This document shows positions 1 through 64,000 of a DNA stretch of 64,000 nt, one piece after another; position 1 is the stretch's first letter; every line of letters starts with the position of its first letter. Location: positions 248,001-312,000 of the forward strand of contig NZ_VCNL01000001.1 of assembly GCF_007671685.1 (NCBI RefSeq). Direction: 5' to 3'. Source of the DNA: Halorubrum salsamenti. GTDB lineage: Archaea; Halobacteriota; Halobacteria; Halobacteriales; Haloferacaceae. A program made the position numbers and the translations under genes. The notes beneath the pieces are model-generated. The model made no database searches. It worked only from the letters and a program-made list of their open reading frames with translations, and was not told where the DNA came from.

Positions 1-1531
1 CGCTCGGCAGGCAGTTGTACAGCGCGAGGCTCGCGTTGTACGCGCGCCGCCACGAGTCCGGCGGCGCCGTCTCGTCCCACGTCCGCTCCAAGTCGATGGC
101 GCGGAAGAACTCCTCGTGGTCCTCCCGATACCACGCGTTGAGGGTGCGGCCGACCCCCGGCGCGGCGCGCTTCTTATCCTCTTCTTCCAGCGAGTCGAGA
201 ACGCGCTTGACGACCGCGCCGACCTGCTCCGCGCGGGCCCAGACGCGGTCGCCGTATCCCTCCCGCTTCGCCCACGTCGTGATCTCGTCTTCGGCCGGCT
301 CCTCCGGGTCGCGGAGGGCGACCTCGTCGTCGTCGAGCTCTCGCATCGACGCCCGCCAGTCGGGCCGCTCGTGGTCCAACCGCTCGGTCACCCGCCTGTC
401 GAGTTCGCCGCGGAGGTCGGCGTAGAACTCCCGGACGGACTCGATCTCCTCGACGCTCACGTCGGCGTCCTCCAGCTCGCCGCGCACGAGTTCGGCGTCG
501 TCCGACTCCGCGCCCGCCGTCTCGAAGGAGAGCGGCTGGACGACGCGCGTGAGCTCGTTCTCCGCGTCGCGGAGGCTGGCGTCGGCGACCCGGTCGCTCA
601 CGAGGTCGCGCACGCGGGGTTCGAGCATGTGGGCCTCGTCGCAGACGACGAACGTCGAGTCGTCCAGCAGCGCGCCCGTGAACGTCCCGGTCGTCACGGG
701 GTCGAACGCGTGGTAGTAGTTGCCGATGACGACCTCGACCTCGGGGACGAGCGCGCCCATGATGGAGTGCGGACAGGTGCCGTGACCGGCGGCCAGTCGG
801 ACCAGTTCCGTCGGGCCGACGTGGCCCAGTTCGGTCACGTCGAACGGGACCGCCTCCGCGGGGTCGCCGTCTTCCGGGAGGTCGTCGAGGAACCCGGCGT
901 AAAAGGGGCAGAACTCGGTACCGTCGTACTCCTCCGTGTCCGGTCGATACGGAGTCGGTTCGCCGTCGACGCTGAGGTAGTCGGCGGCGGGCGGGTCACT
1001 GCCGCTCGCACCGGCGTTCCCCGCGGACCCCGAGTCCATCAGCCCGACCTGCTGGCTCTGCGCCTCGCTCACGAGGTTCGAGGCCGTGGTCGCGCCGCCG
1101 TCGCCGACGAGGTTGCGGGTGCGCTCGCGGAGCCCCTCGCAGCGCTCGTACACGTTCTCGCGGTCGATCCCGCCGCGGTTCTCGCGGGCGTACGGACACA
1201 CGTCGGCCTTCCCGACCAAGGTGAGTCCGGACACCGGGTCGTACCCCTCGGGGAGGTCCCCGTTGATCGTCTCCAGATCCGTCTCGAACTGGCGGAGCTG
1301 CTGTTTGACGCTCGTGAGGACGAACACGCGCTCGAACTCGGAGTCCGGATCGCGGACGCGGTCGAGCCCGGCGGTGAGCGCGAGCATCGTCTTGCCCGTC
1401 CCGCACGCGCCCTCCAAGGCGAGGAAGCCGCCGTCCTCGGCGGCGTCGATCGCGGCGTCGATCCCGTCGGCCTGCTCGGGGTACGGCTCTGCGTGGCCGA
1501 AGATGTCGGTCCACGGCGGGGCGTCTGTCAC
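1..1531 (-). CDS. XPD/Rad3-like ATP-dependent DNA helicase (partial, C-terminus outside window)
   Basis: Superfamily 2 DNA helicase of the XPD/Rad3/DinG type, cut by the left edge after about 510 residues. Visible are a Walker A loop GACGTGKT at residues 41-48, a DEAH box at 298-301, and four cysteines between them (112, 131, 208, 253) placed like the 4Fe-4S ligands of archaeal XPD. By family knowledge it unwinds DNA 5' to 3'; a repair or replication-restart role is inference. The GTG start at 1529-1531 is chosen because coding character begins there. The helicase 2 domain is not in the window. Confidence 0.85.
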   Translation of the reverse strand, partial: MTDAPPWTDIFGHAEPYPEQADGIDAAIDAAEDGGFLALEGACGTGKTMLALTAGLDRVRDPDSEFERVFVLTSVKQQLRQFETDLETINGDLPEGYDPVSGLTLVGKADVCPYARENRGGIDRENVYERCEGLRERTRNLVGDGGATTASNLVSEAQSQQVGLMDSGSAGNAGASGSDPPAADYLSVDGEPTPYRPDTEEYDGTEFCPFYAGFLDDLPEDGDPAEAVPFDVTELGHVGPTELVRLAAGHGTCPHSIMGALVPEVEVVIGNYYHAFDPVTTGTFTGALLDDSTFVVCDEAHMLEPRVRDLVSDRVADASLRDAENELTRVVQPLSFETAGAESDDAELVRGELEDADVSVEEIESVREFYADLRGELDRRVTERLDHERPDWRASMRELDDDEVALRDPEEPAEDEITTWAKREGYGDRVWARAEQVGAVVKRVLDSLEEEDKKRAAPGVGRTLNAWYREDHEEFFRAIDLERTWDETAPPDSWRRAYNASLALYNCLPS

Positions 1532-1618
1532 TGTGGCGGCGTAGCTCCCGATCGGAGTTAAACCTTGAGAGAGCGGTATCCGCCGGAGGAATTTCCGGGT
1601 CGTAACCGGCGGTAACGA

Positions 1619-2275
1619 CTATCCGACGATGTCGTGGAGGTCCGAGAGCCGTTCGATCTCCCAGGTCGGCCAGACGTTCAGCTCCCAGTCGCGGCGGTGG
1701 GGCCGCCGGATGAACGCGGAGTCGATGCCGGCGTTCTCGGCGGCCCGCACGTCGGACTCGTTGTCGCCGACGAACAGCGCGTTGCCGGCGTCGAGGTCGC
1801 CGAGCGCCTGCTCGATGTAGTGGGGGTTCGGCTTGCGGAGCTGGAGCGAGTGGATCGTCGGCTCCCGGCCGTAGGCGGCGCCGAACCGCTCGAAGCCGTC
1901 GAAGTGATCGACGAGGAAGTCGACGGTGGCCTGCTGGTTCGAGGAGACGATTCCCATCTCCACCTCGAGGCTCTGCAGCTCGTCGAGGTCGTCGTAGGGT
2001 GTCTTGCGTCCCTCGCGTGCCTCCTGCTGTTGGGCCTTCGAGACCACGTCGTCGCGGGTCCGCCAGAACGACCCCGGATCGAGGTCGTACGTCTGACAGA
2101 CGGTCCCCACGCTTCCAGGGGTCGCACCGATGGTCATGCGCTCTACGTCGTCCGGATCGGGCTCCTCGACGCCGCACTCCTCGAACGCGTCCCGGGTCGC
2201 ATCCCGGAGCACGTCGAATCGCGTGCGGCCCACGAGGACACCGTCGTTGTCGAACACGACGGTATCGTACGTCAT
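1619..2275 (-). CDS. HAD-superfamily (subfamily IA-like) phosphatase
   Basis: 218-residue haloacid-dehalogenase hydrolase. Motif I FDNDGVL places the nucleophile Asp9 and acid/base Asp11. Motif II is the serine pair at 111-112, motif III is Lys148 in LRKPNPHY, and motif IV is GDNESD with Asp171 and Asp175. An alpha-helical cap lies between motifs I and II. All catalytic residues are present, so it should be an active phosphatase acting on a small phosphorylated metabolite; the substrate cannot be read from sequence. It lies on the same strand as the helicase, 88 nt away. Confidence 0.85.
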   Translation of the reverse strand: MTYDTVVFDNDGVLVGRTRFDVLRDATRDAFEECGVEEPDPDDVERMTIGATPGSVGTVCQTYDLDPGSFWRTRDDVVSKAQQQEAREGRKTPYDDLDELQSLEVEMGIVSSNQQATVDFLVDHFDGFERFGAAYGREPTIHSLQLRKPNPHYIEQALGDLDAGNALFVGDNESDVRAAENAGIDSAFIRRPHRRDWELNVWPTWEIERLSDLHDIVG

Positions 2276-2369
2276 ACCGTCCGGAGTCGCTCAGCGCTTA
2301 AAAGGGTTTCACCCAGGCCGCGTTGAGATCGCCGGCTCTTTTATACGTGTCCGCCGCCCGTCCAGCGGT

Positions 2370-2822
2370 ATGCGCGTCAGCGTCATCGGCGGGAGTTCGG
2401 TCTCGCTCGAGACGGCGGCGGTCGCCGAAGAGCTGGGAGAACGACTCGCGAATCGCGGCCACACGGTCGTCTGCGGCGGCCTCGGCGGGGTGATGGCGGC
2501 CGTCTGTCGCGGCGCCGCGAACGCCGGCGGGGAGGCGATCGGCATCCTGCCGACCGATCGTCGCGCGGACGCCAACCCACACGTCACGGTTCCGATCGCG
2601 ACCGGAATGGGCCACGCCCGCAACGCGCTCGTCGTCATGAACGGCGACGCCGCGATCGCGGTGGACGGCTCGCACGGCACGCTCTCGGAGATCGGACTGG
2701 CGCTCGCACACGGGCGCGCGGTCGCTGGACTCGACACGCACGACGTCGAGGGCGTGAAAGCGGTGGCGTCCCCCGCTGCCGCCGTCGACTACGTGGAGCG
2801 CGAGGCCGAGGCGACGCGGTGA
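2370..2822 (+). CDS. LOG/TIGR00725-like Rossmann-fold nucleotide-binding protein
   Basis: 150-residue Rossmann-fold protein of the SLOG/lysine-decarboxylase-like (LOG) superfamily. It has an N-terminal strand VSVIGGSS, a CGGLGGVMAAVCRGA segment at about 35-49 and the DGSHGTLSEI motif at about 99-108, which corresponds to the PGGxGTxxE nucleotide-binding signature. Relatives cleave nucleotide monophosphates (cytokinin-activating LOG) or bind nucleotides; the archaeal role is unknown. The ATG at 2370 is chosen because a longer frame upstream reads antisense into the HAD gene and because an AT-rich TTTTATA box lies about 25 nt before it. Confidence 0.8.
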   Translation: MRVSVIGGSSVSLETAAVAEELGERLANRGHTVVCGGLGGVMAAVCRGAANAGGEAIGILPTDRRADANPHVTVPIATGMGHARNALVVMNGDAAIAVDGSHGTLSEIGLALAHGRAVAGLDTHDVEGVKAVASPAAAVDYVEREAEATR

Positions 2823-2900
2823 GCGGGTCCGGCAGCGGCCCGGAACCGGCTCGCGGTCTGCGCTCCATCGCCGGCCGTCCGCCGCCTTGCGCCCGTTGCA

Positions 2901-3668
2901 CTACCGATCGCGATCGGCCGTCCCGCCGGCCCTCCCGTCGGAGTCGCGATCGTCCTCTTCCGCCTCGCGTTCGGCGTCCAACGCCGCGATGTTGCGGAAG
3001 CGGTCGGGCTCGTCGTCCGAACTCTCATCAGCGGTGTCGTCGCCGGTAACGTCCGGGCCGCGCGTCGAGCCGCCGGATTCCCCGTACCCGCCGGCGTCGA
3101 CGGAGCCGTAATCGCGGTCGAACCGTCCGTTGGCGAGCCAGAGCGCGAGATAGCCGAACCCCATCGCGCCGACGACGAACCGCACGAGCCCGCCGAGGAC
3201 GGGGACGAGTCCGATCCCCGCCCACGCGACCGCGCCGACGACGAGCGCCGTCTGGCGCCCGTTCGCGGTATCTCTCCCGAGCGCCGATCGGGTCCACGTT
3301 CCGAGGGCGATGGCGGAGACGGCCGTCCCGCCGAAGCTGAGGATCGCGAGGACGATCACAGCGGGGACGACGACGATGAGACCGATGACGGTGATCGCGA
3401 GTACGAACATCGCGACGGCGATCGCCACGTACGCCGCGACGCCGTACACGAACGCCTCTCCGGGCTCTGTGCGAAGGTACTCAACGCCGTCGTCGGTGAA
3501 ATCGGGTGCGACCGCCGAGACGACCACGCCGACGAGGACGACGCCCACGGCGGTCACGGCGAACTCGACGACCGCCGATCCGAGGAGTTCGACGCCGGTC
3601 CACTGCGGCGGACGGTCGAGCGCGGCAGCGATACTGGGGAGGAGGGACGCAACCTGTGTCGGGACCAT
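2901..3668 (-). CDS. Multi-pass membrane protein with charged cytoplasmic tail
   Basis: 255-residue integral membrane protein with roughly five or six hydrophobic segments in the first 185 residues (about 32-53, 76-98, 100-125 and two near 138-178). A hydrophilic Asp/Glu/Arg-rich tail of about 65 residues follows. The alternating Gly/Val-rich helices resemble haloarchaeal membrane proteins often found beside polymer-forming (bactofilin-like) proteins, but no such neighbour is present. No catalytic motif is visible and no function is assigned. The ATG start is followed by a short amphipathic stretch, not a cleavable signal. Confidence 0.75.
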   Translation of the reverse strand: MVPTQVASLLPSIAAALDRPPQWTGVELLGSAVVEFAVTAVGVVLVGVVVSAVAPDFTDDGVEYLRTEPGEAFVYGVAAYVAIAVAMFVLAITVIGLIVVVPAVIVLAILSFGGTAVSAIALGTWTRSALGRDTANGRQTALVVGAVAWAGIGLVPVLGGLVRFVVGAMGFGYLALWLANGRFDRDYGSVDAGGYGESGGSTRGPDVTGDDTADESSDDEPDRFRNIAALDAEREAEEDDRDSDGRAGGTADRDR

Positions 3669-3772
3669 GCGGGGGGATCACTCTCGCGAGTGAAACACTT
3701 TCTCCATTCGAAGAGCACTAAACCGACCGGGTCCGCTGCGGCCGAGGTGTCAGCGGCTCCGTGCCGCGCCCC

Positions 3773-4816
3773 TTACCAGGTGTCGTGGAACGTGTCGAAC
3801 TCGATCGAGTCGAGCGGCTTCTCGCCGATCGCGGCCTCGTACTCGCCGGGCGTCAGCATCGGCTTGTGGAACCGCGGGCCGTCGTCGGTCGTGATCCGGG
3901 GACAGCCGGTGTTGACGAACGCGTCCATGTCGAAGTTGCGGAGGCGGTCCGGCGTCACCTCGTCCATCGTGATCAGGTAGGCGTTCTCGTTGTTCTCGAC
4001 GATCTCCTGGGCCTTCTCCCACCGGCCCTGACCGATCTTCGTACAGAAGATGACGCCCCACTTCTCGGCGTCCATCGCCTTGTGGACCGAGGCGTAGCGC
4101 TGCTTGAGGAACTGGTCGTGTTCCGCGACCGAGACCGCGTTGTTGACCGGGTCGGCGATGACGACGCGCTTGTCGGGGTGCTCCATCGCGAGCCCGACCG
4201 GGTGGAACTTCCCGCCGCCGACGTACAGCACCTGCTCGGCGTCGATGTCCGCGGAGGCGTAGTTGCAGCCGAGCACCTGCCCCTCCTTCGTGAGGCGGTC
4301 GTCGCCCCGCCGGGTGTGGACCTCGTAGCCGCGCTCCTCCAGCCAGTCGGTCATCTCCTCGAACCGGTTCATGTGCTGAGCCGTCGTCACGAGACCCACG
4401 TCGGCGTCCTCTTCCGGGGGCGCGAGCTCCTCTTCGAGCGCGTCCTCCATGATCGGGAAGGGGTCGACGTTCGAGAACAGCGGGACGTAGACGATGCTGT
4501 CGGACTCCTTCATCGGCGTGTGGCCGAAGTGGACGAACACGTCCGTCCGACGCATCAGGTACGTGTCGAGGTCGCAGGCGCCGTAACAGGGCTGCCCGGA
4601 CAGCATGAAGGTGACGTCGTCGGGCGCCACCTCGCGGAGGTCGTCGGCGACCTTCGGGCCGCGGCGCTTGAGTCCCTCGGGGAACTGGAGGCCGACCTTG
4701 GAGGCGTCGCGCTCCTCGATCGCCTCTACGATCCGATCGAGTTCGTAGTCCCACTCGCGGTCGTGTTTCAGGGCCATCCCCGTCTTGGTGAGGTCGCCCT
4801 CCGTGGAGCCGCTCAT
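3773..4816 (-). CDS. dph2: Diphthamide biosynthesis enzyme Dph2 (3-amino-3-carboxypropyl transferase)
   Basis: 347-residue non-canonical radical-SAM enzyme that transfers the 3-amino-3-carboxypropyl group of S-adenosylmethionine to the target histidine of elongation factor 2, the first step of diphthamide synthesis. Cysteines expected to bind the 4Fe-4S cluster, one per domain, are visible in GQPCYGACD (Cys77/Cys81), LGCNYA (Cys184) and NTGCPRI (Cys305), matching the three-cysteine layout of archaeal Dph2. The length fits the homodimeric archaeal enzyme. Dph6, the last enzyme of the pathway, is encoded about 9 kb away; Dph5 is not in the window. Confidence 0.93.
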   Translation of the reverse strand: MSGSTEGDLTKTGMALKHDREWDYELDRIVEAIEERDASKVGLQFPEGLKRRGPKVADDLREVAPDDVTFMLSGQPCYGACDLDTYLMRRTDVFVHFGHTPMKESDSIVYVPLFSNVDPFPIMEDALEEELAPPEEDADVGLVTTAQHMNRFEEMTDWLEERGYEVHTRRGDDRLTKEGQVLGCNYASADIDAEQVLYVGGGKFHPVGLAMEHPDKRVVIADPVNNAVSVAEHDQFLKQRYASVHKAMDAEKWGVIFCTKIGQGRWEKAQEIVENNENAYLITMDEVTPDRLRNFDMDAFVNTGCPRITTDDGPRFHKPMLTPGEYEAAIGEKPLDSIEFDTFHDTW

Positions 4817-4915
4817 GTCGAACGAATTGTGCGGCAGGACGGTTAAACGGCGCGTTCGACCGTGGCGTTCGTCCGCGACGTTCGTGACGTTCGCACGCGT
4901 CGGGCGCGTCCGACC

Positions 4916-5620
4916 TCAGAGGGTGTCGCTCGTGAGCAGTCGGCCGATCCACGCCCGCGGGCCGGAGAGGATCGCACCCTCCTCGACGGCGACGGGGTCC
5001 CGATCCACGTCGACGAAGACCCGCCCCCGGTCGTCGGGCTCGCCGCCGCCGTCGCGGGTCCAGACGAGGCGGCCGTCGGAACCGGCCGCGCTCGCGTCGC
5101 CGCGGACCTCCCACCCGGGCGCCCCGCGGACGGTCAGCCGATCGGCGCCGAGGTACCGAGCCCCCTCGCCGCCGATGGCGAACGGGACCGAAGGAGACGC
5201 GGGCGTCAGCGGCGTGAACACCACGACGCCGAGATGGCGCTCCGTGGCGTTCGGATCCCGGTAGTCGACGAGCAGAGCGTCTCCGTCGACACGGGCGTCG
5301 ACGTCTCTCGGCTCCGCGATCCCGTCGCGGACGGCGTCGGCGACGACCACCCGTCGGAGCGACTCGTTCGCCGCGAGGGCGTCTCCGCCGGCCGCGAGAT
5401 CGACCCGTGCCTCCCACGTCGTCGACCCGTTCGCGTGGAGCGTGACGGTCTGGGAGCTCTCGCCGGCGACCACGGGGGTGCCGTCCGGCGCGGTTCGGTC
5501 GAGGTCACAGACGCCGCAGATCGGCGTCGGCGGTGCGCGGGCGTCAACCGCCGGTACGGCGGTGATTCCGGCGACGAGGAGGAGCAGCACGGTCGCTGCG
5601 GCAAAGGTGCGGAGACGCAT
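4916..5620 (-). CDS. Secreted protein with N-terminal signal peptide, function unknown
   Basis: 234 residues beginning with a classical signal sequence: Arg2/Arg4, then a hydrophobic core (about 7-22), then an Ala-rich cleavage region ending near VDARA. The mature part has a CGVC motif near residue 36 and is otherwise beta-rich with many Asp residues, consistent with an extracytoplasmic domain in high salt. The CxxC could be a disulfide or a metal site. The ATG at 5618-5620 is chosen over a longer frame because the signal peptide begins there. It is divergent from the esterase at 5770. No family recognised. Confidence 0.7.
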   Translation of the reverse strand: MRLRTFAAATVLLLLVAGITAVPAVDARAPPTPICGVCDLDRTAPDGTPVVAGESSQTVTLHANGSTTWEARVDLAAGGDALAANESLRRVVVADAVRDGIAEPRDVDARVDGDALLVDYRDPNATERHLGVVVFTPLTPASPSVPFAIGGEGARYLGADRLTVRGAPGWEVRGDASAAGSDGRLVWTRDGGGEPDDRGRVFVDVDRDPVAVEEGAILSGPRAWIGRLLTSDTL

Positions 5621-5769
5621 GGTCCGAACTCTCGCCGCGATTGCCAAATAACTCACGCGCAGATCGGCGGGAGTCGCGGTTCCATCGCCGGCGGGCCGCG
5701 CCCTCGCGCCCGAACCGATCGCTGCCGCGGCCGACGGATACAACCCCCGAGCCGGCGAACGCTGGACAC

Positions 5770-6429
5770 ATGACCGACGTCCCGCTCGAACACGTCCACG
5801 TCTCACCCGACGACGGATCAAACGACGAACCCGCGCCCGCCGTCTTCGTGCTCCACGGCCGCGGCGCCGACGAGAAGGACCTGCTGCCGGTGGCGCGACA
5901 CCTGCCCGACGAGCTTCACGTCGTGAGCCTGCGCGCGCCCGACCCGCTCCAGGGCGGGTACACGTGGTACGAGCTCGACCTCTCCGCCGGCGGCCTCGAA
6001 GCGAGCCAGCCGGACGCAGCGGAGTTCCGGCGGAGCCTCGATCTAGTTGTTGAGAGCGTCGAGGCCGCGGTCGAGTCGTACGGCCTCGACCCCGATCGGC
6101 TCGGCCTCCTCGGGTTCAGTCAAGGGGCTATCACGAGCCTCTCGCTCGTGTTGGAGGACCCGGACCGCTACGCGTGGGTCGTCGCGCTCCACGGCTACCT
6201 CGCGGATACGCACGCCGACCTCGAACCGGACGGGATCGCGGACAAGCCGGTGTTCGTCGGCGCGGGGGCCGGAGACCGTGTGATCCCGGAGTCGAGGTCG
6301 ACCGCGGCGGCCGATCGGCTGGCCGAGATCGGCGCCGCCGTCACCCGCGGGAGCTACCCGGGCGGCCACGGAATCGGCCAGCGGGAACTGAGCGACGCGG
6401 TCGCGTTCGTGGAGTCGCAGGTCGAGTGA
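5770..6429 (+). CDS. Phospholipase/carboxylesterase-family alpha/beta hydrolase
   Basis: 219-residue serine esterase of the carboxylesterase (YpfH/MhqD-like) family. The nucleophile elbow GFSQG gives Ser117, the acid is probably Asp169 in GAGDRVIP, and the base is His200 in PGGHGI. The oxyanion strand FVLHGRGADEKDLL is at about 26-39. It should hydrolyse short-chain esters or thioesters in the cytoplasm; the true substrate is unknown. The start is the ATG at 5770. A second member of the same family is encoded at 51971. Confidence 0.85.
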   Translation: MTDVPLEHVHVSPDDGSNDEPAPAVFVLHGRGADEKDLLPVARHLPDELHVVSLRAPDPLQGGYTWYELDLSAGGLEASQPDAAEFRRSLDLVVESVEAAVESYGLDPDRLGLLGFSQGAITSLSLVLEDPDRYAWVVALHGYLADTHADLEPDGIADKPVFVGAGAGDRVIPESRSTAAADRLAEIGAAVTRGSYPGGHGIGQRELSDAVAFVESQVE

Positions 6430-6545
6430 CCCGGACGGCCGAGACGCGTTTCACGAGCGAACCGATCCGGTTCCTGTGACCGCGACGCTCTCGGGACCAC
6501 CCCCGGCTCCGGCAGGTTAAAACCGATCCGTCCCGACGATCTGGT

Positions 6546-6938
6546 ATGAGCGTCGAACAGGCCTCCCCCGACGAACAGGCCGCCATCGAGGACCTCGGTC
6601 GCGAACTCGGCGAGCGGATCGCCCAGACACAGGAGTACGAGCGGTTCGAATCTGCCCGCGAGGCGGTTCAGCGCGACGAGGAGGTCCAGGCGAAGATCGA
6701 CGAGTTCGAGCAGCTCCGCGCGGAGTTCATGCAGGCCCGCGAGACCGGACAGGCGACGAACTCCGGGCTCCAGAAGGTACAGGAAGCCCAAGACGAGCTT
6801 CACTCGATGCCCGTCATGCGCGAGTTCCTCGACGCGCAGGAGGATCTGAACGACACCCTCGAAGCCGTGAACGAGGCCATCTCGGAGCCGCTCGCGGTCG
6901 ACTTCGGCGGCGAGGCCGGCGGCTGCTGTCAGGACTGA
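6546..6938 (+). CDS. YlbF/YmcA-family regulator-like protein with C-terminal Cys-Cys
   Basis: 130-residue, nearly all-helical acidic protein of the YlbF/YmcA (Com_YlbF) family. Residues about 10-110 form long amphipathic helices, and the C-terminus ends GGCCQD. In Bacillus, YlbF, YmcA and YaaT form a complex that carries Fe-S clusters and directs RNase Y processing; the adjacent cysteines at the tail here could bind metal or form a disulfide. Haloarchaeal function is unknown. It has its own promoter region (TTAAAAC box about 25 nt before the ATG) and no operon partner. Confidence 0.8.
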   Translation: MSVEQASPDEQAAIEDLGRELGERIAQTQEYERFESAREAVQRDEEVQAKIDEFEQLRAEFMQARETGQATNSGLQKVQEAQDELHSMPVMREFLDAQEDLNDTLEAVNEAISEPLAVDFGGEAGGCCQD

Positions 6939-7043
6939 GCCGTTCCGTTCTCTTCCTTTTCCTTCCGCGGTCCGCGTCCTTCCCGCCGTCCGCGTTCGAT
7001 CCCCGTCCCGGCTTTTATCGGCGATAGCGACGCAACCCGCCCC

Positions 7044-7718
7044 GTGATAGCCGTGGCCGGCGGAAAGGGCGGAAGCGGGAAGACGACCACCACGTTGGGG
7101 CTCGCGCGGGCGCTGTCGCGGCGGGGCGCTCCCGTCGTCGCCGCCGACGCCGACTGGGACCTCCCGAACCTCGCGCGGCTGGCGAGCGCGAGCGCCGGGG
7201 ACCGCGGGCCCGCCGCCGGCCTGCCGACCGTGGTCGACGCGGTCCGGACTGAAGGGCAGATCCGTCCCGATCGGCGGGCGCCGACGGTGCTTTCGGCGCC
7301 GGACGAGCCCGCAGACGCCGACGCCGCGCGGGTCCTCGACGCGCTCGCTGAGACGGTCCCCGACGACTCGCCGACCCTCCTCGACTGCCCGGCGGGGGCG
7401 TCACCCGACGCTGCGGCGCCGCTTCGGGTCGCCGACCGGTGTCTCATCGCGACGCCGCTCCGGCGGGCCGCGCTCCGAGACGCCGCCAAGACCGCGGCGC
7501 TCGCACGCCGGCTGAACTGTCTCCCCGTCGGCGCCGTCGTCGTTCGAGCTGAGTCGGTTCCGGAGGGGGTGAGCGACCTGCTCGAGTGTCCGGTGCTCGG
7601 ACCGATTCCCCCGGGCGAACCCGAACCCCTGTCGGTCTCCCCGGTACGCGCGGCGTACGACGACTTGGCACGCCGGCTCGTCGACGAGTACGGGGCGGAC
7701 CGATGGCGGATCGCGTGA
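7044..7718 (+). CDS. MinD/ParA-like P-loop ATPase
   Basis: 224-residue deviant-Walker-A ATPase. It starts at GTG 7044 and immediately shows AGGKGGSGKTTTTLGL (P-loop KGGSGKTT at 8-15), followed by a switch region with ADADWDLPN and a LLDCPAG Walker B-like segment. This is the MinD/Mrp/ParA fold, which couples ATP-dependent dimerisation to positioning or cofactor delivery. It lacks an obvious membrane-targeting amphipathic tail. The next gene downstream, 139 nt away on the same strand, is a RecA-fold protein without a P-loop. Confidence 0.82.
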   Translation: MIAVAGGKGGSGKTTTTLGLARALSRRGAPVVAADADWDLPNLARLASASAGDRGPAAGLPTVVDAVRTEGQIRPDRRAPTVLSAPDEPADADAARVLDALAETVPDDSPTLLDCPAGASPDAAAPLRVADRCLIATPLRRAALRDAAKTAALARRLNCLPVGAVVVRAESVPEGVSDLLECPVLGPIPPGEPEPLSVSPVRAAYDDLARRLVDEYGADRWRIA

Positions 7719-7857
7719 TCCGGGGGTTTCGTTCACGCCGATCGGGACGGGGAAGACGGCCGAGACGGGACCGCCGAACGTGACCGTCAGTTCGGGCTCG
7801 GGTCGGGCGCTCGTGCCTCACCGACAGAGCCAAACCTCCGGAGCCGGCAGCGACTGT

Positions 7858-8496
7858 ATGGAGACGCTCCCGACCGGGATTTCTGTGCTGGACAGGGAGT
7901 TCGGCGGCGGGCTTCCGAGCGGCAGCGTCGTCGTGTTGAAGGCGGATCCCGCGAGCCAGTCGGAACTGATCGTGGACCGGTTCTCCCGCCCGCGGGAGTG
8001 CCGCTATCTCACGACGGTGCGCTCGTCCGACGCGGTCGAGGCGAACCTCACGCTCGACGGAGATGGCGAGGGTGACGAGGGAACAGACGGGGAGACAGTG
8101 GTCGAGGAGACGGACCGTGGGGCCCCGATCGATGACGTGCTGGCGGCCGCCGCGGAGCTCCCGGAACGCGCCACCCTCGTCGTCGACTCCGTCGAACCGC
8201 TGGAGTCGGCCGACCGGTCACGGTACGGTTCGTTCCTCACCGATCTCCGCCGACACGTCGCCGACGCTGGCGGAATCGCGGTGATACACGCGTTCAAAGG
8301 CGAAAACGGACGAAATCGCGTCGTCACCGAGCAGACCGCGGACGTGGTCTTCGACCTCCGGACGACCGTGACCGGCACGGAGATCGTGAACCGCCTGATC
8401 GTTCCGAAATTCCGCGGCGGCGCGGCGCTCGAAGAGCCCCTCAAGCTGAAGCTGACCGACGCGGTGTCGGTTGACACGAGCCGCGACATCGCTTGA
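7858..8496 (+). CDS. RAD55/KaiC-like RecA-fold protein with degenerate Walker A
   Basis: 212 residues with the KaiC/RAD55 opening TGISVLDREFGGGLPSGSVVVL. The phosphate-binding GxxGxGKT that should follow is replaced by KADPASQSE, so ATP binding is probably lost. The Walker B-like strand TLVVDSVEPLE is kept at about 105-115. Such pseudo-ATPases occur in haloarchaea, some linked to signal transduction; here it follows a MinD-like ATPase. The ATG at 7858 is preferred over a frame opening at 7780 because the conserved domain starts five residues in. Function unknown. Confidence 0.75.
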   Translation: METLPTGISVLDREFGGGLPSGSVVVLKADPASQSELIVDRFSRPRECRYLTTVRSSDAVEANLTLDGDGEGDEGTDGETVVEETDRGAPIDDVLAAAAELPERATLVVDSVEPLESADRSRYGSFLTDLRRHVADAGGIAVIHAFKGENGRNRVVTEQTADVVFDLRTTVTGTEIVNRLIVPKFRGGAALEEPLKLKLTDAVSVDTSRDIA

Positions 8497-8518
8497 CACG
8501 GGCGCAGCGCCGGTTCGT

Positions 8519-8785
8519 TTATGCCGACACGACCGACGCCGCGCCGACGACGATGACGCCGACGAGCACCGCGATCGCCGCCCAGTTCCGCGGTCGGTCG
8601 AGCGAGCCGTACGGCCCTCCCTTCCGTGAGAAGAGGTACCCCGCGTAGACGACGAGCGGCGCCAGTGTCGGCAGGGTCGGCACGTCGACGAGGCCGGCGA
8701 CACCGGACAGGAGGGCGATCGCGATCGTCGTGCCCCCGGCGCTCGCGGCGACGACGAGATCGTCGCGCGCACGTTCGATTTCCAT
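8519..8785 (-). CDS. Small membrane protein (about 3 TM)
   Basis: 88-residue protein with hydrophobic segments at about 11-33, 38-51 and 68-87, separated by a basic loop containing FSRKGGPYGSLDRPRN. No cysteines, no catalytic motif and no signal cleavage site are visible. It is convergent with the RAD55-like gene (23 nt between stops). Conserved haloarchaeal small membrane proteins of this kind are common, but I cannot name a family. Confidence 0.65.
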   Translation of the reverse strand: MEIERARDDLVVAASAGGTTIAIALLSGVAGLVDVPTLPTLAPLVVYAGYLFSRKGGPYGSLDRPRNWAAIAVLVGVIVVGAASVVSA

Positions 8786-8886
8786 GTCTCTCAGTGGGTC
8801 GACCGCAGTTCAAAAGGGATCGGTTCGCGTTCGCGCCGCCAGTCCGATCGGTTCGGCCGGTCGGACCGCTCCGACCGGAAGTCCGC

Positions 8887-9804
8887 TTACTCCTCGTCGA
8901 TCTCGTCGACGATCTCGTCAGCGTCGACGTCGACGTCTTCGAGCGCCTCCTCGATGTCGCCGGCGCCGGCGCCGCCCATACCGCCCATCATGCCGCCGAG
9001 ACCGCCCATACCGCCGCCCTCGATGACCTCCTCGACGACGACGCGATCGAGGTCGAGTCGGCTCATGAGGTCCTGCGCGATCTGCTGTTTCTGGAACATC
9101 CACTGCTGGTTCATCTGCATCGCCTGCGTGGCCGTCACGTAGAGGACGTCCTTCTCGACCTCTTCGGTCTCGACGACTTCCTCGCCGTCGTCGTCCTCGG
9201 AGACGCTCTCTTCCTCCTCGGTGACCGTCTCGATCCGGACCTCGGGCGCCTCCTGGAGGTACATCCCGAGCATGCCGGCGGCCTGCTGTTCGCGGTCGTC
9301 GATCTGCTCGAGGATCTCGTACTCGTACTCGAGGTCCTCGCCGGCCAGCGGGTGGTTGAAGTCGACGCGGGCGCGGCCGCCGATGATCGTCTCGAGGTAG
9401 CCCTGCTGATTGTCGATCTGGACCTGTGCGCCGGGGTAGCGGCTGTCCTCGGGGATCTTGTCGGCCTTGACGGTCTCGACCTCTTCGGGGTCGTACGCGC
9501 CGAAGGCGTCATCGGCGGGCACGTCGACGGTGCCCTCGTCGCCGACCTCGGCGCCGACGAAGGCCTCCTCGACGGACGGGAACACGTGACCGGCGCCCAG
9601 CGCGATGATGCGGGGCTCGAACTCGTGTTCCTCGGTGTCGATCTCGGCGTCTTCGGCGATCTCCTCGTCGGTGGTGTCGATGACGCGGTCGTCATCGGCG
9701 GTTCGAATCGTGTACGCGACCCGCACGAAGTCGCCGTCGGCGAGTCCCTCGGTCTCGGCCTCGTCTGCGTCCTCGGCCGCGTCCGCTTGCTCCTGATCGC
9801 TCAT
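8887..9804 (-). CDS. SlyD-like FKBP-type peptidyl-prolyl isomerase with long C-terminal domain
   Basis: 305-residue chaperone/isomerase. An acidic N-terminal leader (1-22) precedes a FKBP domain whose flap-inserted IF chaperone domain lies around 102-145. NHPLAGEDLEY at 150-160 is the SlyD/FKBP signature. An extra domain (about 170-260) follows, then a Gly/Met-rich stretch at 263-282 and a very acidic tail. It should catalyse Xaa-Pro isomerisation and hold unfolded chains in the cytoplasm. The ATG at 9804 is chosen over an in-frame ATG 12 codons upstream because homologous acidic leaders start MSDQE-like. Confidence 0.88.
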   Translation of the reverse strand: MSDQEQADAAEDADEAETEGLADGDFVRVAYTIRTADDDRVIDTTDEEIAEDAEIDTEEHEFEPRIIALGAGHVFPSVEEAFVGAEVGDEGTVDVPADDAFGAYDPEEVETVKADKIPEDSRYPGAQVQIDNQQGYLETIIGGRARVDFNHPLAGEDLEYEYEILEQIDDREQQAAGMLGMYLQEAPEVRIETVTEEEESVSEDDDGEEVVETEEVEKDVLYVTATQAMQMNQQWMFQKQQIAQDLMSRLDLDRVVVEEVIEGGGMGGLGGMMGGMGGAGAGDIEEALEDVDVDADEIVDEIDEE

Positions 9805-9923
9805 ACCCTGAAGGTCTCCTGTTACACCCTTAAGGCGCACGGTTCGACCCGGAGCGGCGACGACCGCGTCGCGCCGGAGTCACGTCCCGCGGCGCTTAAG
9901 AACGCGCCCGGCGGAATCCGGGT

Positions 9924-10532
9924 ATGTTCGAGGTCGAGATCAAGGTCCCGGCCGACGTCGACGCGGTCCGAGAGCGACTGCGCGAGGCCGGCGCCGAACG
10001 CGTCGACGCCCGCCGCCAGCGCGACGCGTACTACGACGCCCCGCACCGCGACTTCGCCGAGACGGACGAGGCGCTTCGGGTTCGACGTGAGAGTCCGCTC
10101 TCGGTCGAGGCGGTCCCCGGCTCGCCGGACGTCGCTCGGAGCGACGAGGAGCCGCCCGCAGAGACGGCGAAGCTCACGTACAAGGGTCCCCGCCTCGACG
10201 AGGGGTCGAAGACGCGCGTGGAACACGAGACCGCCGTCGACGACGGCGAGGCGATAGACGGCGTGCTCTCGGGGCTCGGGTTCGATCCGGCCGCGGTCGT
10301 CGAGAAGCGCCGCGAGTTCTGGTCGTTCGCCGGGTTTACGGTCACCCTCGACGCGGTCGACGGCGTCGGTGAGTTCGTCGAGATCGAGCGCGAGGTCGAC
10401 GACGAGAGCGCGATCGAGGCCACCCGCGACGAGGCGCTGGCGGCCCTCGACCGGCTCGGGCTCGACGGCGACTCGCAGGTTCGCACGTCGTACCTCGGGC
10501 TGTTGCTGGCCGACGGCGAGGAGACCGGCTGA
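9924..10532 (+). CDS. CYTH-domain protein (class IV adenylate cyclase / thiamine-triphosphatase-like)
   Basis: 202-residue CYTH (CyaB-thiamine triphosphatase) domain. The defining ExExK motif is at the N-terminus (Glu3-x-Glu5-x-Lys7), followed by the alternating charged tunnel strands DEALRVRRE, AKLTYKGPR and VEIER. These enzymes bind triphosphates in a beta-barrel with divalent metal. Family activities include adenylate cyclase, thiamine triphosphatase and inorganic triphosphatase; the one used here cannot be told from sequence. It is divergent from the FKBP gene, sharing a 120-bp promoter region. Confidence 0.85.
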   Translation: MFEVEIKVPADVDAVRERLREAGAERVDARRQRDAYYDAPHRDFAETDEALRVRRESPLSVEAVPGSPDVARSDEEPPAETAKLTYKGPRLDEGSKTRVEHETAVDDGEAIDGVLSGLGFDPAAVVEKRREFWSFAGFTVTLDAVDGVGEFVEIEREVDDESAIEATRDEALAALDRLGLDGDSQVRTSYLGLLLADGEETG

Positions 10533-10564
10533 GTCCCCGCGGTCGACGCTCCGCCGTCGGCCGG

Positions 10565-11035
10565 CTACTTCCCGCCGTCCGGTCGCTTTTCCGAGAGCAC
10601 GGTTCGGTCGAACTCGCAGACGAGCACGTCGTCGTCGCCCTCGACGACCTTGAACGCCTCCACGTGCATCGTGACGACGCCGCGCTCGCCGTCGCTCGTC
10701 TCCCGCTTGTCGGTAACGGTCGACCGCGCGCGGATCGTGTCGCCGTGAAACACCGGGTTCGGGTGTTCCACACCGTCGTACGAGAGGTTCGCGACGATGG
10801 TGCCGTCGGTCGTCTCCGGGATCGACACGCCGACCGCGAGCGACATGGTGTAGAGCCCGTTGACCAGTCGCTCGCCGAACCGCGTCCCCTCGGCGAAGTC
10901 GGCGTCGAGGTGGAGCGGCTGCTGGTTCATCGTCATGTCGCAGAAGCGCTGGTTGTCGGCCTCGCTTATCGTTCGCCGCTTCGCGTGTTCGATCGTCTCG
11001 CCGACCGCGAACTCCTCGTAGTAACGTCCGGGCAT
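10565..11035 (-). CDS. MaoC-family hydratase, probable mesaconyl- or itaconyl-CoA hydratase
   Basis: 156-residue single hot-dog-fold MaoC hydratase. The active-site region reads TMNQQPLHLDADFA. Ordinary (R)-specific enoyl-CoA hydratases have a G-D-x-N-P-x-H motif, so the Asp position is Asn here while the His is kept. As far as I recall, this TMNxQPLHLD form is typical of MaoC proteins paired with CitE-like lyases in C5-dicarboxyl-CoA pathways (mesaconyl-CoA or itaconyl-CoA hydration). The CitE-like gene lies divergently 125 bp away, which supports such a role. Exact substrate is inference. Confidence 0.75.
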   Translation of the reverse strand: MPGRYYEEFAVGETIEHAKRRTISEADNQRFCDMTMNQQPLHLDADFAEGTRFGERLVNGLYTMSLAVGVSIPETTDGTIVANLSYDGVEHPNPVFHGDTIRARSTVTDKRETSDGERGVVTMHVEAFKVVEGDDDVLVCEFDRTVLSEKRPDGGK

Positions 11036-11160
11036 GGCGCCTCAGTCTCCCGGGGGCGTCAAATCGCTACCGCTCCTCCGGTCTCGGTCCGGTTCGGATG
11101 GGCCCGATTCTCCGGCGTCCCGTCGGGACGATTTATGTCGGTGGACGCGGACCGCCCGAC

Positions 11161-12021
11161 ATGGCACGACGCAGCCTGCTGTTCTCGCCGGGCGACCGCC
11201 CGGAGCTCATGCGCAAGGCCCCCGACGCCGGTGCGGACGTGATCTGCTTCGACCTAGAGGACGCGGTCGCACCCGGCAGGAAAGCGGAGGCCCGCGAGAG
11301 CGTCCGCGGGGTGCTCGCCGACCCCGATTTCGACCCCGATGCGGAGGTGTGCGTCCGGCTCACGGCCGCCGAGCCGGCGGCGGACCTCGATGCGCTTGTG
11401 GGGGCGGGAGACCAGTCCGAGACCGACCTCCGCCTCGACGCGGTCATGCTCCCGAAGGTGGAGTCGCCCGATCGCGTCGAGGAGGCCGCGTCGCTCTGCG
11501 CGGACCGGGGGCTCGACCCGGCCGTGTTCGCACTGGTCGAGACCGCGTCGGGGGTCCTCTCGGCCGAATCGATCGCGGCGGCCCCCGCGACCGACGCGCT
11601 CGTCTTCGGCGCCGAGGACCTCGCGGCCGACGTGGGCGCGACCCGCACCGAGAAGGGGACCGAGGTGCTGTACGCCCGCGAGCACGTCGTCCTCGCGGCC
11701 GGCGCGGCAGGGGTCGACGCGATCGACACGGTGTATACCGACTTCTCCGACGCCGACGGACTCCGCGAGGAGGCCGCGTTCGCGCTCACCCTCGGCTACG
11801 ACGGGAAGCTGGCGATTCACCCGGCCCAGGTCGACCCGATCAACGCGGCGTTCACGCCGGACCGCGAAGAGGTCGAGTGGGCCGAGCGGGTGCTCGACGC
11901 CCGCGACGCCGCGGACCGGGAGGGACGGGGCGTCTTCCAGGTCGACGGCGAGATGATCGACGCGCCCCTGATCGCTCAGGCGGAGCGGATCGCTGAGCGC
12001 GCCGCCGCGAGCGATCGCTAG
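11161..12021 (+). CDS. CitE/HpcH-family acyl-CoA lyase (malyl-, methylmalyl- or citramalyl-CoA lyase)
   Basis: 286-residue TIM-barrel lyase of the HpcH/HpaI-CitE family. It shows [18 protein letters not shown] (CoA-binding Arg), [16 protein letters not shown], the Mg-binding VETASGV Glu and [13 protein letters not shown] Asp. The length fits CitE-like CoA lyases, not malate synthase. It would cleave a 3-hydroxy-3-carboxyl-type acyl-CoA, e.g. beta-methylmalyl-CoA to glyoxylate plus propionyl-CoA, or citramalyl-CoA to pyruvate plus acetyl-CoA. It is divergent from a MaoC hydratase that could supply its substrate and 67 nt upstream of glutamate dehydrogenase. A TTTATG box lies about 27 nt before the ATG. 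Confidence 0.82.
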
Positions 12022-12088
12022 GGCATCGATCGAGACAAGAACCGAAGCGTTCGCCACAGTTAACCTCGGCCCCTCGGGAAACAGATGT

Positions 12089-13342
12089 ATGGCCGGCCAA
12101 GCTAATCCCTTCGAGAGCCTTCAAGAGCAGATCGACGACGCCGCAGCGTTTCTCGACGCGCCGCAGGGCGTGGTCACTCGTCTGAAGAACCCCGAGCGTG
12201 TACTGGAGACGAACCTCACGTTCGAGCTCGACGACGGGTCGCTGGAGACGGTCCGGGCGTACCGCTCGCAGTTCAACGGCGACCGAGGGCCGTACAAAGG
12301 AGGCATCCGCTATCATCCGGGCGTCACCCGCGACGAGGTGAAGGCGTTGTCGGGGTGGATGGCGTACAAGTGCGCCGTCGTCGACATCCCGTACGGCGGT
12401 GGGAAGGGCGGGATCGCGATCGACCCCGCCGACTACTCCGAGGCCGAGTTGGAGCGGCTCACGCGCGCGTTCGCGACCGAACTCCGTCCGCTGATCGGCG
12501 AGGATCGCGACATCCCCGCCCCCGACGTTAACACCGGTCAGCGGGAGATGAACTGGATCAAAGACACCTACGAGACCTTAGAGAACACGACCGCCCCGGG
12601 TGTCATCACCGGAAAGGCGCTCGACTCCGGCGGCAGCGAGGGACGCGTCGAGGCGACCGGTCGCTCCGTCGCGCTCGCCGCGCGAGAGGCGTTCGACTGG
12701 CTCGACCGCGACGTCGCGGGCGCGACGATCGCCGTTCAGGGGTACGGGAACGCAGGCTCGGTCGCCGCCGCGCTGCTCGACGACCTCGGTGCCGACGTGG
12801 TCGCGGTCTCCGACTCCTCGGGGGGCATCCACGCACCCGACGGGCTCGACCCGCGCGCAGTTAAAAATCACAAGGCTGAGACCCGCTCCGTCAGCGGGTA
12901 CGGCGACGCGGAGCCGATCACGAACGAGGAACTGCTGACGCTCGACGTCGACCTCCTCGTGCCGGCCGCGTTGGAGAACGCGATCGACAGCGACCTCGCC
13001 GCCGACGTGCGCGCCGACGTGGTCGTCGAGGCCGCGAACGGGCCGCTCACCCCGGACGCCGACGACGTGCTCGCCGACAAGGACGTGTACGTCGTCCCCG
13101 ACATCCTCGCGAACGCCGGCGGCGTCACCGTCTCGTACTTCGAGTGGGTCCAGAACCGACAGCGGTTCTACTGGACGGAAGAGCGGGTGAACGAGGAGCT
13201 CGAACGCGTGATCGTCGACGCCTTCGATCGGCTGGTCGACAGCTACGAGACGAACGAGGCTCCGAACCTCCGAACGGCGGCGTACGTCGTCGCGATCGAC
13301 CGGATCGTCGACGCCTACGATCAGGCCGGCAACTGGCCGTAA
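12089..13342 (+). CDS. gdh: Glutamate dehydrogenase (Glu/Leu/Phe/Val dehydrogenase family)
   Basis: 417-residue hexameric-type glutamate dehydrogenase. The substrate site shows [32 protein letters not shown] (catalytic Lys in PYGGGKGG) and PAPDVNTG. The dinucleotide-binding domain has [12 protein letters not shown] around residues 210-222. It interconverts glutamate and 2-oxoglutarate plus ammonia with NAD(P). Haloarchaea carry several paralogues and the cofactor cannot be assigned. Its position after the CitE-like lyase is notable because glutamate is the entry point of the methylaspartate cycle, but glutamate mutase genes are not in this window. Confidence 0.93.
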
Positions 13343-13366
13343 CACGGACCGTCCGGAGCAACGACC

Positions 13367-14083
13367 CTACTCTAACCGCGCGTCCCGGATCTCGACGTGG
13401 CCGCGGTCGCCCTCCCAGACCGCGTCGTACTCGATGTCGATACGCCGGTCCATGTGCGGCCCGTCGACGACGTACGTCTCGAACTCTCCGCCCTCGCCGA
13501 GCGGGTGGACCCCGTACTCCTCGCGGAGGTCGACGAGTTCGGCGAGCGCGTCGGCGTCGTACCGCCGACCGAGCCACGACTCGTCGAGCCCGTAGGCTGC
13601 CACCTGTACGATCCGGATCTCGAACCCCGCCTCGAACATCGCCTCGGCGAGCGCGACCGGGTCCTCCTGCCACAACGGCGCGAACAGGTCGATCCCGAGT
13701 CGGTCGCACATCCCCTGTATGCGGCTCGTCTGGTACTCGCTCTCGACCGCGCCCGCGGTGACGCCCGCGAGGCCGACGTCGTCTCCCGCGGCGATCTCTC
13801 GGAGGGCGGCTTCCATCGGCTCCAGTTCGGCGTCCCCCTGTGCGCCCGCGTCGTCGACGTCGTCGGCCCCGAAATCGTCTGGCGACACCTCGACGAGGTC
13901 GATACCGACGCTCTCGGCCGCCAGCCGGGCGAGCTCCGTCGCCGGCGTGTGGTACATGTACGAGTCGCCCGCGGGGTGGACCGTCAGGAGCCGCGAGACG
14001 TCGAGGCCCTCCTCCAGCGCGCGGTACAGCGCCCACGAGGAGTCCTTCCCGCCCGAAAAGAGGCTTACCCAGTCGTCGGTCAT
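13367..14083 (-). CDS. dph6: Diphthine-ammonia ligase Dph6
   Basis: 238-residue ATP pyrophosphatase of the Dph6/MJ0570 family, which amidates diphthine on elongation factor 2 to complete diphthamide. The PP-loop SLFSGGKDSSWALY is at residues 7-20, followed by the family segments EYQTSRIQGMCDRLGI and FAPLWQ, and the C-terminal GEGGEFETYVVDGP. The ATG at 14081-14083 is chosen because the PP-loop must sit near the N-terminus; the longer open frame is not coding-like. Together with Dph2 at 3773, two of the three archaeal pathway enzymes are here. Confidence 0.9.
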   Translation of the reverse strand: MTDDWVSLFSGGKDSSWALYRALEEGLDVSRLLTVHPAGDSYMYHTPATELARLAAESVGIDLVEVSPDDFGADDVDDAGAQGDAELEPMEAALREIAAGDDVGLAGVTAGAVESEYQTSRIQGMCDRLGIDLFAPLWQEDPVALAEAMFEAGFEIRIVQVAAYGLDESWLGRRYDADALAELVDLREEYGVHPLGEGGEFETYVVDGPHMDRRIDIEYDAVWEGDRGHVEIRDARLE

Positions 14084-14216
14084 TGACGGGGGAACGTCCG
14101 GACGGCCTAAAGCGTCGGCGGTCCGCGACACCGTCGCTGGACGGGTGAACGGCGTAACTCGGGAAGGATCGGTTGGTGTTCGGACGAGTCGGACCGGGGC
14201 GGCGTTCCGCCGGAAC

Positions 14217-14786
14217 TCAGTCCGAGATGAACTCGTTGTCGCGCCAGTTGACGCCGCCGTCGCCGTCACCCGCTCCCTGCGGGCTCTCGACGACTTCGAT
14301 GCTCGCGGGACGCGGTTCGCCCTCGACGATGCGTGTCGCCTCCAGCTCCCCGTCCTCTTCGGTGATCGCGGTCAGCGTCCCCTTCTCCGAGAGGGTCGCA
14401 ATTTTGCGAAGCACCAGGAACATCGGGTACTGGAGCGCGGAGTTCTGGAGGACGGTCTCGCGGTCGCCCTTGAAGCAGGCGAACTCGACGAGCTCGGAGG
14501 GGATCTCCTCCTCCTCGTCGTCCATCCACTGCGGGCCGCCGGCTCGCGGGGGCTCTTCCTCCCACACGCGCGTCTCCGTGACCGACGCCTTCAGCTGGGC
14601 GGTCGGCGTGTACTTGCTGATGCTCTCGTCGTCGGACAGGGCCTTGATGATGAGGGTGTTGTTTCGACGCGTGATGTCGATGTCGTCGATCTCCGGCGGG
14701 AGGTCGGGATCTTCTTCGAAGTACGTCTCCACGTCTTCGAGTGGCAGTTCGAGCGTCGAATGAAGTCTGAACACGCGGCCTGTCAT
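14217..14786 (-). CDS. Conserved acidic haloarchaeal protein, unknown function
   Basis: 189-residue soluble, acidic protein beginning MTGRVFRLHSTLELP. It alternates beta-strand-like hydrophobic stretches with charged loops and has a single Cys in VEFACFKGDRE. No enzyme motif or membrane segment is visible. I recognise it as a conserved haloarchaeal protein type but not a named function. The ATG at 14784-14786 is chosen; a longer frame upstream extends through a stretch without coding character. It lies 130 nt from the convergent end of dph6's strand neighbour. Confidence 0.65.
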   Translation of the reverse strand: MTGRVFRLHSTLELPLEDVETYFEEDPDLPPEIDDIDITRRNNTLIIKALSDDESISKYTPTAQLKASVTETRVWEEEPPRAGGPQWMDDEEEEIPSELVEFACFKGDRETVLQNSALQYPMFLVLRKIATLSEKGTLTAITEEDGELEATRIVEGEPRPASIEVVESPQGAGDGDGGVNWRDNEFISD

Positions 14787-15001
14787 TGTTAGTTGGGTGA
14801 GGTGGGGTCGAACCGATCGGCACGGCGGCAGCGGCGACTGCTGCACCTACCCCACCTACGGTCCGTGGGTTTATATCGCCTGCCCTTCGACCTTCGAAGA
14901 TCGGTGTTACAATGCGCCTGGGCAGTGGCGGTGTCGCGCGTTCCGCGCGCCGTTTCGGCGGGTTCTGACGATACCCACGACGTGCGATAGCGCGTCTCCG
15001 A

Positions 15002-15346
15002 CTACTCGGCGCCCAGCTCGGCGGCAAGCTCGCCGCGTTCGTCGAGTTCCGCGAGCACGTCGCTCCCGCCGACGAACTCTCCGTCGACGAACGTCTGGGG
15101 GATCGTTTCCCAGCCGCTGTGGGACTCGAGCGCCTCGCGGTAGTGCGGCAGCGCCGGCAGCACGTCGACCGTCTCGAACTCATCGACGTGCTGGCCGATC
15201 AGCTCGACGGCCCGTTTCGAGTAGCCGCACTGCGGCATCAGACGGTTACCCTTCATAAAAAGCACCACGTCGTTGTCAGCGATGGTCTCCTCGACTCGGG
15301 CCGCGATCTCGTCTGGCTCGGCGTCGGTTTCGGGTTGGAACGTCAT
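15002..15346 (-). CDS. Monothiol glutaredoxin-family protein
   Basis: 114-residue Grx4/Grx5-like monothiol glutaredoxin. The signature FMKGNRLMPQCGYSKRAVELI spans about 30-50 with Cys40; the usual CGFS is CGYS here. The family then has the IPQTFVDGEFVGGSDVLAEL segment (cis-Pro and glutathione-binding GGSD). Monothiol glutaredoxins carry 2Fe-2S clusters with a thiol cofactor and pass them on. Haloarchaea use gamma-glutamylcysteine rather than glutathione, and its synthase GshA is encoded at 46250. The ATG at 15344-15346 is chosen at the natural domain start. Confidence 0.85.
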   Translation of the reverse strand: MTFQPETDAEPDEIAARVEETIADNDVVLFMKGNRLMPQCGYSKRAVELIGQHVDEFETVDVLPALPHYREALESHSGWETIPQTFVDGEFVGGSDVLAELDERGELAAELGAE

Positions 15347-15436
15347 GAGGGGCGATACGCGCCCGCGACGCAAATGGGTTCCGCACGGGATCGGCGTGAC
15401 CGGGAGGACGGGGAGCCCCAGCGCTCCCTCCGACCC

Positions 15437-16072
15437 TCACTCCTCGCGGTCGACGCGGACCACGTCGACGAGCGAGTACACCGGGACGCCGTCGATCTCG
15501 TCGTATCCGCGCTTGTCGACGAGCACGACGCACGCGACGGGCTCGCCGCCCTGCTCGCGGATCGCGTCGATCGACTCGCGCATCGTCGTCCCCGAGGTGA
15601 TGATGTCGTCGACGACGTAGCAGTCGCGGTCGCGGATGGCGGCGAAGTTCCGCGAGAAACCGCCGCCCTGCTCGTCGATGTCGCCCTCGTCCCACTGGTG
15701 TTTCGCGGGAGCGTACGTGCCCAGATCCGTGTCGAGCTGGTTCGCGACCGCGGTCGCGAGCGGCGCACCGGCCTTCTCGATGCCCACCGTCAGATCGACG
15801 TCCTCGCCCTGCTTGGCCAGCAGGTCCGCCATCGCGCTCGCCGCGTACCGGAGCCGCGTCGAGTCGCGCCCCAGCGCCGACCAGTCGACGTGGATGTCGG
15901 CCGTCGAGGTCGTCGCTGCGATCTCATCGCCCGCACCGTTGCCGCCGCCGCGTTCGACGAGCCAGCTGGCGGTCTCCCGGGAGACGTTCAGCTCGTCGGC
16001 GATTTCGCCCTTCGAGAGGCCGTGTTCCGCGAGCTCGGCCGCGCTGTCTATCAGGTCGTCAACGTTCTTCAT
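15437..16072 (-). CDS. gfcR: GfcR-type transcription factor (HTH plus phosphoribosyltransferase fold)
   Basis: 211 residues. An N-terminal helix-turn-helix (about 1-45, with LSKGEIADELNVSRETASWLV) is joined to a PyrE-like phosphoribosyltransferase domain with the PRPP loop YVVDDIITSGTTM at 152-164. In Haloferax this architecture is GfcR, an activator of sugar-catabolic genes (semi-phosphorylative Entner-Doudoroff and glycolysis). It overlaps the 3' end of the glucose dehydrogenase gene by 14 nt (16059-16072), so the two are co-transcribed. The PRTase domain probably senses a phosphorylated sugar metabolite. Confidence 0.88.
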   Translation of the reverse strand: MKNVDDLIDSAAELAEHGLSKGEIADELNVSRETASWLVERGGGNGAGDEIAATTSTADIHVDWSALGRDSTRLRYAASAMADLLAKQGEDVDLTVGIEKAGAPLATAVANQLDTDLGTYAPAKHQWDEGDIDEQGGGFSRNFAAIRDRDCYVVDDIITSGTTMRESIDAIREQGGEPVACVVLVDKRGYDEIDGVPVYSLVDVVRVDREE

Positions 16073-17129
16073 ATGTGCCGAATTCGACCGCCGTTTTAAT
16101 AGTCGTGTCGTCATCCGCGAACGCGGCCTCGAAGTCGTCGAGGCCGTGTACGCCCGTGACGAGATCATCGAGGAACGCGTCGGAGAGGCGGGACAGCGAG
16201 TCGACGGCGGCCTCGAAGTGCTCGTAGCCGGAGTTGACGCTGCCGACGAGCGCCTTGTTGTGGAGCACGAACTCGCGGTGGAGCCGTCCGCCGTCGATCT
16301 TGAACTCCCAGTCGCCCGGGACGCCGAGCAGCGCACCGACCCCGTTGGGCGCGAGCGCCTCGATCGTCTCGAAGGCGTGGGGCGCGTAGCCGGTCGCCTC
16401 GAAGACGAAGTCCATCGGCTCGTGGGCCTCCGGCACCGACGGCACGGGCGTCTCGTTGGAGTTGACGTACGTCGCGCCGAGCGACTCGATGATGTCGATC
16501 GTCGGGTCCGGGCGCTCGCGGCGGCCGAGACAGTAGATCCGGTCGAACTCCTCGTCGAGGGCGGCGACGGTCAACAGGCCGAGCGAGCCGTTACCCAGAA
16601 TCAGCGCCGACTCCGGCTCCCAGTGGAACGCCGACCGGCTGGCGTAGGCGTGTTCGATCGCTTTCTCCGCGATCGAGACGGGCTCGACGAGGAACCCCCA
16701 CTCCGCCAGCGCCGGCGGGATCTCGACGAGGAACTCCGCCGGGCTGGTGAAGTACTCCGCCATGAACCCGTGGGCGCCGACGATGCCGCGCTCGTGGTAC
16801 CGGTCCTCCGGCGCCATGTCGGGTTCGCCGCGCGCGAAGTACTCGTTGGCCCCGTTCGGGGGTCGCCGGACCGTCGGCACGACGACGTCCCCGACCTCGA
16901 ACGGCGTGTCGTTCGGGTCCTCGATCACGCCGACCGCCTCGTGGCCCAACACGAGGTGGTCCTCGCCCTCGGGGGAGCCGCCGTGGCTCCCGGAGATGAC
17001 CTCGTGGTCGGTCCCGTCGACGCCGACCCGAAGGGTCCGAACCAACGCCTCCCCGGGCGCCGGCTCCGGCCGCGGCTTCTCTGTCACGACCGGTTCGTCT
17101 GCCCCGTCGTACACGGCGATCGCTTTCAT
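16059..17129 (-). CDS. Glucose 1-dehydrogenase (zinc medium-chain dehydrogenase)
   Basis: 356-residue medium-chain dehydrogenase matching haloarchaeal glucose dehydrogenase, the first enzyme of the semi-phosphorylative Entner-Doudoroff pathway. Zinc/active-site residues known from Haloferax mediterranei are present: Asp38 in VGVDGTDHEV, and His63-Glu64 in LGHEAVG. The Rossmann motif LILGNGSLGLL is around residues 180-190. The start at ATG 17127-17129 gives MKAIAVYDG, as in homologues. It is the promoter-proximal gene of an operon with gfcR, and its promoter contains two palindromes (17155-17187). Confidence 0.9.
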   Translation of the reverse strand: MKAIAVYDGADEPVVTEKPRPEPAPGEALVRTLRVGVDGTDHEVISGSHGGSPEGEDHLVLGHEAVGVIEDPNDTPFEVGDVVVPTVRRPPNGANEYFARGEPDMAPEDRYHERGIVGAHGFMAEYFTSPAEFLVEIPPALAEWGFLVEPVSIAEKAIEHAYASRSAFHWEPESALILGNGSLGLLTVAALDEEFDRIYCLGRRERPDPTIDIIESLGATYVNSNETPVPSVPEAHEPMDFVFEATGYAPHAFETIEALAPNGVGALLGVPGDWEFKIDGGRLHREFVLHNKALVGSVNSGYEHFEAAVDSLSRLSDAFLDDLVTGVHGLDDFEAAFADDDTTIKTAVEFGTYEER

Positions 17130-17154
17130 GTAGCGGCTTTGGCGGCCAGCCACC

Positions 17155-17187
17155 AAAAGATTTCTTTTATTGTGAGTAAAGACTCAC
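17155..17187 (-). promoter_or_regulatory. Promoter and candidate operators of the glucose dehydrogenase-gfcR operon
   Basis: A quasi-palindrome AAAAGATTTCTTTT (17155-17168) overlaps the TATA-box position, 26-39 nt before the ATG. Directly upstream of it is a perfect inverted repeat GTGAGT-aaag-ACTCAC (17172-17187), 43-58 nt before the ATG. The second position suits an activator site upstream of BRE/TATA. A divergent gene starts at 17237, so the site could also act on it. Binding by GfcR is inference. Confidence 0.5.
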
Positions 17188-17236
17188 CACCACTACCGAC
17201 CGCGGGTTTTTCGTCGTGGGGCTCCGGATCGCCGCC

Positions 17237-18109
17237 GTGTGCACGCTCACGCTCGCGTGGCGGACGTTCGGTGACGCGCCGATCGCGCTCGCTGCGAACC
17301 GCGACGAGGCGTTAGATCGGTCGTCCGAGCCACCGGCTCTCCGCGGAGGCGATGGCGGCGACAGCGGCAGCGACGGCGACGGCGACGATGCGTACGTCGC
17401 ACCCCGCGACGCCGAGGCCGGCGGGACGTGGATCGGGCTCTCACGGTCGGGAGTCGTGGCCGCGGTCACGAACCGCTGGCTCGACGCCGACCGCGAGAGC
17501 GACCGCTCCCGCGGCCTGCTCGTTCGCGACTGCCTGACGGCCGACTCCGCGGAGGACGCCGTTCGAACCGTCGAGCACGACCTCGAAACCCGGTCGTACG
17601 ACGGTTTCAACCTCGTGCTCGCCGACGACGCTGCCGCCTTCCTCCTCTCGTACGACGGCGGGCTGGCGATCACCCGCCTCGATCCCGGCGTCCACGTCGT
17701 CGGCAACGTCGGCGGCGTGGTCAACGGCGTCGAGCGCTTCGCGGTCCCGGAGCGCCGCCGGGAGTTCGGCGCGGAGCGCGCCGACAGTGCGCGGGCGGTC
17801 GCGGCCGCGCTGGCACCGGAGCCCGGCGAGTCGGGAACCGAGTGGCTCGACCGCGCGAGCGCCGCGCTCGCGGACCACGAGTACGGAGCTTGTCTCCACG
17901 GCGACGGCTTCGGGACGCGGTCGTTCACGCGGATCCGGACCGCTCCCGATTCCGAGACGCCCCCCGAGTTCGCGTACGCCGACGGTCCGCCCTGCGAGAC
18001 GCCCGCGGAGCCGGTGTCGTTGCCGGCGGGGTTCGGTTCCGACGATCGGCGTCGAGGGAGGCCCGTCGACGGGTCCTCCGGCGGCGACGGCACGGAAAGC
18101 CAGTTTTAA
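17237..18109 (+). CDS. NRDE/TANGO2-family Ntn-hydrolase-like protein
   Basis: 290-residue NRDE-family protein. The start is put at GTG 17237 because it makes Cys the second residue (Met-Cys-Thr-Leu-Thr-Leu), and this family needs an N-terminal Cys nucleophile after Met removal. The naming motif AANRDEALDR follows at about 19-28. Further family blocks are GGTWIGLSRSGVVAAVTNRW and VGNVGGV. An Asp/Gly/Ser-rich insert sits at about 37-55. Eukaryotic TANGO2 is linked to heme and lipid handling; the archaeal role is unknown. It is divergent from the glucose dehydrogenase operon. Confidence 0.8.
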   Translation: MCTLTLAWRTFGDAPIALAANRDEALDRSSEPPALRGGDGGDSGSDGDGDDAYVAPRDAEAGGTWIGLSRSGVVAAVTNRWLDADRESDRSRGLLVRDCLTADSAEDAVRTVEHDLETRSYDGFNLVLADDAAAFLLSYDGGLAITRLDPGVHVVGNVGGVVNGVERFAVPERRREFGAERADSARAVAAALAPEPGESGTEWLDRASAALADHEYGACLHGDGFGTRSFTRIRTAPDSETPPEFAYADGPPCETPAEPVSLPAGFGSDDRRRGRPVDGSSGGDGTESQF

Positions 18110-18134
18110 GCGACTCGCGGGCGCCCAATACGGT

Positions 18135-18488
18135 ATGAGTGTGTCCGAACTCGAGGCCGACCTCTCGGAGGACGAACACGCCGGCCTCGAACTCATCCGC
18201 GAGACCGGTGGCATCCACCAGAGCGACTTCTGGAAGGAACTTGACGTCTCCTCGCGGAAGGGGAGCCGGATCGCGGAGGCGTTAGAGGAATCCGGGCTCA
18301 TCCAGCGCTCGGATACCGTTTACGACGGCCACAACACCTACTACCTCGAGCCCGCTCCCCGCGACTTAGACTTCTCGCTGCTCATGGCCGGCGACATGCT
18401 CTCGCCGTTCATCGGCGAGGAGGAGGTGGATCCGCAGGCAGACGCCTTCTCGCAGTGGATGATGAACCTCGCGTACGAAGAGTACTGA
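18135..18488 (+). CDS. Winged helix-turn-helix transcriptional regulator
   Basis: 117-residue regulator. A winged HTH of MarR/Lrp-like topology covers residues about 10-65, with the recognition region IHQSDFWKELDVSSRKGSRIAEALEESGLI and a wing ending YDGHNTYYLEP. A short acidic C-terminal helix (DFSLLMAGDMLSPFIG) may be for dimerisation. It starts 25 nt after the NRDE gene on the same strand, with a TTTTAAG box before it. Ligand and targets unknown. Confidence 0.8.
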   Translation: MSVSELEADLSEDEHAGLELIRETGGIHQSDFWKELDVSSRKGSRIAEALEESGLIQRSDTVYDGHNTYYLEPAPRDLDFSLLMAGDMLSPFIGEEEVDPQADAFSQWMMNLAYEEY

Positions 18489-18518
18489 ACTGAACGCCGA
18501 GTCAGCCTCTGGACGGCC

Positions 18519-19118
18519 TTATTCTTCGTTTCCCGGATCGATCACGTCGTCGTCGACCCGTCGAACGCTTTCTGCCAGCCGAGACTCGTCGGGAACGGCT
18601 TTTAAAAACGCCGAGGAGCCGAACGGCGCGTCCCCGTTGACCGATACCATCCCGAGATCGGCGGGGTCGCCGTCGAGCCCGGTGAGGAACGCGACAGTCC
18701 GAACCGCGGGCACGTCGTCGACCCGCGCCGCCGCGTCGACGGAACCGTACAGCGACCGGTGGGTCGCGACGTGGTAGACGCAGGTCGGGGTCGGCGCGAA
18801 ACAGAGGCGGAACCGCGCGCCCGGCTCGGTGCGCCCGAGTTTCGGCCGGAGCGCGTGGCTCGCGTCGGCGTGGAAGTACCGTTCCATCCGGCGGTACTGC
18901 CGGAGTATCTCGTTGGCACCGGTCGCGCGTCGCACGGCGGCGTCGCCCTTGAGTTCGATGACGTGATCGACGCGCTCCGGCGTGCGAACCCGGACGTACG
19001 CGTCGACGATCCCGCGGCGGCCCTCCGCGTCGTAGGGCTCCTCCAACCGGATCTCGGGGTCGTCGTGGACCGCCGTGTAGTGGTCGACCACGCGCGTCGC
19101 CAACTCGTCCTCCCGCAT
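18519..19118 (-). CDS. PD-(D/E)XK nuclease-like protein
   Basis: 199-residue soluble protein. The stretch GIVDAYVRVRTPERVDHVIELKGDAAV (about 35-60) matches the PD-(D/E)XK core: an Asp in a beta strand, a turn, then Glu-x-Lys. A following helix with Arg/Gln residues (NEILRQYRRMERYF) fits the fourth motif. This would suggest a DNA nuclease or nuclease-derived domain. The C-terminal half has no recognised motif. It is convergent with the HTH gene. The assignment rests on a short motif, so confidence in function is moderate. Confidence 0.6.
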   Translation of the reverse strand: MREDELATRVVDHYTAVHDDPEIRLEEPYDAEGRRGIVDAYVRVRTPERVDHVIELKGDAAVRRATGANEILRQYRRMERYFHADASHALRPKLGRTEPGARFRLCFAPTPTCVYHVATHRSLYGSVDAAARVDDVPAVRTVAFLTGLDGDPADLGMVSVNGDAPFGSSAFLKAVPDESRLAESVRRVDDDVIDPGNEE

Positions 19119-19251
19119 GGATCGACCACGGAGGCGACCGCGAATAAAGCCGCCGACGGCGGAGCGTACTGGACCCGATCGGCGGCCAGCGGTTCTCGTC
19201 TCGTTGGGCTCATCAAGGGGTTTGTAAGGCTCGAACCCCTACTGAAAGTTG

Positions 19252-19833
19252 ATGTCTGACAAACTGTCTAGGCGGCGGTACGTCGCCGGAACCGGAGCCG
19301 CGCTGACCGTGGGAACGCTCGCCGGCTGTTCGGGCGGCGGTGACGAATCCGGCGAAGCCGACGGTTCGGACGGGTCCGACGGCTCTGATGGGTCCGACGG
19401 AATGGACGGCGACGACGGGTCCGACGGTTCCGACGGCGGCGACTCCGGCGGGTCGGCTGCCGACGACGTCCCGAGCGAGATCGACGACTACCTCTCCGAC
19501 GCTCGGATGTACGAGGGGCAGATCATGGACTACACCGGACAGGACGAGGTCACGGTCGCGGTCGGCGCCGGCGACGTGGGGTTCGCCTTCGATCCGGCCG
19601 CGATCCGGATCGACTCCAGCACGACCGTCGTCTGGGAGTGGACCGGCGAGGGCGGCGCGCACAACGTGGTCTCCGCCGAGAACTCCGAGTCCGACTTCGA
19701 TAGCGGCAACGCCGTCGACGAGGAGGGCCACACGTTCGAGCAGTCGTTCGACAACACCGGGATCCAGCTCTACTACTGTACGCCCCACCAAGGGAACGGG
19801 ATGCTCGGCGCCATCGAAGTCGTCGAAGCGTAA
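19252..19833 (+). CDS. hcp: Halocyanin (blue copper Tat lipoprotein)
   Basis: 193-residue type-1 copper protein. SRRRYV at 6-11 is a twin-arginine signal and TLAGC gives lipobox Cys26, so it is exported folded and lipid-anchored on the outer face. A low-complexity Ser/Asp/Gly linker (about 27-68) precedes the cupredoxin domain. Copper ligands are His137 in GGAHNVV and Cys176, His179 and Met184 in YYCTPHQGNGM. It would carry electrons to a terminal oxidase; Cox genes lie 0.8-7 kb away. The ATG at 19252 is preferred over the preceding in-frame TTG. Confidence 0.93.
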   Translation: MSDKLSRRRYVAGTGAALTVGTLAGCSGGGDESGEADGSDGSDGSDGSDGMDGDDGSDGSDGGDSGGSAADDVPSEIDDYLSDARMYEGQIMDYTGQDEVTVAVGAGDVGFAFDPAAIRIDSSTTVVWEWTGEGGAHNVVSAENSESDFDSGNAVDEEGHTFEQSFDNTGIQLYYCTPHQGNGMLGAIEVVEA

Positions 19834-19946
19834 CGCCGCCGCCGCTCGCGGTTCGCTTTTCGCGAGACCCCGATCCGACAGCGTCGCGACCGGTCGCGTT
19901 GGTTCGGCGTCAATAGCTCCCCCGGCGGCCGCGGGAAGATCGGCCG

Positions 19947-20465
19947 CTACGGGAGAAACGACCACCGCACGTCGACGATCCGGTCGTGTTCGCTCGTGAC
20001 GGTCGGGCGCGCGAGGTGGTCGTTCGCGTTGACGCCGGCGTCGGCCAGCCGGGAGAGCGACTCCTCTAACGTGCGATCCGAGCGTTCGACCGTCGAGTCG
20101 CGGACGTACGGCGCGTCGAGTGGGTCCGACCGGGAGTTCGAGGTCTCGATCGCGTCCGTGAGTTCCCCGCCGATCGCGTACGCCGGCTGGTGGAACTTCC
20201 ACCCGTCGACGGACAGGAAGAGCCACACGTCGCCGTTGATCGCGTGGTACTCCCCGGAGACGCGAGACGGGTCGTGGGCGACGACGCGGGAGAGGACGGC
20301 CGTCTTCGTCCGGTAGAGCGCGTCTTTGCGAGCCGATCTGACGTTGCTCTCCGTGAGGTCGCCGCGCTCGTAGGCGGCGGTCGCCTCGTCGGCGAACTGC
20401 TTTGCGACCTTGTTGACGACGTACAGCGATTCGAGCAGATCGTCCGTCGGTTCGAGCGGGTCCAC
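19947..20465 (-). CDS. Conserved haloarchaeal protein, unknown function
   Basis: 172-residue soluble protein starting at GTG 20463-20465. An N-terminal helix-rich part is followed by a beta-rich segment with NGDVWLFLSVDGWKFHQPAYAIGGELTDAI (about 78-107), then a charged C-terminal half. No Cys cluster, P-loop, signal peptide or membrane segment is seen. It lies between halocyanin and Cox subunit IV but on the opposite strand, so a respiratory role is not implied. No family recognised. Confidence 0.65.
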   Translation of the reverse strand: MDPLEPTDDLLESLYVVNKVAKQFADEATAAYERGDLTESNVRSARKDALYRTKTAVLSRVVAHDPSRVSGEYHAINGDVWLFLSVDGWKFHQPAYAIGGELTDAIETSNSRSDPLDAPYVRDSTVERSDRTLEESLSRLADAGVNANDHLARPTVTSEHDRIVDVRWSFLP

Positions 20466-20628
20466 GGTGACATCGGTCGGCGGCTGCGACCGGTGTGAGG
20501 TGAGCGCGTCGCGCGGATAGGCGTTTCGGGATATTCGGTTCGGGATCCGCGGTCGGCACCGCTCGGGCGGGATCGCGTCCCCCGGATGGTTAATTCTTTA
20601 AGCGTACGGACGAAGGCAGAGGCAAGCA

Positions 20629-20904
20629 ATGTCGGACGACTCGCTCAAACTGTACACGGCGATCTACGTCGCGCTCCTGGTCGCGGCAACCCTCAACTTC
20701 GTCCTCTTCGAGGCCGAGTTCCTCAACTTCACCTACGCCCAGGCGCTCGGCGGCACGCTGGTGATCGCGACGGTCAAGACCCTGCTCATCGTCGGGTACT
20801 TCCAGCACCTCCGATGGGAGAACCGCTCGCTCACCTACGTGATGTCGCTCGCGCTCGCGCTCACGATGCTGCTGATGGCCGCCGCGACGTACTCCATCTC
20901 GTAG
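20629..20904 (+). CDS. Cytochrome c oxidase subunit IV-type membrane protein
   Basis: 91-residue membrane protein with three transmembrane helices (about 10-30, 37-60 and 67-88). It contains LIVGYFQHLRWENRSLTYV between helices two and three, which matches the CoxD/CyoD subunit IV family of heme-copper oxidases. It stabilises the oxidase rather than binding cofactors. It stands apart from the Cox I+III and II genes (23666-26949), with four unrelated genes between. A TTCTTTAAG promoter box is about 25 nt upstream. Confidence 0.82.
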   Translation: MSDDSLKLYTAIYVALLVAATLNFVLFEAEFLNFTYAQALGGTLVIATVKTLLIVGYFQHLRWENRSLTYVMSLALALTMLLMAAATYSIS

Positions 20905-21025
20905 ACCGCCGCCGACATTTCGCGCTTCCGCGTCCGTTTCCGTTCCCGGTTTCGGCTTCGTTTCTTCCTCTTTCCCGGCCCGTTCCGCCTGTGTGTTTTT
21001 TGTAGCCGCGCGTGAATGAGCCGGT

Positions 21026-21775
21026 ATGGATCTCCGATCTGCAACGCTCGACGACATCGACGCGATCCGGACGGTCGCGCGCGAATCGCTGATCGCTTCC
21101 TACGGCCACGCCGTCGACGAGACGCTACTGGAGGAGGCGATCGACGAGTGGTACGACCCCGACGAGCTCGGTGCGGACATCGGCGACGAGGACACGGTGT
21201 TCCCGGTGGCCGTCGTCGACGACACCGTCGTCGGGTTCGCCGAGAGCTACGTCGTCGGCCGGCGCGAGCGCGTCGGCGAGATCGACTGGCTCCACGTCCA
21301 CCCGGACCACCGCGAGTCGGGGATCGGCTCCGCACTCTTAGAACGGGTGGAGTCGGAGCTTCGCGCGGCCGACGTCGACCGCATCGAGGCGCGCGTCCTC
21401 GTCGACAACGAGGCGGGAACGGCGTTCTACGAGCGCGAGGGGTACGATCTCGACGGCGAGCGCGCGGTGGAGATCGGCGACGAGACGTTCGACGAACGGG
21501 AGTACCGGAAGCAGATCGGACGGCTGACCGGCATTTCCGAGGGTACCTACGAGACGGAGGACGGCGAGACCGTCCACGTCGCCTTTGACGAGAGCGACCG
21601 GGGCTCTCACGCCCCGTTTTACGTCGCGTACACCGACGCCGACCTGTCGCAGCGCTACGGCTACCTCTGCGGGAACTGCGAGGGGACGAACGTCGCCATC
21701 GACACGATGGACCGGATGGAGTGTCGCGACTGTGGCAACCGACGCAAGCCGGCCCGGTGGGACGCGGCGTACTGA
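21026..21775 (+). CDS. GNAT N-acetyltransferase fused to a zinc-ribbon domain
   Basis: 249 residues in two parts. Residues 1-160 are a GNAT acetyltransferase with the acetyl-CoA motif WLHVHPDHRESGIGSALLERVE and the C-terminal NEAGTAFYEREGYD. Residues 165-249 are a small domain with a zinc ribbon CGNC (x15-20) CRDC, resembling the haloarchaeal DUF5816 type. The fusion suggests acetylation of a specific target presented by the zinc domain, possibly a protein N-terminus or small metabolite; this is inference. Confidence 0.82.
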   Translation: MDLRSATLDDIDAIRTVARESLIASYGHAVDETLLEEAIDEWYDPDELGADIGDEDTVFPVAVVDDTVVGFAESYVVGRRERVGEIDWLHVHPDHRESGIGSALLERVESELRAADVDRIEARVLVDNEAGTAFYEREGYDLDGERAVEIGDETFDEREYRKQIGRLTGISEGTYETEDGETVHVAFDESDRGSHAPFYVAYTDADLSQRYGYLCGNCEGTNVAIDTMDRMECRDCGNRRKPARWDAAY

Positions 21776-21807
21776 GTCGCGCCGCCCGAGTCTCCGGAGC
21801 CCTCGAC

Positions 21808-22800
21808 CTACAGCGTCTCTTTGACGCCCAGCACGCGCTCTTCGGCCTCGCGCCCCGGGTCCCACTCGCCGCCGTCGCGGTCGGCGTCCCGGTGCTCGGC
21901 GACGGTCCGCGCCATCGCCTCCTCGACGGGCGTCGACTCCCACCCGAGGTCGGCGAGCGCGCACGTGTCGAGCAGGTGCGGGTACTCCCGGTACAACACG
22001 AAGTCGTCCGGCCCGAGGCCGCCGGCCGCCAGCGCGTCGGCGCTCGCCGCGACGACCTCGCAGCCGACGCCCGCCGCGTCGGCGATCGTCTCTAGGGTCT
22101 CCTCGAGCGTGAGTGCCCGGCGGTCGCCCACGTTGTACGCTCGCCCCGCCTCGCCGCGCTCGGCGACGATCCGGAGCGCGCTCGCCACGTCTTCGACGTA
22201 CGCGCGGTGCCAGAGGTTCTGCCCGTCGCCGGGAACGACGACGCGGTCCTGAGAGAGCACCCGGTCGATCCAGTAGTCGAGCCGCTCGGTGTAGTCGTAC
22301 GGGCCGTAGACGATACAGGGACGCACCGCCATCGCCCGAACCCCCTCCTCGGCGGCCGCGAAGACGGCTCGGTCGCCCTCGGCCTTCCGGTTCCCATAGG
22401 TCTCCGACGTATCGTCGGTCGCCTGCTCGGGCGTGCACGGTCGAAGCGGTGTCTCCCCTTCGCGCTTGGGCACCTCCTCAGCGGCGTAGCTGTCGCCCGA
22501 GGAGATGTACACGTACCCGTCGACGTCGGCGAACACGTCGGTGGCCGTTTCCACATCGGCCGGCTGGTAAGCGACGCAGTCGATCACGATATCGGGCTCG
22601 ATAGAGAGCTTCGCGGTTCGGAGATCCCGCTCGTTCTTCCGGTCGCCCTCGACGTGGGTCACTCGGTCGTCGTCGGCGAAGGGATTCCCGTGGGTGCCCC
22701 GGTTCAACATTCCGACCTCGTACCCGTTCGCGATCAGGTCGGAGACGGTGTGTCGGCCGATGAATCGGGTTCCACCGATGACGAGCGCCGTGTCGGTCAT
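21808..22800 (-). CDS. NAD-dependent epimerase/dehydratase (extended SDR)
   Basis: 330-residue extended short-chain dehydrogenase. The NAD-binding motif is TALVIGGTRFIGRHTV at the N-terminus (GGTxFxG form). The catalytic Ser is in YISSGDSYAAEE, but the usual YxxxK pair is seen as the YGNRKAEGDRA segment. The C-terminal half has RAYVEDVASALRIV and YNVGDRRALTLEE as in sugar-nucleotide epimerases. Substrate is probably a nucleotide-activated sugar or related carbonyl. The ATG at 22798-22800 is chosen; another in-frame ATG lies three codons upstream. Confidence 0.83.
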   Translation of the reverse strand: MTDTALVIGGTRFIGRHTVSDLIANGYEVGMLNRGTHGNPFADDDRVTHVEGDRKNERDLRTAKLSIEPDIVIDCVAYQPADVETATDVFADVDGYVYISSGDSYAAEEVPKREGETPLRPCTPEQATDDTSETYGNRKAEGDRAVFAAAEEGVRAMAVRPCIVYGPYDYTERLDYWIDRVLSQDRVVVPGDGQNLWHRAYVEDVASALRIVAERGEAGRAYNVGDRRALTLEETLETIADAAGVGCEVVAASADALAAGGLGPDDFVLYREYPHLLDTCALADLGWESTPVEEAMARTVAEHRDADRDGGEWDPGREAEERVLGVKETL

Positions 22801-22852
22801 ACCGGTCATCCGGGAAGCGGACTCAAAAGCGTGGCCGAACGGAAACGAGCGG

Positions 22853-23056
22853 TCAGCTCTCGATCCGAGACCCGTCGTCAGATTCGCCGTTCGCGGACTC
22901 GGTGTCGGTCCCGAGCGCTTCGTCGTCGCGCGGTCCGTCACCGCGCCACCGCCGGTACAAGAGGTACGCGACGCCGAGTCCGACGACCCAGCTTCCGACC
23001 CCGGCGATCGCGAATGCGATTCCGATCAGAAAGTCCCCGGTCGGCGCGCCGAACAT
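22853..23056 (-). CDS. Small membrane protein (1-2 TM, acidic tail)
   Basis: 67-residue protein beginning MFGAPTGDFLIG. One long or two short hydrophobic segments cover about 9-37 (GIAFAIAGVGSWVVGLGVAYLLY), followed by a basic stop-transfer RRWRG and an acidic tail. Divergent from the zinc-ribbon membrane protein at 23136, sharing an 80-bp promoter region. No family recognised. The short start is chosen because the upstream extension overlaps the divergent promoter. Confidence 0.6.
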   Translation of the reverse strand: MFGAPTGDFLIGIAFAIAGVGSWVVGLGVAYLLYRRWRGDGPRDDEALGTDTESANGESDDGSRIES

Positions 23057-23135
23057 ACTCCTGCTCGGTGTCTCGGCCACATAAACGCTCCGAGGGAGGG
23101 GTAGTTTCTCGGCGCTGGCGCCCGTTCCCGACGAC

Positions 23136-23621
23136 ATGAGCGATCCCGAGACCCGTCGGAGACGACCGTGGCTCGCGGCCGCGCTGGCGCTTCTGGTGTC
23201 CGGACTCGGCCACGCCTACCTCAGGCGATGGGCGCGCGCTTTCGGGTGGTACGCGCTGATCACGGCGACGCTCGTGTTCGTCGTTCCAGACGCTGCCGTC
23301 GATCGTGTGGTCGCCGGCGAGCGCCCGCCGCTCGTCGAGATCGCCCCGGCGCTCATCGCCGTCGCCGCCAGCGTCGTCGACGCGTACGTCCTCGCCGTCC
23401 GGAACAACCGAGCGTACGAGCGGGGCTCGCCGGCGACCGAAACCGCGGCGGACGCGTCGTCGTCCGATCGCGACGGGCTGACCGGGAGCGACGCCGGGGC
23501 CGGATCCGCCGAACCGGTAACGGACTCGACCACCGATACCGTCTCGTGTCCGCACTGCGGCCGCGACACGGACGCGACGCTGGACTTCTGTCAGTGGTGT
23601 GTCGAGTCGCTCGATGAGTAA
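23136..23621 (+). CDS. Membrane protein with C-terminal zinc ribbon
   Basis: 161 residues: a basic N-terminus (RRRR near residue 7), hydrophobic segments at about 13-30, 35-50 and 66-88, an acidic low-complexity linker, and a C-terminal zinc ribbon CPHCGRDTDATLDFCQWC. This is a common haloarchaeal architecture (DUF7575-like) of unknown role. It sits directly beside the convergent cytochrome oxidase operon (45 nt between stops). Confidence 0.75.
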   Translation: MSDPETRRRRPWLAAALALLVSGLGHAYLRRWARAFGWYALITATLVFVVPDAAVDRVVAGERPPLVEIAPALIAVAASVVDAYVLAVRNNRAYERGSPATETAADASSSDRDGLTGSDAGAGSAEPVTDSTTDTVSCPHCGRDTDATLDFCQWCVESLDE

Positions 23622-23665
23622 CGAAGAATCCGCAAAAAGGTCGACCCAAGGTGTCCGCCGCTACC

Positions 23666-26164
23666 TCAGAAGAGGTAGAACAGCGGGAAGATGAACACCC
23701 AGACGATGTCGACGAAGTGCCAGTAGAGGCCGAAGTACTCGATCGGCCGCTCGTCGTCAAGGTAGTGGCCCTGATACGCCCGGACGAACAGGAAGATGGC
23801 GATCAGGAGACCGATCACCACGTGGATCCCGTGGAGTCCGGTCGTCACGTAGTAGATCGACGCCTGGACCGGATCGCCGTGGGCATTGGCGTTGATCGTC
23901 ACGCCGCGGTCGAAGATCTCGTGGTTCCACTCCCACATCTTGATCGCGAGGAACACGAAGCCGAGCGCGATCGTCGAGCCGAGCGAGGCGAGTAGCCCCT
24001 GCCGGCTCTTGCGGTGAGCGGCCACCAGCGCGAGGATCACCGTGAACGAGGAGGTGATCAGCACGAACGTGTTGATGAGGCCGGGAAGCGACTCCGTCAG
24101 CGGCTCCCACGTCATCCAGCCGGCGTTATACCGGACGAAGATGGCCGCGGAGAGGAACGCGCCGAAGACGATCACGTCCGAGGCGAGGAAGAACCACATC
24201 CCCAGCTTCACCTTCTCGACGCCTTCGAAGGGCCATCGCTCGGCGAACTCGGTGGGCGGGGCGTAGAAGTCCTGCAGCCCCCACTTCACGCCGGTCCAGA
24301 TCAGCCCGATCAGTCCCACGACGGCGAGTATCGGGTAGATCGGGTTCGCGATCTCGACGCTCGTCTGGGCCACCGTCTCGCCAAGGACGAAGGTGACCGA
24401 CTCGCTGAACCCGGAGAGACCGAGCAGCATGATTCCGAGCGCCAGCGAGAGCGCGAACGGCCAGATGCTCGCGTGGCTCGGGTGTTTATCCCAGTACGGG
24501 TACTCCGAGATGTGCTCTTCGTGAGTGTCGCCGCCGTCCGTCGCGGCGTTGCCGTCGCCGTCGGCCTTGACCGCCGGGCCGCCGTCGGGCACGTAGTCCT
24601 TCACGAACTCCAGCTTACCGGAGGCGTACGAGGGGCGGTTCGGCCAGTTCTCGAGCGGCGGGGGCGACGAGACCGCCCACTCCGCGGTCCGCGAGTAGTC
24701 CCACGGATTGTCGCCGGCGGGTTCGCCGGAGACGTAGGACTTCGCGAAGTTGTAGAACATGATGAAGAAGGACAGTCCGAGGACGAACGCGCCGATCGTC
24801 CCGAACTGGTGGTAGATCTGGAACTCGGGGTTGTACTCGAACACCCGGCGGGGAGTCTCCCAGCCGAGGAACATCGAGAAGTAGACCATGTTGAAGCTGA
24901 TGAAGAAGATCACGAAGTGGAGCTTCCCGAGCAGTTCGTCGTACATCTTCCCGGTAACCTTCGGGAACCAGTAGTAGGCCCCGCCGAACAGCGCCGTCGC
25001 GCCGCCGAACATCACGTAGTGGAAGTGTGCGACCACCCAGTAGGTGCCGCGGAATTCGTAGTCGAGGACGATCGCGCCGAGGAACACCCCGGTGATGCCG
25101 CCGAGGATGAACAGCAGCAGCGCCCCGAACGCGAAGAGGAACGGCGTCGTGAACTGGATGCGACCCTTGATGAGGGTGTAGATCAGCGAGAACACCACGA
25201 GGTCGAAGGGTAACGAGATCCCGATGGTGGTCGCCATCATCAACGTCTTGATCTCCAGGTTGATCGTCGTCAGGAACATGTGGTGCATCCAGACGAGGAA
25301 CGACTGCACGGAGATCAGGCAGATGGCGATGATAACCCACTTCCGACCGACGAGCCGCCGTCCGGAGAAGGTCTGGAACAGCTCCAACATCACGCCCAGC
25401 GCCGGGAAGAAGACGATGTACACCTCCGGATGACCGAAGAACCAGAAGAGGTGGCCCCACAGCAGAGATCCCCCTTCTGTCGCGGAGAAGTAGACGCTCC
25501 CGAGCACGCGGTCGGACGCGAGGATTAGCCCGACCGCCAGCAGCGCCGCGAACGCGAACAGCATCATCCACACCGTCGCGAGCATGGACCAGGTGAACAT
25601 CGGCATGTCCATGATCCCCATCCCCTCGGCGCGGGAGTGATGGATGGACGTGAGGAAGTTCACCGTCGACGCCGTGATGCCGACGACGAACATGAACAGC
25701 GCGAGCACCGCCCCGGTCGACCCGATGCTCGGCGTGTACATCGGGATGTTGAGCGGAGCGTACATCGTCCATCCGGCGTCGAGCGTCCCGCCTTGGAAGA
25801 AGCTGATCCCCAGCAGGATGCCGGAGAACAGATACATCCAGTAGGACAGCGCGTTCAAGCGGGGGAACGCGAGGTCGTCGGCACCGATCTGCAGCGGAAC
25901 GAAGTAGTTCGCGAAGCCGAACCCGAACGGTGAGAGGAACCAGAACACCATGATAAGCCCGTGTGCGGTGACGGCCTCATTGTACGCCAGCCCGGAGAGG
26001 ATCTGGCTCGTCGGGTCCCACAGCTGCATGCGGATCAACAGCGCGAGCACCCCGCCGAAAAGCAGGAAGAACAGCGCGGTGATGGTGTAGAGAATCCCGA
26101 TGTCCTTGTGGTTCGTGGTGACGAACCAGCGCTTGACGGAGGTCGTCGGTGGAAGCTCGCTCAT
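23666..26164 (-). CDS. coxAC: Cytochrome c oxidase, fused subunits I and III
   Basis: 832-residue fusion. Residues about 1-560 are subunit I with the heme and copper ligands visible: AHGLIMVF (low-spin heme His), [12 protein letters not shown] (CuB His cross-linked to Tyr), MHHMF (two CuB His) and [10 protein letters not shown] (heme a3 and heme a His). After an acidic linker (about 545-565) come more helices and a subunit III domain from about 630, with WEWNHEIF and the ending [31 protein letters not shown]. It reduces oxygen and pumps protons. It overlaps coxB by 4 nt (ATGA, 26161-26164). Confidence 0.95.
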
Positions 26165-26949
26165 GCACTCACACCTCCGACGGCGGCGCCATTGAGGTTT
26201 GCGGCGCCATTGACACTCGCGCCACCCTCCACGTTGGAGGAGTTACCGCCGGTACCCTCGTACCAGGTTTCCCACTCGTCTTGGGGAATGACGGTGATCT
26301 GTCCGTTCATCGCGGAGTGGCCGGGGCCGCAGAGTTCGAAGCACTCGACCATGTACGTCGCCTCACCGCCCTGCGCTTGGACCTCTTCGGAACTGACGGA
26401 GAACCAGTTGGTGTTGGTGTCTCCGGGGATGGCGTCGGATTTTATCCGTAACTCCGACGAGCCGAAGTTGTGCCACACGTCTCGTGAGGTCACCGCGATG
26501 TCGATCCGCGTGTCGGCGGGAACGATCAGCTCACCGGTCTCGGTGTGGCCGTTCGGGTACTCGTAGTCCCAGCCGTACTGGTACCCCTCGACCGTGATCT
26601 CGATGTTGTCTCCGTCGGCGTCCGGTCCCTCCTCGACGTAGAGGAGGATACCGTACGCGTACACGACGAGGCTGATGACGACGATCGCGCTCAACCCGAA
26701 CGACAGGAAGAGCTTCTTTGCTTTCGGACCGCCCTGTCCCGTCGGGAGCTCGCCGACCTCCGGCGCGTCGAAGTCCTCCTTCGGCTCGCTACCGTCATCG
26801 CGGTACTTGTACACGTTCCACAGCGTGTATGCGACGACGATTGTGCCGACGAGGGTTCCTAACGCGAGGAAGACGAAGAAGATCTCGTCAAAGACCTCCG
26901 CCTGTGCGCGCCAGCCGCTCCCCTGTTGCAGGATAAGTGAATCTATCAT
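26161..26949 (-). CDS. coxB: Cytochrome c oxidase subunit II (CuA)
   Basis: 262 residues: two transmembrane helices (about 25-48 and 82-105) and an extracellular cupredoxin domain. The CuA site is complete: [16 protein letters not shown] supplies the first His, and [14 protein letters not shown] gives Cys-x3-Cys-x3-His with Met. It accepts electrons from a halocyanin-type donor and passes them to subunit I, encoded immediately downstream with a 4-nt overlap. The C-terminus has an unusual Gly/Ala/Asn-rich tail ([18 protein letters not shown]). Confidence 0.95.
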
Positions 26950-27183
26950 GTTCGTCTCTCTGCTCTTGTACCCTCCTTAGCGAAGGCGCAGTTAACTCTT
27001 GTGTGAACCGATCGAGGCACGCATCCTTTGGCAGTCAGAGTGACGGCGTCTCTCGGGGGAGGTGCCCGCGGGCGCACCGTAAGACAGCGGTAAGCTGACT
27101 CGACGGACTGACGCGGAGCCGATCGGCGGAACATACGAAGGCTATTTGTACGCGGGAACGGACCGGCTAACAACGAACTCACT

Positions 27184-27636
27184 ATGGTCTCACTCACGCT
27201 CTTGAGCACGGCACTGATGGGGCTGCTCGTCGTGGCCACCTTCGTCGCCGTCGCGCAGATCGGCGGGAAGCGCACCGCTCCCGGCGCCGGATCGACCAGC
27301 AGGTACGACGCGATAACTGGGACCCTCGGCGAGATCGCCCGGAAGCCGGTGACCTGGGCCGTTACCTTCGTCGCCATCGCGGTCGGCATCGGCGCGGTCG
27401 CGCTCCTCGCCGTCGGCAACTTCGGACTGTCGGAAGGGCTCTCCGGAAGCCTCCTCACCGCCGTGTACGCCGCTGTCGGACTCCTGCTGACTGGCTTCGT
27501 CTTCCTCGGCGCCTACTTCGGCGCCCGCGGCCGCGGTCTCGGGAACGCCCACGGGGTCGCTGCCGGGTCGTTCGCGTCGGGGCTCGTGTTCCTCGTGCTC
27601 ATCGCGGTCGAGTTGCTCATCGGCATCGTCGGGTAG
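27184..27636 (+). CDS. Small four-helix membrane protein next to the oxidase operon
   Basis: 150-residue membrane protein with four hydrophobic helices (about 4-24, 58-80, 88-110 and 124-148). A hydrophilic loop after helix one contains GGKRTAPGAGSTSRYD. It is divergent from coxB with a 234-bp shared region. Its constant association with oxidase genes in haloarchaea would suggest an accessory or assembly role, but that is inference; no motif supports a specific activity. Confidence 0.7.
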   Translation: MVSLTLLSTALMGLLVVATFVAVAQIGGKRTAPGAGSTSRYDAITGTLGEIARKPVTWAVTFVAIAVGIGAVALLAVGNFGLSEGLSGSLLTAVYAAVGLLLTGFVFLGAYFGARGRGLGNAHGVAAGSFASGLVFLVLIAVELLIGIVG

Positions 27637-27771
27637 CTCGGTCGGGCGGGACGTTTCACCCCGCCCGGGGTCATTATCCTCGTCCCTCGACTCCGAGTAA
27701 AGACCGTCAGCTTCGGCGTGGATCGCCGTCTCGTAGGGACAGGCCCCTTTTCGAATTCCTCGTACGGACCG

Positions 27772-27972
27772 TCAGGCGACTGCGACGCCGTTTCGGGCGA
27801 GGAAGTCGCTCGCGGCCTTGATCTCGACGGGACTGCCGATGATTCGGTAGTGGTCGTCGCCTTCGACCACCGTCACGGTGAACTGCTCGCAGACACCGTC
27901 TCGCAGCCCGTCGAGCGCACGTCGCGGAAGGACGATCTGCGTGCTGTCACGGAGGCTCGACGGATCGGGCAT
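27772..27972 (-). CDS. Small conserved haloarchaeal protein (VNG_1110C-like)
   Basis: 66 residues: MPDPSSLRDSTQIVLPRRALDGL, then FTVTVVEGDDHYRIIGSPVEIKAASDFLARNGVAVA. The IVLPRRALDGL opening recalls the swapped-hairpin AbrB fold, but the rest looks like a compact alpha-beta domain. I recall close relatives annotated as the VNG_1110C family, with no known function. The ATG at 27970-27972 is chosen; the longer frame reads into the promoter of the DRG GTPase gene. Confidence 0.65.
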   Translation of the reverse strand: MPDPSSLRDSTQIVLPRRALDGLRDGVCEQFTVTVVEGDDHYRIIGSPVEIKAASDFLARNGVAVA

Positions 27973-28174
27973 TCGACGTGTCGTCCGTCGCGGTAAGCCG
28001 ATATAATCGTGTCGAAAAATTGCCGAATAGAGCCAGACCCCTTCGACCGCGTCGGCAGCGGCGTGTCGCGCGTCGAGCCGCGGAGCGCTCGCTGAAAATC
28101 GGATCGCGAACGGATGACGCGGCCGCGAGGCGGAAGGAACAACTTTAACGAGCCGAGCGGCCGACTGTACGCCA

Positions 28175-29284
28175 ATGGGACTGGAGGACGAGATCGAGGA
28201 CCTCCGCGAGGAGATCGCCAACACGCCCTACAACAAGGCCACGGAGGCCCACGTCGGGCGGTTGAAGGCGAAGCTCGCGGAGAAGAAGGAGAAGCTGGAG
28301 AACCAGTCCTCCGCCGGCGGTGGCCACGGGTACGCCGTCGAGAAACACGGGGACGCCACGGTCGCGCTCGTCGGGTTCCCGAGCGTGGGGAAGTCCACCC
28401 TCATCAACGCCCTCACCAACGCCGACAGCGAGGTGGGCTCCTACGAGTTCACGACCCTCGACGTCAACCCCGGTATGCTGCAGTACCGCGGCGCGAACAT
28501 CCAGATCCTCGACGTTCCGGGGCTGATCGAGGGCGCCGCGGGCGGGCGCGGGGGCGGCAAGGAGGTGCTCTCCGTCGTCCGGACCGCGGATCTGGTCGTG
28601 TTCATGCTCTCCGTGTTCGAGATCGAACAGTACGATCGCCTCCGCGAGGAGCTGTACAACACCAACATCCGTCTCGACACGGAGCCGCCGAACATCAACA
28701 TCCGGAAGACGCATAAAGACGGGATCGGGGTGACGATGAGCGACGACGTGAGCCTCGCCGAGGACACCGTCAAGCAGGTGCTCCGCGAGTACGGCTACGT
28801 CAACGCGAAGGTGACGATCCCCCACGACCTCACGATCGACGAGCTGGTCGACGCCGTGATGGACAACCGCGAGTACCTCCCCTCGATGGTCACCGTGAAC
28901 AAGGCGGACCTCATCGACAAGAGCTACCTCCCGACAGTCAAGGAGGAGCTCCGCGAGCGCGACCTCGACCCCGACGACGTGCTGTTCATCTCCGCCGAGG
29001 AGGAGCTCGGGCTCGACGGGCTCAAAGAGCGGCTCTGGGAGGAGCTCGGGCTCATCCGCATCTACATGGACAAGCCCGGCCGCGGCGTCGACTACGAGGA
29101 GCCGCTGGTCCTCTTCGAGGGCGACACGGTTGGCGACGCCTGCACGAAGATCGGCGGGGAGTTCGACGAGCGGTTCAAGTTCGCGCGGGTGTCGGGGCCG
29201 AGCGCGAAACACGACGACCAGCAGGTCGGAAAGGGGCACGAACTGGCCGACGAGGACGTGCTCCGAATCGTCGCTCGGAAGTGA
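28175..29284 (+). CDS. drg: DRG-family GTP-binding protein
   Basis: 369-residue developmentally-regulated-GTP-binding (DRG) protein. An N-terminal basic helical region (1-60) is followed by G1 GFPSVGKST, G3 DVPGLIEGAAGGRGGGKEV, G4 NKAD and a C-terminal TGS domain ending VGKGHELADEDVLRIV. Archaea and eukaryotes share this GTPase, which binds translating ribosomes in eukaryotes. The next gene is another OBG-superfamily GTPase (29693), with structured repeat R1 between them. Confidence 0.92.
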   Translation: MGLEDEIEDLREEIANTPYNKATEAHVGRLKAKLAEKKEKLENQSSAGGGHGYAVEKHGDATVALVGFPSVGKSTLINALTNADSEVGSYEFTTLDVNPGMLQYRGANIQILDVPGLIEGAAGGRGGGKEVLSVVRTADLVVFMLSVFEIEQYDRLREELYNTNIRLDTEPPNINIRKTHKDGIGVTMSDDVSLAEDTVKQVLREYGYVNAKVTIPHDLTIDELVDAVMDNREYLPSMVTVNKADLIDKSYLPTVKEELRERDLDPDDVLFISAEEELGLDGLKERLWEELGLIRIYMDKPGRGVDYEEPLVLFEGDTVGDACTKIGGEFDERFKFARVSGPSAKHDDQQVGKGHELADEDVLRIVARK

Positions 29285-29346
29285 GCTTTTAAACTGCTGT
29301 TGGCGGCGGATCGGTCTTGACTGGGTTCGAGCCACCGGTTGATTGC

Positions 29347-29613
29347 TTATAAGTCGTTGCTGGCAGAGCGATGGTGAACACCGCCAAAGCCCCAGCCGCT
29401 CGGCAATACGTGATCGACCGTTTCCCGATAAACACCGCCAAAGCCCCAGCCGCTCGGCAATACGTGATCGCGACTGTCCCTTTGAGTCCCACCACCCACA
29501 CACCGCAGCCTCACGCCTCCCCAGCCTCGCGGTTCGCGCTCTCCGAGCGCTCACCGCGTCCCTCGCGCGTGCGACTCGCGGCCGCTGGCCGCTCGTCGGC
29601 ACGCGCCACCGCA
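29347..29613 (+). repeat. Structured intergenic element R1 (paralogue of R2), candidate ncRNA
   Basis: Gene-free DNA between two GTPase genes. A TTATAA box (29347-29352) precedes a core (29377-29613) that shares with R2 the blocks AACACCGCC[A/G]AAGCCCCAGCCGC, CTG[T/C]CCCTT[T/C]GAGTCCCACC and CCTCCCCAGCCTCG, and the ending GGCACGCGCC[A/G]CCGCA. Two nested hairpins are visible: 29529-29533/29553-29557 enclosing 29536-29540/29546-29550, and GCGTGC/GCACGC (29567-29572/29599-29604) enclosing 29578-29583/29587-29592. R2 has stems at the same places with different sequence. Transcription is inferred from the TATA box only. Confidence 0.6.
29377..29470 (+). repeat. Perfect 40-bp direct repeat inside R1
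   Basis: Two identical 40-bp copies at 29377-29416 and 29431-29470, separated by 14 bp (period 54). Each begins AACACCGCCAAAGCCCCAGC and ends TACGTGATCG. In R2 the corresponding block occurs once, so R1 has a local duplication of its 5' module. Two copies with one spacer do not make a CRISPR array. Confidence 0.9.
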
Positions 29614-29692
29614 ACTGCATAGTGGATCCGTTGTCGGTCGCCTCCCGGAGTCCGACCGAAAGGCGCTTTTCGCGCGGCTGCGACCGTCGGGT

Positions 29693-30880
29693 ATGATCAC
29701 GGTCGCGCTCGCGGGCAAGCCGAACGCCGGCAAGTCCACCTTCTACACCGCCGCCACGATGGCCGACGTCGACGTGGCCAACTACCCGTTCACGACGATC
29801 GACGCCAACCGCGGCGTGACACACGTCCGCACCGAGTGCCCCTGCCTCGACCGCGACGAGCGCTGCGGCAACGAGAACTGCCGCGACGGGAAGCGGTACG
29901 TCCCCGTCGAACTCCTCGACGTGGCCGGGTTGGTCCCGGGCGCTCACGAGGGAAAGGGGCTCGGCAACCAGTTCCTCGACGAGCTGACGAACGCGGACGT
30001 GGTGCTCAACGTCGTCGACGCCTCGGGCGCGACCAACGCGGAGGGAGAGCCCGTGGAGGTCGGTGCGCACGATCCCCTCGACGACGTGGACTTCGTCGAG
30101 GAGGAGATGGACCTGTGGCTCGCGGGGATCGTCGACCGCAACTGGGAGAGCGTCGAGCGGCAGTCGCGCTCGCCCGACTTCGACCTGGAGGCGGCGGTCA
30201 CCGACCTGCTGACCGGATTCGGCGCGACCGAACACGACGTGACGGCGGTCCTCCGCGATCTGGAGTACCCCGACGATCCGAAGGCGTGGACCGACGCCGA
30301 CCGCGAGGATCTCGCGCGGGCGATCCGGCGTCGGACCAAGCCGATCGTCGTCGTCGCCAACAAGGTCGACGCCGCTCCCCAGGGGGCGGTCGACCGGCTC
30401 CGCGAGGGGACGGACAAGCCGGTCGTTCCCGCCACGGCCGACGGGGAGCTCGCCCTGCGCCGCGCCGCGGAGGCCGGCGTCCTCGACTACGATCCGGGCG
30501 ACGAGACGTTCGACGTGGTCGGCGAGGTTTCGGACGGCCAACGTGAGGGGTTGGAGGCGATCCGCGGCGCGATGGACGAGCACGGCGGCACGGGAGTCCA
30601 GACCGCGCTGAACGCGGCCGTCTACGACCTGCTGGACCGGATCACGGTTTACCCCGTGCAGGACGCCTCGAAGTGGACGGACGGGACCGGGAACGTCCTC
30701 CCGGACGCGTTCCTCCTTCCGACGGGGGCGACTCCCCCGGACCTGGCCTACGCGGTTCACACCGATATCGGCGAGGGGTATCTCCACGCCGTCGACGCGC
30801 GCTCCTCGCGCCGGATCGGCGAGGGTCACGATCTCTCGGAGGGCGACGTGGTGAAGATCGTCTCGACCGCTGGCCCGTGA
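29693..30880 (+). CDS. ychF: YchF/OBG-like (archaeal Ygr210-type) GTPase
   Basis: 395-residue OBG-superfamily nucleotidase. G1 is AGKPNAGKST at residues 7-16; the switch contains NYPFTTIDANRG; G3 is DVAGLVPGAHEGKGLGNQFL. A cysteine-bearing insert (ECPCLDRDERCGNENC) lies near 50-65, an unusual cluster that could bind metal. The nucleotide-specificity motif is VANKVD and a TGS domain closes the protein. Relatives bind ribosomes and respond to stress. It runs in the same direction as the DRG gene upstream. Confidence 0.88.
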   Translation: MITVALAGKPNAGKSTFYTAATMADVDVANYPFTTIDANRGVTHVRTECPCLDRDERCGNENCRDGKRYVPVELLDVAGLVPGAHEGKGLGNQFLDELTNADVVLNVVDASGATNAEGEPVEVGAHDPLDDVDFVEEEMDLWLAGIVDRNWESVERQSRSPDFDLEAAVTDLLTGFGATEHDVTAVLRDLEYPDDPKAWTDADREDLARAIRRRTKPIVVVANKVDAAPQGAVDRLREGTDKPVVPATADGELALRRAAEAGVLDYDPGDETFDVVGEVSDGQREGLEAIRGAMDEHGGTGVQTALNAAVYDLLDRITVYPVQDASKWTDGTGNVLPDAFLLPTGATPPDLAYAVHTDIGEGYLHAVDARSSRRIGEGHDLSEGDVVKIVSTAGP

Positions 30881-30977
30881 GGGCGGTGAACGGGGAGCGT
30901 GGAGGCGGTAGACGGCGGCTCAGCGAGCGACGGTGAGACCGACAGGCACATGCGGATCGCCCGAGACGGGCCGGTAG

Positions 30978-31808
30978 ATGCTCGGGCTCGAACACGACTT
31001 CCGGATCGTCGACACCCGCGCGACGCTCGACCCCGACGAGTCGTCGGTCGCGACTCACGGACGGGACATCTCTCCCGAGCTGCTGGAACGCGAGATGCTG
31101 CAGGCCGGCGTCGTCCGCGCGGTCGCGAGCCCGGGGCGGCGCGCGCCCGGACGGAGCTACCTCCGCGCGAACAACGCGGTCGCGCGCCTCTCGATCGACC
31201 GCCCGTTCGTCGCGTTCGCTCGTCTCAACGGCCCCCGCGACCCGGGAAGCGGTCCCCTCTCCGCAGTGAAGAACCTCCGCGCCGAGCGCGACGACCACCA
31301 CGCCCGCCCCGACGACGTCGAGCAGTACTCCTACGACGACCGGTTCCACGGGTTCACCCTCGTTCCGCACGCCGACGGCCTCCCGAACGAGGACGTGCTC
31401 ACCCGGCTGGAGGACGCAGACCTCCCCGTGATCGTCCACGCCGGCAGGGAGTTCCCGCCGGAAGCGGTCGAGCGCGAGCTGCTCGGCTACGACGTGCCGA
31501 TCGTGCTCGCCAGCTTCGGCGGCTACCCCCTCGACGCGGACCTGATGAACGAGACGCTCGACCTGTTGGACGAGCACGACCGACTGTACGTCGAGACGAG
31601 CGCCGTGCGGTACCGCGAGGTGCTCGAACGCGGCGTCTTAGAACACCCCGACCGCGTCCTCTTCGGGTCCGGCGCGCCCGACGTGCACCCGAACGTCGGC
31701 GTGATGGAGGTGCTCACCCTCGACGTCTCGGAAGACCTGATGCGCCGCGTGCTCGCGAAGAACCCCGCCCGACTGATCCCCGCGCTCGCCGAGGGCGCCG
31801 ACGTCTGA
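30978..31808 (+). CDS. Amidohydrolase-superfamily (TatD/amidohydrolase_2-like) protein
   Basis: 276-residue TIM-barrel hydrolase-like protein. VIVHAGREFPPEAVERELLGYDVPIVLASFGGYPLD (about 150-185), VETSAVRY and LFGSGAPDVHP resemble the metal-binding strands of the amidohydrolase_2 family. The usual N-terminal HxH is replaced by IVDTRATLDPD, so the metal site may be reduced. Possibly a decarboxylase or hydrolase remnant; substrate unknown. It follows ychF by 97 nt on the same strand and is followed by a DUF371 gene 40 nt later. Confidence 0.7.
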   Translation: MLGLEHDFRIVDTRATLDPDESSVATHGRDISPELLEREMLQAGVVRAVASPGRRAPGRSYLRANNAVARLSIDRPFVAFARLNGPRDPGSGPLSAVKNLRAERDDHHARPDDVEQYSYDDRFHGFTLVPHADGLPNEDVLTRLEDADLPVIVHAGREFPPEAVERELLGYDVPIVLASFGGYPLDADLMNETLDLLDEHDRLYVETSAVRYREVLERGVLEHPDRVLFGSGAPDVHPNVGVMEVLTLDVSEDLMRRVLAKNPARLIPALAEGADV

Positions 31809-31848
31809 AGCGACGGGCACTTGTCGCGGCGCCGCGGACCGAGGTGGC

Positions 31849-32376
31849 ATGAGCGACGCCGAGAGCGCCGATCCGAACGACGCCGAGTCCGCCGGCGACC
31901 CCGGCGACGACCCCCTCGTCGAGCTCGTCCGCGCCGTCGGCCACGAGCACGTCACCGCCGAGCACGCGAGCACCGTCGAGATCACGACGGACGACTGGCT
32001 CACCCCCGCCGGCGACTGCATCGTCGGCGTCGAAGCGGACCGCGCGCCCCGAGACTTCTCGGCCGCGTTCCGCGACGCGTGCCGAGACGCGGCCGCGACG
32101 ATCACGGCGACGTTCGCGGTCGGCGAGCCGGGCGACGACGCGGTCGACACCGGCGATCCCGCCCACGTCGACGAGATCGTCGGCCGCGGCGACCCCGGAC
32201 TCGCCCTCCTCGACGATCGATCGATGGTCGGTCGGACGAGCGACTACACCGACGACGAGCGCACGATCTTCGTCGACGGCGACGGCGCCGCCGCGGACCT
32301 CGACCGCGACCTCGTGACCGCGCTCGCCGAGGGCGCGCCCGTGGCTCTGCGGCTGGAAGTCGAACCCGCTGAGTGA
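31849..32376 (+). CDS. DUF371-family protein
   Basis: 175 residues. After an acidic leader of about 25 residues comes the DUF371 core: VGHEHVTAEHASTVEITTDDWLTPAGDCIVGVEADRAP. This GH-x-V-x-A-x-H and GDCI-G-V pattern is conserved across archaea, and the two His plus Cys might bind metal. Function unknown. It is co-directional with the amidohydrolase gene and convergent with the Nudix gene, with an inverted-repeat element between the stops. Confidence 0.78.
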   Translation: MSDAESADPNDAESAGDPGDDPLVELVRAVGHEHVTAEHASTVEITTDDWLTPAGDCIVGVEADRAPRDFSAAFRDACRDAAATITATFAVGEPGDDAVDTGDPAHVDEIVGRGDPGLALLDDRSMVGRTSDYTDDERTIFVDGDGAAADLDRDLVTALAEGAPVALRLEVEPAE

Positions 32377-32386
32377 GGCGAGCGAC

Positions 32387-32445
32387 TCAGTCAGTTATAA
32401 GCGAACGGCGGCGGAGCCGGCCGTCGGTTACTTATAAGTGAGTGA
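32387..32445. repeat. 59-bp inverted-repeat element with facing TTATAAG boxes
   Basis: TCAGTCAGTTATAAG (32387-32401) and its near inverse CTTATAAGTGAGTGA (32431-32445) match at 13 of 15 positions and flank a GC-rich centre containing GGCGGAGCCGGCCG. It lies in the 112-bp gap between two convergent genes. It could be a bidirectional terminator stem or a pair of convergent promoters; neither is demonstrated. Confidence 0.6.
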
Positions 32446-32488
32446 CCGTCGATTCGGAGAATTCTGTCATCGACTTACTTCCAACCGT

Positions 32489-33091
32489 TTAAATCGGTAG
32501 CTCCGCGTCCGCCCCGACCACCCGATCGACCTCCTCGGGCGCGCGCCAGTCGGTCGTCCGCTCGAGGAGCTGTACGACCATCTGGCCGGTCGCGCCCCAG
32601 ACGGTGTATCCGTCGATGTGGAAGAAGTGGATGCGGTGATCGCCGTACTCCGGGTGGCCAACGCGACGCTCCGTCTCGTAGTTCGCGGGGTCGATCAGTC
32701 CGCTGACGGGGAGCACCGCGACCTCGGCGACCTCCGACTCGTCCGGGACGTACTCGCGGTCGGGCGCGACGCCGACGAACGGCCGGATCCGGTAGGCGGA
32801 GGAGGTCCGGGTGTCGTCGAGCCGGCCGACCACGTCGACCTCGTCGGGGCGCATGCCGACCTCCTCGTCGGCCTCGCGGAGCGCGGTGTCGGTCAGCGTC
32901 CGGTCGATCGGCTCGCGGCCGCCGCCGGGGAAGCTCATCTGTCCGGGGTGTCTCCCGAGGTGGGCGGCGCGCTTGGTGAACAGCAGGTGGGCCTCGCCGT
33001 CCCGTTCGATGACGGGCGCCAGCACGGCGGCCTCGCGACGTGCCCGGGTCACCTCCTCGGGCGTGTGCCGACGCAGCCCCGTCAGGTCCAT
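32489..33091 (-). CDS. Nudix hydrolase, CoA pyrophosphatase-like
   Basis: 200-residue Nudix enzyme. The Nudix box GGGREPIDRTLTDTALREADEEVGM (about 62-86) has all the metal-binding Glu residues, and the preceding RAAHLGRHPGQMSFPGG matches the CoA-pyrophosphatase (NudL/YeaB) signature LRxHxGQVAFPGG. It would cleave CoA or acyl-CoA to 4'-phosphopantetheine and 3',5'-ADP. The ATG at 33089-33091 is chosen for the normal family N-terminus (VLAPVIERDGEAHLLFTKR). Confidence 0.87.
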   Translation of the reverse strand: MDLTGLRRHTPEEVTRARREAAVLAPVIERDGEAHLLFTKRAAHLGRHPGQMSFPGGGREPIDRTLTDTALREADEEVGMRPDEVDVVGRLDDTRTSSAYRIRPFVGVAPDREYVPDESEVAEVAVLPVSGLIDPANYETERRVGHPEYGDHRIHFFHIDGYTVWGATGQMVVQLLERTTDWRAPEEVDRVVGADAELPI

Positions 33092-33251
33092 ACCGGGCGT
33101 AGGCGCCCGGACGGGGTTAACGTTTCTCCGTGTTCCGGCGGTTTGAAACGACCCGGCGGGCGGCCGACGAGCCGACGAGGCGGTTTCGGATTCGAGACGC
33201 GGCCGCACGGCTTCGGACGTTTTAAGCACGCGACCCACCCTTCACAGGACA

Positions 33252-34727
33252 ATGAGCGACGACGACCAGGAGCTCGGCATCACCGAGTCCAAGTCACACA
33301 ACACCGGCGAGTGGTACGCCGAGGTCGTACAGAAGGCGGGGCTGGCGGACTACGGCCCCGAGGGGATGAGCGGGTTCATCGTCACCCGCCCCCGCGCGTA
33401 CGCGGTGTGGGAGCGACTGCAGGGGTTCCTCGACGCGAAGTTCAAGGACACCGGGGTCCAGAACGCCTACTTCCCGCTGTTCATCCCCGAGTCGTACCTC
33501 GAACGCGAGAAGGACATCGTCGAGGGGTTCGACCCCGAGGTCGCGTGGGTGACCGAGGCGGGCAACAAGGAACTCGAAGAGCGGCTCGCGGTCCGACCCA
33601 CCTCCGAGTCGATCATCACGCCGTACATCAGCCAGTGGGTGCGGAGCCACCGCGATCTCCCGCTGCGCGTGAACCAGTGGTGTTCGGTCGTGCGCTGGGA
33701 GGCGACGGAGACGAAGCCGTTCTTCCGTACGAAGGAGTTCCTCTGGCAGGAGGGCCACACCGCGCACGCGACCAGGGAGGACGCGTGGGAGGAGACGATG
33801 ACCCGTCTCGACCAGTACGCCTCCGTCTACGAGGACCTGCTGGCGATGCCCGTGCTGAAGGGGCAAAAGCCCGACCACGACAAGTTCCCCGGCGCGGAGA
33901 CGACGACGACCGTCGAGGCGCTGATGCCGGACGGCAAATCGGTGCAGGCGGGCACCTCTCACCACCTCGGGCAGTCGTTCGCCGAGGCGTTCGACATCAC
34001 CTTCTCCGACGAAGACGAGGAGGAGCGGCTCGCGCACACCACCTCGTGGGGGCTCTCGTGGCGCGCGCTCGGCGCGCTGATCATGACCCACTCCGACGAG
34101 CAGGGGCTGGTGCTCCCGCCCGGCGTCGCCCCCGAGCAGGTCGTCGTCGTCCCCATCTGGCAGGAGGACACGAAAGACGACGTGTTGGAGTACGCCCAGG
34201 GCGTCGCCGACGACCTCGACGACGCGGGGGTCCGCGTCGAACTCGACGACCGCGACGAGCGCAACCCCGGGTTCAAGTTCAACGAACACGAGCTCAACGG
34301 GGTCCCGCTCCGGATCGAGATCGGCCCCCACGAGGTCGAGGACGGCGAACTCACCCTCGTCCACCGACCCGACGGCGAGAGCGTCGTCGAGGACCGCGAC
34401 GGGGTCGTCGAGACGGTCCGCGACCACTTCGACGAGGTGTACGCGAAGCTGTACGCCGCCGCCGAGGAGACCCTCGACGGCGAGGTGCGCGAGGCCGACG
34501 ACCGCGCAGACATCCTCGGGACGCTCGGCCAGCACGGCGGCTACGTGAAGGCCCCGTGGTGCGGCGACGAGGACTGCGAGGAGCCGATCAAGGAACCGAT
34601 GGCCGCCGAAATCGTGATGGTCCCGTTCGAGGACGAAGACCCCCTCGCCGAGGGAGACCACGACGAGACCTGCGCGATCTGCGACGACGACGCCGAGCGG
34701 ACGGCGTACTTCGCGAAGTCGTACTGA
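33252..34727 (+). CDS. proS: Prolyl-tRNA synthetase (archaeal/eukaryotic type)
   Basis: 491-residue class II synthetase. Motif 2 region is VRWEATETKPFFRTKEFLWQEGHTAH; the Pro-specific TSHHLGQSFAEAFDITF and motif 3 region follow. The anticodon-binding domain starts near residue 290 (VVVVPIWQ). The C-terminal zinc-type domain typical of archaeal ProRS has WCGDEDCEEPI and CAICDDDAERTAYFAKSY; the length and the terminal Tyr match that type. It charges tRNA-Pro. A TTTTAAG box lies about 25 nt before the ATG. Confidence 0.95.
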   Translation: MSDDDQELGITESKSHNTGEWYAEVVQKAGLADYGPEGMSGFIVTRPRAYAVWERLQGFLDAKFKDTGVQNAYFPLFIPESYLEREKDIVEGFDPEVAWVTEAGNKELEERLAVRPTSESIITPYISQWVRSHRDLPLRVNQWCSVVRWEATETKPFFRTKEFLWQEGHTAHATREDAWEETMTRLDQYASVYEDLLAMPVLKGQKPDHDKFPGAETTTTVEALMPDGKSVQAGTSHHLGQSFAEAFDITFSDEDEEERLAHTTSWGLSWRALGALIMTHSDEQGLVLPPGVAPEQVVVVPIWQEDTKDDVLEYAQGVADDLDDAGVRVELDDRDERNPGFKFNEHELNGVPLRIEIGPHEVEDGELTLVHRPDGESVVEDRDGVVETVRDHFDEVYAKLYAAAEETLDGEVREADDRADILGTLGQHGGYVKAPWCGDEDCEEPIKEPMAAEIVMVPFEDEDPLAEGDHDETCAICDDDAERTAYFAKSY

Positions 34728-34809
34728 GCCGAGACGGTCGCTCCCGCGAAATTCTCTCCCGCCGCCGTCCCGCGTTTAATCCGCGTTGATCCGGCTTAAC
34801 GGAGATCGG

Positions 34810-34817
34810 TTTATATA
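34810..34817 (+). promoter_or_regulatory. TATA box of the secreted coiled-coil protein gene
   Basis: TTTATATA ends 25 nt before the ATG at 34843, the spacing expected for a leaderless haloarchaeal transcript. This supports the chosen start. Confidence 0.7.
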
Positions 34818-34842
34818 GGGATACGTCGCGTACCGTCAGGTA

Positions 34843-35946
34843 ATGAACCGAGGGATCGCGCTCATCGCCGTCGCGGTCGTGTTGGTCGGCGTCGCCGGGA
34901 TCGCCGCGGCCGGCCCGGTCGGAACGGCCGTCGCGCAGGACGACCCGGCGGCGACGAACGAGACGGGCGAGGGCAACGAGACGACGAACGGGACCGACAT
35001 CAGCCCCGGCGAGCGCCTCTCCGGGGTGATCGGGGTCCAGCAGGCCGAGATCTCCGGCGAGGTCGACTCGCGGGCGTTCGAGGTCGCGCTCAACCGAACG
35101 GAGACGCCCGAGGAACGGGCCGAACTGATCGCCGAGCGACTGAACGGGACCGAGGAGCGATTGACCGAGATCGAGCGGCGCCAGCGGGAGCTCCGCGAGC
35201 GCCGCGACGCCGGAGAGCTGAGTCAGGGCGGGTTCGCCGCGCGGATGGCGGAGACGGGCGCTCGGGCCGAGACGATCAAACGCGAGGCGAACCGGAGCGC
35301 AGACGTTGCCCGCGAGCTCCCGCAGGCGGCGAGAGAGAACCGCCGGCTCGACGAGGAGCGGCTCAACGAGGTCCGCCAGCGGGCGAGCGAGGCGAGCGGC
35401 CCCGAGGTCGCGGCCGTCGCCCGCGGCGTCGCCGGCGACGACGTGGGCGGCCCGCTGGCGTCCGAGCGGCGCGGGCCGCCGGAAGACGTTCGGACCGGCG
35501 GGGGCCCCGATCGCGGCGACGGACCCGGCGCCGGCAACGGTTCGGAGACGGGCGACAACCCGGACGCGGGTGGCGGTCCGCCGGACCGAGGTAACGGGAC
35601 GGACGCCACCGGCAACGCGACTGAGCCGACGAACGCCGCCGACGACTCGACGAACGCGGTCGAGAGTCCGATGAGCGACGCCGGGAACGTCGCGAACGCG
35701 AGCAAGGACGGCGACCGTGGGACCGGAGCCAACGACGGGAACGCGACGCCCCCGCGCGACGACTCGTCTCCGCCTGCCGACGGTGGTGACGGCGGCGACG
35801 GCAGTGACGGAGCGAGCGCCGGCAACGGGAACGGACCCGGTGCCGACGCCGCGAACGCCGTCGGTACGGTCGCGCAGCGTCTCGTCGGACCGTTGACTGA
35901 CGGGACAGACCTCGTCCGGCGGATCGTCGTCGGCATCGATGGATAG
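34843..35946 (+). CDS. Secreted coiled-coil protein with low-complexity C-terminal half (DUF7096-like)
   Basis: 367 residues. A signal peptide (hydrophobic 5-23, cleavage near AVAQ) is followed by a Thr/Asn linker and a Glu/Arg-rich coiled coil (about 85-170, with ERAELIAERLNGTEERLTEIERRQRELRERR). A long Gly/Asp/Asn/Thr-rich disordered region holds many NxT sequons, suggesting N-glycosylation outside the cell. It resembles the haloarchaeal DUF7096 family. The next gene encodes a membrane-anchored HTH protein in the same direction, and the two may form a surface-sensing pair (inference). Confidence 0.75.
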   Translation: MNRGIALIAVAVVLVGVAGIAAAGPVGTAVAQDDPAATNETGEGNETTNGTDISPGERLSGVIGVQQAEISGEVDSRAFEVALNRTETPEERAELIAERLNGTEERLTEIERRQRELRERRDAGELSQGGFAARMAETGARAETIKREANRSADVARELPQAARENRRLDEERLNEVRQRASEASGPEVAAVARGVAGDDVGGPLASERRGPPEDVRTGGGPDRGDGPGAGNGSETGDNPDAGGGPPDRGNGTDATGNATEPTNAADDSTNAVESPMSDAGNVANASKDGDRGTGANDGNATPPRDDSSPPADGGDGGDGSDGASAGNGNGPGADAANAVGTVAQRLVGPLTDGTDLVRRIVVGIDG

Positions 35947-36089
35947 GCCGGAATCAGTGCGGTTGCGCCGCGGGGTCACCGCGAGCGGACGGACTGGCGC
36001 TCGCGTGCGAGCGCCGAGCGGTCCGACCGCGACCCGCCCTCACTCGCGAGATGGGAAGCGATTTATCCGAGCCTCGTAACTGTCCGTTC

Positions 36090-37256
36090 GTGCAGCGAAC
36101 GGTGCTCCTCCTCGTCGTCATCGCGATCGTCGCCAGCGCCGGTTTCGCGTCGATCGGGACCGCACAGAGCGCTGCCGGAGTCCCGGCCGGCGGCTTCGAG
36201 CAGATGGACGTCGACCCGGACGACGTCCTGATCGAGATCTCGGTCGAGCCCGACGGCGACGCGGTCTGGGAGACGCAGTATCGGGTCCGTCTCGCGAGCG
36301 ACGACGAGAAGCAGGCCTTCGAGGAACTCCACGCGGACGTAGAGTCCGATCCGGACGCGTACACGGGGCGGTTCGGCGAGCGGATGAACGCGACGGCCGG
36401 CGCGGCCGAGAACGCGACGGGCAGGGAGATGGCCGTCTCGAACGTCACGGTGACCGCCGAGCGGCGCGAGCTCCCCCAGTCGTACGGCGTCCTCACGTAT
36501 CGGTTCGAGTGGAGCAACTTCGCGGCCGTCGACGGCGACCGGCTCGTCGTCGGGGACGCGATCGACGCGCTGTTCCTCGACGAGGCCTCGTCGCTCATCG
36601 TCTCGTGGGAGGACGGCTACCGGCTCGGCGAGGCGTCGCCGTCGCCGACCGAGACCCGCGACAGCGCGGTCGTCTGGCAGGGTCCGAAGGACTTCACGGA
36701 AGGTCAGCCGCGCGTGGCGATCGAGCCGGAAGGCCGCTCCGCCGGCCCGGTCCTGTTCGTCGCGGTCGGCCTGCTCGTGGCGGTCGTCGCGGCGATCGGC
36801 TACCGGCGTCGACCGCGGGGCGGTTCGGGTCCCGAACGCTCGTCGGACGCGCCGGCCGCGGCCGTCAGCGAGTCGGCTGCCGACGCCGACGACGCGGAAG
36901 CCTCGGAGGGCGCAGGGCCCGCGGCGGCCGCGACCGACGCCGACGAGGGGTCCGACTCGGCGCCGCCGATCGACGACGACCTGTTGAGCAACGAAGAGCA
37001 GGTGATCCGGCTCGTCGAGGCCAACGGCGGTCGGATGAAACAGAAGCAGGTCGCCGAGGAGCTCGACTGGACCGCCGCCAAGACGAGTCAGGTCGTGACG
37101 GGGCTCCGAGACGAGGGTGACCTCGACGGGTTCCGACTCGGCCGCGAGAACGTCCTCTCGCTCCCCGACTACGACGCGACGACCGACAACGGCGAGTCGG
37201 ACGGCGACGACAACAGCGAGGCGAACGACGACGACAACGCCGACGACGAGGCGTGA
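36090..37256 (+). CDS. Membrane-anchored winged-HTH regulator with extracellular sensor domain
   Basis: 388 residues. A signal/anchor (LLLVVIAIVASAGFASI) leads to an extracellular beta domain of about 190 residues with NxT/NxS sequons. Then comes a transmembrane helix (about 230-252, VLFVAVGLLVAVVAAIGY), a basic stop, an acidic linker and a cytoplasmic winged HTH (EEQVIRLVEANGGRMKQKQVAEELDWTAAKTSQVV). It could relay an outside signal to DNA. GTG 36090 is chosen because a TTTAT box lies about 24 nt before it, although an in-frame ATG exists at 36051. Confidence 0.8.
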   Translation: MQRTVLLLVVIAIVASAGFASIGTAQSAAGVPAGGFEQMDVDPDDVLIEISVEPDGDAVWETQYRVRLASDDEKQAFEELHADVESDPDAYTGRFGERMNATAGAAENATGREMAVSNVTVTAERRELPQSYGVLTYRFEWSNFAAVDGDRLVVGDAIDALFLDEASSLIVSWEDGYRLGEASPSPTETRDSAVVWQGPKDFTEGQPRVAIEPEGRSAGPVLFVAVGLLVAVVAAIGYRRRPRGGSGPERSSDAPAAAVSESAADADDAEASEGAGPAAAATDADEGSDSAPPIDDDLLSNEEQVIRLVEANGGRMKQKQVAEELDWTAAKTSQVVTGLRDEGDLDGFRLGRENVLSLPDYDATTDNGESDGDDNSEANDDDNADDEA

Positions 37257-37268
37257 CGCCCGCCCTCG

Positions 37269-37400
37269 TTACAGGTCTCTCGACCGTCCGAGGTGTCGGA
37301 GCTCGCCGCCGCACTCGCAGGTGCCGCCCGTCTCGGAGCGCTCGCCGCATTCGAAACACTCGTACAGTTCTCGCCCGTCCGTGTCTGATTCCGGTCGCAT
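37269..37400 (-). CDS. 43-residue zinc-ribbon microprotein (rubrerythrin-like domain type)
   Basis: A 43-codon gene reading MRPESDTDGRELYECFECG, then RSETGGTCECGGELRHLGRSRDL. Four cysteines in two knuckles (CFEC and CECG) form a zinc ribbon like the small rubrerythrin-like (DUF7129) proteins common in haloarchaea. Such microproteins number dozens per genome and some affect swarming or biofilm, but this one has no known role. It is convergent with the HTH gene (12 nt between stops). Confidence 0.75.
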   Translation of the reverse strand: MRPESDTDGRELYECFECGERSETGGTCECGGELRHLGRSRDL

Positions 37401-37634
37401 ATCGTGCGGTATGCTACCGAAGTGTATAGATTCGCCCCTAATATTATTTACAGACTATAATCAAAACTCCGTGTTTCTGTGGACGAATGATCGACTCGGG
37501 AGGGAAACACGAAACGACGAGGGAGATACGTGGCAAAAAATGGAGGTGAAGAGAGGATCGCGATCGCTCTGAATCGCTTCACCCACGATCCAAAATTCTC
37601 CCGCGGCTCTTCACTCACGGTGTTCCGTCAGAAG

Positions 37635-37707
37635 AGCCGGAGGAGGGATTTGAACCCTCGACCTATTCCTTACGAAGGAATCGCTCTGCCAGCTGAGCTA
37701 CCCCGGC
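37635..37707 (-). tRNA. tRNA-Thr (anticodon CGT)
   Basis: A full cloverleaf reads on the minus strand: acceptor GCCGGGG paired with CTCCGGC (one G-U), D-arm GCTCAGCTGGCAGAGC, anticodon stem ATTCC/GGAAT with loop TTCGTAA (anticodon CGT, decoding ACG), T-arm GAGGG-TTCAAAT-CCCTC, and discriminator T as usual for archaeal threonine tRNAs. No intron and no encoded CCA. A CTTATTTTT box lies upstream. Confidence 0.95.
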
Positions 37708-38272
37708 GCGCGTCTTACCATTCCCGAACGGAAAAATAAGGGTTCCGAAACCGCGGCGCCACGCCCAGCGAGATCACGCGAAACCGGCCGGTTCCGCGCG
37801 AGTCGATCGGCTGTGGGCGTCTGTCCCGGAATGCGGTCGATATCGTCCGAATAGATGAGTAGAATAAGCGATCGTCACAGGAATATAAGGAAAAAACACA
37901 TATACGTGTTCGAACCTCGATTATCCCGTGATCGCACCGATCGTGCGCCGCGATGGCGGGGATCGACTCCCCCGACGGTGTCTGCCCGGTCGGAGCCCGT
38001 ACCGGGCGTCGCTCGTCCGCCGGTCGCGACCCCCACCGCGACCCGGCGCGGCAGTCACCCCTATCAGCGATCCAACACGGCCGGCGTGTGACTCACGTCT
38101 CCGACGTGCCAAGCGCGAAATCGCCTCTGGCCCGACCGTCTCGCGGCCGTGGACTCTTGTCATGTGACGGGCCCGCAGCCGTCCCGACCCGTCGGCGTTC
38201 CCCGGGCGGGACGGCGCTCACGCTGTCGCTGGTCCTGCATCGGACAGCGCCGCCACTCCCGGAACGCCTCGC
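37708..38272. other. 565-bp region with no gene seen
   Basis: The space between the 5' end of tRNA-Thr and the 3' end of trm5. Open frames here are Arg/Pro-rich, unlike the acidic proteins around them. An AT-rich part (37850-37920) holds the quasi-palindrome AACACATATACGTGTT (37895-37910, 14 of 16 symmetric), which could be a promoter or operator with no gene attached. The GC-rich remainder could hold a small RNA but shows no family I can name. Confidence 0.5.
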
Positions 38273-39262
38273 TCACGCCCGCGAGAGGCGAACGTCCAGA
38301 CAGACGTTGTACTCGTGTGGCGCGTACGACCGAACGACGCGTTCGGTCTCGACGGTCACGTCGTACGCGTCGCCGGCGGCCTCGCGGATCGCCCGCGTCC
38401 CGGGGCCGAACGGGTCGTCCTCGTGTTGGATGTCGTAGTAGTGGACGACGCAGTCGTCGCCCGCCAGCCGAACGGCCGTGTCGAGGAACTCGCCGGCCGA
38501 GTGCGGGAGGTTCATCACGAGCCGGTCGGCGGCCCCGGCGTACTCGTCGGCGATCGCCCGCACGTCGCCGGCGATCGCGGTCACGCGGTCTGCGACGCCG
38601 TTGCGCTCGGCGTTCTCCCGGAGGTACTCGACCGCGCGCTCGTTAAGGTCGCAGGCGACCACGTCGGCGCCGCGAGTCGCCATCGGGACGGCGTAGGGGC
38701 CGACGCCGGCGAACATGTCGATCGCGGTCTCGTCGGGGTCGACCTGCTCGATCACGCGGTGGCGCTCGGTGGCGAGCCGCGGGGAGAAGTACACCTCGGC
38801 CACGTCCAACAGGAACTCGTGGCCGTACTCGCGGTGGACCGTCTCGGTGCCGTCCCCCGCTAGCACGTCCCAGCGGCGGACGCGCAGTTCGCCCTCGATC
38901 GGGGAGGCCCGGTTGAGAACCGTCTCGCAGGGCACGTCGGAGGCCATCACCGCGTCGGCGATCTCGCGGGCGCGCTCGTCGTCGTCCTCGTCGACGATGA
39001 CGATGTCGCCGAGCCGCTCCAGCGAGGGCTCGTAGCCGAGGATCGCGGCGGGGGTCCGCGGGCGGTCGCGCTCGGCGGCGTCGCGCTCGACGATCGCCGT
39101 CGTGAGTTCGCCGGGGACCGCCTCGGGGTCCGCGACGGGGATGTAGATCGTGTCGCCGTCGACCGCGATCTCGTGGTCGCCGTCGAGGGCGTCGGCGTCG
39201 GCGAGCCGCTCGCGGACCGCCTCGCCGCGCTCGCGCTCGACCGCGACGCAGGGGACGCTCAT
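38273..39262 (-). CDS. trm5: tRNA (guanine37-N1)-methyltransferase Trm5
   Basis: 329-residue Trm5-type class I methyltransferase. The D2-D3 layout is visible: ILGYEPSLERLGDIVIVD, HREYGHEFLLDVAEVYFSPRLATER (tRNA and SAM pocket), DMFAGVGPYAVPMA (SAM motif), ACDLNERAVEYLRENAERNGV and the catalytic MNLPHSAGEFLD. It makes m1G37, which prevents frameshifting, and archaeal Trm5 also starts wyosine synthesis. The ATG at 39260-39262 gives a short D1 domain. RNase P protein Rnp4 and Trm112 genes are adjacent. Confidence 0.92.
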   Translation of the reverse strand: MSVPCVAVERERGEAVRERLADADALDGDHEIAVDGDTIYIPVADPEAVPGELTTAIVERDAAERDRPRTPAAILGYEPSLERLGDIVIVDEDDDERAREIADAVMASDVPCETVLNRASPIEGELRVRRWDVLAGDGTETVHREYGHEFLLDVAEVYFSPRLATERHRVIEQVDPDETAIDMFAGVGPYAVPMATRGADVVACDLNERAVEYLRENAERNGVADRVTAIAGDVRAIADEYAGAADRLVMNLPHSAGEFLDTAVRLAGDDCVVHYYDIQHEDDPFGPGTRAIREAAGDAYDVTVETERVVRSYAPHEYNVCLDVRLSRA

Positions 39263-39338
39263 TGTCGCGAGAACGCGGGGCGAGCCATAAACGCTGACGC
39301 TTTCGCGGTCCGAGGGCGGGGCTGGGGGCCGCGGCGGG

Positions 39339-39617
39339 TCACTCGAACGGGTACCGCGCGGTCGACCCGCACTCGCGACACCGGACGACGACCCGTCCGG
39401 GTCGGAGACGGACGCGGCTCGTCTTCCCCGGGCGGAGGTAGACGCCGCAGTCGTCGCAGGTCTTCCGGGAGAACTCGGCGGGGACGCCGCAGCGGTTCCG
39501 CTCCGCGATCCGGCGCGCGAGCGCGACGTACTCCCGCGCGCGGTCGTACTCGTCGTCGACGACGGCCTCGCGAGCGAGCGCGAACAGCCGGTCGATCCGT
39601 TCCGACGGGATCCCCAT
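39339..39617 (-). CDS. rnp4: Ribonuclease P protein component 4 (Rpp21 family)
   Basis: 92-residue Rpp21/Rnp4. Two N-terminal helices (RIDRLFALAREAVVDDEYDRAREYVALARRIAERN) are followed by a zinc ribbon with CDDC and CREC. This matches the archaeal RNase P subunit that pairs with Rpp29 to bind the specificity domain of the RNA. The ATG at 39615-39617 (MGIPSER) is preferred over one 13 codons upstream because the family begins just before the helices. Confidence 0.88.
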   Translation of the reverse strand: MGIPSERIDRLFALAREAVVDDEYDRAREYVALARRIAERNRCGVPAEFSRKTCDDCGVYLRPGKTSRVRLRPGRVVVRCRECGSTARYPFE

Positions 39618-39750
39618 ACCTCGCCGGGCGTGACCGACCGGCAAAGTCGTTGCCATCGAGGAGCGGATCTCCGGGGACGTCCAGAAACGCTCTGGGCCAC
39701 GCGCTCGTCAACCCGCACGCTTTTTTAACGGTCCGCGCGAACGACGCCGC

Positions 39751-39945
39751 ATGAAGGAATCCCTGATGGACGTCGTCTGCTGCCCGCTCGACAAGGCCGA
39801 CCTGGATCTCGACGTCGACGAGCGAGACGACGAGGAGATCCTCGCGGGGACGCTCACGTGTACCGACTGCGGCGAGACCTACCCGATCGAGGACGGTATC
39901 CCGAACCTCCTCCCGCCGGACATGCGCGAGGAAGCGGCGGCGTAG
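39751..39945 (+). CDS. Trm112-family methyltransferase activator
   Basis: 64-residue Trm112-like zinc protein: MKESLMDVVCCPLDKADL, then GTLTCTDCGETYPIEDGIPNLLPPDMRE. Four metal-ligand cysteines (CC and CTDC) and the IPxLLPPD ending are typical. In Haloferax, Trm112 binds and activates several methyltransferases of rRNA, tRNA and release factor. The divergent neighbour is rnp4 and trm5 is one gene further. Confidence 0.88.
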   Translation: MKESLMDVVCCPLDKADLDLDVDERDDEEILAGTLTCTDCGETYPIEDGIPNLLPPDMREEAAA

Positions 39946-40035
39946 GACGCGCACGCTTCCCCTCTTCCCTCGTCCCGCACTGACAGCCTCCATCCGTACT
40001 GCATCTTTTTTTAGTGTGAGTGCGTCGACCCGAAC

Positions 40036-40617
40036 GTGTCGACACTCTCCGTCGAACTGAACGGGGACGCGGTTCACTCGATCGGGGCGCCCAACCGGTT
40101 CGAGACGACCGGCCCGTTCGCGGTCTCGCTCGAAAACGCGGGCCGTTCCACGCACGTCCACCTGCACTTCGACGACGACCTCGACCGGGTCGTGTCGGTC
40201 GACGAGGCGAACCACTTCGTCGACGACGAGTCCACGAGACACGTCCACGTCTCCGTCGACGACGTGACCGAACCGGTCCGGGGAAAGCTGAAGATCGTCA
40301 CCGGCTACGGCTCTGAGACCCGGTACGTGAACCTCCGGATCGACCCTCCCGAGGACACCGTCCGCGAGGAGGTCGTCGTCGACGAGGCGTTCACGAAGCC
40401 GCCGGAGCGCACGCCGGAGGTCACGCCGTCTCAGCGCGCGGCGAACGCGGTCGAGCGGCTGATCGAGCGGGGCGGCGTCCCCGGGGCGATCGCCGCGTTC
40501 CTCGCGCTCGCCGCCGGTGTCGCCATCGCGCTCGCGCTCGACAGCGCGGTCGTCACGGCGGCCGTCGTCGTCGTGCTGACGGTGTCGCTCGGGGCGGCGA
40601 TTCTGGCGGTGTGGTGA
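40036..40617 (+). CDS. Protein with two C-terminal TM helices (DUF7524-like)
   Basis: 193 residues from GTG 40036. Residues 1-115 are a soluble beta-sandwich-like domain with HVHLHFDDDLDRVVSVD and HVHVSVDDV. After an acidic/Pro linker come two hydrophobic helices (about 150-168 and 171-192) at the extreme C-terminus, so it is probably tail-anchored with the domain in the cytoplasm. A TTTTTTAG box is about 25 nt before the start. Function unknown. Confidence 0.7.
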   Translation: MSTLSVELNGDAVHSIGAPNRFETTGPFAVSLENAGRSTHVHLHFDDDLDRVVSVDEANHFVDDESTRHVHVSVDDVTEPVRGKLKIVTGYGSETRYVNLRIDPPEDTVREEVVVDEAFTKPPERTPEVTPSQRAANAVERLIERGGVPGAIAAFLALAAGVAIALALDSAVVTAAVVVVLTVSLGAAILAVW

Positions 40618-40718
40618 CGGAAGCGGGCGGGAGCGGCGGCGTCTCTCTCGCCGCCGGCTCCTCCCGCCGATCGCCGCGAATCCGGGCGCTTTTAAGCGTG
40701 CCAGCGGAAGGTTGGCGC

Positions 40719-40907
40719 ATGAGCTTCGAGAAGGAAGACGAGGTCGTGCTCCACGACAAACACAGCGAGCACGACGGCGAGACAGGTACGATCACGCAGG
40801 TGATGGAGACGATGTTCGGCGACGCGACCTACACGGTCAGCTTCGAGGACGGTCAGGAGACCGGCGTCCCCGAGGACGACCTCGACGCCGTCGAGAGCGA
40901 GGAGTAA
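40719..40907 (+). CDS. Small SH3-like acidic protein (DUF1918-like)
   Basis: 62 residues: MSFEKEDEVVLHDKHSEHDGETG, then TQVMETMFGDATYTVSFEDGQETGVPEDDL. The alternating strands fit a small SH3-like or DUF1918 barrel. No cysteines and no membrane segment. A TTTTAAG box lies about 24 nt before the ATG. It starts 101 nt after the membrane protein gene and ends 21 nt before the RNA-binding protein gene. Confidence 0.7.
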   Translation: MSFEKEDEVVLHDKHSEHDGETGTITQVMETMFGDATYTVSFEDGQETGVPEDDLDAVESEE

Positions 40908-40928
40908 CTCTCCGTTTTCCCGACCCGC

Positions 40929-41438
40929 ATGCCTACAGTCCCCTTCCACTACGTCGACCTCCGGGCGTTCGCGTACGCCACAGAGGACGAAAAGCGGGTC
41001 GCGGACGCCCTCCGGACGTTCCTCCCCGAGCAAACCGAACTAGACCGCGTCGAGAACGTCGGCCACCACGGCGACCGGATCGTCGTGCTCTCGGCTCGGA
41101 TCGAGAACGCCGACGGGATGCGTCACGTACTCGATCGGCTCTCCGGGCTCGACGAGGTCGACCGCGTTATCGACGAGCTAGACCAGCGGGTCGACGACAA
41201 CTGCGCGCTGTTCCTCCGCGTCGACAAGCAGGCCGCGTTCCGGGGCGAGGTCCGACTCGGCCCCGGAATCACCGTCCGCGCGAAGGTCGAGGCGTACCCG
41301 GCGAAGAAGGAGGCCGCCGTCGAAAACGCCCGGGAGACGCTCGGGCGGTTGGCCGACGGCGGGGACGACGGCGGTGACGGCGACAACGACAGCGCCGACG
41401 ACGCCGCCGGGGACGGCGACAGCGCCGACGAAGCGTAA
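40929..41438 (+). CDS. RNA-binding protein of the DUF54/COG1931 (exosome-associated-like) family
   Basis: 169 residues. The core (1-135) reads FHYVDLRAFAYATEDEKRVADALRTFLP, HHGDRIVVLSARIENADGMRHVLDRL and LFLRVDKQAAFRGEVRLG, matching the archaeal COG1931 family annotated as an exosome-linked RNA-binding protein. An Asp/Gly/Ala-rich tail (135-169) is a haloadaptation. It forms a tight run with the small gene upstream (21 nt gap). Confidence 0.8.
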   Translation: MPTVPFHYVDLRAFAYATEDEKRVADALRTFLPEQTELDRVENVGHHGDRIVVLSARIENADGMRHVLDRLSGLDEVDRVIDELDQRVDDNCALFLRVDKQAAFRGEVRLGPGITVRAKVEAYPAKKEAAVENARETLGRLADGGDDGGDGDNDSADDAAGDGDSADEA

Positions 41439-41520
41439 CCGGACGGCGGGCGCGGCGTTCCGGGCGCCCGATCCGCACTCCCGGCGTGGATTTTTACGAC
41501 CTCCTGCCGTCGGTGCGTTC

Positions 41521-42954
41521 ATGAGCGATCCGTTCGTCGTCGTCGGTGCCGACGCGGCAGGACTGAGCGCGGCCAGCAAGTTCCGCCGCGAGGCGCCCGA
41601 TCGCGACGTCGTCGTCTTCGAGATGGGCCGGTGGATCTCGTACGCCTACTGCGGGATGCCGTACTTCATCGAGGGGCGCGTCGAGCGCATGTCGAACCTC
41701 CTCTCGCTGTCGCCGAGCGAGGTCGACGAGCGCGGGATCGACCTCCGGCGGGGCCACAAAGTCGTCGGCGTCGACCCGGACGCGGAGACCGTCGCCGTCG
41801 AGACCACCGAGGGCGACTCCTTCGAGCAGCCCTACGACGACCTGCTCGTCGCCACGGGCGGTCGCGCCTCGACCGGCTCCTTCGACGTGCGCGGGGTGGA
41901 CGGCGCCTTCACCCTTCATAACATGGACGCCGCCGCCGCGATCGACGCGTACATCGCCGAGCCGGACGCGTACGACCACGAACGCGCCGACGTGAGCGCG
42001 GTCGACCGCGAGCGCGTCGAGCGCAACGCCGCGATGCCGGCCCCCGAGACGGCCGCGATCGTCGGCGGCGGCTACGTCGGCGTCGAGATGGCCGAGGCGC
42101 TCTCCGGTCGCGGGCTCGACGTACACCTGTTCCATCGCTCCGGACACCTCCTCTCGGACTTCGGCGAGGCCGTCGGTGAGCGCGTCGAGACCGAGCTGGA
42201 CGCGAAGGGCGTGACGGTCCACACGAACGCTCCCGTCGTGGAACTCGTCGGCGACGACCGGATCGAGGCGGTCGTGATCGAGGGGGAGGACCCGATCGAG
42301 GCCGACCTCGCGGTCGTCGGCGTCGGGATCCGACCGAACACCGAACTCCTCGACGGTACCGGCGCCGAACTCGGCGAGGGCGGCGCGATCCGCACGGACG
42401 AGTACGGGCGGACGAGCCTCCCCGACGTGTACGCCGCAGGCGACTGCGCGACCGCGATCCACGCCGTCACCGGCGAGGAGGCGTGGATGCCGCTCGGTCT
42501 CACCGCGAACCGAGCCGGGCGAGCGATCGGCGCCACGGTCGCCGGCGACCCCTCGCCGGTGGGCGAGATCGCGGGCACCGCGGTCGTGAAGGCCTTCGAC
42601 ATGGAGGCCGGCCGCGTCGGACTCGTCGGGGACGAGGCGGCCCGGGATGCCGGCTTCGACCCGGTCCGCGAGACCGTGACCGCCGGCTCTCGGTCCGGCT
42701 ACTACCCCGGCGCGGCGCCGACCGACGTGACCCTCGTCGCCGACCGCGACACGGGACGTCTCATCGGCGGGAGCATCGTCGGTCCCGACCGGGCCGCGAT
42801 CCGGATCGACACGCTCGCGACCGCGCTGGAGGCGGACATGACCGTTCCCGAGGTCGAGCGGCTGGATCTCGCGTACGCGCCCCCATTCTCGCCGGTGTGG
42901 GACCCGATACTCGTCGCTGCGAAGGTGCTTAACGGAACGCTCGACGGGCAGTAA
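41521..42954 (+). CDS. FAD-dependent pyridine-nucleotide oxidoreductase, CoA-disulfide reductase-like
   Basis: 477-residue flavoprotein. The FAD motif VVVGADAAGLSAASK is at the N-terminus and the single redox Cys lies in SYAYCGMPYFIEG (about 39-51), as in CoA-disulfide reductase and NADH oxidases that use one Cys instead of a CxxC pair. The second Rossmann motif is AAIVGGGYVGVEMAEAL and the FAD-binding YAAGDCATA follows. Probable role: reducing low-molecular-weight disulfides or peroxide. The right end of the tnpB element abuts its stop codon (42952-42954). Confidence 0.86.
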   Translation: MSDPFVVVGADAAGLSAASKFRREAPDRDVVVFEMGRWISYAYCGMPYFIEGRVERMSNLLSLSPSEVDERGIDLRRGHKVVGVDPDAETVAVETTEGDSFEQPYDDLLVATGGRASTGSFDVRGVDGAFTLHNMDAAAAIDAYIAEPDAYDHERADVSAVDRERVERNAAMPAPETAAIVGGGYVGVEMAEALSGRGLDVHLFHRSGHLLSDFGEAVGERVETELDAKGVTVHTNAPVVELVGDDRIEAVVIEGEDPIEADLAVVGVGIRPNTELLDGTGAELGEGGAIRTDEYGRTSLPDVYAAGDCATAIHAVTGEEAWMPLGLTANRAGRAIGATVAGDPSPVGEIAGTAVVKAFDMEAGRVGLVGDEAARDAGFDPVRETVTAGSRSGYYPGAAPTDVTLVADRDTGRLIGGSIVGPDRAAIRIDTLATALEADMTVPEVERLDLAYAPPFSPVWDPILVAAKVLNGTLDGQ

Positions 42955-42958
42955 ACTA

Positions 42959-43007
42959 CCCTACCCTACTCCCTCGGCGCTCTGCGCCTCGGTCCTTGAG
43001 GGTAGGG
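42959..43007 (-). ncRNA. Terminal hairpin of the TnpB element, candidate omega-RNA 3' scaffold
   Basis: Perfect 9-bp arms (42959-42967 CCCTACCCT and 42999-43007 AGGGTAGGG) enclose an inner GGCGC-TCT-GCGCC stem. It lies 23 nt past the tnpB stop, where IS200/IS605 elements carry the right-end hairpin that doubles as omega-RNA scaffold. If the RNA extends past the hairpin, its guide would read the flanking stop region of the flavoprotein gene (from about 42957 downward). Confidence 0.6.
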
Positions 43008-43029
43008 CTTTGATGTGGACTCCCGGCAA

Positions 43030-44274
43030 TCAGTCGCCAGCAATAGGCTGGTAACTCTCACCGTTCAACATCCCACCATTTATACGCACGTCTACTGGTG
43101 CGTCTCCGCTCCCCGACTTGGGCGAGGAACGGAGGCTGTGTTTCCGCTTTCGGGCGTATCGCACCCCGATATTCTTCGCCGCGTTGTAATCCGCGTTCAC
43201 TTCGTACCCGCACTTCTGGCACTCGAACTGTTCTCCCTGACGGTTCGCTTCGTGCGTGAACCCACAGTCTGTCCGAGAACACCGTTGGGACGTGTGGTTC
43301 GGCTCAACCTCCACCACGGAGACACCTTGTTCAGGCCCCTTGTAGGAGATGTACTCGTAGAGGCGTCGGAACGCCCAGACGTGGTGCCACTTCGCGTCCG
43401 GAAGCCGCTCACGGATGTCCGTTAGGTCCTCGAACACGATCAGGTTGCAGTCGTGTTCGACGGCTTCCGAAACGATCTCGTTGGCAACCGTGTGGATGTA
43501 CTGTTTCCGCCACGCTTCTTCGCGCTTCCCGAGCCGAAGCAGGGCGTTGTGTGCGGCCTGCGTACCGCGCTGTTGCATCTCACCGCGCCGCTTCTCGAAC
43601 TCGCGGCACCAATGGTCGTACTCGTCTCCCTGCCAGAACGTGCCGGTCGAAGCAACTGCAAGGCTGTTGACGCCGAGGTCGATACCGAGGACTGTTTGGT
43701 GCCCGGTATCTGCCGAACCCTCGGACTCGTCGTCATCGTCCTTCCGGGTCGTAATGTGGAAGTAGAACTCGTCGGTCGCCTTGTCGTACTGTAGTGTACT
43801 CGCCCGGAACTCGTACTCGTCCGAAAGAACATACCGTTCGTAGGGTGTCGGGCTGTCTGCTGGGAGTTCAAACTCGCACTCAACACGCCCGTTGACGGTT
43901 GAAAGCGAGACTTTATTCCGGTAGAACGTCGCACTCCGCTTGTCGTAGACCATGCTCCACGACGTGAACTCTGGTTGGCTCACACGCTTCCCTTGTTTCC
44001 ACCGTTTAACGACACCTTTCGTTGCTTGGACGGCACGTCGGATAGCCTCTTGGACGAGGTTCGCGGTGAGTTCAGTTTCCGCTCGCAGTTCCTCATAGAG
44101 CGCGTCTCGCGCAGTTGAGTTCGCCGTAACGCAGTTCGTGTAGGAGCGCTCGTCCCAACAGAACTCGGCGGCATGGTTCGCACAGTGAAGGAACTGGCGA
44201 GCTGACTCGTGGAGGTCGTCGCGTCGCTCGCCGGGAACGACGAGCTTGACCGGCGCGGTTCGACGCACCTCCAT
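43030..44274 (-). CDS. tnpB: TnpB RNA-guided nuclease of an IS200/IS605 (IS1341-type) element
   Basis: 414-residue TnpB. The RuvC triad is intact: Asp199 in LGIDLGVNSLAVAS, Glu282 in IVFEDLTD and Asp362 in NADYNAAKNIG. The zinc finger has Cys332, Cys337, Cys352 and Cys355. No tnpA is present within the window. TnpB proteins use omega-RNA from the element's right end to cut DNA beside a short motif. Its codon use is markedly more AT-rich and less acidic than the flanking genes, a sign of transfer. The protein appears full-length and potentially active. Confidence 0.93.
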   Translation of the reverse strand: MEVRRTAPVKLVVPGERRDDLHESARQFLHCANHAAEFCWDERSYTNCVTANSTARDALYEELRAETELTANLVQEAIRRAVQATKGVVKRWKQGKRVSQPEFTSWSMVYDKRSATFYRNKVSLSTVNGRVECEFELPADSPTPYERYVLSDEYEFRASTLQYDKATDEFYFHITTRKDDDDESEGSADTGHQTVLGIDLGVNSLAVASTGTFWQGDEYDHWCREFEKRRGEMQQRGTQAAHNALLRLGKREEAWRKQYIHTVANEIVSEAVEHDCNLIVFEDLTDIRERLPDAKWHHVWAFRRLYEYISYKGPEQGVSVVEVEPNHTSQRCSRTDCGFTHEANRQGEQFECQKCGYEVNADYNAAKNIGVRYARKRKHSLRSSPKSGSGDAPVDVRINGGMLNGESYQPIAGD

Positions 44275-44361
44275 GCTTCAGATGAAGAGCTATCGGTTCT
44301 TAACTATTTGGGAGTCAGGTGGCCACAGTATGTCGGTTGTGTCGTACCATGTCGGTTTCCT

Positions 44362-44404
44362 CTCCGACCTACTCGCTCGCTACACTCGCTCCTTGAGGTC
44401 GGAG
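44362..44404 (-). repeat. Second IS200/IS605-type hairpin upstream of tnpB
   Basis: Arms 44362-44370 (CTCCGACCT) and 44396-44404 (AGGTCGGAG) pair perfectly. The loop keeps the same edges as the right-end hairpin: plus-strand ACTC[C/G]CTCG after the first arm and CTCG[G/C]TCCTTG before the second. The stems differ in sequence but pair in both. It lies 88 nt before the tnpB ATG and may be the left end or a remnant of another element. Confidence 0.65.
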
Positions 44405-44436
44405 GCTCCACCTTGTATAATGCTGAACGAAGAGAA

Positions 44437-44997
44437 TCAGTCGTCCGCGCCTGCGCTTTCCCCCTTCCCCTCCCGCTCCTCCCTCTCCTCCGCGGGGACC
44501 GCGTCGCTTTCTCTCTCATTCCCTCCGATCCCGGCGATAACGCGCCCGATCGCGTAGCCGGCGAGACCGACCGCGGCCGCGCCAGCGACGGCGACGCCGA
44601 GCGGTTCGGCTACGGCGGCGAGGAAGGGGACGGGGTCGGAAAGCGGGATCGCGTACGGTTCCGGACCGGTCGTCCGCAGGAGGACCGCCGCGAAGGGGCC
44701 GTACGCGAGGAGGACCGCGGGGAGCACGCCCCCACCGACCGCGGCGAAGGCGACGACGCCGACCGCGGTCAGCACCGCGAGTGTCCCGGCGACGGGCGCG
44801 GCGAGGCTCTGCGGGACCCCTGTCGCCCCCAGCGCGGCCGCCGTTGAGGCGCCGATCGAGACCGCGTCGAAGGCGACGTACGAGACCGCGAAGCCGACCG
44901 CGCTCCAGACCGCGGCGCGTTCGAACCCCGTCTCGCCGAGGGCGACGCGGGCGAGGAGCGCGGGGCGTCCGGAGTCGTCGTCGTTGTCCGTCGTCAT
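44437..44997 (-). CDS. Four-TM membrane protein downstream of coaD
   Basis: 186 residues with four hydrophobic helices (about 29-50, 61-82, 86-108 and 125-152) rich in Ala/Gly/Val, and a highly charged C-terminal tail of Glu/Arg/Lys. Its start overlaps the coaD stop by 4 nt (44994-44997), so the two are translationally coupled. No motif identifies a transported substrate or enzyme. The tnpB element lies just past its 3' end. Confidence 0.7.
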   Translation of the reverse strand: MTTDNDDDSGRPALLARVALGETGFERAAVWSAVGFAVSYVAFDAVSIGASTAAALGATGVPQSLAAPVAGTLAVLTAVGVVAFAAVGGGVLPAVLLAYGPFAAVLLRTTGPEPYAIPLSDPVPFLAAVAEPLGVAVAGAAAVGLAGYAIGRVIAGIGGNERESDAVPAEEREEREGKGESAGADD

Positions 44998-45488
44998 TCC
45001 GGGCGAGTCGCCCCCCGCCCCTCCCGGTCGGGGGTGAGGTTGCCGTGTTCGTCGATCTCGCCGGCGACGATCCGGGTCGAGGAGATGCGCTCGCCGTCCT
45101 CGGCCGCCACGTGGTCGACCACGACGAGTTCGAGGGGGTCGTGGCCGCGCTCCTGGCGTATCTCGTTGATCTGCTTCCCGCCCTCCCTCGTCTCCGGGGA
45201 GACGATCAGTGCGTCGAACTCGGGCTCGACGGCGATGCCGGTCGGGTCCGTCAGCTCGCGGACCTCGAACTCGCGGCCGTGCTCGTCGGCGAGGCCGGAC
45301 AGTTCGGCTTCGAGGTCGCGCTTCCGGCGGTCGTACGGGCGGACGTACCGCTCGACGTGTCGGGTCTTCGGCGCGAGCTCGTCCGACGTGAGCCCGACGG
45401 TCACGTCACCCAGCTCGAACGCCCGTTCGAACAGCTTCCGGTGGCCGTCGTGAACGGGATCGAACGTACCACCCAGCGCGACGTTCAT
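44994..45488 (-). CDS. coaD: Phosphopantetheine adenylyltransferase (archaeal CoaD)
   Basis: 164-residue nucleotidyltransferase. ALGGTFDPVHDGHRKLFERAFELG (TxxH-type HDGH motif) opens the protein, and AEDGERISSTRI is the ISSTxI ATP-binding motif. It joins 4'-phosphopantetheine with ATP to make dephospho-CoA. This is the archaeal/eukaryotic-like class. The ATG at 45486-45488 is chosen; a GTG two codons earlier is possible. It is coupled to a downstream membrane protein gene. Confidence 0.9.
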   Translation of the reverse strand: MNVALGGTFDPVHDGHRKLFERAFELGDVTVGLTSDELAPKTRHVERYVRPYDRRKRDLEAELSGLADEHGREFEVRELTDPTGIAVEPEFDALIVSPETREGGKQINEIRQERGHDPLELVVVDHVAAEDGERISSTRIVAGEIDEHGNLTPDREGRGATRPE

Positions 45489-45547
45489 GCGCACTGATTG
45501 CGCGGACGGGACTTAAAAGGTCTCGAAGCGGGAGCGCGTGGTGTGGC

Positions 45548-46174
45548 CTAGCGGTCGTCCCCGTCTTCGTCGCCGTCGTCGGCCTCGCCGTCCTCGTCGG
45601 CTTGTTCCCCCTCGTCTTCCTCTTCTTCGTCATCCCCGTTGACCGAGATCTGGACCGGCTCCGCGTCGCCGTCGGGCGACTCGCCGCCGAGTCGGCGGTC
45701 GAGGTTGAACACGGCGTTGAGCTCCCGCTGCACGTCGCCGACGACGCCCTGTACCAGCTCGCTCGGCGCGATCGCCTCGTACTCGTAGGGGTTGTTGCCG
45801 GCGCCGCTCGCCTCCCGCTTGTCGCGCTCGACGGTGCCCTCGTCGTGCAGCTCCGCGAGCGCCTCGCGGACCGTGCTCGGGTAGAGCCCGGTGCCGTCGG
45901 CGACTTCGTCGCTGGTGCTGTTCGGGTTATCGCGGAGGTAGACGTAGATCCGCGCGCGGGTCTCCGTGTCGAGCAGCCACGACAGGAGATCGACGACGTT
46001 GTCGTCGAATCCCTTGACGGCCTTGTCCGCGCTCTCGCCGAGCCGCTCCTTGGTCTTCCGGAGCTCCTCGCGGGTCCGCTCGGTCGGCGACTCGTCGGCG
46101 GTGGAACCGGGACCGTCGGCGGCGTCGGAAGCGGGATCGTCGTCGGGGTCGTCGACGGAATCGTCCGTGGTCAT
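45548..46174 (-). CDS. Winged-HTH transcriptional regulator with acidic flanks
   Basis: 208 residues: an acidic disordered leader, a helical segment (RTREELRKTKERLGESADKAVKGFDDNVVDLLSWLL), then a winged HTH (about 70-135: TRARIYVYLRDNPNSTSDEVADGTGLYPSTVREALAELHDEGTVERDKRE). A second helical region and a tail of almost only Asp/Glu/Gly complete it. The HTH resembles ArsR/MarR-like haloarchaeal regulators. Targets unknown. It is on the strand of coaD and gshA but separated from both. Confidence 0.8.
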   Translation of the reverse strand: MTTDDSVDDPDDDPASDAADGPGSTADESPTERTREELRKTKERLGESADKAVKGFDDNVVDLLSWLLDTETRARIYVYLRDNPNSTSDEVADGTGLYPSTVREALAELHDEGTVERDKREASGAGNNPYEYEAIAPSELVQGVVGDVQRELNAVFNLDRRLGGESPDGDAEPVQISVNGDDEEEEDEGEQADEDGEADDGDEDGDDR

Positions 46175-46249
46175 ACCGGAAACTCCGGTCCGCGCGCCCA
46201 AAAGCGTTTCTCGTCGTTTCGGTTCCAACGGAACCTCGCGTCCTCCCGC

Positions 46250-47329
46250 CTACGGTGACAACACGAGGTCCTCACAGAGCGCGTCGAGACCGCCCTCGTC
46301 ACGGAGCCGGCGCTGGCGTTGACTGCCGCTCTCGGCGTCGTACACGTCTCGGATCCCCTCGATTCCGAGGCGGTCGCACTCGTCGGCGACGACCTCGCCC
46401 AGCGAGACCGTCTCCTCGCCGTCGCGTGCGATGAAGGAGGCGTCGTGACCGTGGCGGATCGCCCGCCACTTGTTCTCGTCTAACAGCTCCCGGCGGAGGG
46501 CCGGTGCAGATTCGTCGTCCGCGTAGCGCTCGGCGTAGTCGACGACGAGCGCGTGGACGTACTCGACGAGCGCGAGGGTGACCGCCGGGTCGCGCTGGGC
46601 GTCGGGCGCGCGCACCTCGACCGTGCCGTGGCCGGTGTGGGGGCGCACGTCGAACCAGAGCTCGCCGCGGTCGTCGATGGATCCCCGCTCGACCATCCGG
46701 CGCTCGAAAGCGTGGAAGGCGTCGAAGTCGTCGAACGCCGATGGAACACCGGTGTTCGGGAGGTTCTCGAAGACCTTCGCGCGGGCCGAGGCGAGCCCGG
46801 TGTCGAAGCCGTTCCAGAACGGGGAGTTCGCCGAGAGGGCGAGCAGGATCGGGCAGTGCCACCGGAGCCGGTTGGCGATCCACACCGCCTTGTCCGCGTC
46901 GTCGACGCCAACGTGGACGTGGAGCCCCGCCGTGGTGTTGCGGTGTTGGGGGTACTGAATCCGGTCCAACTGCGCCTGATACCGCGGCTTCTCGGCGTGG
47001 TCGAGTTCGCGCCACTTCGCGGCCGGGTGGAGCCCCGCGGCCGCGATCCGGTAGCCGTCGGCGGCGGCGTGGTCGACGAGCGCCTCCCGAACCGTCGAGA
47101 GGGCGGCGGCCGCGTTCGACGGGTCCTCGATCAGCTCCGTCTGCGCCTCGATGGTGCACTTGAACAGCTCGTGGTCGAACCCCTCCGGGACTTCCGCCGG
47201 GGGGTCGCGGCCGTAGACGAGATCGTCGGTCCCCGAGGTCGGGCGGCCGTCGGCATCGACGATGTAGAACTCCTCTTCGATGCCGAGGGTCCCCATCCGG
47301 GCGAACGCGTCCCGCGAACCGAGTTCCAT
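46250..47329 (-). CDS. gshA: Glutamate-cysteine ligase (gamma-glutamylcysteine synthetase)
   Basis: 359-residue GCS2-type ligase. [12 protein letters not shown] (metal-binding Glu cluster) starts near residue 14, and [10 protein letters not shown] and [23 protein letters not shown] are family active-site blocks. Haloarchaea use gamma-glutamylcysteine as their main small thiol instead of glutathione, so this enzyme makes the end product. The glutaredoxin (15002) and the CoA-disulfide-reductase-like flavoprotein (41521) in this window are possible thiol partners. A TTATAAG box lies about 22 nt before the ATG. Confidence 0.9.
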
Positions 47330-47417
47330 TACCGCACCGTATCGGCCGCGCGGTCTTATAAGGATTGGAAGCCGAAACGGCGAGCCGGTGTCGACGGTTC
47401 GAACTTAAAAACACGAC

Positions 47418-47710
47418 TGCGGCGGCGCGTGCCTGCGAGTGGCCGCCGAAGGCGGCCGCGAGGAGCACGCGGGAGGTAGCCGGCGCTACGCGCCGACTAC
47501 CAGAGGGACCTTCGATCCCTCGCTGGAGTCGGTCGCCGAGCGAAGCGACGGCGACCGACGAGGCTGGGGAGGTGTGAGGTGCCGTGCGAGGTGGGACTCG
47601 AAGGGGCAGCCGCGAGGCGGGCGCAGGCGATGCGAGCACCGCAGCGAGCAATGCGAGCGAGGAGCGCGGCGAGCGTGCGCCCGCCTCGCGGCTGGGGCTT
47701 CGGCGGTGTT
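47418..47710 (-). repeat. Structured intergenic element R2 (paralogue of R1), candidate ncRNA
   Basis: On the minus strand a TTATAA box (47727-47732) is followed by AACACCGCCGAAGCCCCAGC and the other blocks shared with R1. Four stems are visible in plus coordinates: P1 19 bp perfect (47607-47625/47676-47694), P2 11 bp perfect (47528-47538/47549-47559), P3 12 bp with one mismatch (47475-47486/47490-47501), and P4 GGCCGCC/GGCGGCC (47441-47447/47451-47457) inside GCGTGC/GCACGC (47427-47432/47465-47470). A T-rich run follows on the minus strand at about 47403-47411. No coding character. Confidence 0.65.
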
Positions 47711-47738
47711 GGTCGAGATCAGCTCTTTATAAGATCTT

Positions 47739-48048
47739 GGCTCCCTTGGAATCCTATTCTTCAGGCGATTTCTCGCCTGAAACAGCTGGTCGATGAGAGG
47801 TGCGAACTATCCTATGCTCGGAGATAAAACTAATAGACAGCGCATGGTACTCGGTTCTATGGGGTACAACGCCCTCGGCTTGGAGCAGGTCTTGATACTC
47901 TTGCTGGGCGTCAGCATGGTTTTGATTGGTGGAGCAGGTCTACTCGGATTCTTCTAACTGAGCTTACTGTACTGAGCGGTTCGTGAGTCCACTGTATTGA
48001 CCGCAACCGCTGCGGAATGTGTCACTTATCGAGGTTTTAAATAGAGTC
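47739..48048 (+). mobile_element. Decayed IS6-like cassette carrying a 37-residue peptide gene
   Basis: A 310-bp unit whose ends match the 17-bp terminal repeat of the intact cassette (48131-48728) at 13 of 17 positions each: left GGCTCCCTTGGAATCCT (47739-47755), right 47738-type inverse at 48032-48048. The flanks AAGATCTT and AACATGTT match at 6 of 8. A 9-bp hairpin (47760-47768/47773-47781) lies just inside the left end. No transposase. The insertion sits at the TATA box of R2. Confidence 0.6.
47844..47957 (+). CDS. 37-residue single-TM peptide in a decayed cassette
   Basis: A short frame from ATG 47844 (second in-frame ATG 47859) to TAA 47955-47957. It encodes a polar start and one hydrophobic helix (QVLILLLGVSMVLIGGAG) ending LLGFF. 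Its base composition is more AT-rich than the chromosome around it, like the gene in the neighbouring cassette. It occupies the cargo position between the degenerate terminal repeats. Translation is unproven. Confidence 0.45.
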   Translation: MVLGSMGYNALGLEQVLILLLGVSMVLIGGAGLLGFF

Positions 48049-48130
48049 AACATGTTCCATCGTACGGCCGAGCGGTTGGAGGTTCGGAAGCGTTCACCGT
48101 CGGTCCGTCAGCACCGATTTATAAACGATC

Positions 48131-48728
48131 GGCTCTGTTGAAATCCTATTCTTCAGACAGGTTCCCACCAGAAACAGCCGGTCACTGAAGAGTGCTTCGT
48201 GACTAATAACTGTAATTTATTATGTTCGGACGAAAAGGAGTTACCATGCCCTCCCTAAAGCGCGGTTATATTGTTGCGGCGCTGGTGCTGATTGGCGTCT
48301 GTGGACTTGCGTATTGGACAGTCATGGCCCGAGTTCTAATCGGAGCGGGGTTCCTGCTTTCAGCGCTCGTCGTCGCCGTGCTAGTGTATTACGGCGGCGC
48401 GGAACGCCACACACTCACTCGCGCTGTGATCGCTGTCACGGTTGTCTACGGCGTCTTCACGGTCCAACTGCTACCGGCTGTCGTCGCCGCCAGTGTCGTC
48501 TACCTCTCCGCGTGGCTCACCGGACCTGACAGTCCGTTCGACGCACCCGACACGGAGATACTCCCAGTTAGACAGACGACTACCGAGGAGTCGGAAGGCG
48601 CTGACTGACTGCCCGGATAACTCGTACAGATCGGTCTGCTATCGTTCTTTACCGAGCGATTCCTAAGGCACCTGTACTGACCGCGAGTGGGTTAAAATAT
48701 ATCACTTGCTGAGGATTTCAACAGAGCC
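48131..48728 (+). mobile_element. 598-bp transposase-less cassette with 17-bp TIRs and 8-bp target duplication
   Basis: Ends are perfect 17-bp inverted repeats, GGCTCTGTTGAAATCCT at 48131-48147 and its complement at 48712-48728. They are flanked by a perfect 8-bp direct repeat AAACGATC (48123-48130 and 48729-48736). The end sequence and 8-bp duplication resemble the IS6 family. Inside is only one gene, for a membrane protein (48246-48608). It must have been moved by a transposase in trans. Confidence 0.85.
48246..48608 (+). CDS. Cargo membrane protein of the IS6-like cassette
   Basis: 120 residues with three to four hydrophobic helices (about 8-25, 28-46, 59-79 and 81-91) and an acidic hydrophilic tail (DSPFDAPDTEILPVRQTTTEESEGAD). 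The ATG at 48246 is chosen because GGAG stands five bases before it, an unusual clear ribosome-binding site here; an in-frame ATG also exists at 48222. No transposase or nuclease motif. It resembles small haloarchaeal membrane proteins, function unknown, and is the sole cargo of a mobile unit. Confidence 0.7.
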   Translation: MPSLKRGYIVAALVLIGVCGLAYWTVMARVLIGAGFLLSALVVAVLVYYGGAERHTLTRAVIAVTVVYGVFTVQLLPAVVAASVVYLSAWLTGPDSPFDAPDTEILPVRQTTTEESEGAD

Positions 48729-48942
48729 AAACGATCGGCTGTGGCCTCGTCCGTGTCTTCCGTGATTCGATCGCCTCACACATCGCGATCGATCGCGAAA
48801 TCGTCGCTCCCATTCACAAATCGAGCATCAAAAGCGAACCGACCGAGCCGGACTCAGCGTGTCGAAAACGAGTCGGCGGCGCGCGTTCACGCGCCCGATC
48901 GATTCTCTCACCCCGATTCCTCTCGCCCGATACCGTCCCCGT

Positions 48943-49497
48943 TCAGCCGAGGACGTACCGGAGCGCCGGGAACTTCTCGATCAGCGCCTGCCCGCCGACC
49001 TCCAGTTGCTCGATGTAGGCGTCGAGGCCGAGGACGCGGCCCGCGCCGAACGCGGCGACCGTGAGGAACACGATCGCGTACACCAGCGTCGAGTCGAACA
49101 GCGCGAGCGCGTCGCCGCTCCACCCGCCGAGGTAGAACAGCGCCATCTGCATCGCGCCGCCGAACGCGGCCAGCCGGACGAACGCCCCGGCGATGAGCGC
49201 CGCACCGATGAGCAGCTGCGTGACCGGGACGACGACGTTGACGACCTCCATCAGCGCCGCGTTCGACGCCATCGCGGCGAACAGGCCGCTGACCGGGCTC
49301 GCGGGGTCGATGTTCGCGAGGTACCCGGCCGCGTCGAACGGCCACTCCGAGACCTTCCCGAGGCCGGCGAACAGGATCATTCCGCCGATGGTCGCCCGAA
49401 GCAGGACGATGAACAGCGCCGACAGCGAGTGCGCCTTCCCCAGGAGCGTGACGCCGCCGATCTCTCCGCCGAACTCGTTTGTGGTTTTCGTGGACAT
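48943..49497 (-). CDS. DoxX-family membrane protein
   Basis: 184 residues with four transmembrane helices. LFIVLLRATIGGMILFAGLGKVSEWPFDAAGYL is the typical DoxX opening (helix plus FxxxGxxK). VVPVTQLLIGAALIAGAFVRLAAFGGAMQMALFYLGG and a last helix ending in the C-terminal amphipathic region follow. DoxX proteins are linked to thiosulfate:quinone oxidoreductase or membrane redox balance; no partner is present here. The ATG at 49495-49497 is chosen, and a palindrome lies 55-73 nt upstream. Confidence 0.82.
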   Translation of the reverse strand: MSTKTTNEFGGEIGGVTLLGKAHSLSALFIVLLRATIGGMILFAGLGKVSEWPFDAAGYLANIDPASPVSGLFAAMASNAALMEVVNVVVPVTQLLIGAALIAGAFVRLAAFGGAMQMALFYLGGWSGDALALFDSTLVYAIVFLTVAAFGAGRVLGLDAYIEQLEVGGQALIEKFPALRYVLG

Positions 49498-49551
49498 AGT
49501 GTCTCTCCTCACTTACGGATACGCCGTGTGTATGAATAAACCCGGAAGCGA

Positions 49552-49570
49552 GTTCCCTTTCAGAGGGAAC
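49552..49570 (-). promoter_or_regulatory. Palindrome upstream of doxX, candidate operator
   Basis: GTTCCCT-TTCAG-AGGGAAC, a perfect 7-bp inverted repeat at 49552-49570, lies just upstream of a GTTTATT TATA-like box of the doxX gene. Position suggests a regulator site upstream of the basal promoter. No bound factor is known. Confidence 0.5.
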
Positions 49571-49652
49571 GGATCGGCGATCTCCCCCGATCGTTTGGGT
49601 CTTTAAGTACTCTGTCCCGAACACGGTAGTCCGCTGCGTCTCCCTACCCGGT

Positions 49653-50336
49653 TCACCACGCCTCGCCGCTCGCTAAGTCCACGTCGCCGTCGCCCTTCTC
49701 GGAGGGGCACACGTCCGCGAGCACGCAGTCGGCGCACTCCGGGTTGATCGCGGTGCAGGTGGCGCGGCCGTGGTCGATCATGAGGTGCGTGAACTGCTGC
49801 CAGTCCTCCTCGGGAACCACGTCGAGGAGGTCCTGTTCGATCTTCGTCGGGCTCTCTTCCTCCGTGATCGCGAGCCGGCGGGTGAGGCGCTGGACGTGGG
49901 TGTCGACGACGATCCCCTCCACCACGTCGTGGCCGTGCTGGAGCACGACGTTGGCGGTCTTACGACCGACGCCCGCCAGATCGGTCAGCTCCGACATCGT
50001 GTCGGGGACCTCGCCGTCGTGTTTCTCGGCGATATCGGCGCAGGCCGACCGGATGTACTTCGCCTTGTTGTTGTAGTAGGTGATCGAGTTGATCGCCTCC
50101 GCGAGCTCCTCTTGGGGCGCGTTCGCGTACTCCTCGGGCGTCTCGTACGTCTCGAACAGATCCGCGCACACCTCGTTCACGCGCTCGTCGGTACACTGCG
50201 CGGAGAGGATCACGGCGATGAGCAGTTCCAGCCGGTTCGAGTAGTTCAGCGAGATCGTCGAATCGGGGTACTCCTCGTAGAGCCGGTCGAGGACCTCCTC
50301 GACCTGCTCCTCCCGCGGCTCCAGTGGCGTTCCCAT
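49653..50336 (-). CDS. nth: Endonuclease III (DNA glycosylase/AP lyase)
   Basis: 227-residue Nth. The helix-hairpin-helix LAGVGRKTANVVL has catalytic Lys126 and the downstream VDTHVQR gives Asp145. The 4Fe-4S cluster motif is complete with Cys194, Cys201, Cys204 and Cys210 (C-x6-C-x2-C-x5-C). It removes oxidised pyrimidines and nicks abasic sites. The ATG at 50334-50336 is chosen where coding character begins. Confidence 0.94.
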   Translation of the reverse strand: MGTPLEPREEQVEEVLDRLYEEYPDSTISLNYSNRLELLIAVILSAQCTDERVNEVCADLFETYETPEEYANAPQEELAEAINSITYYNNKAKYIRSACADIAEKHDGEVPDTMSELTDLAGVGRKTANVVLQHGHDVVEGIVVDTHVQRLTRRLAITEEESPTKIEQDLLDVVPEEDWQQFTHLMIDHGRATCTAINPECADCVLADVCPSEKGDGDVDLASGEAW

Positions 50337-50461
50337 GCCGATCCCTCCGCGCGGGCGCCATTGAACGATCCGGAAGCGTCGCGCTCTCCCCCTCTGCGCC
50401 TCCGCTCCCCGTCTCCAAACCGAACCGGCAGATTCACGTCGTCCCCCCGACACGTCGAGGC

Positions 50462-50827
50462 GTGTCCCGGTCCCGCGATCGACGGCGACGACGCCCGACC
50501 TACCGCCGACGGCCACAGCAGTTCTACTGGCTGTGGATCGCCGCGACGGCGACGTACGGGGTCGGTGACATCGTCTCGACGATCGCCTTTCTGGAGTACG
50601 TCCCGGCCATCCGAGAGGCGAACCCGCTCGTCGTCTTCGCGCTCGACGCGTTCGGACTCGGCGGCCTCGTCGCCCTGAAGATCGCCGTGTACCTGTTCCT
50701 GATCTGGGTCAGCGTCCGCGGCGCCCGCGAGGGCGACGGACTCCTCTACTACTACCCGCCGATTCTGCTGACGGTCGTCGGGACCTACCTCACCGCGAGC
50801 AACGTTCGACTGCTGTGGCTCTCCTGA
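50462..50827 (+). CDS. Small membrane protein (DUF5658-like, 3 TM)
   Basis: 121 residues from GTG 50462. A strongly basic start (RRRRRPTYRRRPQQ) precedes helices at about 21-40, 58-80 and 96-116, with EANPLVVFALDAFG and YYYPPILLTVVGTYLTASNV typical of DUF5658-type proteins. The Arg-rich start would hold the N-terminus inside. The start is uncertain; the basic stretch could also be untranslated. Function unknown. Confidence 0.65.
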   Translation: MSRSRDRRRRRPTYRRRPQQFYWLWIAATATYGVGDIVSTIAFLEYVPAIREANPLVVFALDAFGLGGLVALKIAVYLFLIWVSVRGAREGDGLLYYYPPILLTVVGTYLTASNVRLLWLS

Positions 50828-50918
50828 GGCGGCCGGCGGCGATCTCTACCCGATCGCCTCTCCGTTGCCTCCTTCCCCGACCGACACCGGTTTGCGCCGG
50901 CGCGACCCACCTCTAGGC

Positions 50919-51974
50919 ATGCCCTCGGACACCCCCGGCCTTCACCACGTGACGGGGATCGTCGGCGATCCCGGCGAGCACGCCGCGTTCTGCGCGGAGA
51001 CCCTCGGGCTCCGCCTCCTGCGCCGGACCGTGAACTACGAGGACACCCACCAGTACCACCTCTACTTCGGCGACGCGACCGGCTCGCCCGGCTCGGTGTT
51101 CACCGTCTTCCCGGACCCCCACGGCGACCCCGGCCGCGCCGGGAAGCCCGGGTACGCCGCCGTCGCCTTCGCGGTCCCGCCCGGCTCGCTCGGCTACTGG
51201 CGCGAGCGACTGGCCGACCGAGAGGTCGCGGTCGGGGACGCCGCCGGGCCTGACGAACCCGCCGCTTCCGACCGATTCGGCGACCGCGTCCTCTCCGTCT
51301 CCGACCCCTCCGGCACCCGAGTCGAACTGGTCGAAAGCGACGCGGACGGCGACCCGTGGATCAGCGACGTCGACGGAGACACCGGCAACCGCGACCCGAC
51401 CCCCGGGTCCGATCCGGTCCCCGAGTCGGCCGCGATCCGCGGGCTGTACGGCGTCACCGCGCTCCCCGCGGACCCGTACGGGACGGCGAGCGTGCTCGAC
51501 ACGCTCGGCTTCGAGTACGAGGCGGAGACCGGCGACCGGATCCGGTACCGCGCCCCGGGCGACCGCGCGACCGTCGTCGACCTCCTCGACCGGGACGCGC
51601 CGTACCTCCGCGAGGGACCGGGCGCGCTCCACCACGCCGCCGTGCGCGTCCCCGACCGCGAGGCGCTGCTCGAGTGGCACGACCTGTTCCGCGACCGCGG
51701 CTACGACGTGTCTCGGGTGAAGGACCGCCACTTCTTCCACTCGCTGTACGTGCGCGGCCCCGGCGGGCTCCTCGTCGAACTCGCGACGGAGGCACCGACG
51801 CCCGACGGCCCGCAGACCGCCGGACTCGCGGACCCCGACGCCTCCGGCCACGCGACCGAGCTGTACCTCCCGCCGCGGTTCGAGGACGACCGCGAGCTGA
51901 TCGAGAGCCAGCTTCCCGACTTCGAGATCGGGAGGGGAGGGGACGCGAGCACCCGAGCGGACGCCGACCGATGA
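50919..51974 (+). CDS. VOC-family ring-cleaving dioxygenase-like protein (MhqO-like)
   Basis: 351 residues with two vicinal-oxygen-chelate modules: the N-terminal one opens GLHHVTGIVGDPGEHAAFCAETLGLRLLRRTVNYEDTHQYHLYFGD, the second has GALHHAAVRVPDREALLEW and a Glu ligand in LLVELATE. The metal ligands His/His/Glu fit extradiol-type Fe/Mn centres. In Bacillus, MhqO/MhqD-type pairs of such a dioxygenase and an esterase confer resistance to quinones. Here an esterase gene follows with a 4-nt overlap (ATGA, 51971-51974). Confidence 0.82.
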   Translation: MPSDTPGLHHVTGIVGDPGEHAAFCAETLGLRLLRRTVNYEDTHQYHLYFGDATGSPGSVFTVFPDPHGDPGRAGKPGYAAVAFAVPPGSLGYWRERLADREVAVGDAAGPDEPAASDRFGDRVLSVSDPSGTRVELVESDADGDPWISDVDGDTGNRDPTPGSDPVPESAAIRGLYGVTALPADPYGTASVLDTLGFEYEAETGDRIRYRAPGDRATVVDLLDRDAPYLREGPGALHHAAVRVPDREALLEWHDLFRDRGYDVSRVKDRHFFHSLYVRGPGGLLVELATEAPTPDGPQTAGLADPDASGHATELYLPPRFEDDRELIESQLPDFEIGRGGDASTRADADR

Positions 51975-52684
51975 CTCGGACGCTCTCCGGCGTCGAAGGG
52001 CCGCACGCCGCCGCCACGTTGGAGACCGGCGGCGCCCCGGCCGCGGCCGCGGAAGTCGCGGTCGTGCTCGTCCACGGTCGCGGCGGGACGGCCGAGGGAC
52101 TGCTCCGCCTCGCCGACGAGTTCTACCGCCCGGGCGCGGCGCTGCTCGCCCCGAACGCGGTCCGCTCGAACTGGTTCCCGGCCGGCCACGACGCGCCGAT
52201 CGCCGCCAACGAGCCGGCGCTGACCTCGGCCGTCGACTGCGTCGCCGCGGCCGTCGACGCCGCCGGCGATATCGGGCTCCCTCCCGAGCGCGTCGTCCTC
52301 GTCGGTGTCTCGCAGGGCGGCGCGGTCGTGAGCGAGTTCCTCCGCCGTCGCCCGCGGCGGTACGGAGGCGCGTTCGTCGTCTCCGCGGCGCTTCCGGGCG
52401 AGGACCCGACGGAGCGATCGGTGATCGTCGGAGAGGACGGCGGGGCGGCTGAGAACGGAGACCTCGCCGGCACGCCCGTCGCGCTCGACAGCAGCGAGGG
52501 CGACCCGTACGCCCCGGTCGAGCGCGTGCGTGCGACCGCGGATGTGTTCCGCCGGGCCGGCGCGGCGGTCGACCTCCGGATCGACGAGGGCGACGGCCAC
52601 GGCCTCTCGGACGCGACGATGGCGCGGATCGGCGATCGGATTTCGGCGCTGCTCGACGGCGACGACGCCTCAGACGCCGAGTGA
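51971..52684 (+). CDS. Phospholipase/carboxylesterase-family hydrolase (MhqD-like)
   Basis: 237-residue alpha/beta hydrolase. VVLVHGRGGTAEGLLRLADEF is the oxyanion strand, LVGVSQGGAVVSEF carries the Ser nucleophile, and DEGDGHGLSD supplies the His. It overlaps the dioxygenase-like gene by 4 nt, so the two are made together. The pair suggests ring cleavage followed by ester or thioester hydrolysis of a phenolic or quinone compound (inference by analogy with mhqO-mhqD). Confidence 0.82.
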   Translation: MTRTLSGVEGPHAAATLETGGAPAAAAEVAVVLVHGRGGTAEGLLRLADEFYRPGAALLAPNAVRSNWFPAGHDAPIAANEPALTSAVDCVAAAVDAAGDIGLPPERVVLVGVSQGGAVVSEFLRRRPRRYGGAFVVSAALPGEDPTERSVIVGEDGGAAENGDLAGTPVALDSSEGDPYAPVERVRATADVFRRAGAAVDLRIDEGDGHGLSDATMARIGDRISALLDGDDASDAE

Positions 52685-52865
52685 GAGACGACCCACGATC
52701 CCACGCCGCTCTCCCACGAGATGGCGGCGGAGGCGCCCTCGTTCGACGCCGGCGGCTACGCGGTCGCGCGCGAGAGGGATATCCCGGTTCGACGGCGAGG
52801 CGGTGGTCGAACCGACCGCGGACGCCACCGCGCTGGCGGTGTTGGCGCCGAACGCCGACGAGTGA
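52685..52865 (+). pseudogene. Frameshifted gene remnant
   Basis: One frame reads THDPTPLSHEMAAEAPSFDA and on to about 52790, then loses coding character. From about 52785 another frame continues RFDGEAVVEPTADATALAVL to a TGA at 52863-52865. Both pieces have halophilic composition, and together they look like the end of one protein broken by a frameshift. The family is not recognisable. A sequencing error is possible. Confidence 0.45.
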
Positions 52866-52925
52866 GGCGGGGAGAGAAGTTGACCGCGCCGTCGGCGTTT
52901 TATATGTCGCCGTCGAATTCGGCCC

Positions 52926-53201
52926 ATGGAGACGACCCGCCAGCGCATCGCCGACATGCTTCGGGAGGAGCCGGCGACCGCGAGCGACCTCGGGGAGACG
53001 CTGTCGCTGCCGACTCCGGTGGTGTACGACCACGTGGAACACGTCTCGCGGTCGGTCGACGGCGACGCGGAGCTGCTGGTCGCGCCGCCCGAGTGCCGCG
53101 ACTGCGGCTTCGACGGCTTCGACGACCCGATCAACGAGCCCTCTCGGTGCCCGGAGTGTAAGAGCGAGCGGATCGAAGAGCCGGCGTTCGTGATTCGGTA
53201 G
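52926..53201 (+). CDS. HTH transcriptional regulator with C-terminal zinc ribbon
   Basis: 91 residues. A winged HTH (RQRIADMLREEPATASDLGETLSLPTPVVYDHVEHVSRSV, about 5-44) is followed by a zinc ribbon CRDCGF (x14) CPECKSER. This pairing is common among archaeal regulators in which the ribbon helps DNA binding or redox sensing. A TTTTATAT box lies about 24 nt before the ATG. Targets unknown. Confidence 0.82.
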   Translation: METTRQRIADMLREEPATASDLGETLSLPTPVVYDHVEHVSRSVDGDAELLVAPPECRDCGFDGFDDPINEPSRCPECKSERIEEPAFVIR

Positions 53202-53222
53202 CGGCCGGTCCTTTTAAATGGC

Positions 53223-53900
53223 CTACAGCTCGTCCAGTAGCGTCGCCGCCGCGTCGGCCGACGAGCCCGGTCCGCGCGCGGTGATCAGGTCGCCGTCGAC
53301 CGTGACGCTCGTGTCGGCGTCGAGCTCGGCGTCCCAGTCGGCGCCCGCGAGGACGACCTCGTCTTCCACCCAGTACGGGAGCTTCCGGCCGTCCGGCATC
53401 ACGTCGTCGTCGTCGACGATGTCCTCCTCCCACGCGTTCGGGAAGCCGGTGACGGAGCGCCCCTCGACGAGGGGCGTCCCGTCGGCCTCGCGAGTGAACG
53501 CGAGGATGCCGACCGCGTGACAGACGACGAGCGCGACGCCCTCCTCGCCCGCGACCGCGTCGAGCAGGAGCTGGCGAGCGTGCCGGTCCTGGTTCACGTC
53601 CCAGACGGTGCCGTGGCCGCCGGGGAACACGACGGCGTCGTAGCCGTCGGCGCCGACCGTCGCGATCGGTTCGGGGTCGTTGAGTCCCGGATGCTCCTCG
53701 TCGACCTCGCGGAGCTCCGCGACCCGTTCCTCGCCCCCCGCGGCCTCCGGGTCGAGCGATCGCTCGTCGACGACCGGCGGCGACCCCGAGGGGGTCGCGA
53801 CCGTCACGTCGACGCCCTCCGCTTCGAGCGTGGTCAGCGGCTCGATACACTCCTCGGCCCAGTACCCCTCCTCGCTTACGACGAATAGCGCGCTACTCAT
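53223..53900 (-). CDS. DJ-1/PfpI-family protein (Hsp31-like)
   Basis: 225-residue class I glutamine-amidotransferase-like protein. The nucleophile elbow VVCHAVGIL gives the Cys and following His. VVFPGGHGTVWDV precedes it, and Glu residues near the N-terminus (EEGYWAEECIEPL) could complete the site, as in Hsp31-type chaperones/glyoxalase III. With methylglyoxal synthase in the same window, a deglycase or glyoxalase role is possible but unproven. Confidence 0.83.
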   Translation of the reverse strand: MSSALFVVSEEGYWAEECIEPLTTLEAEGVDVTVATPSGSPPVVDERSLDPEAAGGEERVAELREVDEEHPGLNDPEPIATVGADGYDAVVFPGGHGTVWDVNQDRHARQLLLDAVAGEEGVALVVCHAVGILAFTREADGTPLVEGRSVTGFPNAWEEDIVDDDDVMPDGRKLPYWVEDEVVLAGADWDAELDADTSVTVDGDLITARGPGSSADAAATLLDEL

Positions 53901-54032
53901 GCGTGGTTCCCCGTTGGCGCGCTCGACGTAAAAGGCGCCCGCGCCCGGAAGCGACGAGGGGCGTCGCGAGGTTTATAAGTGCACGATCGAGGCGGGCGCC
54001 GCGGCGCCGTCTCGCGGTGCCGCGGTCTCGGC

Positions 54033-54317
54033 TCAGGTCGTGAACAGCTCGGTGTCGTCGGGGACGGCGAACAGCCCCATCCGAACCCCGGCGTCGAGCC
54101 ACCCGTAGCCGTACGAGTACGACGCGAGCGCGTTGACGGGGTCGCCGTCGTCGCGGAAGTGCCGCCCGTCGTCTAAGTACGACTCGGCCATCTCCAGCAC
54201 GTCGGCGGCGGCCTCGCCGAGCGGGGTGTCGGCGGGCGGACGTGACTCCGCGACCGCCAGCGCGTCGGCGAGCATCCGCTCGTAGCGGTCCGTCTTCTCC
54301 TCTAAGTCCGCGGCCAT
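54033..54317 (-). CDS. DUF357-family helical protein
   Basis: 94 residues: DLEEKTDRYERMLADALAVAES, then AAADVLEMAESYLDDGRHFRDDGDPVNALASYSYGYGWLDAGVRMGL. The HFRDDGDPVNALASYSYGYGWLDAG segment is the DUF357 signature. An archaeal helical-hairpin protein of unknown role, divergent from the RNase P operon (80 nt between starts), as in many archaea. The ATG at 54315-54317 is chosen. Confidence 0.85.
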   Translation of the reverse strand: MAADLEEKTDRYERMLADALAVAESRPPADTPLGEAAADVLEMAESYLDDGRHFRDDGDPVNALASYSYGYGWLDAGVRMGLFAVPDDTELFTT

Positions 54318-54397
54318 GCGAGCCGTTCCGGGGAGCGGTTCAAAAAACCCGTCGGCGAAGCGCAACCTCGATACCCCCGGAGCCGAAACGGGCGGGC

Positions 54398-55132
54398 ATG
54401 TACGAGGCCGTCCACGCTCACCCCGACGGCGACGCGACCGCCGCCCGTCACGCCGCCACCGCGGCGCGGTACGGCTACGAGGGGGTCGTCGTCCGGACGC
54501 GGGAGGCGCTCGATCCGGCCGGGAGTGGAGGCGGGCCCGGCCGATCCCCATCGGAGGCCGCCGCGCTCCGCGAGGAGTACGGGATCGACGTCGTCGACGC
54601 GGTCGAGATCGACGCCGACGACGCCACGAGCGCCTCGGGCGCGGTGGGTAACTACCGGTCGAGCCGCACGGTCGTCTGCGTCGTCGGCGGCGACGACGGC
54701 CTCAACCGGTTCGCGGTCGAGGAGCCGCGCGTCGACGTGTTGGTCCGGCCGATGGACGGCTCGGGGGACTTCAACCACGTCCTCGCGAAGGCCGCGCGCG
54801 ACAACGGGGTCCACGTCGAGTTCGACCTCGGCCCGCTGTTCCGGGCGACCGGCGGGAAGCGGGTCCGGGCGCTGTCCGACCTCCGGAAGCTCCGCGAGAT
54901 CGCCACCTACTACGACGCGCCCCACGTCGTCAGCGCGAACCCCCGATCGCACCTCGAACTCCGGGCGCCGCGCGAGGTCGTCGCCGCCGCGGAGGCGGTC
55001 GGGTTCGACGCCGAGTGGGTCAGGGAGGGGATCCGCGCGTGGAGCGAGATCGCGGCCCGAAACCGGGAGCGACGCTCCGAGGCCTTCATAGAGCCGGGGG
55101 TCCGACGGGGCAGGTATGAAGAAGACGGTTGA
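54398..55132 (+). CDS. rnp3: Ribonuclease P protein component 3 (Rpp30 family)
   Basis: 244-residue Rpp30/Rnp3 with a TIM-barrel-like fold. It has YEAVHAHPDGDATAARHA, GYEGVVVRTRE, VDVLVRPMDGSGDFNHVLAKAARDNGVHVEFDLGPL and VVSANPRSHLELRAPREVVA. With Pop5 (rnp2, two genes on) it forms the RNase P subcomplex that aids catalysis on precursor tRNAs. The methyltransferase gene overlaps its end by 17 nt. Confidence 0.9.
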   Translation: MYEAVHAHPDGDATAARHAATAARYGYEGVVVRTREALDPAGSGGGPGRSPSEAAALREEYGIDVVDAVEIDADDATSASGAVGNYRSSRTVVCVVGGDDGLNRFAVEEPRVDVLVRPMDGSGDFNHVLAKAARDNGVHVEFDLGPLFRATGGKRVRALSDLRKLREIATYYDAPHVVSANPRSHLELRAPREVVAAAEAVGFDAEWVREGIRAWSEIAARNRERRSEAFIEPGVRRGRYEEDG

Positions 55133-55745
55133 GGAGCACGCCGCGCGCTTCTCGGAGAAGGCGGCCGAGTACGACGACTCGAAGAGCGACGAGTACCACG
55201 CCTGCGCGGGCCTCGTCGTCGACTACGCCGACCCGAACCCGGACGACGTCGTCCTCGATCTGGGCGCCGGCACCGGCGCCATCGCGCTCGCGCTCGCACC
55301 AGATGCCGAGCGCGTGCTCGCCCGGGACGTCAGCGAGGGGATGATGGACGAGGGGCGCCGCAAGGCCGACGAGCGCGGGCTCTCGAACGTCGAGTTCACC
55401 TACGGCGAGTTCCGCGATCCCGAGGTCGACCCCGACCAGCGGGTCGATATCGTCACCTCGAACTTCGCGCTCCACCACCTCGCGGACGACGAGAAGCGCG
55501 AGGCGATCCGCGAGATGGCCGCCACGGGCGCCCGTCGGATCGTCCTCGGCGACGTGGCGTTCTTCGAGGAGCCGGACCCCGACGCGCCCTTCTACGGCCC
55601 CGAGGTCGACGACCCGGCGACCGTCGGCACCCTCGTCGAGGCGTTCACGGGCGAGGGGTTCGCGGTGACCGCGGTCGAGCGCGTCCACGACCAGGTGACC
55701 GTGATCGTCGCCGAGCGGCTCGACGGCGACTCGGACGAGGAGTAG
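55116..55745 (+). CDS. Class I SAM-dependent methyltransferase within the RNase P operon
   Basis: 209-residue Rossmann methyltransferase. SAM motif I is VVLDLGAGTGAIALALA, motif post-I includes VLARDVSEGMMDEG, and motif IV is the DIVTSNFALHHLADDEKREAI segment. The HHL form suits a small-molecule or UbiE/MenG-like acceptor. It overlaps rnp3 by 17 nt and ends 4 nt before rnp2, so it is made with RNase P proteins. Its substrate is unknown. Confidence 0.85.
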   Translation: MKKTVEEHAARFSEKAAEYDDSKSDEYHACAGLVVDYADPNPDDVVLDLGAGTGAIALALAPDAERVLARDVSEGMMDEGRRKADERGLSNVEFTYGEFRDPEVDPDQRVDIVTSNFALHHLADDEKREAIREMAATGARRIVLGDVAFFEEPDPDAPFYGPEVDDPATVGTLVEAFTGEGFAVTAVERVHDQVTVIVAERLDGDSDEE

Positions 55746-55749
55746 ACCG

Positions 55750-56229
55750 ATGAAACACCTCCCCAAACACCTCCGACCGCGCTGGCGCTACCTCGCGGTC
55801 GGGATCGAGACGTGGCCCGACGCCGACCTCGGACGGCGAGGCTTCCAGCGCGCGCTGTGGTACGCCGCGGGCAACCTCCTCGGCGACGCCGGGAGCGCCG
55901 ACGCCGACCTCACGCTGCTGTCCTTCTCGCACGACGGCGGCGAGGGCGAGGCGATCGTCCGGGCCCGCCACGGCCACGTCGACGACGCTCGCGCGGTGAT
56001 CGGATGCGTGAGCGACGTCGACGGCGACCCCGTCGGGATCCGCGTCCGCGGGATTTCGGGGACGGTACGTGCCTGTGAGGAAAGATATATGGGTCGCGCG
56101 GGCGGTAACTCGACACAGCGAGACGTCGCGTTCGAGGACGCCGAGCGGTCCGCTGTCGTGCGCGGCGACGCGCGCGACGTGCGGACCGGGTCGGGATACG
56201 TCGGCGCGGCGGCGTTCGACACCGAGTGA
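55750..56229 (+). CDS. rnp2: Ribonuclease P protein component 2 (Pop5 family)
   Basis: 159-residue Pop5/Rnp2. MKHLPKHLRPRWRYLAVGIETWPDADLGRRGFQRALWYAAGNLLGDAG is the characteristic RRM-like opening, and ISGTVRACEERYMG closes the core. A 45-residue acidic extension follows. It pairs with Rpp30 in archaeal RNase P. It begins 4 nt after the methyltransferase gene and ends 4 nt before psmA, which is the usual archaeal gene order. Confidence 0.9.
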   Translation: MKHLPKHLRPRWRYLAVGIETWPDADLGRRGFQRALWYAAGNLLGDAGSADADLTLLSFSHDGGEGEAIVRARHGHVDDARAVIGCVSDVDGDPVGIRVRGISGTVRACEERYMGRAGGNSTQRDVAFEDAERSAVVRGDARDVRTGSGYVGAAAFDTE

Positions 56230-56233
56230 TATC

Positions 56234-57025
56234 ATGCAGGGACAATCCCAACAGCAGGCGTACGACCGAGGAATCACAATCTTCTCTCCCGACGGCAGGC
56301 TCTACCAGGTCGAGTACGCCCGGGAGGCGGTGAAACGCGGGACCGCGAGCGTCGGCGTTCGCGCCGAGGACGGCGTCGTCCTCGCGGCGGACAAGCGCGC
56401 CCGGTCCCCGCTGATGGAGCCGGAGAGCATCGAGAAGCTGCACAAGGCCGACGACCACGTCGGCGTCGCGAGCGCGGGCCACGTCGCCGACGCCCGCCAG
56501 CTCATCGACTTCGCGCGCCGGCAGGCGCAGGTGAACCGCCTGCGCTACGGCGAGGCGATCGGCATCGAGACCCTGACGAAGAACATCACCGACCACATCC
56601 AGCAGTACACGCAGGTCGGCGGCGCGCGCCCCTTCGGCGTCGCGCTGATCGTCGGCGGGATCGAGAACGGCGAGCCGCGCCTCTTCGAGACCGACCCGTC
56701 CGGGACCCCCTACGAGTGGCAGGCGCTCTCGATCGGCTCCGACCGGAGCGACCTCCGGGACTACCTCGAAGAGGAGTACGAGGAGGGCCTCTCGACCGAC
56801 GAGGCGCTCGCGCTCGCGCTCGACACCCTCGCGCAGTCGAACGACGGCGAGCTGTCGCCCGACGGCGTCGGCGTCGCCACGATCACGGTCGAGGACGAAC
56901 AGTACGAGGAGCGGTCGGCCGACGAGATCGAGGAGATCCTCGCCGATCGCGATCTGCTCCCGAACGACGACGAGGAGGCGGACACCGCTGACGCCGACGA
57001 CGCGGACGCCGACGACGAGGAGTAA
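56234..57025 (+). CDS. psmA: 20S proteasome alpha subunit
   Basis: 263-residue proteasome alpha subunit. YDRGITIFSPDGRLYQVEYAREAVKRG is the alpha-type N-terminal signature (gate residues plus H0 helix), followed by the GVVLAADKR strand and a shared NTN fold without an active-site Thr. The Asp/Glu-rich tail of about 20 residues is typical of haloarchaea. Seven copies form each outer ring of the 20S core. Start chosen at ATG 56234, 4 nt after rnp2. Confidence 0.95.
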   Translation: MQGQSQQQAYDRGITIFSPDGRLYQVEYAREAVKRGTASVGVRAEDGVVLAADKRARSPLMEPESIEKLHKADDHVGVASAGHVADARQLIDFARRQAQVNRLRYGEAIGIETLTKNITDHIQQYTQVGGARPFGVALIVGGIENGEPRLFETDPSGTPYEWQALSIGSDRSDLRDYLEEEYEEGLSTDEALALALDTLAQSNDGELSPDGVGVATITVEDEQYEERSADEIEEILADRDLLPNDDEEADTADADDADADDEE

Positions 57026-57130
57026 CGCGACGGCGGGCGGTCTGCGTGCGCGCTCTGTTTTTGCCGGCGTGGTCCCCGTTCCCCGCCAGCGGTCGGGAGA
57101 GTTATGCCGCCGGGGACCGACCGGCGACGC

Positions 57131-57997
57131 GTGCAGAAGACGGTACTCATCACCGGCTGTTCCTCGGGCATCGGACGCGCCGCGGCGCGCGCGTTCCTCG
57201 ACGAGGGGTGGACCGTGTACGCGACCGCGCGGAACCCCGCGGACATCGAGACGCTCGGCGAGGCGGGCTGTGAGCTGGCGACGCTCGACGTCACGGACCA
57301 GAGCGACGTGGACCGCGTCGTCGACCGCATCTTGGACGAGGAGGGGGCGATCGACGCGCTGATCAACAACGCGGGCTACGGCCAGTTCGGCCCGGTCGAG
57401 GACGTGCCGACCGCGAAGGTTCACGAGCAGTTCGACGTGAACGTATACGGCCCGCATCGGCTCATCAAGGCCGTCCTCCCCGGGATGCGCCGCGAACGCG
57501 ACGGGACGATCGTCAACGTCTCCTCCGTCTCCGGGCGGGTGTCGTTCCCCGGCGGCGGCGTCTACAGCGGCTCGAAGTTCGCGATCGAGGCGCTGTCTGA
57601 CGCCCTCCGCAACGAGGTCGCCGAGTTCGGGATCGACGTGGTCGTCGTCGAACCGGGGCCCGTGCGGACGAACTTCTCGAGGCGCGCGGAGCGGGAGGCG
57701 GGGAACGGCGACGGAGACGATAGCGCGGACGACGCGGACGACAGCGGGCTCGACCGCTCCGGCGCTTACGAGGAGTTCTACGCGATCTTCGAGGACACGC
57801 AGCTGCTCGGGGGCGACGGTCCCGGCGCGGTCGAGCCCGAAGTGGTCGCCGACGCTATCGTCAACGCCGCGAGCGCGACGCAGCCGCCGGCGCGGGTCCA
57901 GCCGGGAACCGTCGCCCGGGTCGGCGTGCTCGCGCGGTTCCTCCCCGACGCGATCCTCGACGCGGGGTACGGCCTCGTCCGGAAGTTCACGAGCTGA
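57131..57997 (+). CDS. Short-chain dehydrogenase/reductase
   Basis: 288-residue classical SDR. The NAD(P) motif TVLITGCSSGIGRAAA (TGxxxGIG) opens the protein and an Arg follows in YATARNPADIE, favouring NADP. Other blocks are LINNAGYGQFG (NNAG), the catalytic Ser in VNVSSVSGRVSFPGG and YSGSKFAIEAL (YxxxK). An acidic insert (NGDGDDSADDADDSG) lies near 195-210. GTG 57131 gives MQKTVLITG; an upstream ATG at 57104 is also possible. Substrate unknown. Confidence 0.82.
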   Translation: MQKTVLITGCSSGIGRAAARAFLDEGWTVYATARNPADIETLGEAGCELATLDVTDQSDVDRVVDRILDEEGAIDALINNAGYGQFGPVEDVPTAKVHEQFDVNVYGPHRLIKAVLPGMRRERDGTIVNVSSVSGRVSFPGGGVYSGSKFAIEALSDALRNEVAEFGIDVVVVEPGPVRTNFSRRAEREAGNGDGDDSADDADDSGLDRSGAYEEFYAIFEDTQLLGGDGPGAVEPEVVADAIVNAASATQPPARVQPGTVARVGVLARFLPDAILDAGYGLVRKFTS

Positions 57998-58026
57998 CCG
58001 CAGCTCGGCGGCGGTCGAATCGACCG

Positions 58027-58536
58027 CTACTCGTCGCCACCCGGAGTAACCGCGAACGGGCTCTCCTCCTCCCGCCAGTCCCAGCCGGGGACCCGCGTCT
58101 GGAACCCCGCCGCGATCGCGGCGTCGAGGTCGTCGGCGCCGGCCGCGCCCGCGCCGTCGGCGGTCGCGTCCTCGCTCACGTGCACGTCGACGAAGTGGAA
58201 CGTCGCCTGCGCGAGCAGCGAGAGGGGCCGTCCGCCGGCGATGGTCGCGGCGAGTTCGCGACCGAGGACCTCGTCGACGACGAATCCGGGGTAGTCGCCC
58301 GCGACGTCGAGGTCGCGGAGCAGCGCGACGCAGCCGGCGACGTTGACCGCGACCTCGCCGTCCGCGAACACCGCGTCGACCTCGCTTCGGTACGTCTCGG
58401 GGGTGACGGAGTCCACCTCGGTCTCGAATATCCGTCCGAGCCGTTCGCGGGTCTCGTTGACGACGGGGACGACGACCGGCGCGCGGTCGCGGACCCACGC
58501 GTGCTCGTCTCTGACCGTCTCGGGCGTGATACGCAT
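58027..58536 (-). CDS. Conserved haloarchaeal protein, unknown function
   Basis: 169 residues: MRITPETVRDEHAWVRDRAP opens a helix-rich protein with ETYRSEVDAVFADGEVAVNVAGCVALLRDLDVAGDYPGFVVDEVLGRELA. A C-terminal segment reads GFQTRVPGWDWREEESPFAV. One Cys only; no signal or membrane helix. The ATG at 58534-58536 is chosen. It is divergent from fttA. No family assigned. Confidence 0.65.
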   Translation of the reverse strand: MRITPETVRDEHAWVRDRAPVVVPVVNETRERLGRIFETEVDSVTPETYRSEVDAVFADGEVAVNVAGCVALLRDLDVAGDYPGFVVDEVLGRELAATIAGGRPLSLLAQATFHFVDVHVSEDATADGAGAAGADDLDAAIAAGFQTRVPGWDWREEESPFAVTPGGDE

Positions 58537-58757
58537 GTCCCGCCGTTCGCGGGCAGGGGGTTTGCCATTTGCGAAGGGTTTTATAACGACCGGGATAATC
58601 ATCAGACAAGCGGGTTTTCGCTGGCTGTTCCCGCACGGAACCACCTACGGACAGTACTACCACTATGCCTACCCCGTCACGGTCGACCGTTCGGCGTCGT
58701 ACCGCGTACCCGCACGCGGCGCGACTCGACGGCGACCACGACGATCCGCGGTGAGAT

Positions 58758-60683
58758 ATGAGTCAAGTCGATAAGCAACTCGATACCCTGAAATCAGAGA
58801 TCGAACAGGAGATTCCGAACGACATCACGGTCACCGACGTGAAATACGAGGGACCGGAGCTGGTCGTGTACACGCGCGACCCCAAGGAGTTCGCCGGCGA
58901 CGGCGATCTCATCCGACGGCTCGCCTCCAAGCTCCGGAAGCGGATCACCGTCCGCCCGGACCCGAGCGCCCTCGCCCCTCCGACGCGCGCCGAGGAGGAG
59001 GTCCGGTCGGTGATCCCGGAGGAGGCCGGCGTGACCGACCTCGACTTCCACGAGGACACCGGCGAGGTCGTCATCGAGGCCGAAAAGCCCGGGATGGTGA
59101 TCGGCCGCCGGGGATCGACGCTCCGAGAGATCACCCAGCAGGTCGGCTGGACCCCCGAGGTCGTTCGGACGCCCCCGATCGAGTCCTCCACAGTCTCGAA
59201 CGTGCGCGGCTTCCTGAAGAACGAGCGCGAGGAGCGGCGCGACATCCTCGAACGCGTCGGCCGGCAGATCCACCGCGAGGAGATGTCCGACGACGAGTGG
59301 GTCCGGATCACGACGCTCGGCTGCTGTCGCGAGGTCGGCCGCGCCGCCTTCATCCTCTCGACGCCCGAAACGCGCGTCCTGATCGACTGCGGCGACAAGC
59401 CCGGAGCGGAGGGCGAGGTGCCGTATCTGCAGGTCCCCGAGGCGCTCGGCGCCGGCGCCGCGACCCTCGACGCGGTCATCCTGACGCACGCCCACCTCGA
59501 CCACTCGGCGCTCATCCCGCTTCTCTTTAAGTACGGCTACGACGGCCCGATCTACACGACGGAGCCCACCCGCGACCTCATGGGCCTGCTCACCCTCGAC
59601 TACCTCGACGTCGCCGCTAAGGACGGGCGCACGCCCCCCTACGAGTCGTCGCAGGTCCGCGAGGCGATCAAACACACCATCCCGCTGGAGTACGGTGACG
59701 TGACCGACATCGCGCCGGACGTGAAGCTCACCTTCCACAACGCGGGCCACATCCTCGGCAGCGCGGTGACGCACTTCCACATCGGCGACGGCCTCTACAA
59801 CGTCGCCTTCTCCGGGGACATTCACTACGAGGACACCCGGCTGTTCAACGGCGCGGTCAACGACTTCCCGCGGGTCGAAACCCTCGTCTTGGAGTCCACC
59901 TACGGCGGCCGAGACGATTACCAGACCGACCAGGCCGACTCCGAGGAGGCGCTCAAGGAGGTCATCAACGAGACGTACGAGCAGGGCGGGAAGGTCGTCA
60001 TCCCCGCGTTCGCCGTGGGACGCTCTCAGGAGATTATGCTCGTCTTAGAGGAGGCGATGCGGAACGGCGATATCCCGGAGATGCCCGTCCACCTCGACGG
60101 GATGATCTGGGAGGCGACCGCGATCCACACCACCTACCCCGAGTACCTCCGAGACGACCTCCGCGACCGGATCTTCCACGAGGACGAGAACCCGTTCCTC
60201 GCCGACCAGTTCAACCACATCGACGCCGGCGAGGACGAGCGGCAGGACGTCGCCGACGGCGACGAGTGCATCATCATCTCCACCTCGGGGATGATCGAGG
60301 GCGGTCCGATCATGTCGTGGCTCCGCCACATCGGCCCCGACCCGGACTCGAACCTCGTGTTCGTCGGCTACCAGGCGCAGGGGACGCTCGGCCGCCGGAT
60401 CCAGAACGGCTGGGACGAGATTCCGGTCGACGGCTGGGGCGGCGGCGGCCGCGGCGACACTCTCACCCTGGAGATGGGGACCGAGGTCGTCGACGGCTTC
60501 TCCGGCCACGCCGACCGGCAGGGGTTAGAGAACTTCGTGAAGACGATGAACCCGCGCCCCGAGAAGGTGCTGTGCGTCCACGGGGACGAGCGCTCCGTGC
60601 AGGACCTCTCGTCGGCGCTGTACCACGACTACAACATGCGGACGTTCGCGCCGAAGAACCTGGAGACGTTCCGGTTCAAGTGA
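58758..60683 (+). CDS. fttA: Archaeal termination factor FttA/aCPSF1 (beta-CASP ribonuclease)
   Basis: 641 residues in the full aCPSF1 layout: two N-terminal KH domains (about 1-70 and 70-145, second with GxxG at 116-119), then a metallo-beta-lactamase domain with the zinc motif HAHLDH at 244-249, with a beta-CASP insertion. Later metal motifs include HILGSAVTHFHIGDG, SGDIHYEDT and SGHADRQG. In archaea this 5'-to-3' exo/endonuclease terminates transcription by cutting U-rich RNA ends. TFS is encoded 1.8 kb away. Confidence 0.95.
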   Translation: MSQVDKQLDTLKSEIEQEIPNDITVTDVKYEGPELVVYTRDPKEFAGDGDLIRRLASKLRKRITVRPDPSALAPPTRAEEEVRSVIPEEAGVTDLDFHEDTGEVVIEAEKPGMVIGRRGSTLREITQQVGWTPEVVRTPPIESSTVSNVRGFLKNEREERRDILERVGRQIHREEMSDDEWVRITTLGCCREVGRAAFILSTPETRVLIDCGDKPGAEGEVPYLQVPEALGAGAATLDAVILTHAHLDHSALIPLLFKYGYDGPIYTTEPTRDLMGLLTLDYLDVAAKDGRTPPYESSQVREAIKHTIPLEYGDVTDIAPDVKLTFHNAGHILGSAVTHFHIGDGLYNVAFSGDIHYEDTRLFNGAVNDFPRVETLVLESTYGGRDDYQTDQADSEEALKEVINETYEQGGKVVIPAFAVGRSQEIMLVLEEAMRNGDIPEMPVHLDGMIWEATAIHTTYPEYLRDDLRDRIFHEDENPFLADQFNHIDAGEDERQDVADGDECIIISTSGMIEGGPIMSWLRHIGPDPDSNLVFVGYQAQGTLGRRIQNGWDEIPVDGWGGGGRGDTLTLEMGTEVVDGFSGHADRQGLENFVKTMNPRPEKVLCVHGDERSVQDLSSALYHDYNMRTFAPKNLETFRFK

Positions 60684-60776
60684 GGCCCGTCCGGCGCGAC
60701 CGCTGAGCGGGACCCACCCGCCCGGCGCGTTGCACCGAGGAGAGTTTTTAAGCACCACCGCGGCGACCCTCCGCCC

Positions 60777-61148
60777 ATGCGTATCGCGCTCATCGCTCAC
60801 GACGAGCTGAAAGACGAGATGGTCGAGTTCGTCACCGCCCACGCCGACGCGCTCGGCGAGTGCGACCTTGTCACCACCGGCACAACGGGGAAACGCATTG
60901 CCGACGAGACGGGGCTGGCGGTGAACCGGCAGGCCTCGGGACCGTACGGCGGCGACCTCCAGATCGGCGGAATGATCGCCGACGACGCGATCGACGGCGT
61001 CGTCTTCCTCCGCGACCCGCTCACCGCGCAGGCCCACGAGCCCGACATCTCCGCGCTCCTGCGCGTCTGCGACGTGAAAGACGTCCCGCTCGCGACGAAC
61101 GTCGCCTCCGCGGAGCTGCTCGTCGACGGGCTCCTCGACGAGGGATAA
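60777..61148 (+). CDS. mgsA: Methylglyoxal synthase
   Basis: 123-residue Mgs[43 protein letters not shown] (catalytic Asp60 position) and [41 protein letters not shown]. It converts dihydroxyacetone phosphate to methylglyoxal and phosphate. In haloarchaea this may feed a 6-deoxy-5-ketofructose or bypass route or relieve sugar-phosphate stress; the true use here is not shown. TTTTTAAG box about 25 nt before the ATG. Confidence 0.92.
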
Positions 61149-61265
61149 CCGCGACAGCGGTGTTCGCAGTCGCTTCTCGACGTTCCCCGACTCCCACCGT
61201 TCCGAGTATCAAACAGGATAACCGACCCCGCGCCGTTTTTATCTGTCGGGGCGTACCCCTCGTCG

Positions 61266-61799
61266 ATGACCAGTCGCCCCCGGACCGGGATCGCCCCCCT
61301 CGCCGCGCTTTCCGTCGCGCTGCTGCTCGTCTCGGCGGCCGTTGCCGGTGGGGCGTTCGTCGGCGGCGCGGCGGCGACGCCGAGCGGTGGCGACGCCACG
61401 GGCGGCTCGAACGACGGAGGCGCCGAGAGCGACGTCGACCGCGTCGATCCCCCGACGCGGTGCTTCGCCGGCGAGGGGTACCCGATCTCGATCGGTGACG
61501 AGGGACCCGCGATCGAGGCGCTCGTTCACCTCTCCGTGCTGACTGACCCCGCCGCCGGCAACGAGTTCGGAATGGAGGCGGCGGGGACGCTCGACGGCGA
61601 TCCGATCGTGACGATCGGCGCCGGCGCCAGGCTGACCGCGCGGGAGGCCGTCGCGAACGGGGTCGACCCGTTCGCGGCGTTCGACGTGTTGTACGCCTAC
61701 GAGCTTCGGCTCCCGATGTTCGACGGGTCGATCGACGACTCGGAGTACCGAGACGACGGGTCCCCGATCGAATCAAGCGCGGGCGCGGTGCCGTGTTAG
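61266..61799 (+). CDS. Secreted protein with two cysteines (DUF7332-like)
   Basis: 177 residues. A signal peptide (basic start, hydrophobic 8-27, cleavage near AAAT) is followed by a low-complexity Gly/Ser/Asp stretch and a compact domain with two cysteines, one in TRCFAGEGYPISIG and one as the last residue, which could form a disulfide. The domain resembles the haloarchaeal DUF7332 type. Function unknown. A TTTTTATCTG box lies about 25 nt before the start. Confidence 0.68.
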   Translation: MTSRPRTGIAPLAALSVALLLVSAAVAGGAFVGGAAATPSGGDATGGSNDGGAESDVDRVDPPTRCFAGEGYPISIGDEGPAIEALVHLSVLTDPAAGNEFGMEAAGTLDGDPIVTIGAGARLTAREAVANGVDPFAAFDVLYAYELRLPMFDGSIDDSEYRDDGSPIESSAGAVPC

Positions 61800-61813
61800 G
61801 CAAACGGAGTCCC

Positions 61814-62377
61814 TTATAAATCACTCCCGTCGCGGTCCGCGGGCGACTCGATCCCCCGCACGATCCCCAGGAGATCCCGACGCGCGTCCGACGGGCTCCC
61901 TCCGGACGGATACGACGCCCCGTCGAGGGGGTACGCTCCCCCGCCGAGCAGGTACTTGTCGGCCGCCCAGACCGCGAGCAGCGCCTCGACCGGCACGCGC
62001 CGGCCGCCAGCGCCGACACGGGCGACGCCGCGGAACGTCGAGAGCGTCGCCCGCGACGCGCTCGGATCGTCGACCGCGATCTCCCGATCGCCGCGGTGTT
62101 CCACTTCCTCTATGTCACGATCGGCGAGGCGGTCGCGAAATCCCGATCGGGCCTGTCGCTCGACGAGCGCGGTGAGGGCGGGGTTCGGTGCGGTCGCCGG
62201 GCGAATTCGCAGGCAACTCGCGAAGCAGAACGGGCGAGGCGGTTCCGTCCCGTCGCGCTCGTACCGCACCGTGCTTGCGTCGACCGAGACGAAGCCGGCG
62301 GCGAACGCCCGTTCCGTCGTCTCGTCGACGCGTCGCCAGCCGTCGAGACGCTCGCGGGGAACGACGGGCGGGTCCAT
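61814..62377 (-). CDS. Conserved haloarchaeal protein, unknown function
   Basis: 187 residues, soluble and mixed alpha/beta. It opens MDPPVVPRERLDGWRRVDE, has FCFASCLRIRPATAPNPALTALVERQARSGFRDRLADRDI in the middle and GVARVGAGGRRVPVEALLAVWAADKYLLGGGAYPL near the end. Two Cys (FCFASC) might matter. It is convergent with the secreted protein gene and co-directional with the TFS gene (70 nt). No family assigned. Confidence 0.6.
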   Translation of the reverse strand: MDPPVVPRERLDGWRRVDETTERAFAAGFVSVDASTVRYERDGTEPPRPFCFASCLRIRPATAPNPALTALVERQARSGFRDRLADRDIEEVEHRGDREIAVDDPSASRATLSTFRGVARVGAGGRRVPVEALLAVWAADKYLLGGGAYPLDGASYPSGGSPSDARRDLLGIVRGIESPADRDGSDL

Positions 62378-62447
62378 GGGCGGCGTTCTCCGCCGAGGTA
62401 GTAAAAGGGACGCGGCGATCGGCGGCGTTCGACGACCGCGGGCCGTC

Positions 62448-62768
62448 TCAGTGGTCGTCTTCGCGCCACTTGTGTTCGCACTCGGTACAGACGAAGAATC
62501 GGGTCTCGGACTCGTCGGCCGACCGGATCTGCTGCATGTACCAGTACGCGCGGTCGTTCCCGCACTCCGGACAGTGGGCCGTCGTCTTCGGGAGCCCCTT
62601 GTCCTCCGCGTCGCTCACGTCGACGATCTCCGACTCGACCTGCGACTCGGTGGTCCACTGGTCGTCCTCCTCCTCGCGTCCGATCTCGTAGCCGCAGGAG
62701 CCGCATACCCAGTGGTCCTCGCCCTCGCCGGACTTCATCATCGATCCGCACTCGTCGCAGAACTTCAT
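62448..62768 (-). CDS. tfs: Transcription factor S (TFS, TFIIS-like)
   Basis: 106-residue TFS. The N-terminal zinc ribbon has Cys4, Cys7, Cys22 and Cys25; the C-terminal ribbon has HCPECGNDRAYWYM and CTEC. Its loop QIRSADESETRFF carries the invariant Asp-Glu pair that enters the RNA polymerase secondary channel and stimulates transcript cleavage. It rescues stalled polymerase. A TATATAAA box (62790-62797) is 21 nt before the ATG. Confidence 0.94.
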   Translation of the reverse strand: MKFCDECGSMMKSGEGEDHWVCGSCGYEIGREEEDDQWTTESQVESEIVDVSDAEDKGLPKTTAHCPECGNDRAYWYMQQIRSADESETRFFVCTECEHKWREDDH

Positions 62769-62789
62769 GGCGGAACCAACCGCGGATCG

Positions 62790-62797
62790 TATATAAA
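62790..62797 (-). promoter_or_regulatory. TATA box of tfs
   Basis: TTTATATA on the minus strand ends 21 nt before the tfs ATG (62768), a spacing consistent with a leaderless or very short leader transcript. Confidence 0.65.
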
Positions 62798-62860
62798 CGG
62801 CGGGATCGCGGGCCGAGGAGCGGCGGGATCGCGGGCCGAGGAGCGGCGGGATCGCGGGGC
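62798..62860. repeat. 23-bp tandem repeat between tfs and the AlaX gene
   Basis: Two perfect copies of a 23-bp unit (62798-62820 and 62821-62843) and a 17-bp third copy (62844-62860) begin CGGCGGGATCGCGGGC. They fill the gap upstream of the tfs TATA box. Probably slippage in GC-rich DNA; copy number may vary between strains. Confidence 0.85.
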
Positions 62861-62868
62861 GGTGCCGC

Positions 62869-63762
62869 TCACTCCTCCCCGGCGACGTGCTCGGCCAGCG
62901 CGAACCGGACGCGCTCCTCGTCGCTCCCCTTCGTCTCCCGGCCGGTGACGATTATCTCGCCGATATCGGCTGTGTTGCCGACGTGCGTCCCCGCGCAGGC
63001 GGTGCGGTCGTACGGTTCCGCGCCGCTATCGCCGCCGTCGCCGTCACCGTCGGCATCGCCGCCATCGCCGACCTCCGCCCTCCCGACCGCGCCGATCTCG
63101 ACGATCCGGAGCTCCGCGATCGAGTCGGGAAGGAGATCGATCCGGGTGCGGTCGGTGTCGAGGGTCGCCTCGGCCTCTCCTCGGTCCATCGCGTAGCTCC
63201 GGACGGGGCGTTCGTCGCCGACGAGCTCGTTGAGTCGAGTCTCGATCCTCGCGAGGTCGCCGTCGGTGAACCGATCGTAGGCCGCGTCGAGGTGCGCGTG
63301 GTCGTCGTAGAGCTGGTTTCCCGTCGTCTTCGCGTCGAACTCGGCCAAGAGCAGCGCGGAGAGCAGGTGCTGTGCGGTGTGGTACCGCGAGTGCGCACGC
63401 CGCCGCGCCGCGTCGATCTCGCCGACAACGGTTGTCCCGGGTTCCGGGGATGAGACGGTGTCGGCACTCGGATCTACCGGTTCGAGGGTGTGGTACACGG
63501 CGTCTTTCTTCTGGACGTCGACAACGCGCCAGCGTCGATCGTCGGCGTCCCCGTCGGCCGCGACATCGTTGCCGTCTCCGACATCGCCGCCGTCGGCCCC
63601 CTCCCCGTCCGCGACCCGGAGCGCGCCCGTGTCGTGAGGCTGCCCCCCGCCCGCGGGGTAGAAGTGCGTCCGGTCGAGGACGACCCGGTCGTCGAGCGCG
63701 CGGTCGACGGTCGCCTCGAAGGTCGTCACCGTGTCGTCGGCGAGGTACAGCTCCTCAGTCAT
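62869..63762 (-). CDS. alaX: Alanyl-tRNA editing protein AlaX
   Basis: 297-residue AlaX. An N-terminal beta-barrel (FYPAGGGQPHDTG, a conserved Gly-rich motif) leads to the editing domain with zinc ligands HTAQH (HxxxH) and CAGTHV. It hydrolyses mischarged Ser- or Gly-tRNA-Ala in trans. An acidic linker (GDADGDGDGGDSGAE) splits the editing domain before the Cys ligand, and another insert lies near 54-75. The length suits AlaX-M/L. Confidence 0.88.
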   Translation of the reverse strand: MTEELYLADDTVTTFEATVDRALDDRVVLDRTHFYPAGGGQPHDTGALRVADGEGADGGDVGDGNDVAADGDADDRRWRVVDVQKKDAVYHTLEPVDPSADTVSSPEPGTTVVGEIDAARRRAHSRYHTAQHLLSALLLAEFDAKTTGNQLYDDHAHLDAAYDRFTDGDLARIETRLNELVGDERPVRSYAMDRGEAEATLDTDRTRIDLLPDSIAELRIVEIGAVGRAEVGDGGDADGDGDGGDSGAEPYDRTACAGTHVGNTADIGEIIVTGRETKGSDEERVRFALAEHVAGEE

Positions 63763-63825
63763 ACCCGAAGGGTGCGGCGCCGCCGGCTTAGGTGGTGCGT
63801 TCGGGGATTCCGACGGGAGCCCCGA

Positions 63826-64000
63826 TCAGCGCTGGAGTCGGATGTCGACTGCGGCGTCCGAAATGAACACCTCGTCGCCGTGATCGAGGTCCACGACGAC
63901 GGTGCCGTTGGCGGTGTCGGTCGCTTCGTTCACCGAGAACCCGTCCGTCCGCTCGAAGTACCGGCGCCACGCGTCCGCGTGCGTCGACTCGATCCGGAGG
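63826..64000 (-). CDS. C-terminal part of a pilin-like secreted protein (DUF7289-like), cut by the window edge
   Basis: A minus-strand frame entering from the right edge and ending with TGA at 63826-63828. Its last 57 or so residues read LRIESTHADAWRRYFERTDG, then a segment with GTVVVDLDHGDEVFISDAAVDIRLQR. The ST-x-x-AW-x-x-YF pattern is typical of the C-terminus of haloarchaeal type IV pilin-like DUF7289 proteins. The signal/pilin N-terminus lies outside the window. Confidence 0.65.
   Translation of the reverse strand, partial: LRIESTHADAWRRYFERTDGFSVNEATDTANGTVVVDLDHGDEVFISDAAVDIRLQR

Follow-up and report, generated by a model that had tools for sequence, protein, structure and literature searches.

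A transposase-less IS-type unit with a single gene is present at 48131-48728 of the window, the whole 64,000-nucleotide stretch of Halorubrum salsamenti DNA analyzed here, and its reality, as first described, is confirmed. The genome that carries it comprises 3.67 Mb in 21 contigs. The unit is very probably a mobile insertion cassette: the L and R end modules of an ISHla2/ISHxa2-like insertion sequence of the IS5 family enclose a gene with its own promoter, and the transposase of that element would move the unit in trans. The original prediction had described a 598-bp unit with perfect 17-bp ends and a perfect 8-bp duplication whose only gene encodes a 120-residue membrane protein, and each part of this description agrees with the features in Table 1. 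No transposase family match was found inside the unit, and the conserved 120-aa gene is the only gene there. The start of this gene is placed at the ATG at 48246 because the homologues begin with MPS at this position, leaving a longer start at 48222 unsupported. The L-type end module is common to cassettes with unrelated cargo and to autonomous IS5 elements, and the R-type end module is common to cassettes with unrelated cargo. The probable promoter and ribosome-binding region was assigned from a by-eye alignment of the upstream regions of L134-L139.

Table 1. Features of the cassette and its surroundings, with positions in the window, and autonomous elements with the same ends in other genomes
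Feature	Position	Strand	Details
Older degenerate member of the same element family	47739..48048	+	310 bp; no intact gene; no TSD
Target repeat copy, dispersed ~57-bp Halorubrum repeat	48072..48130	+	48/57 matches to the unit at 48072; resumes after 48737
Left 8-bp target-site duplication (TSD) copy, AAACGATC	48123..48130	.	8/8 identical to right copy
Whole cassette, transposase-less, one cargo gene	48131..48728	+	598 bp; perfect terminal inverted repeats (TIRs) and TSD; absent at syntenic locus of relatives
Left TIR, GGCTCTGTTGAAATCCT	48131..48147	+	17/17 against right end
L-type end module	48131..48205	+	Profile HMM (70 L ends, other elements), E 1.3e-20
Probable cargo promoter/ribosome-binding region (TAATTTATTA, GGAG)	48206..48245	+	Kept in homologous copies
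Cargo gene, 120-aa small membrane protein	48246..48608	+	120 codons; conserved open frame; 3 hydrophobic segments
R-type end module	48667..48728	-	Profile HMM (68 R ends), E 4.1e-20
Right TIR	48712..48728	-	Reverse complement of left TIR GGCTCTGTTGAAATCCT, 17/17
Right 8-bp TSD copy, AAACGATC	48729..48736	.	
Autonomous element L122			TSD ACTGTTCC, 8/8; IS5 transposase
Autonomous element L203 (ISHxa2)			TSD CACCGTCT, 8/8; IS5 transposase; T-R ends
Autonomous element L211			TSD GAGCTTCT, 8/8; IS5 transposase
Autonomous element L216			TSD GATTTTCT, 8/8; IS5 transposase
Autonomous element L213			TSD 7/8; IS5 transposase
Autonomous element L111			TSD GTTATTTT, 8/8; transposase frame-disrupted

At its locus the cassette is a derived insertion, since the syntenic locus lacks it in 21 relatives and copies of the target repeat are uninterrupted. 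The gene neighbors, named from reading the proteins, are glutamate-cysteine-ligase-like (GCS-like) and DoxX-like, and both are present at the syntenic locus in these 21 relatives; a profile search of 29 DoxX-containing loci from relatives, these 21 among them, detected neither L nor R ends. In relative G014 (L162) the site is empty, yet the same cassette is present elsewhere in that genome. When the cassette flanks are joined with a single AAACGATC, they align across the junction with many copies of the ~57-bp repeat, including L180 in the same genome, and these other copies, which read through the insertion point, represent paralogous empty sites. The empty-site comparison proposed with the original prediction thus shows that the region is not ancestral. 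The repeat itself is intergenic, dispersed and partly tandem, contains a TATA-like TTTATAA, and occurs in many copies across Halorubrum genomes (L180-L194), with a further copy inside the window near 29343-29399 on the minus strand. The degenerate family member ends 82 bp upstream of the cassette and is recognized by the L-end HMM (47740-47812, E 2.7e-15) and the R-end HMM (47985-48046, E 8e-10), with no ORF of at least 60 aa within it; its left flank (...TTTATAAGATCTT) also resembles the end of a ~57-bp repeat unit.

The ends and the 8-bp duplications prove transposition of the element family, because 33 of 157 facing end pairs in the examined loci have identical flanks (8/8), each exactly 8 bp long, whereas an offset control with flanks taken 10 bp further out never reached 7/8. 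Three end types are distinguished, L (conserved over ~65–75 bp), R (~62 bp) and T, which lies beside the transposase and differs from the cassette R end past about 17 bp. A 614-bp query matched 40 places in the own genome, almost all at the ends only, and the 16-bp end with up to 2 mismatches occurs there 58 times compared with once for the reversed control. With up to 1 mismatch the 17-mer end was found in all 34 same-genus genomes searched (up to 69 copies each; controls none), and a 27-base L-end pattern with up to 3 mismatches in 66 of 195 genomes of the order and 32 of 66 genera, with zero matches for its control among the genomes listed.

Collected from the own and other haloarchaeal genomes, 38 non-redundant elements have a TSD of at least 7/8 (31 at 8/8), of which 6 contain a transposase and 32 are transposase-less; these counts are examples and not densities, since the census covers stretches around loci, not whole genomes, and the loci were chosen for having end pairs. 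In this census a single cargo family accounts for the window cassette, L135 and L138, one cassette is present in two species as L118 and L238, and part of the units are very short, with marginal ORFs. The target sites are AT-rich, with 41% GC compared with 68.5% in the window. Some family members of 108–400 bp are MITE-like. Several cassettes with intact ends have no matching TSD (for example, C17:202258-202647 and C17:219967-220587), which speaks against simple transposition of these, as recombination between cassettes or another mechanism is needed. At C1:785410-795134 (L019:2411-12135), two inverted units have reciprocal flanks, TCGGCAAC/AAAATAAC and GTTGCCGA/GTTATTTT, which indicate a past inversion between two elements; no mechanism is drawn from them, since replicative intramolecular inversion and recombination of inverted cassettes give the same pattern. 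A 108-bp end-to-end unit at L232:283-390 has ends of a sister type with the subterminal motif GTGCGAGA, and ends of this type also border larger units in L226 and L248.

The 120-aa cargo protein matches no Pfam or NCBIfam family above cut-off. Open-frame homologues are present in 14 other Halorubrum genomes with 55–94% identity, the nearest named relatives being those of Halorubrum sp. CSM-61 and Hrr. halophilum, and a sixteenth match (L149) is weak and doubtful. Three Halorubrum genomes have the cargo in an intact cassette, each time at a different site, namely the window, L135, where a cassette 94% identical to that of the window occupies another site (TSD GGTTTTTG), and L138, where the cassette carries the same cargo family (75%, TSD GAATAATC). 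Six copies have no intact end pair but L/R remnants at the expected places (L136, L137, L139, L141, L144, and L145), for which a profile built from other cassettes gives strong support in L141 (E 2.8e-11) and moderate support in the other five (~3e-4 to 7e-4). L144 and L145 have 673 bp in common at 97% in different surroundings, indicating that this unit has moved too. In six further genomes the cargo is resident, without ends (L140, L142, L143, and L146-L148), with L142 syntenic to L143 and L146-L148 syntenic to one another. A midpoint-rooted cargo tree separates the resident copies from the cassette and decayed copies, but the branch between the two groups is weak (57/65). A host gene thus appears to have entered the cassette format, this being the presumed direction of the first step, and to have left it as a fixed gene where the ends decay.

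The cargo coding sequence is under purifying selection, with dN/dS values of 0.14–0.34 for the closest copies. The earlier view of a mobile unit that carries a gene other than a transposase, unlike a non-coding MITE, is upheld by this conserved and selected gene. The cargo may give some benefit, as had been suggested: it is under purifying selection, but resident copies also exist. Its product is probably a small protein of the membrane or cell surface that is useful to the host or the replicon, because the cargo of the cassettes is probably enriched for membrane proteins and lipoproteins.

Listing of the genes between paired ends, a step proposed with the original prediction, returned diverse Pfam content and many unrelated genes. 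Duplicated cassettes carry a periplasmic-binding lipoprotein, a HicA-type toxin with its partner, DUF998, rhomboid and other membrane proteins, and between ends without matching TSD are found cydAB, histidine kinases, an MFS transporter and a SnoaL-like protein. The cydA and cydB genes (cytochrome bd oxidase) lie between intact L/R ends without TSD at L013:2058-5523 (own contig C17:175557-179022). The same cassette with a HicA-type toxin and partner (DUF7387) is located at different sites in two Halorubrum species (L118:730-1488 and L238:286-1044), with TSDs of GAATGAGG/GAATGAGA and CTACGGCA, respectively. An ORF with at least one hydrophobic segment was found in 22 of the 32 duplicated transposase-less units and one with at least two segments in 15, compared with 25% and 7% of random same-length pieces of the window. 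A bias of the cargo toward small membrane proteins and lipoproteins is thus probable and not proven, as this crude control consists of one region read in all six frames. At L219:291-2094 (G029:C1:341790-343593) of Hrr. lacusprofundi, an IS5 transposase is accompanied by a protein of 233 aa that has a signal peptide and, at its C terminus, a PGF motif. The Hrr. lacusprofundi transposon passenger Hlac_3088 is a PGF-TERM surface protein for which virus exclusion has been proposed, and during virus infection its expression was, at one time point, above that of the S-layer gene (PMC10544981). Judging by description and position, the 233-aa protein is probably Hlac_3088.

By sequence, the cassette ends are those of ISHla2/ISHxa2-like elements of the IS5 family, since the same ends with TSDs of exactly 8 bp surround an IS5 transposase elsewhere. 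In other genomes, cassette ends and matching TSDs enclose a 273-aa transposase in six duplicated autonomous elements (Table 1). This protein is of the IS5 family (NF033579, 217 bits with a cut-off of 140; Pfam DDE_Tnp_1), and its closest relatives by RefSeq name are ISHla2 and ISHxa2; no papers on these two elements by name were found in the literature searched, which included few subscription papers. An 8-bp duplication presumably fits the ISH1 subgroup of IS5. The end pairings in the duplicated autonomous elements are L-T, T-L, and T-R, the last being that of a single element (L203), the one case from which recognition of the R end is deduced. The own genome contains one intact copy of the IS5 transposase (C20:30768-31586). 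Its assembly also breaks at IS5 ends, at C2:78849-78922 and C4:1-77, with the shared flank GAAATTTC, and at C3:1-77 and C8:1-74, with the shared flank TCATCTTC; these contig-end pairs look like two further copies of the insertion sequence collapsed in assembly, and the shared flanks predict the joins C2-IS-C4 and C8-IS-C3. The two IS1595 genes of the own genome are without matching ends, and IS1595 was rejected as mobilizer.

In the proposed mechanism, the gene and its promoter would be held between the L (~65–75 bp) and R (62 bp) modules, and the 273-aa DDE transposase of an ISHla2/ISHxa2-kind element would act on these modules in trans. New cargo may be gained if a host gene becomes enclosed by two end modules and transposition then makes use of the outermost pair, as suggested by two composite units with matching outer duplications. 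One of these (L016) is an R...R unit of 6,032 bp with the outer TSD AATGGCCC and inner ends inside, and the other (L232) spans 3,025 bp with the outer TSD GATCACCC and contains the 108-bp end-to-end unit and a 1,184-bp unit around further genes. If the outermost ends are used, everything between them would be mobilized, which provides a simple route to the capture of host genes.

The original prediction had assigned the unit to the IS6 family, and movement by an IS6 transposase through replicative transposition is now very improbable. The features on which this assignment was based do occur in IS6 elements, in which a GG tip, a cTGTt motif and an 8-bp duplication are present (PMC7986276), and the GG...TCTGTTG tips with their 8-bp TSD are indeed shared with IS6, but they are not diagnostic of it. 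IS6 transposases also exist in the own genome, but both of these genes lack the cassette ends, and IS6 was rejected as mobilizer. All six duplicated autonomous elements found with these ends have an IS5-family transposase, one of them frame-disrupted, and a review of IS6 mentions one member with a passenger gene (PMC7986276). Mobilization by a different transposase of the same end specificity is possible. That the inverted repeats are coincidental in a non-mobile, ancestral region is a reading for which no supporting points were found and whose likelihood is negligible, given the absence of the cassette at the syntenic locus in relatives, including the one with the same cassette elsewhere, the uninterrupted target repeats at the junction and the TSD statistics.

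An ordinary MITE with a chance ORF would also be short, without transposase and part of a dispersed family, and some members are indeed MITE-like in size. We regard this explanation as extremely unlikely, as the protein is kept as an open frame in 14 other genomes, in and out of cassettes, with low dN/dS values, and other members carry cydAB, histidine kinase, HicA, MFS and substrate-binding genes. The cassette may instead be a deletion derivative, formed when an autonomous IS5 element with this passenger gene already inside it lost its transposase. In agreement with this, an extra gene beside the transposase is frequent in autonomous members (L115, L123, L125, L203, L213, L216, L219, and ISHla2), being of the RDD family in ISHxa2 and an 88-aa membrane ORF in ISHla2. 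This origin is nevertheless unlikely, because the transposase side of the autonomous elements has a T-type end whereas the window cassette and the majority of the others are bounded by L and R ends, this cargo was seen in no autonomous element, and cassette cargo occurs in both orientations relative to L. The placement of the resident, end-less copies on one side of the unrooted tree, with the relevant branch weak, also fits chromosomal capture. Loss of the transposase from a passenger-bearing element is possible for some cassettes, but the window cassette has an R and not a T end. The reading retained is that of a gene held between L and R modules, very probably moved in trans by an IS5-family transposase.

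The mobile insertion cassette concept is already known in bacteria, whereas no description of an archaeal many-cargo cassette family of this scale and cargo bias was found in the literature searched (few subscription papers, no ISfinder). Trans-moved single-gene cassettes in bacteria are mostly isolated cases linked to resistance genes; in the family described here, a wide range of unrelated genes is combined with one set of ends across Halorubrum, and the ends extend to further genera of haloarchaea. Tentatively, one IS5-family end pair may provide haloarchaea with a common format for gene cassettes. The pool of transposase-less cassettes, spread over the genus and to some extent over other genera, would take up host genes time and again, with a preference for those of small membrane or surface proteins (some possibly acting in virus exclusion or as toxin-antitoxin systems), carry them from one replicon or species to another and leave them fixed once the ends decay. 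Such cassettes, apparently moved by the enzyme of a related transposon, give these archaea a stock of portable single genes. The membrane and surface bias deserves attention because a passenger surface protein of Hrr. lacusprofundi, reported to be highly expressed after virus infection, is carried by a transposon that probably belongs to the same family (PMC10544981). The apparent life cycle is exemplified by an intact cassette, copies with decayed ends and a resident gene, so that ideas on how cassette cargo originates and is selected can be put to the test.

The closest counterparts of the window cassette are the mobile insertion cassettes of bacteria, MIC231/IS231 of Bacillus cereus, mic-qnrD and mic-qnrS2, in which a passenger likewise lies between IS-type inverted repeats, without transposase and with a TSD (PMC3913671, PMC3129680). 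For MIC231 the cognate insertion sequence is known, and these cassettes are moved in trans (PMC3913671, PMC3129680). The window cassette has the same features, namely two inverted repeats (17/17), a passenger without transposase, a TSD and a cognate insertion sequence (L122, L203, L211, and L216), but MIC231 belongs with IS231 of the IS4 family in a bacterium and the window cassette with IS5 in an archaeon. The bacterial reports compared also concern single cases (PMC3913671, PMC3129680), in contrast to the dozens of cassettes here, with unrelated cargo, long shared modules and a genus-wide distribution. ISHla2 and ISHxa2 have the same TIRs as the cassette, L or R modules, the 8-bp duplication and small extra genes beside the transposase; unlike the cassette, they encode the transposase and have one end of T type. 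Transporter insertion sequences (tIS) resemble the cassette in carrying passenger genes unrelated to transposition (PMC3129680, PMC7986276) but keep their transposase, and several relatives of the window cassette are tIS, whereas the window cassette is not. Nor is it a MITE, because it is coding, with a conserved gene under purifying selection. HqIRS32, an ISH2-type MITE of Haloquadratum, is similarly transposase-free, has IS-type ends and is moved in trans, and of the Haloquadratum MITEs described it alone has an ORF that is likely to code for protein (PMC3119063), whereas the family of the window cassette has many different coding cargos on one set of ends.
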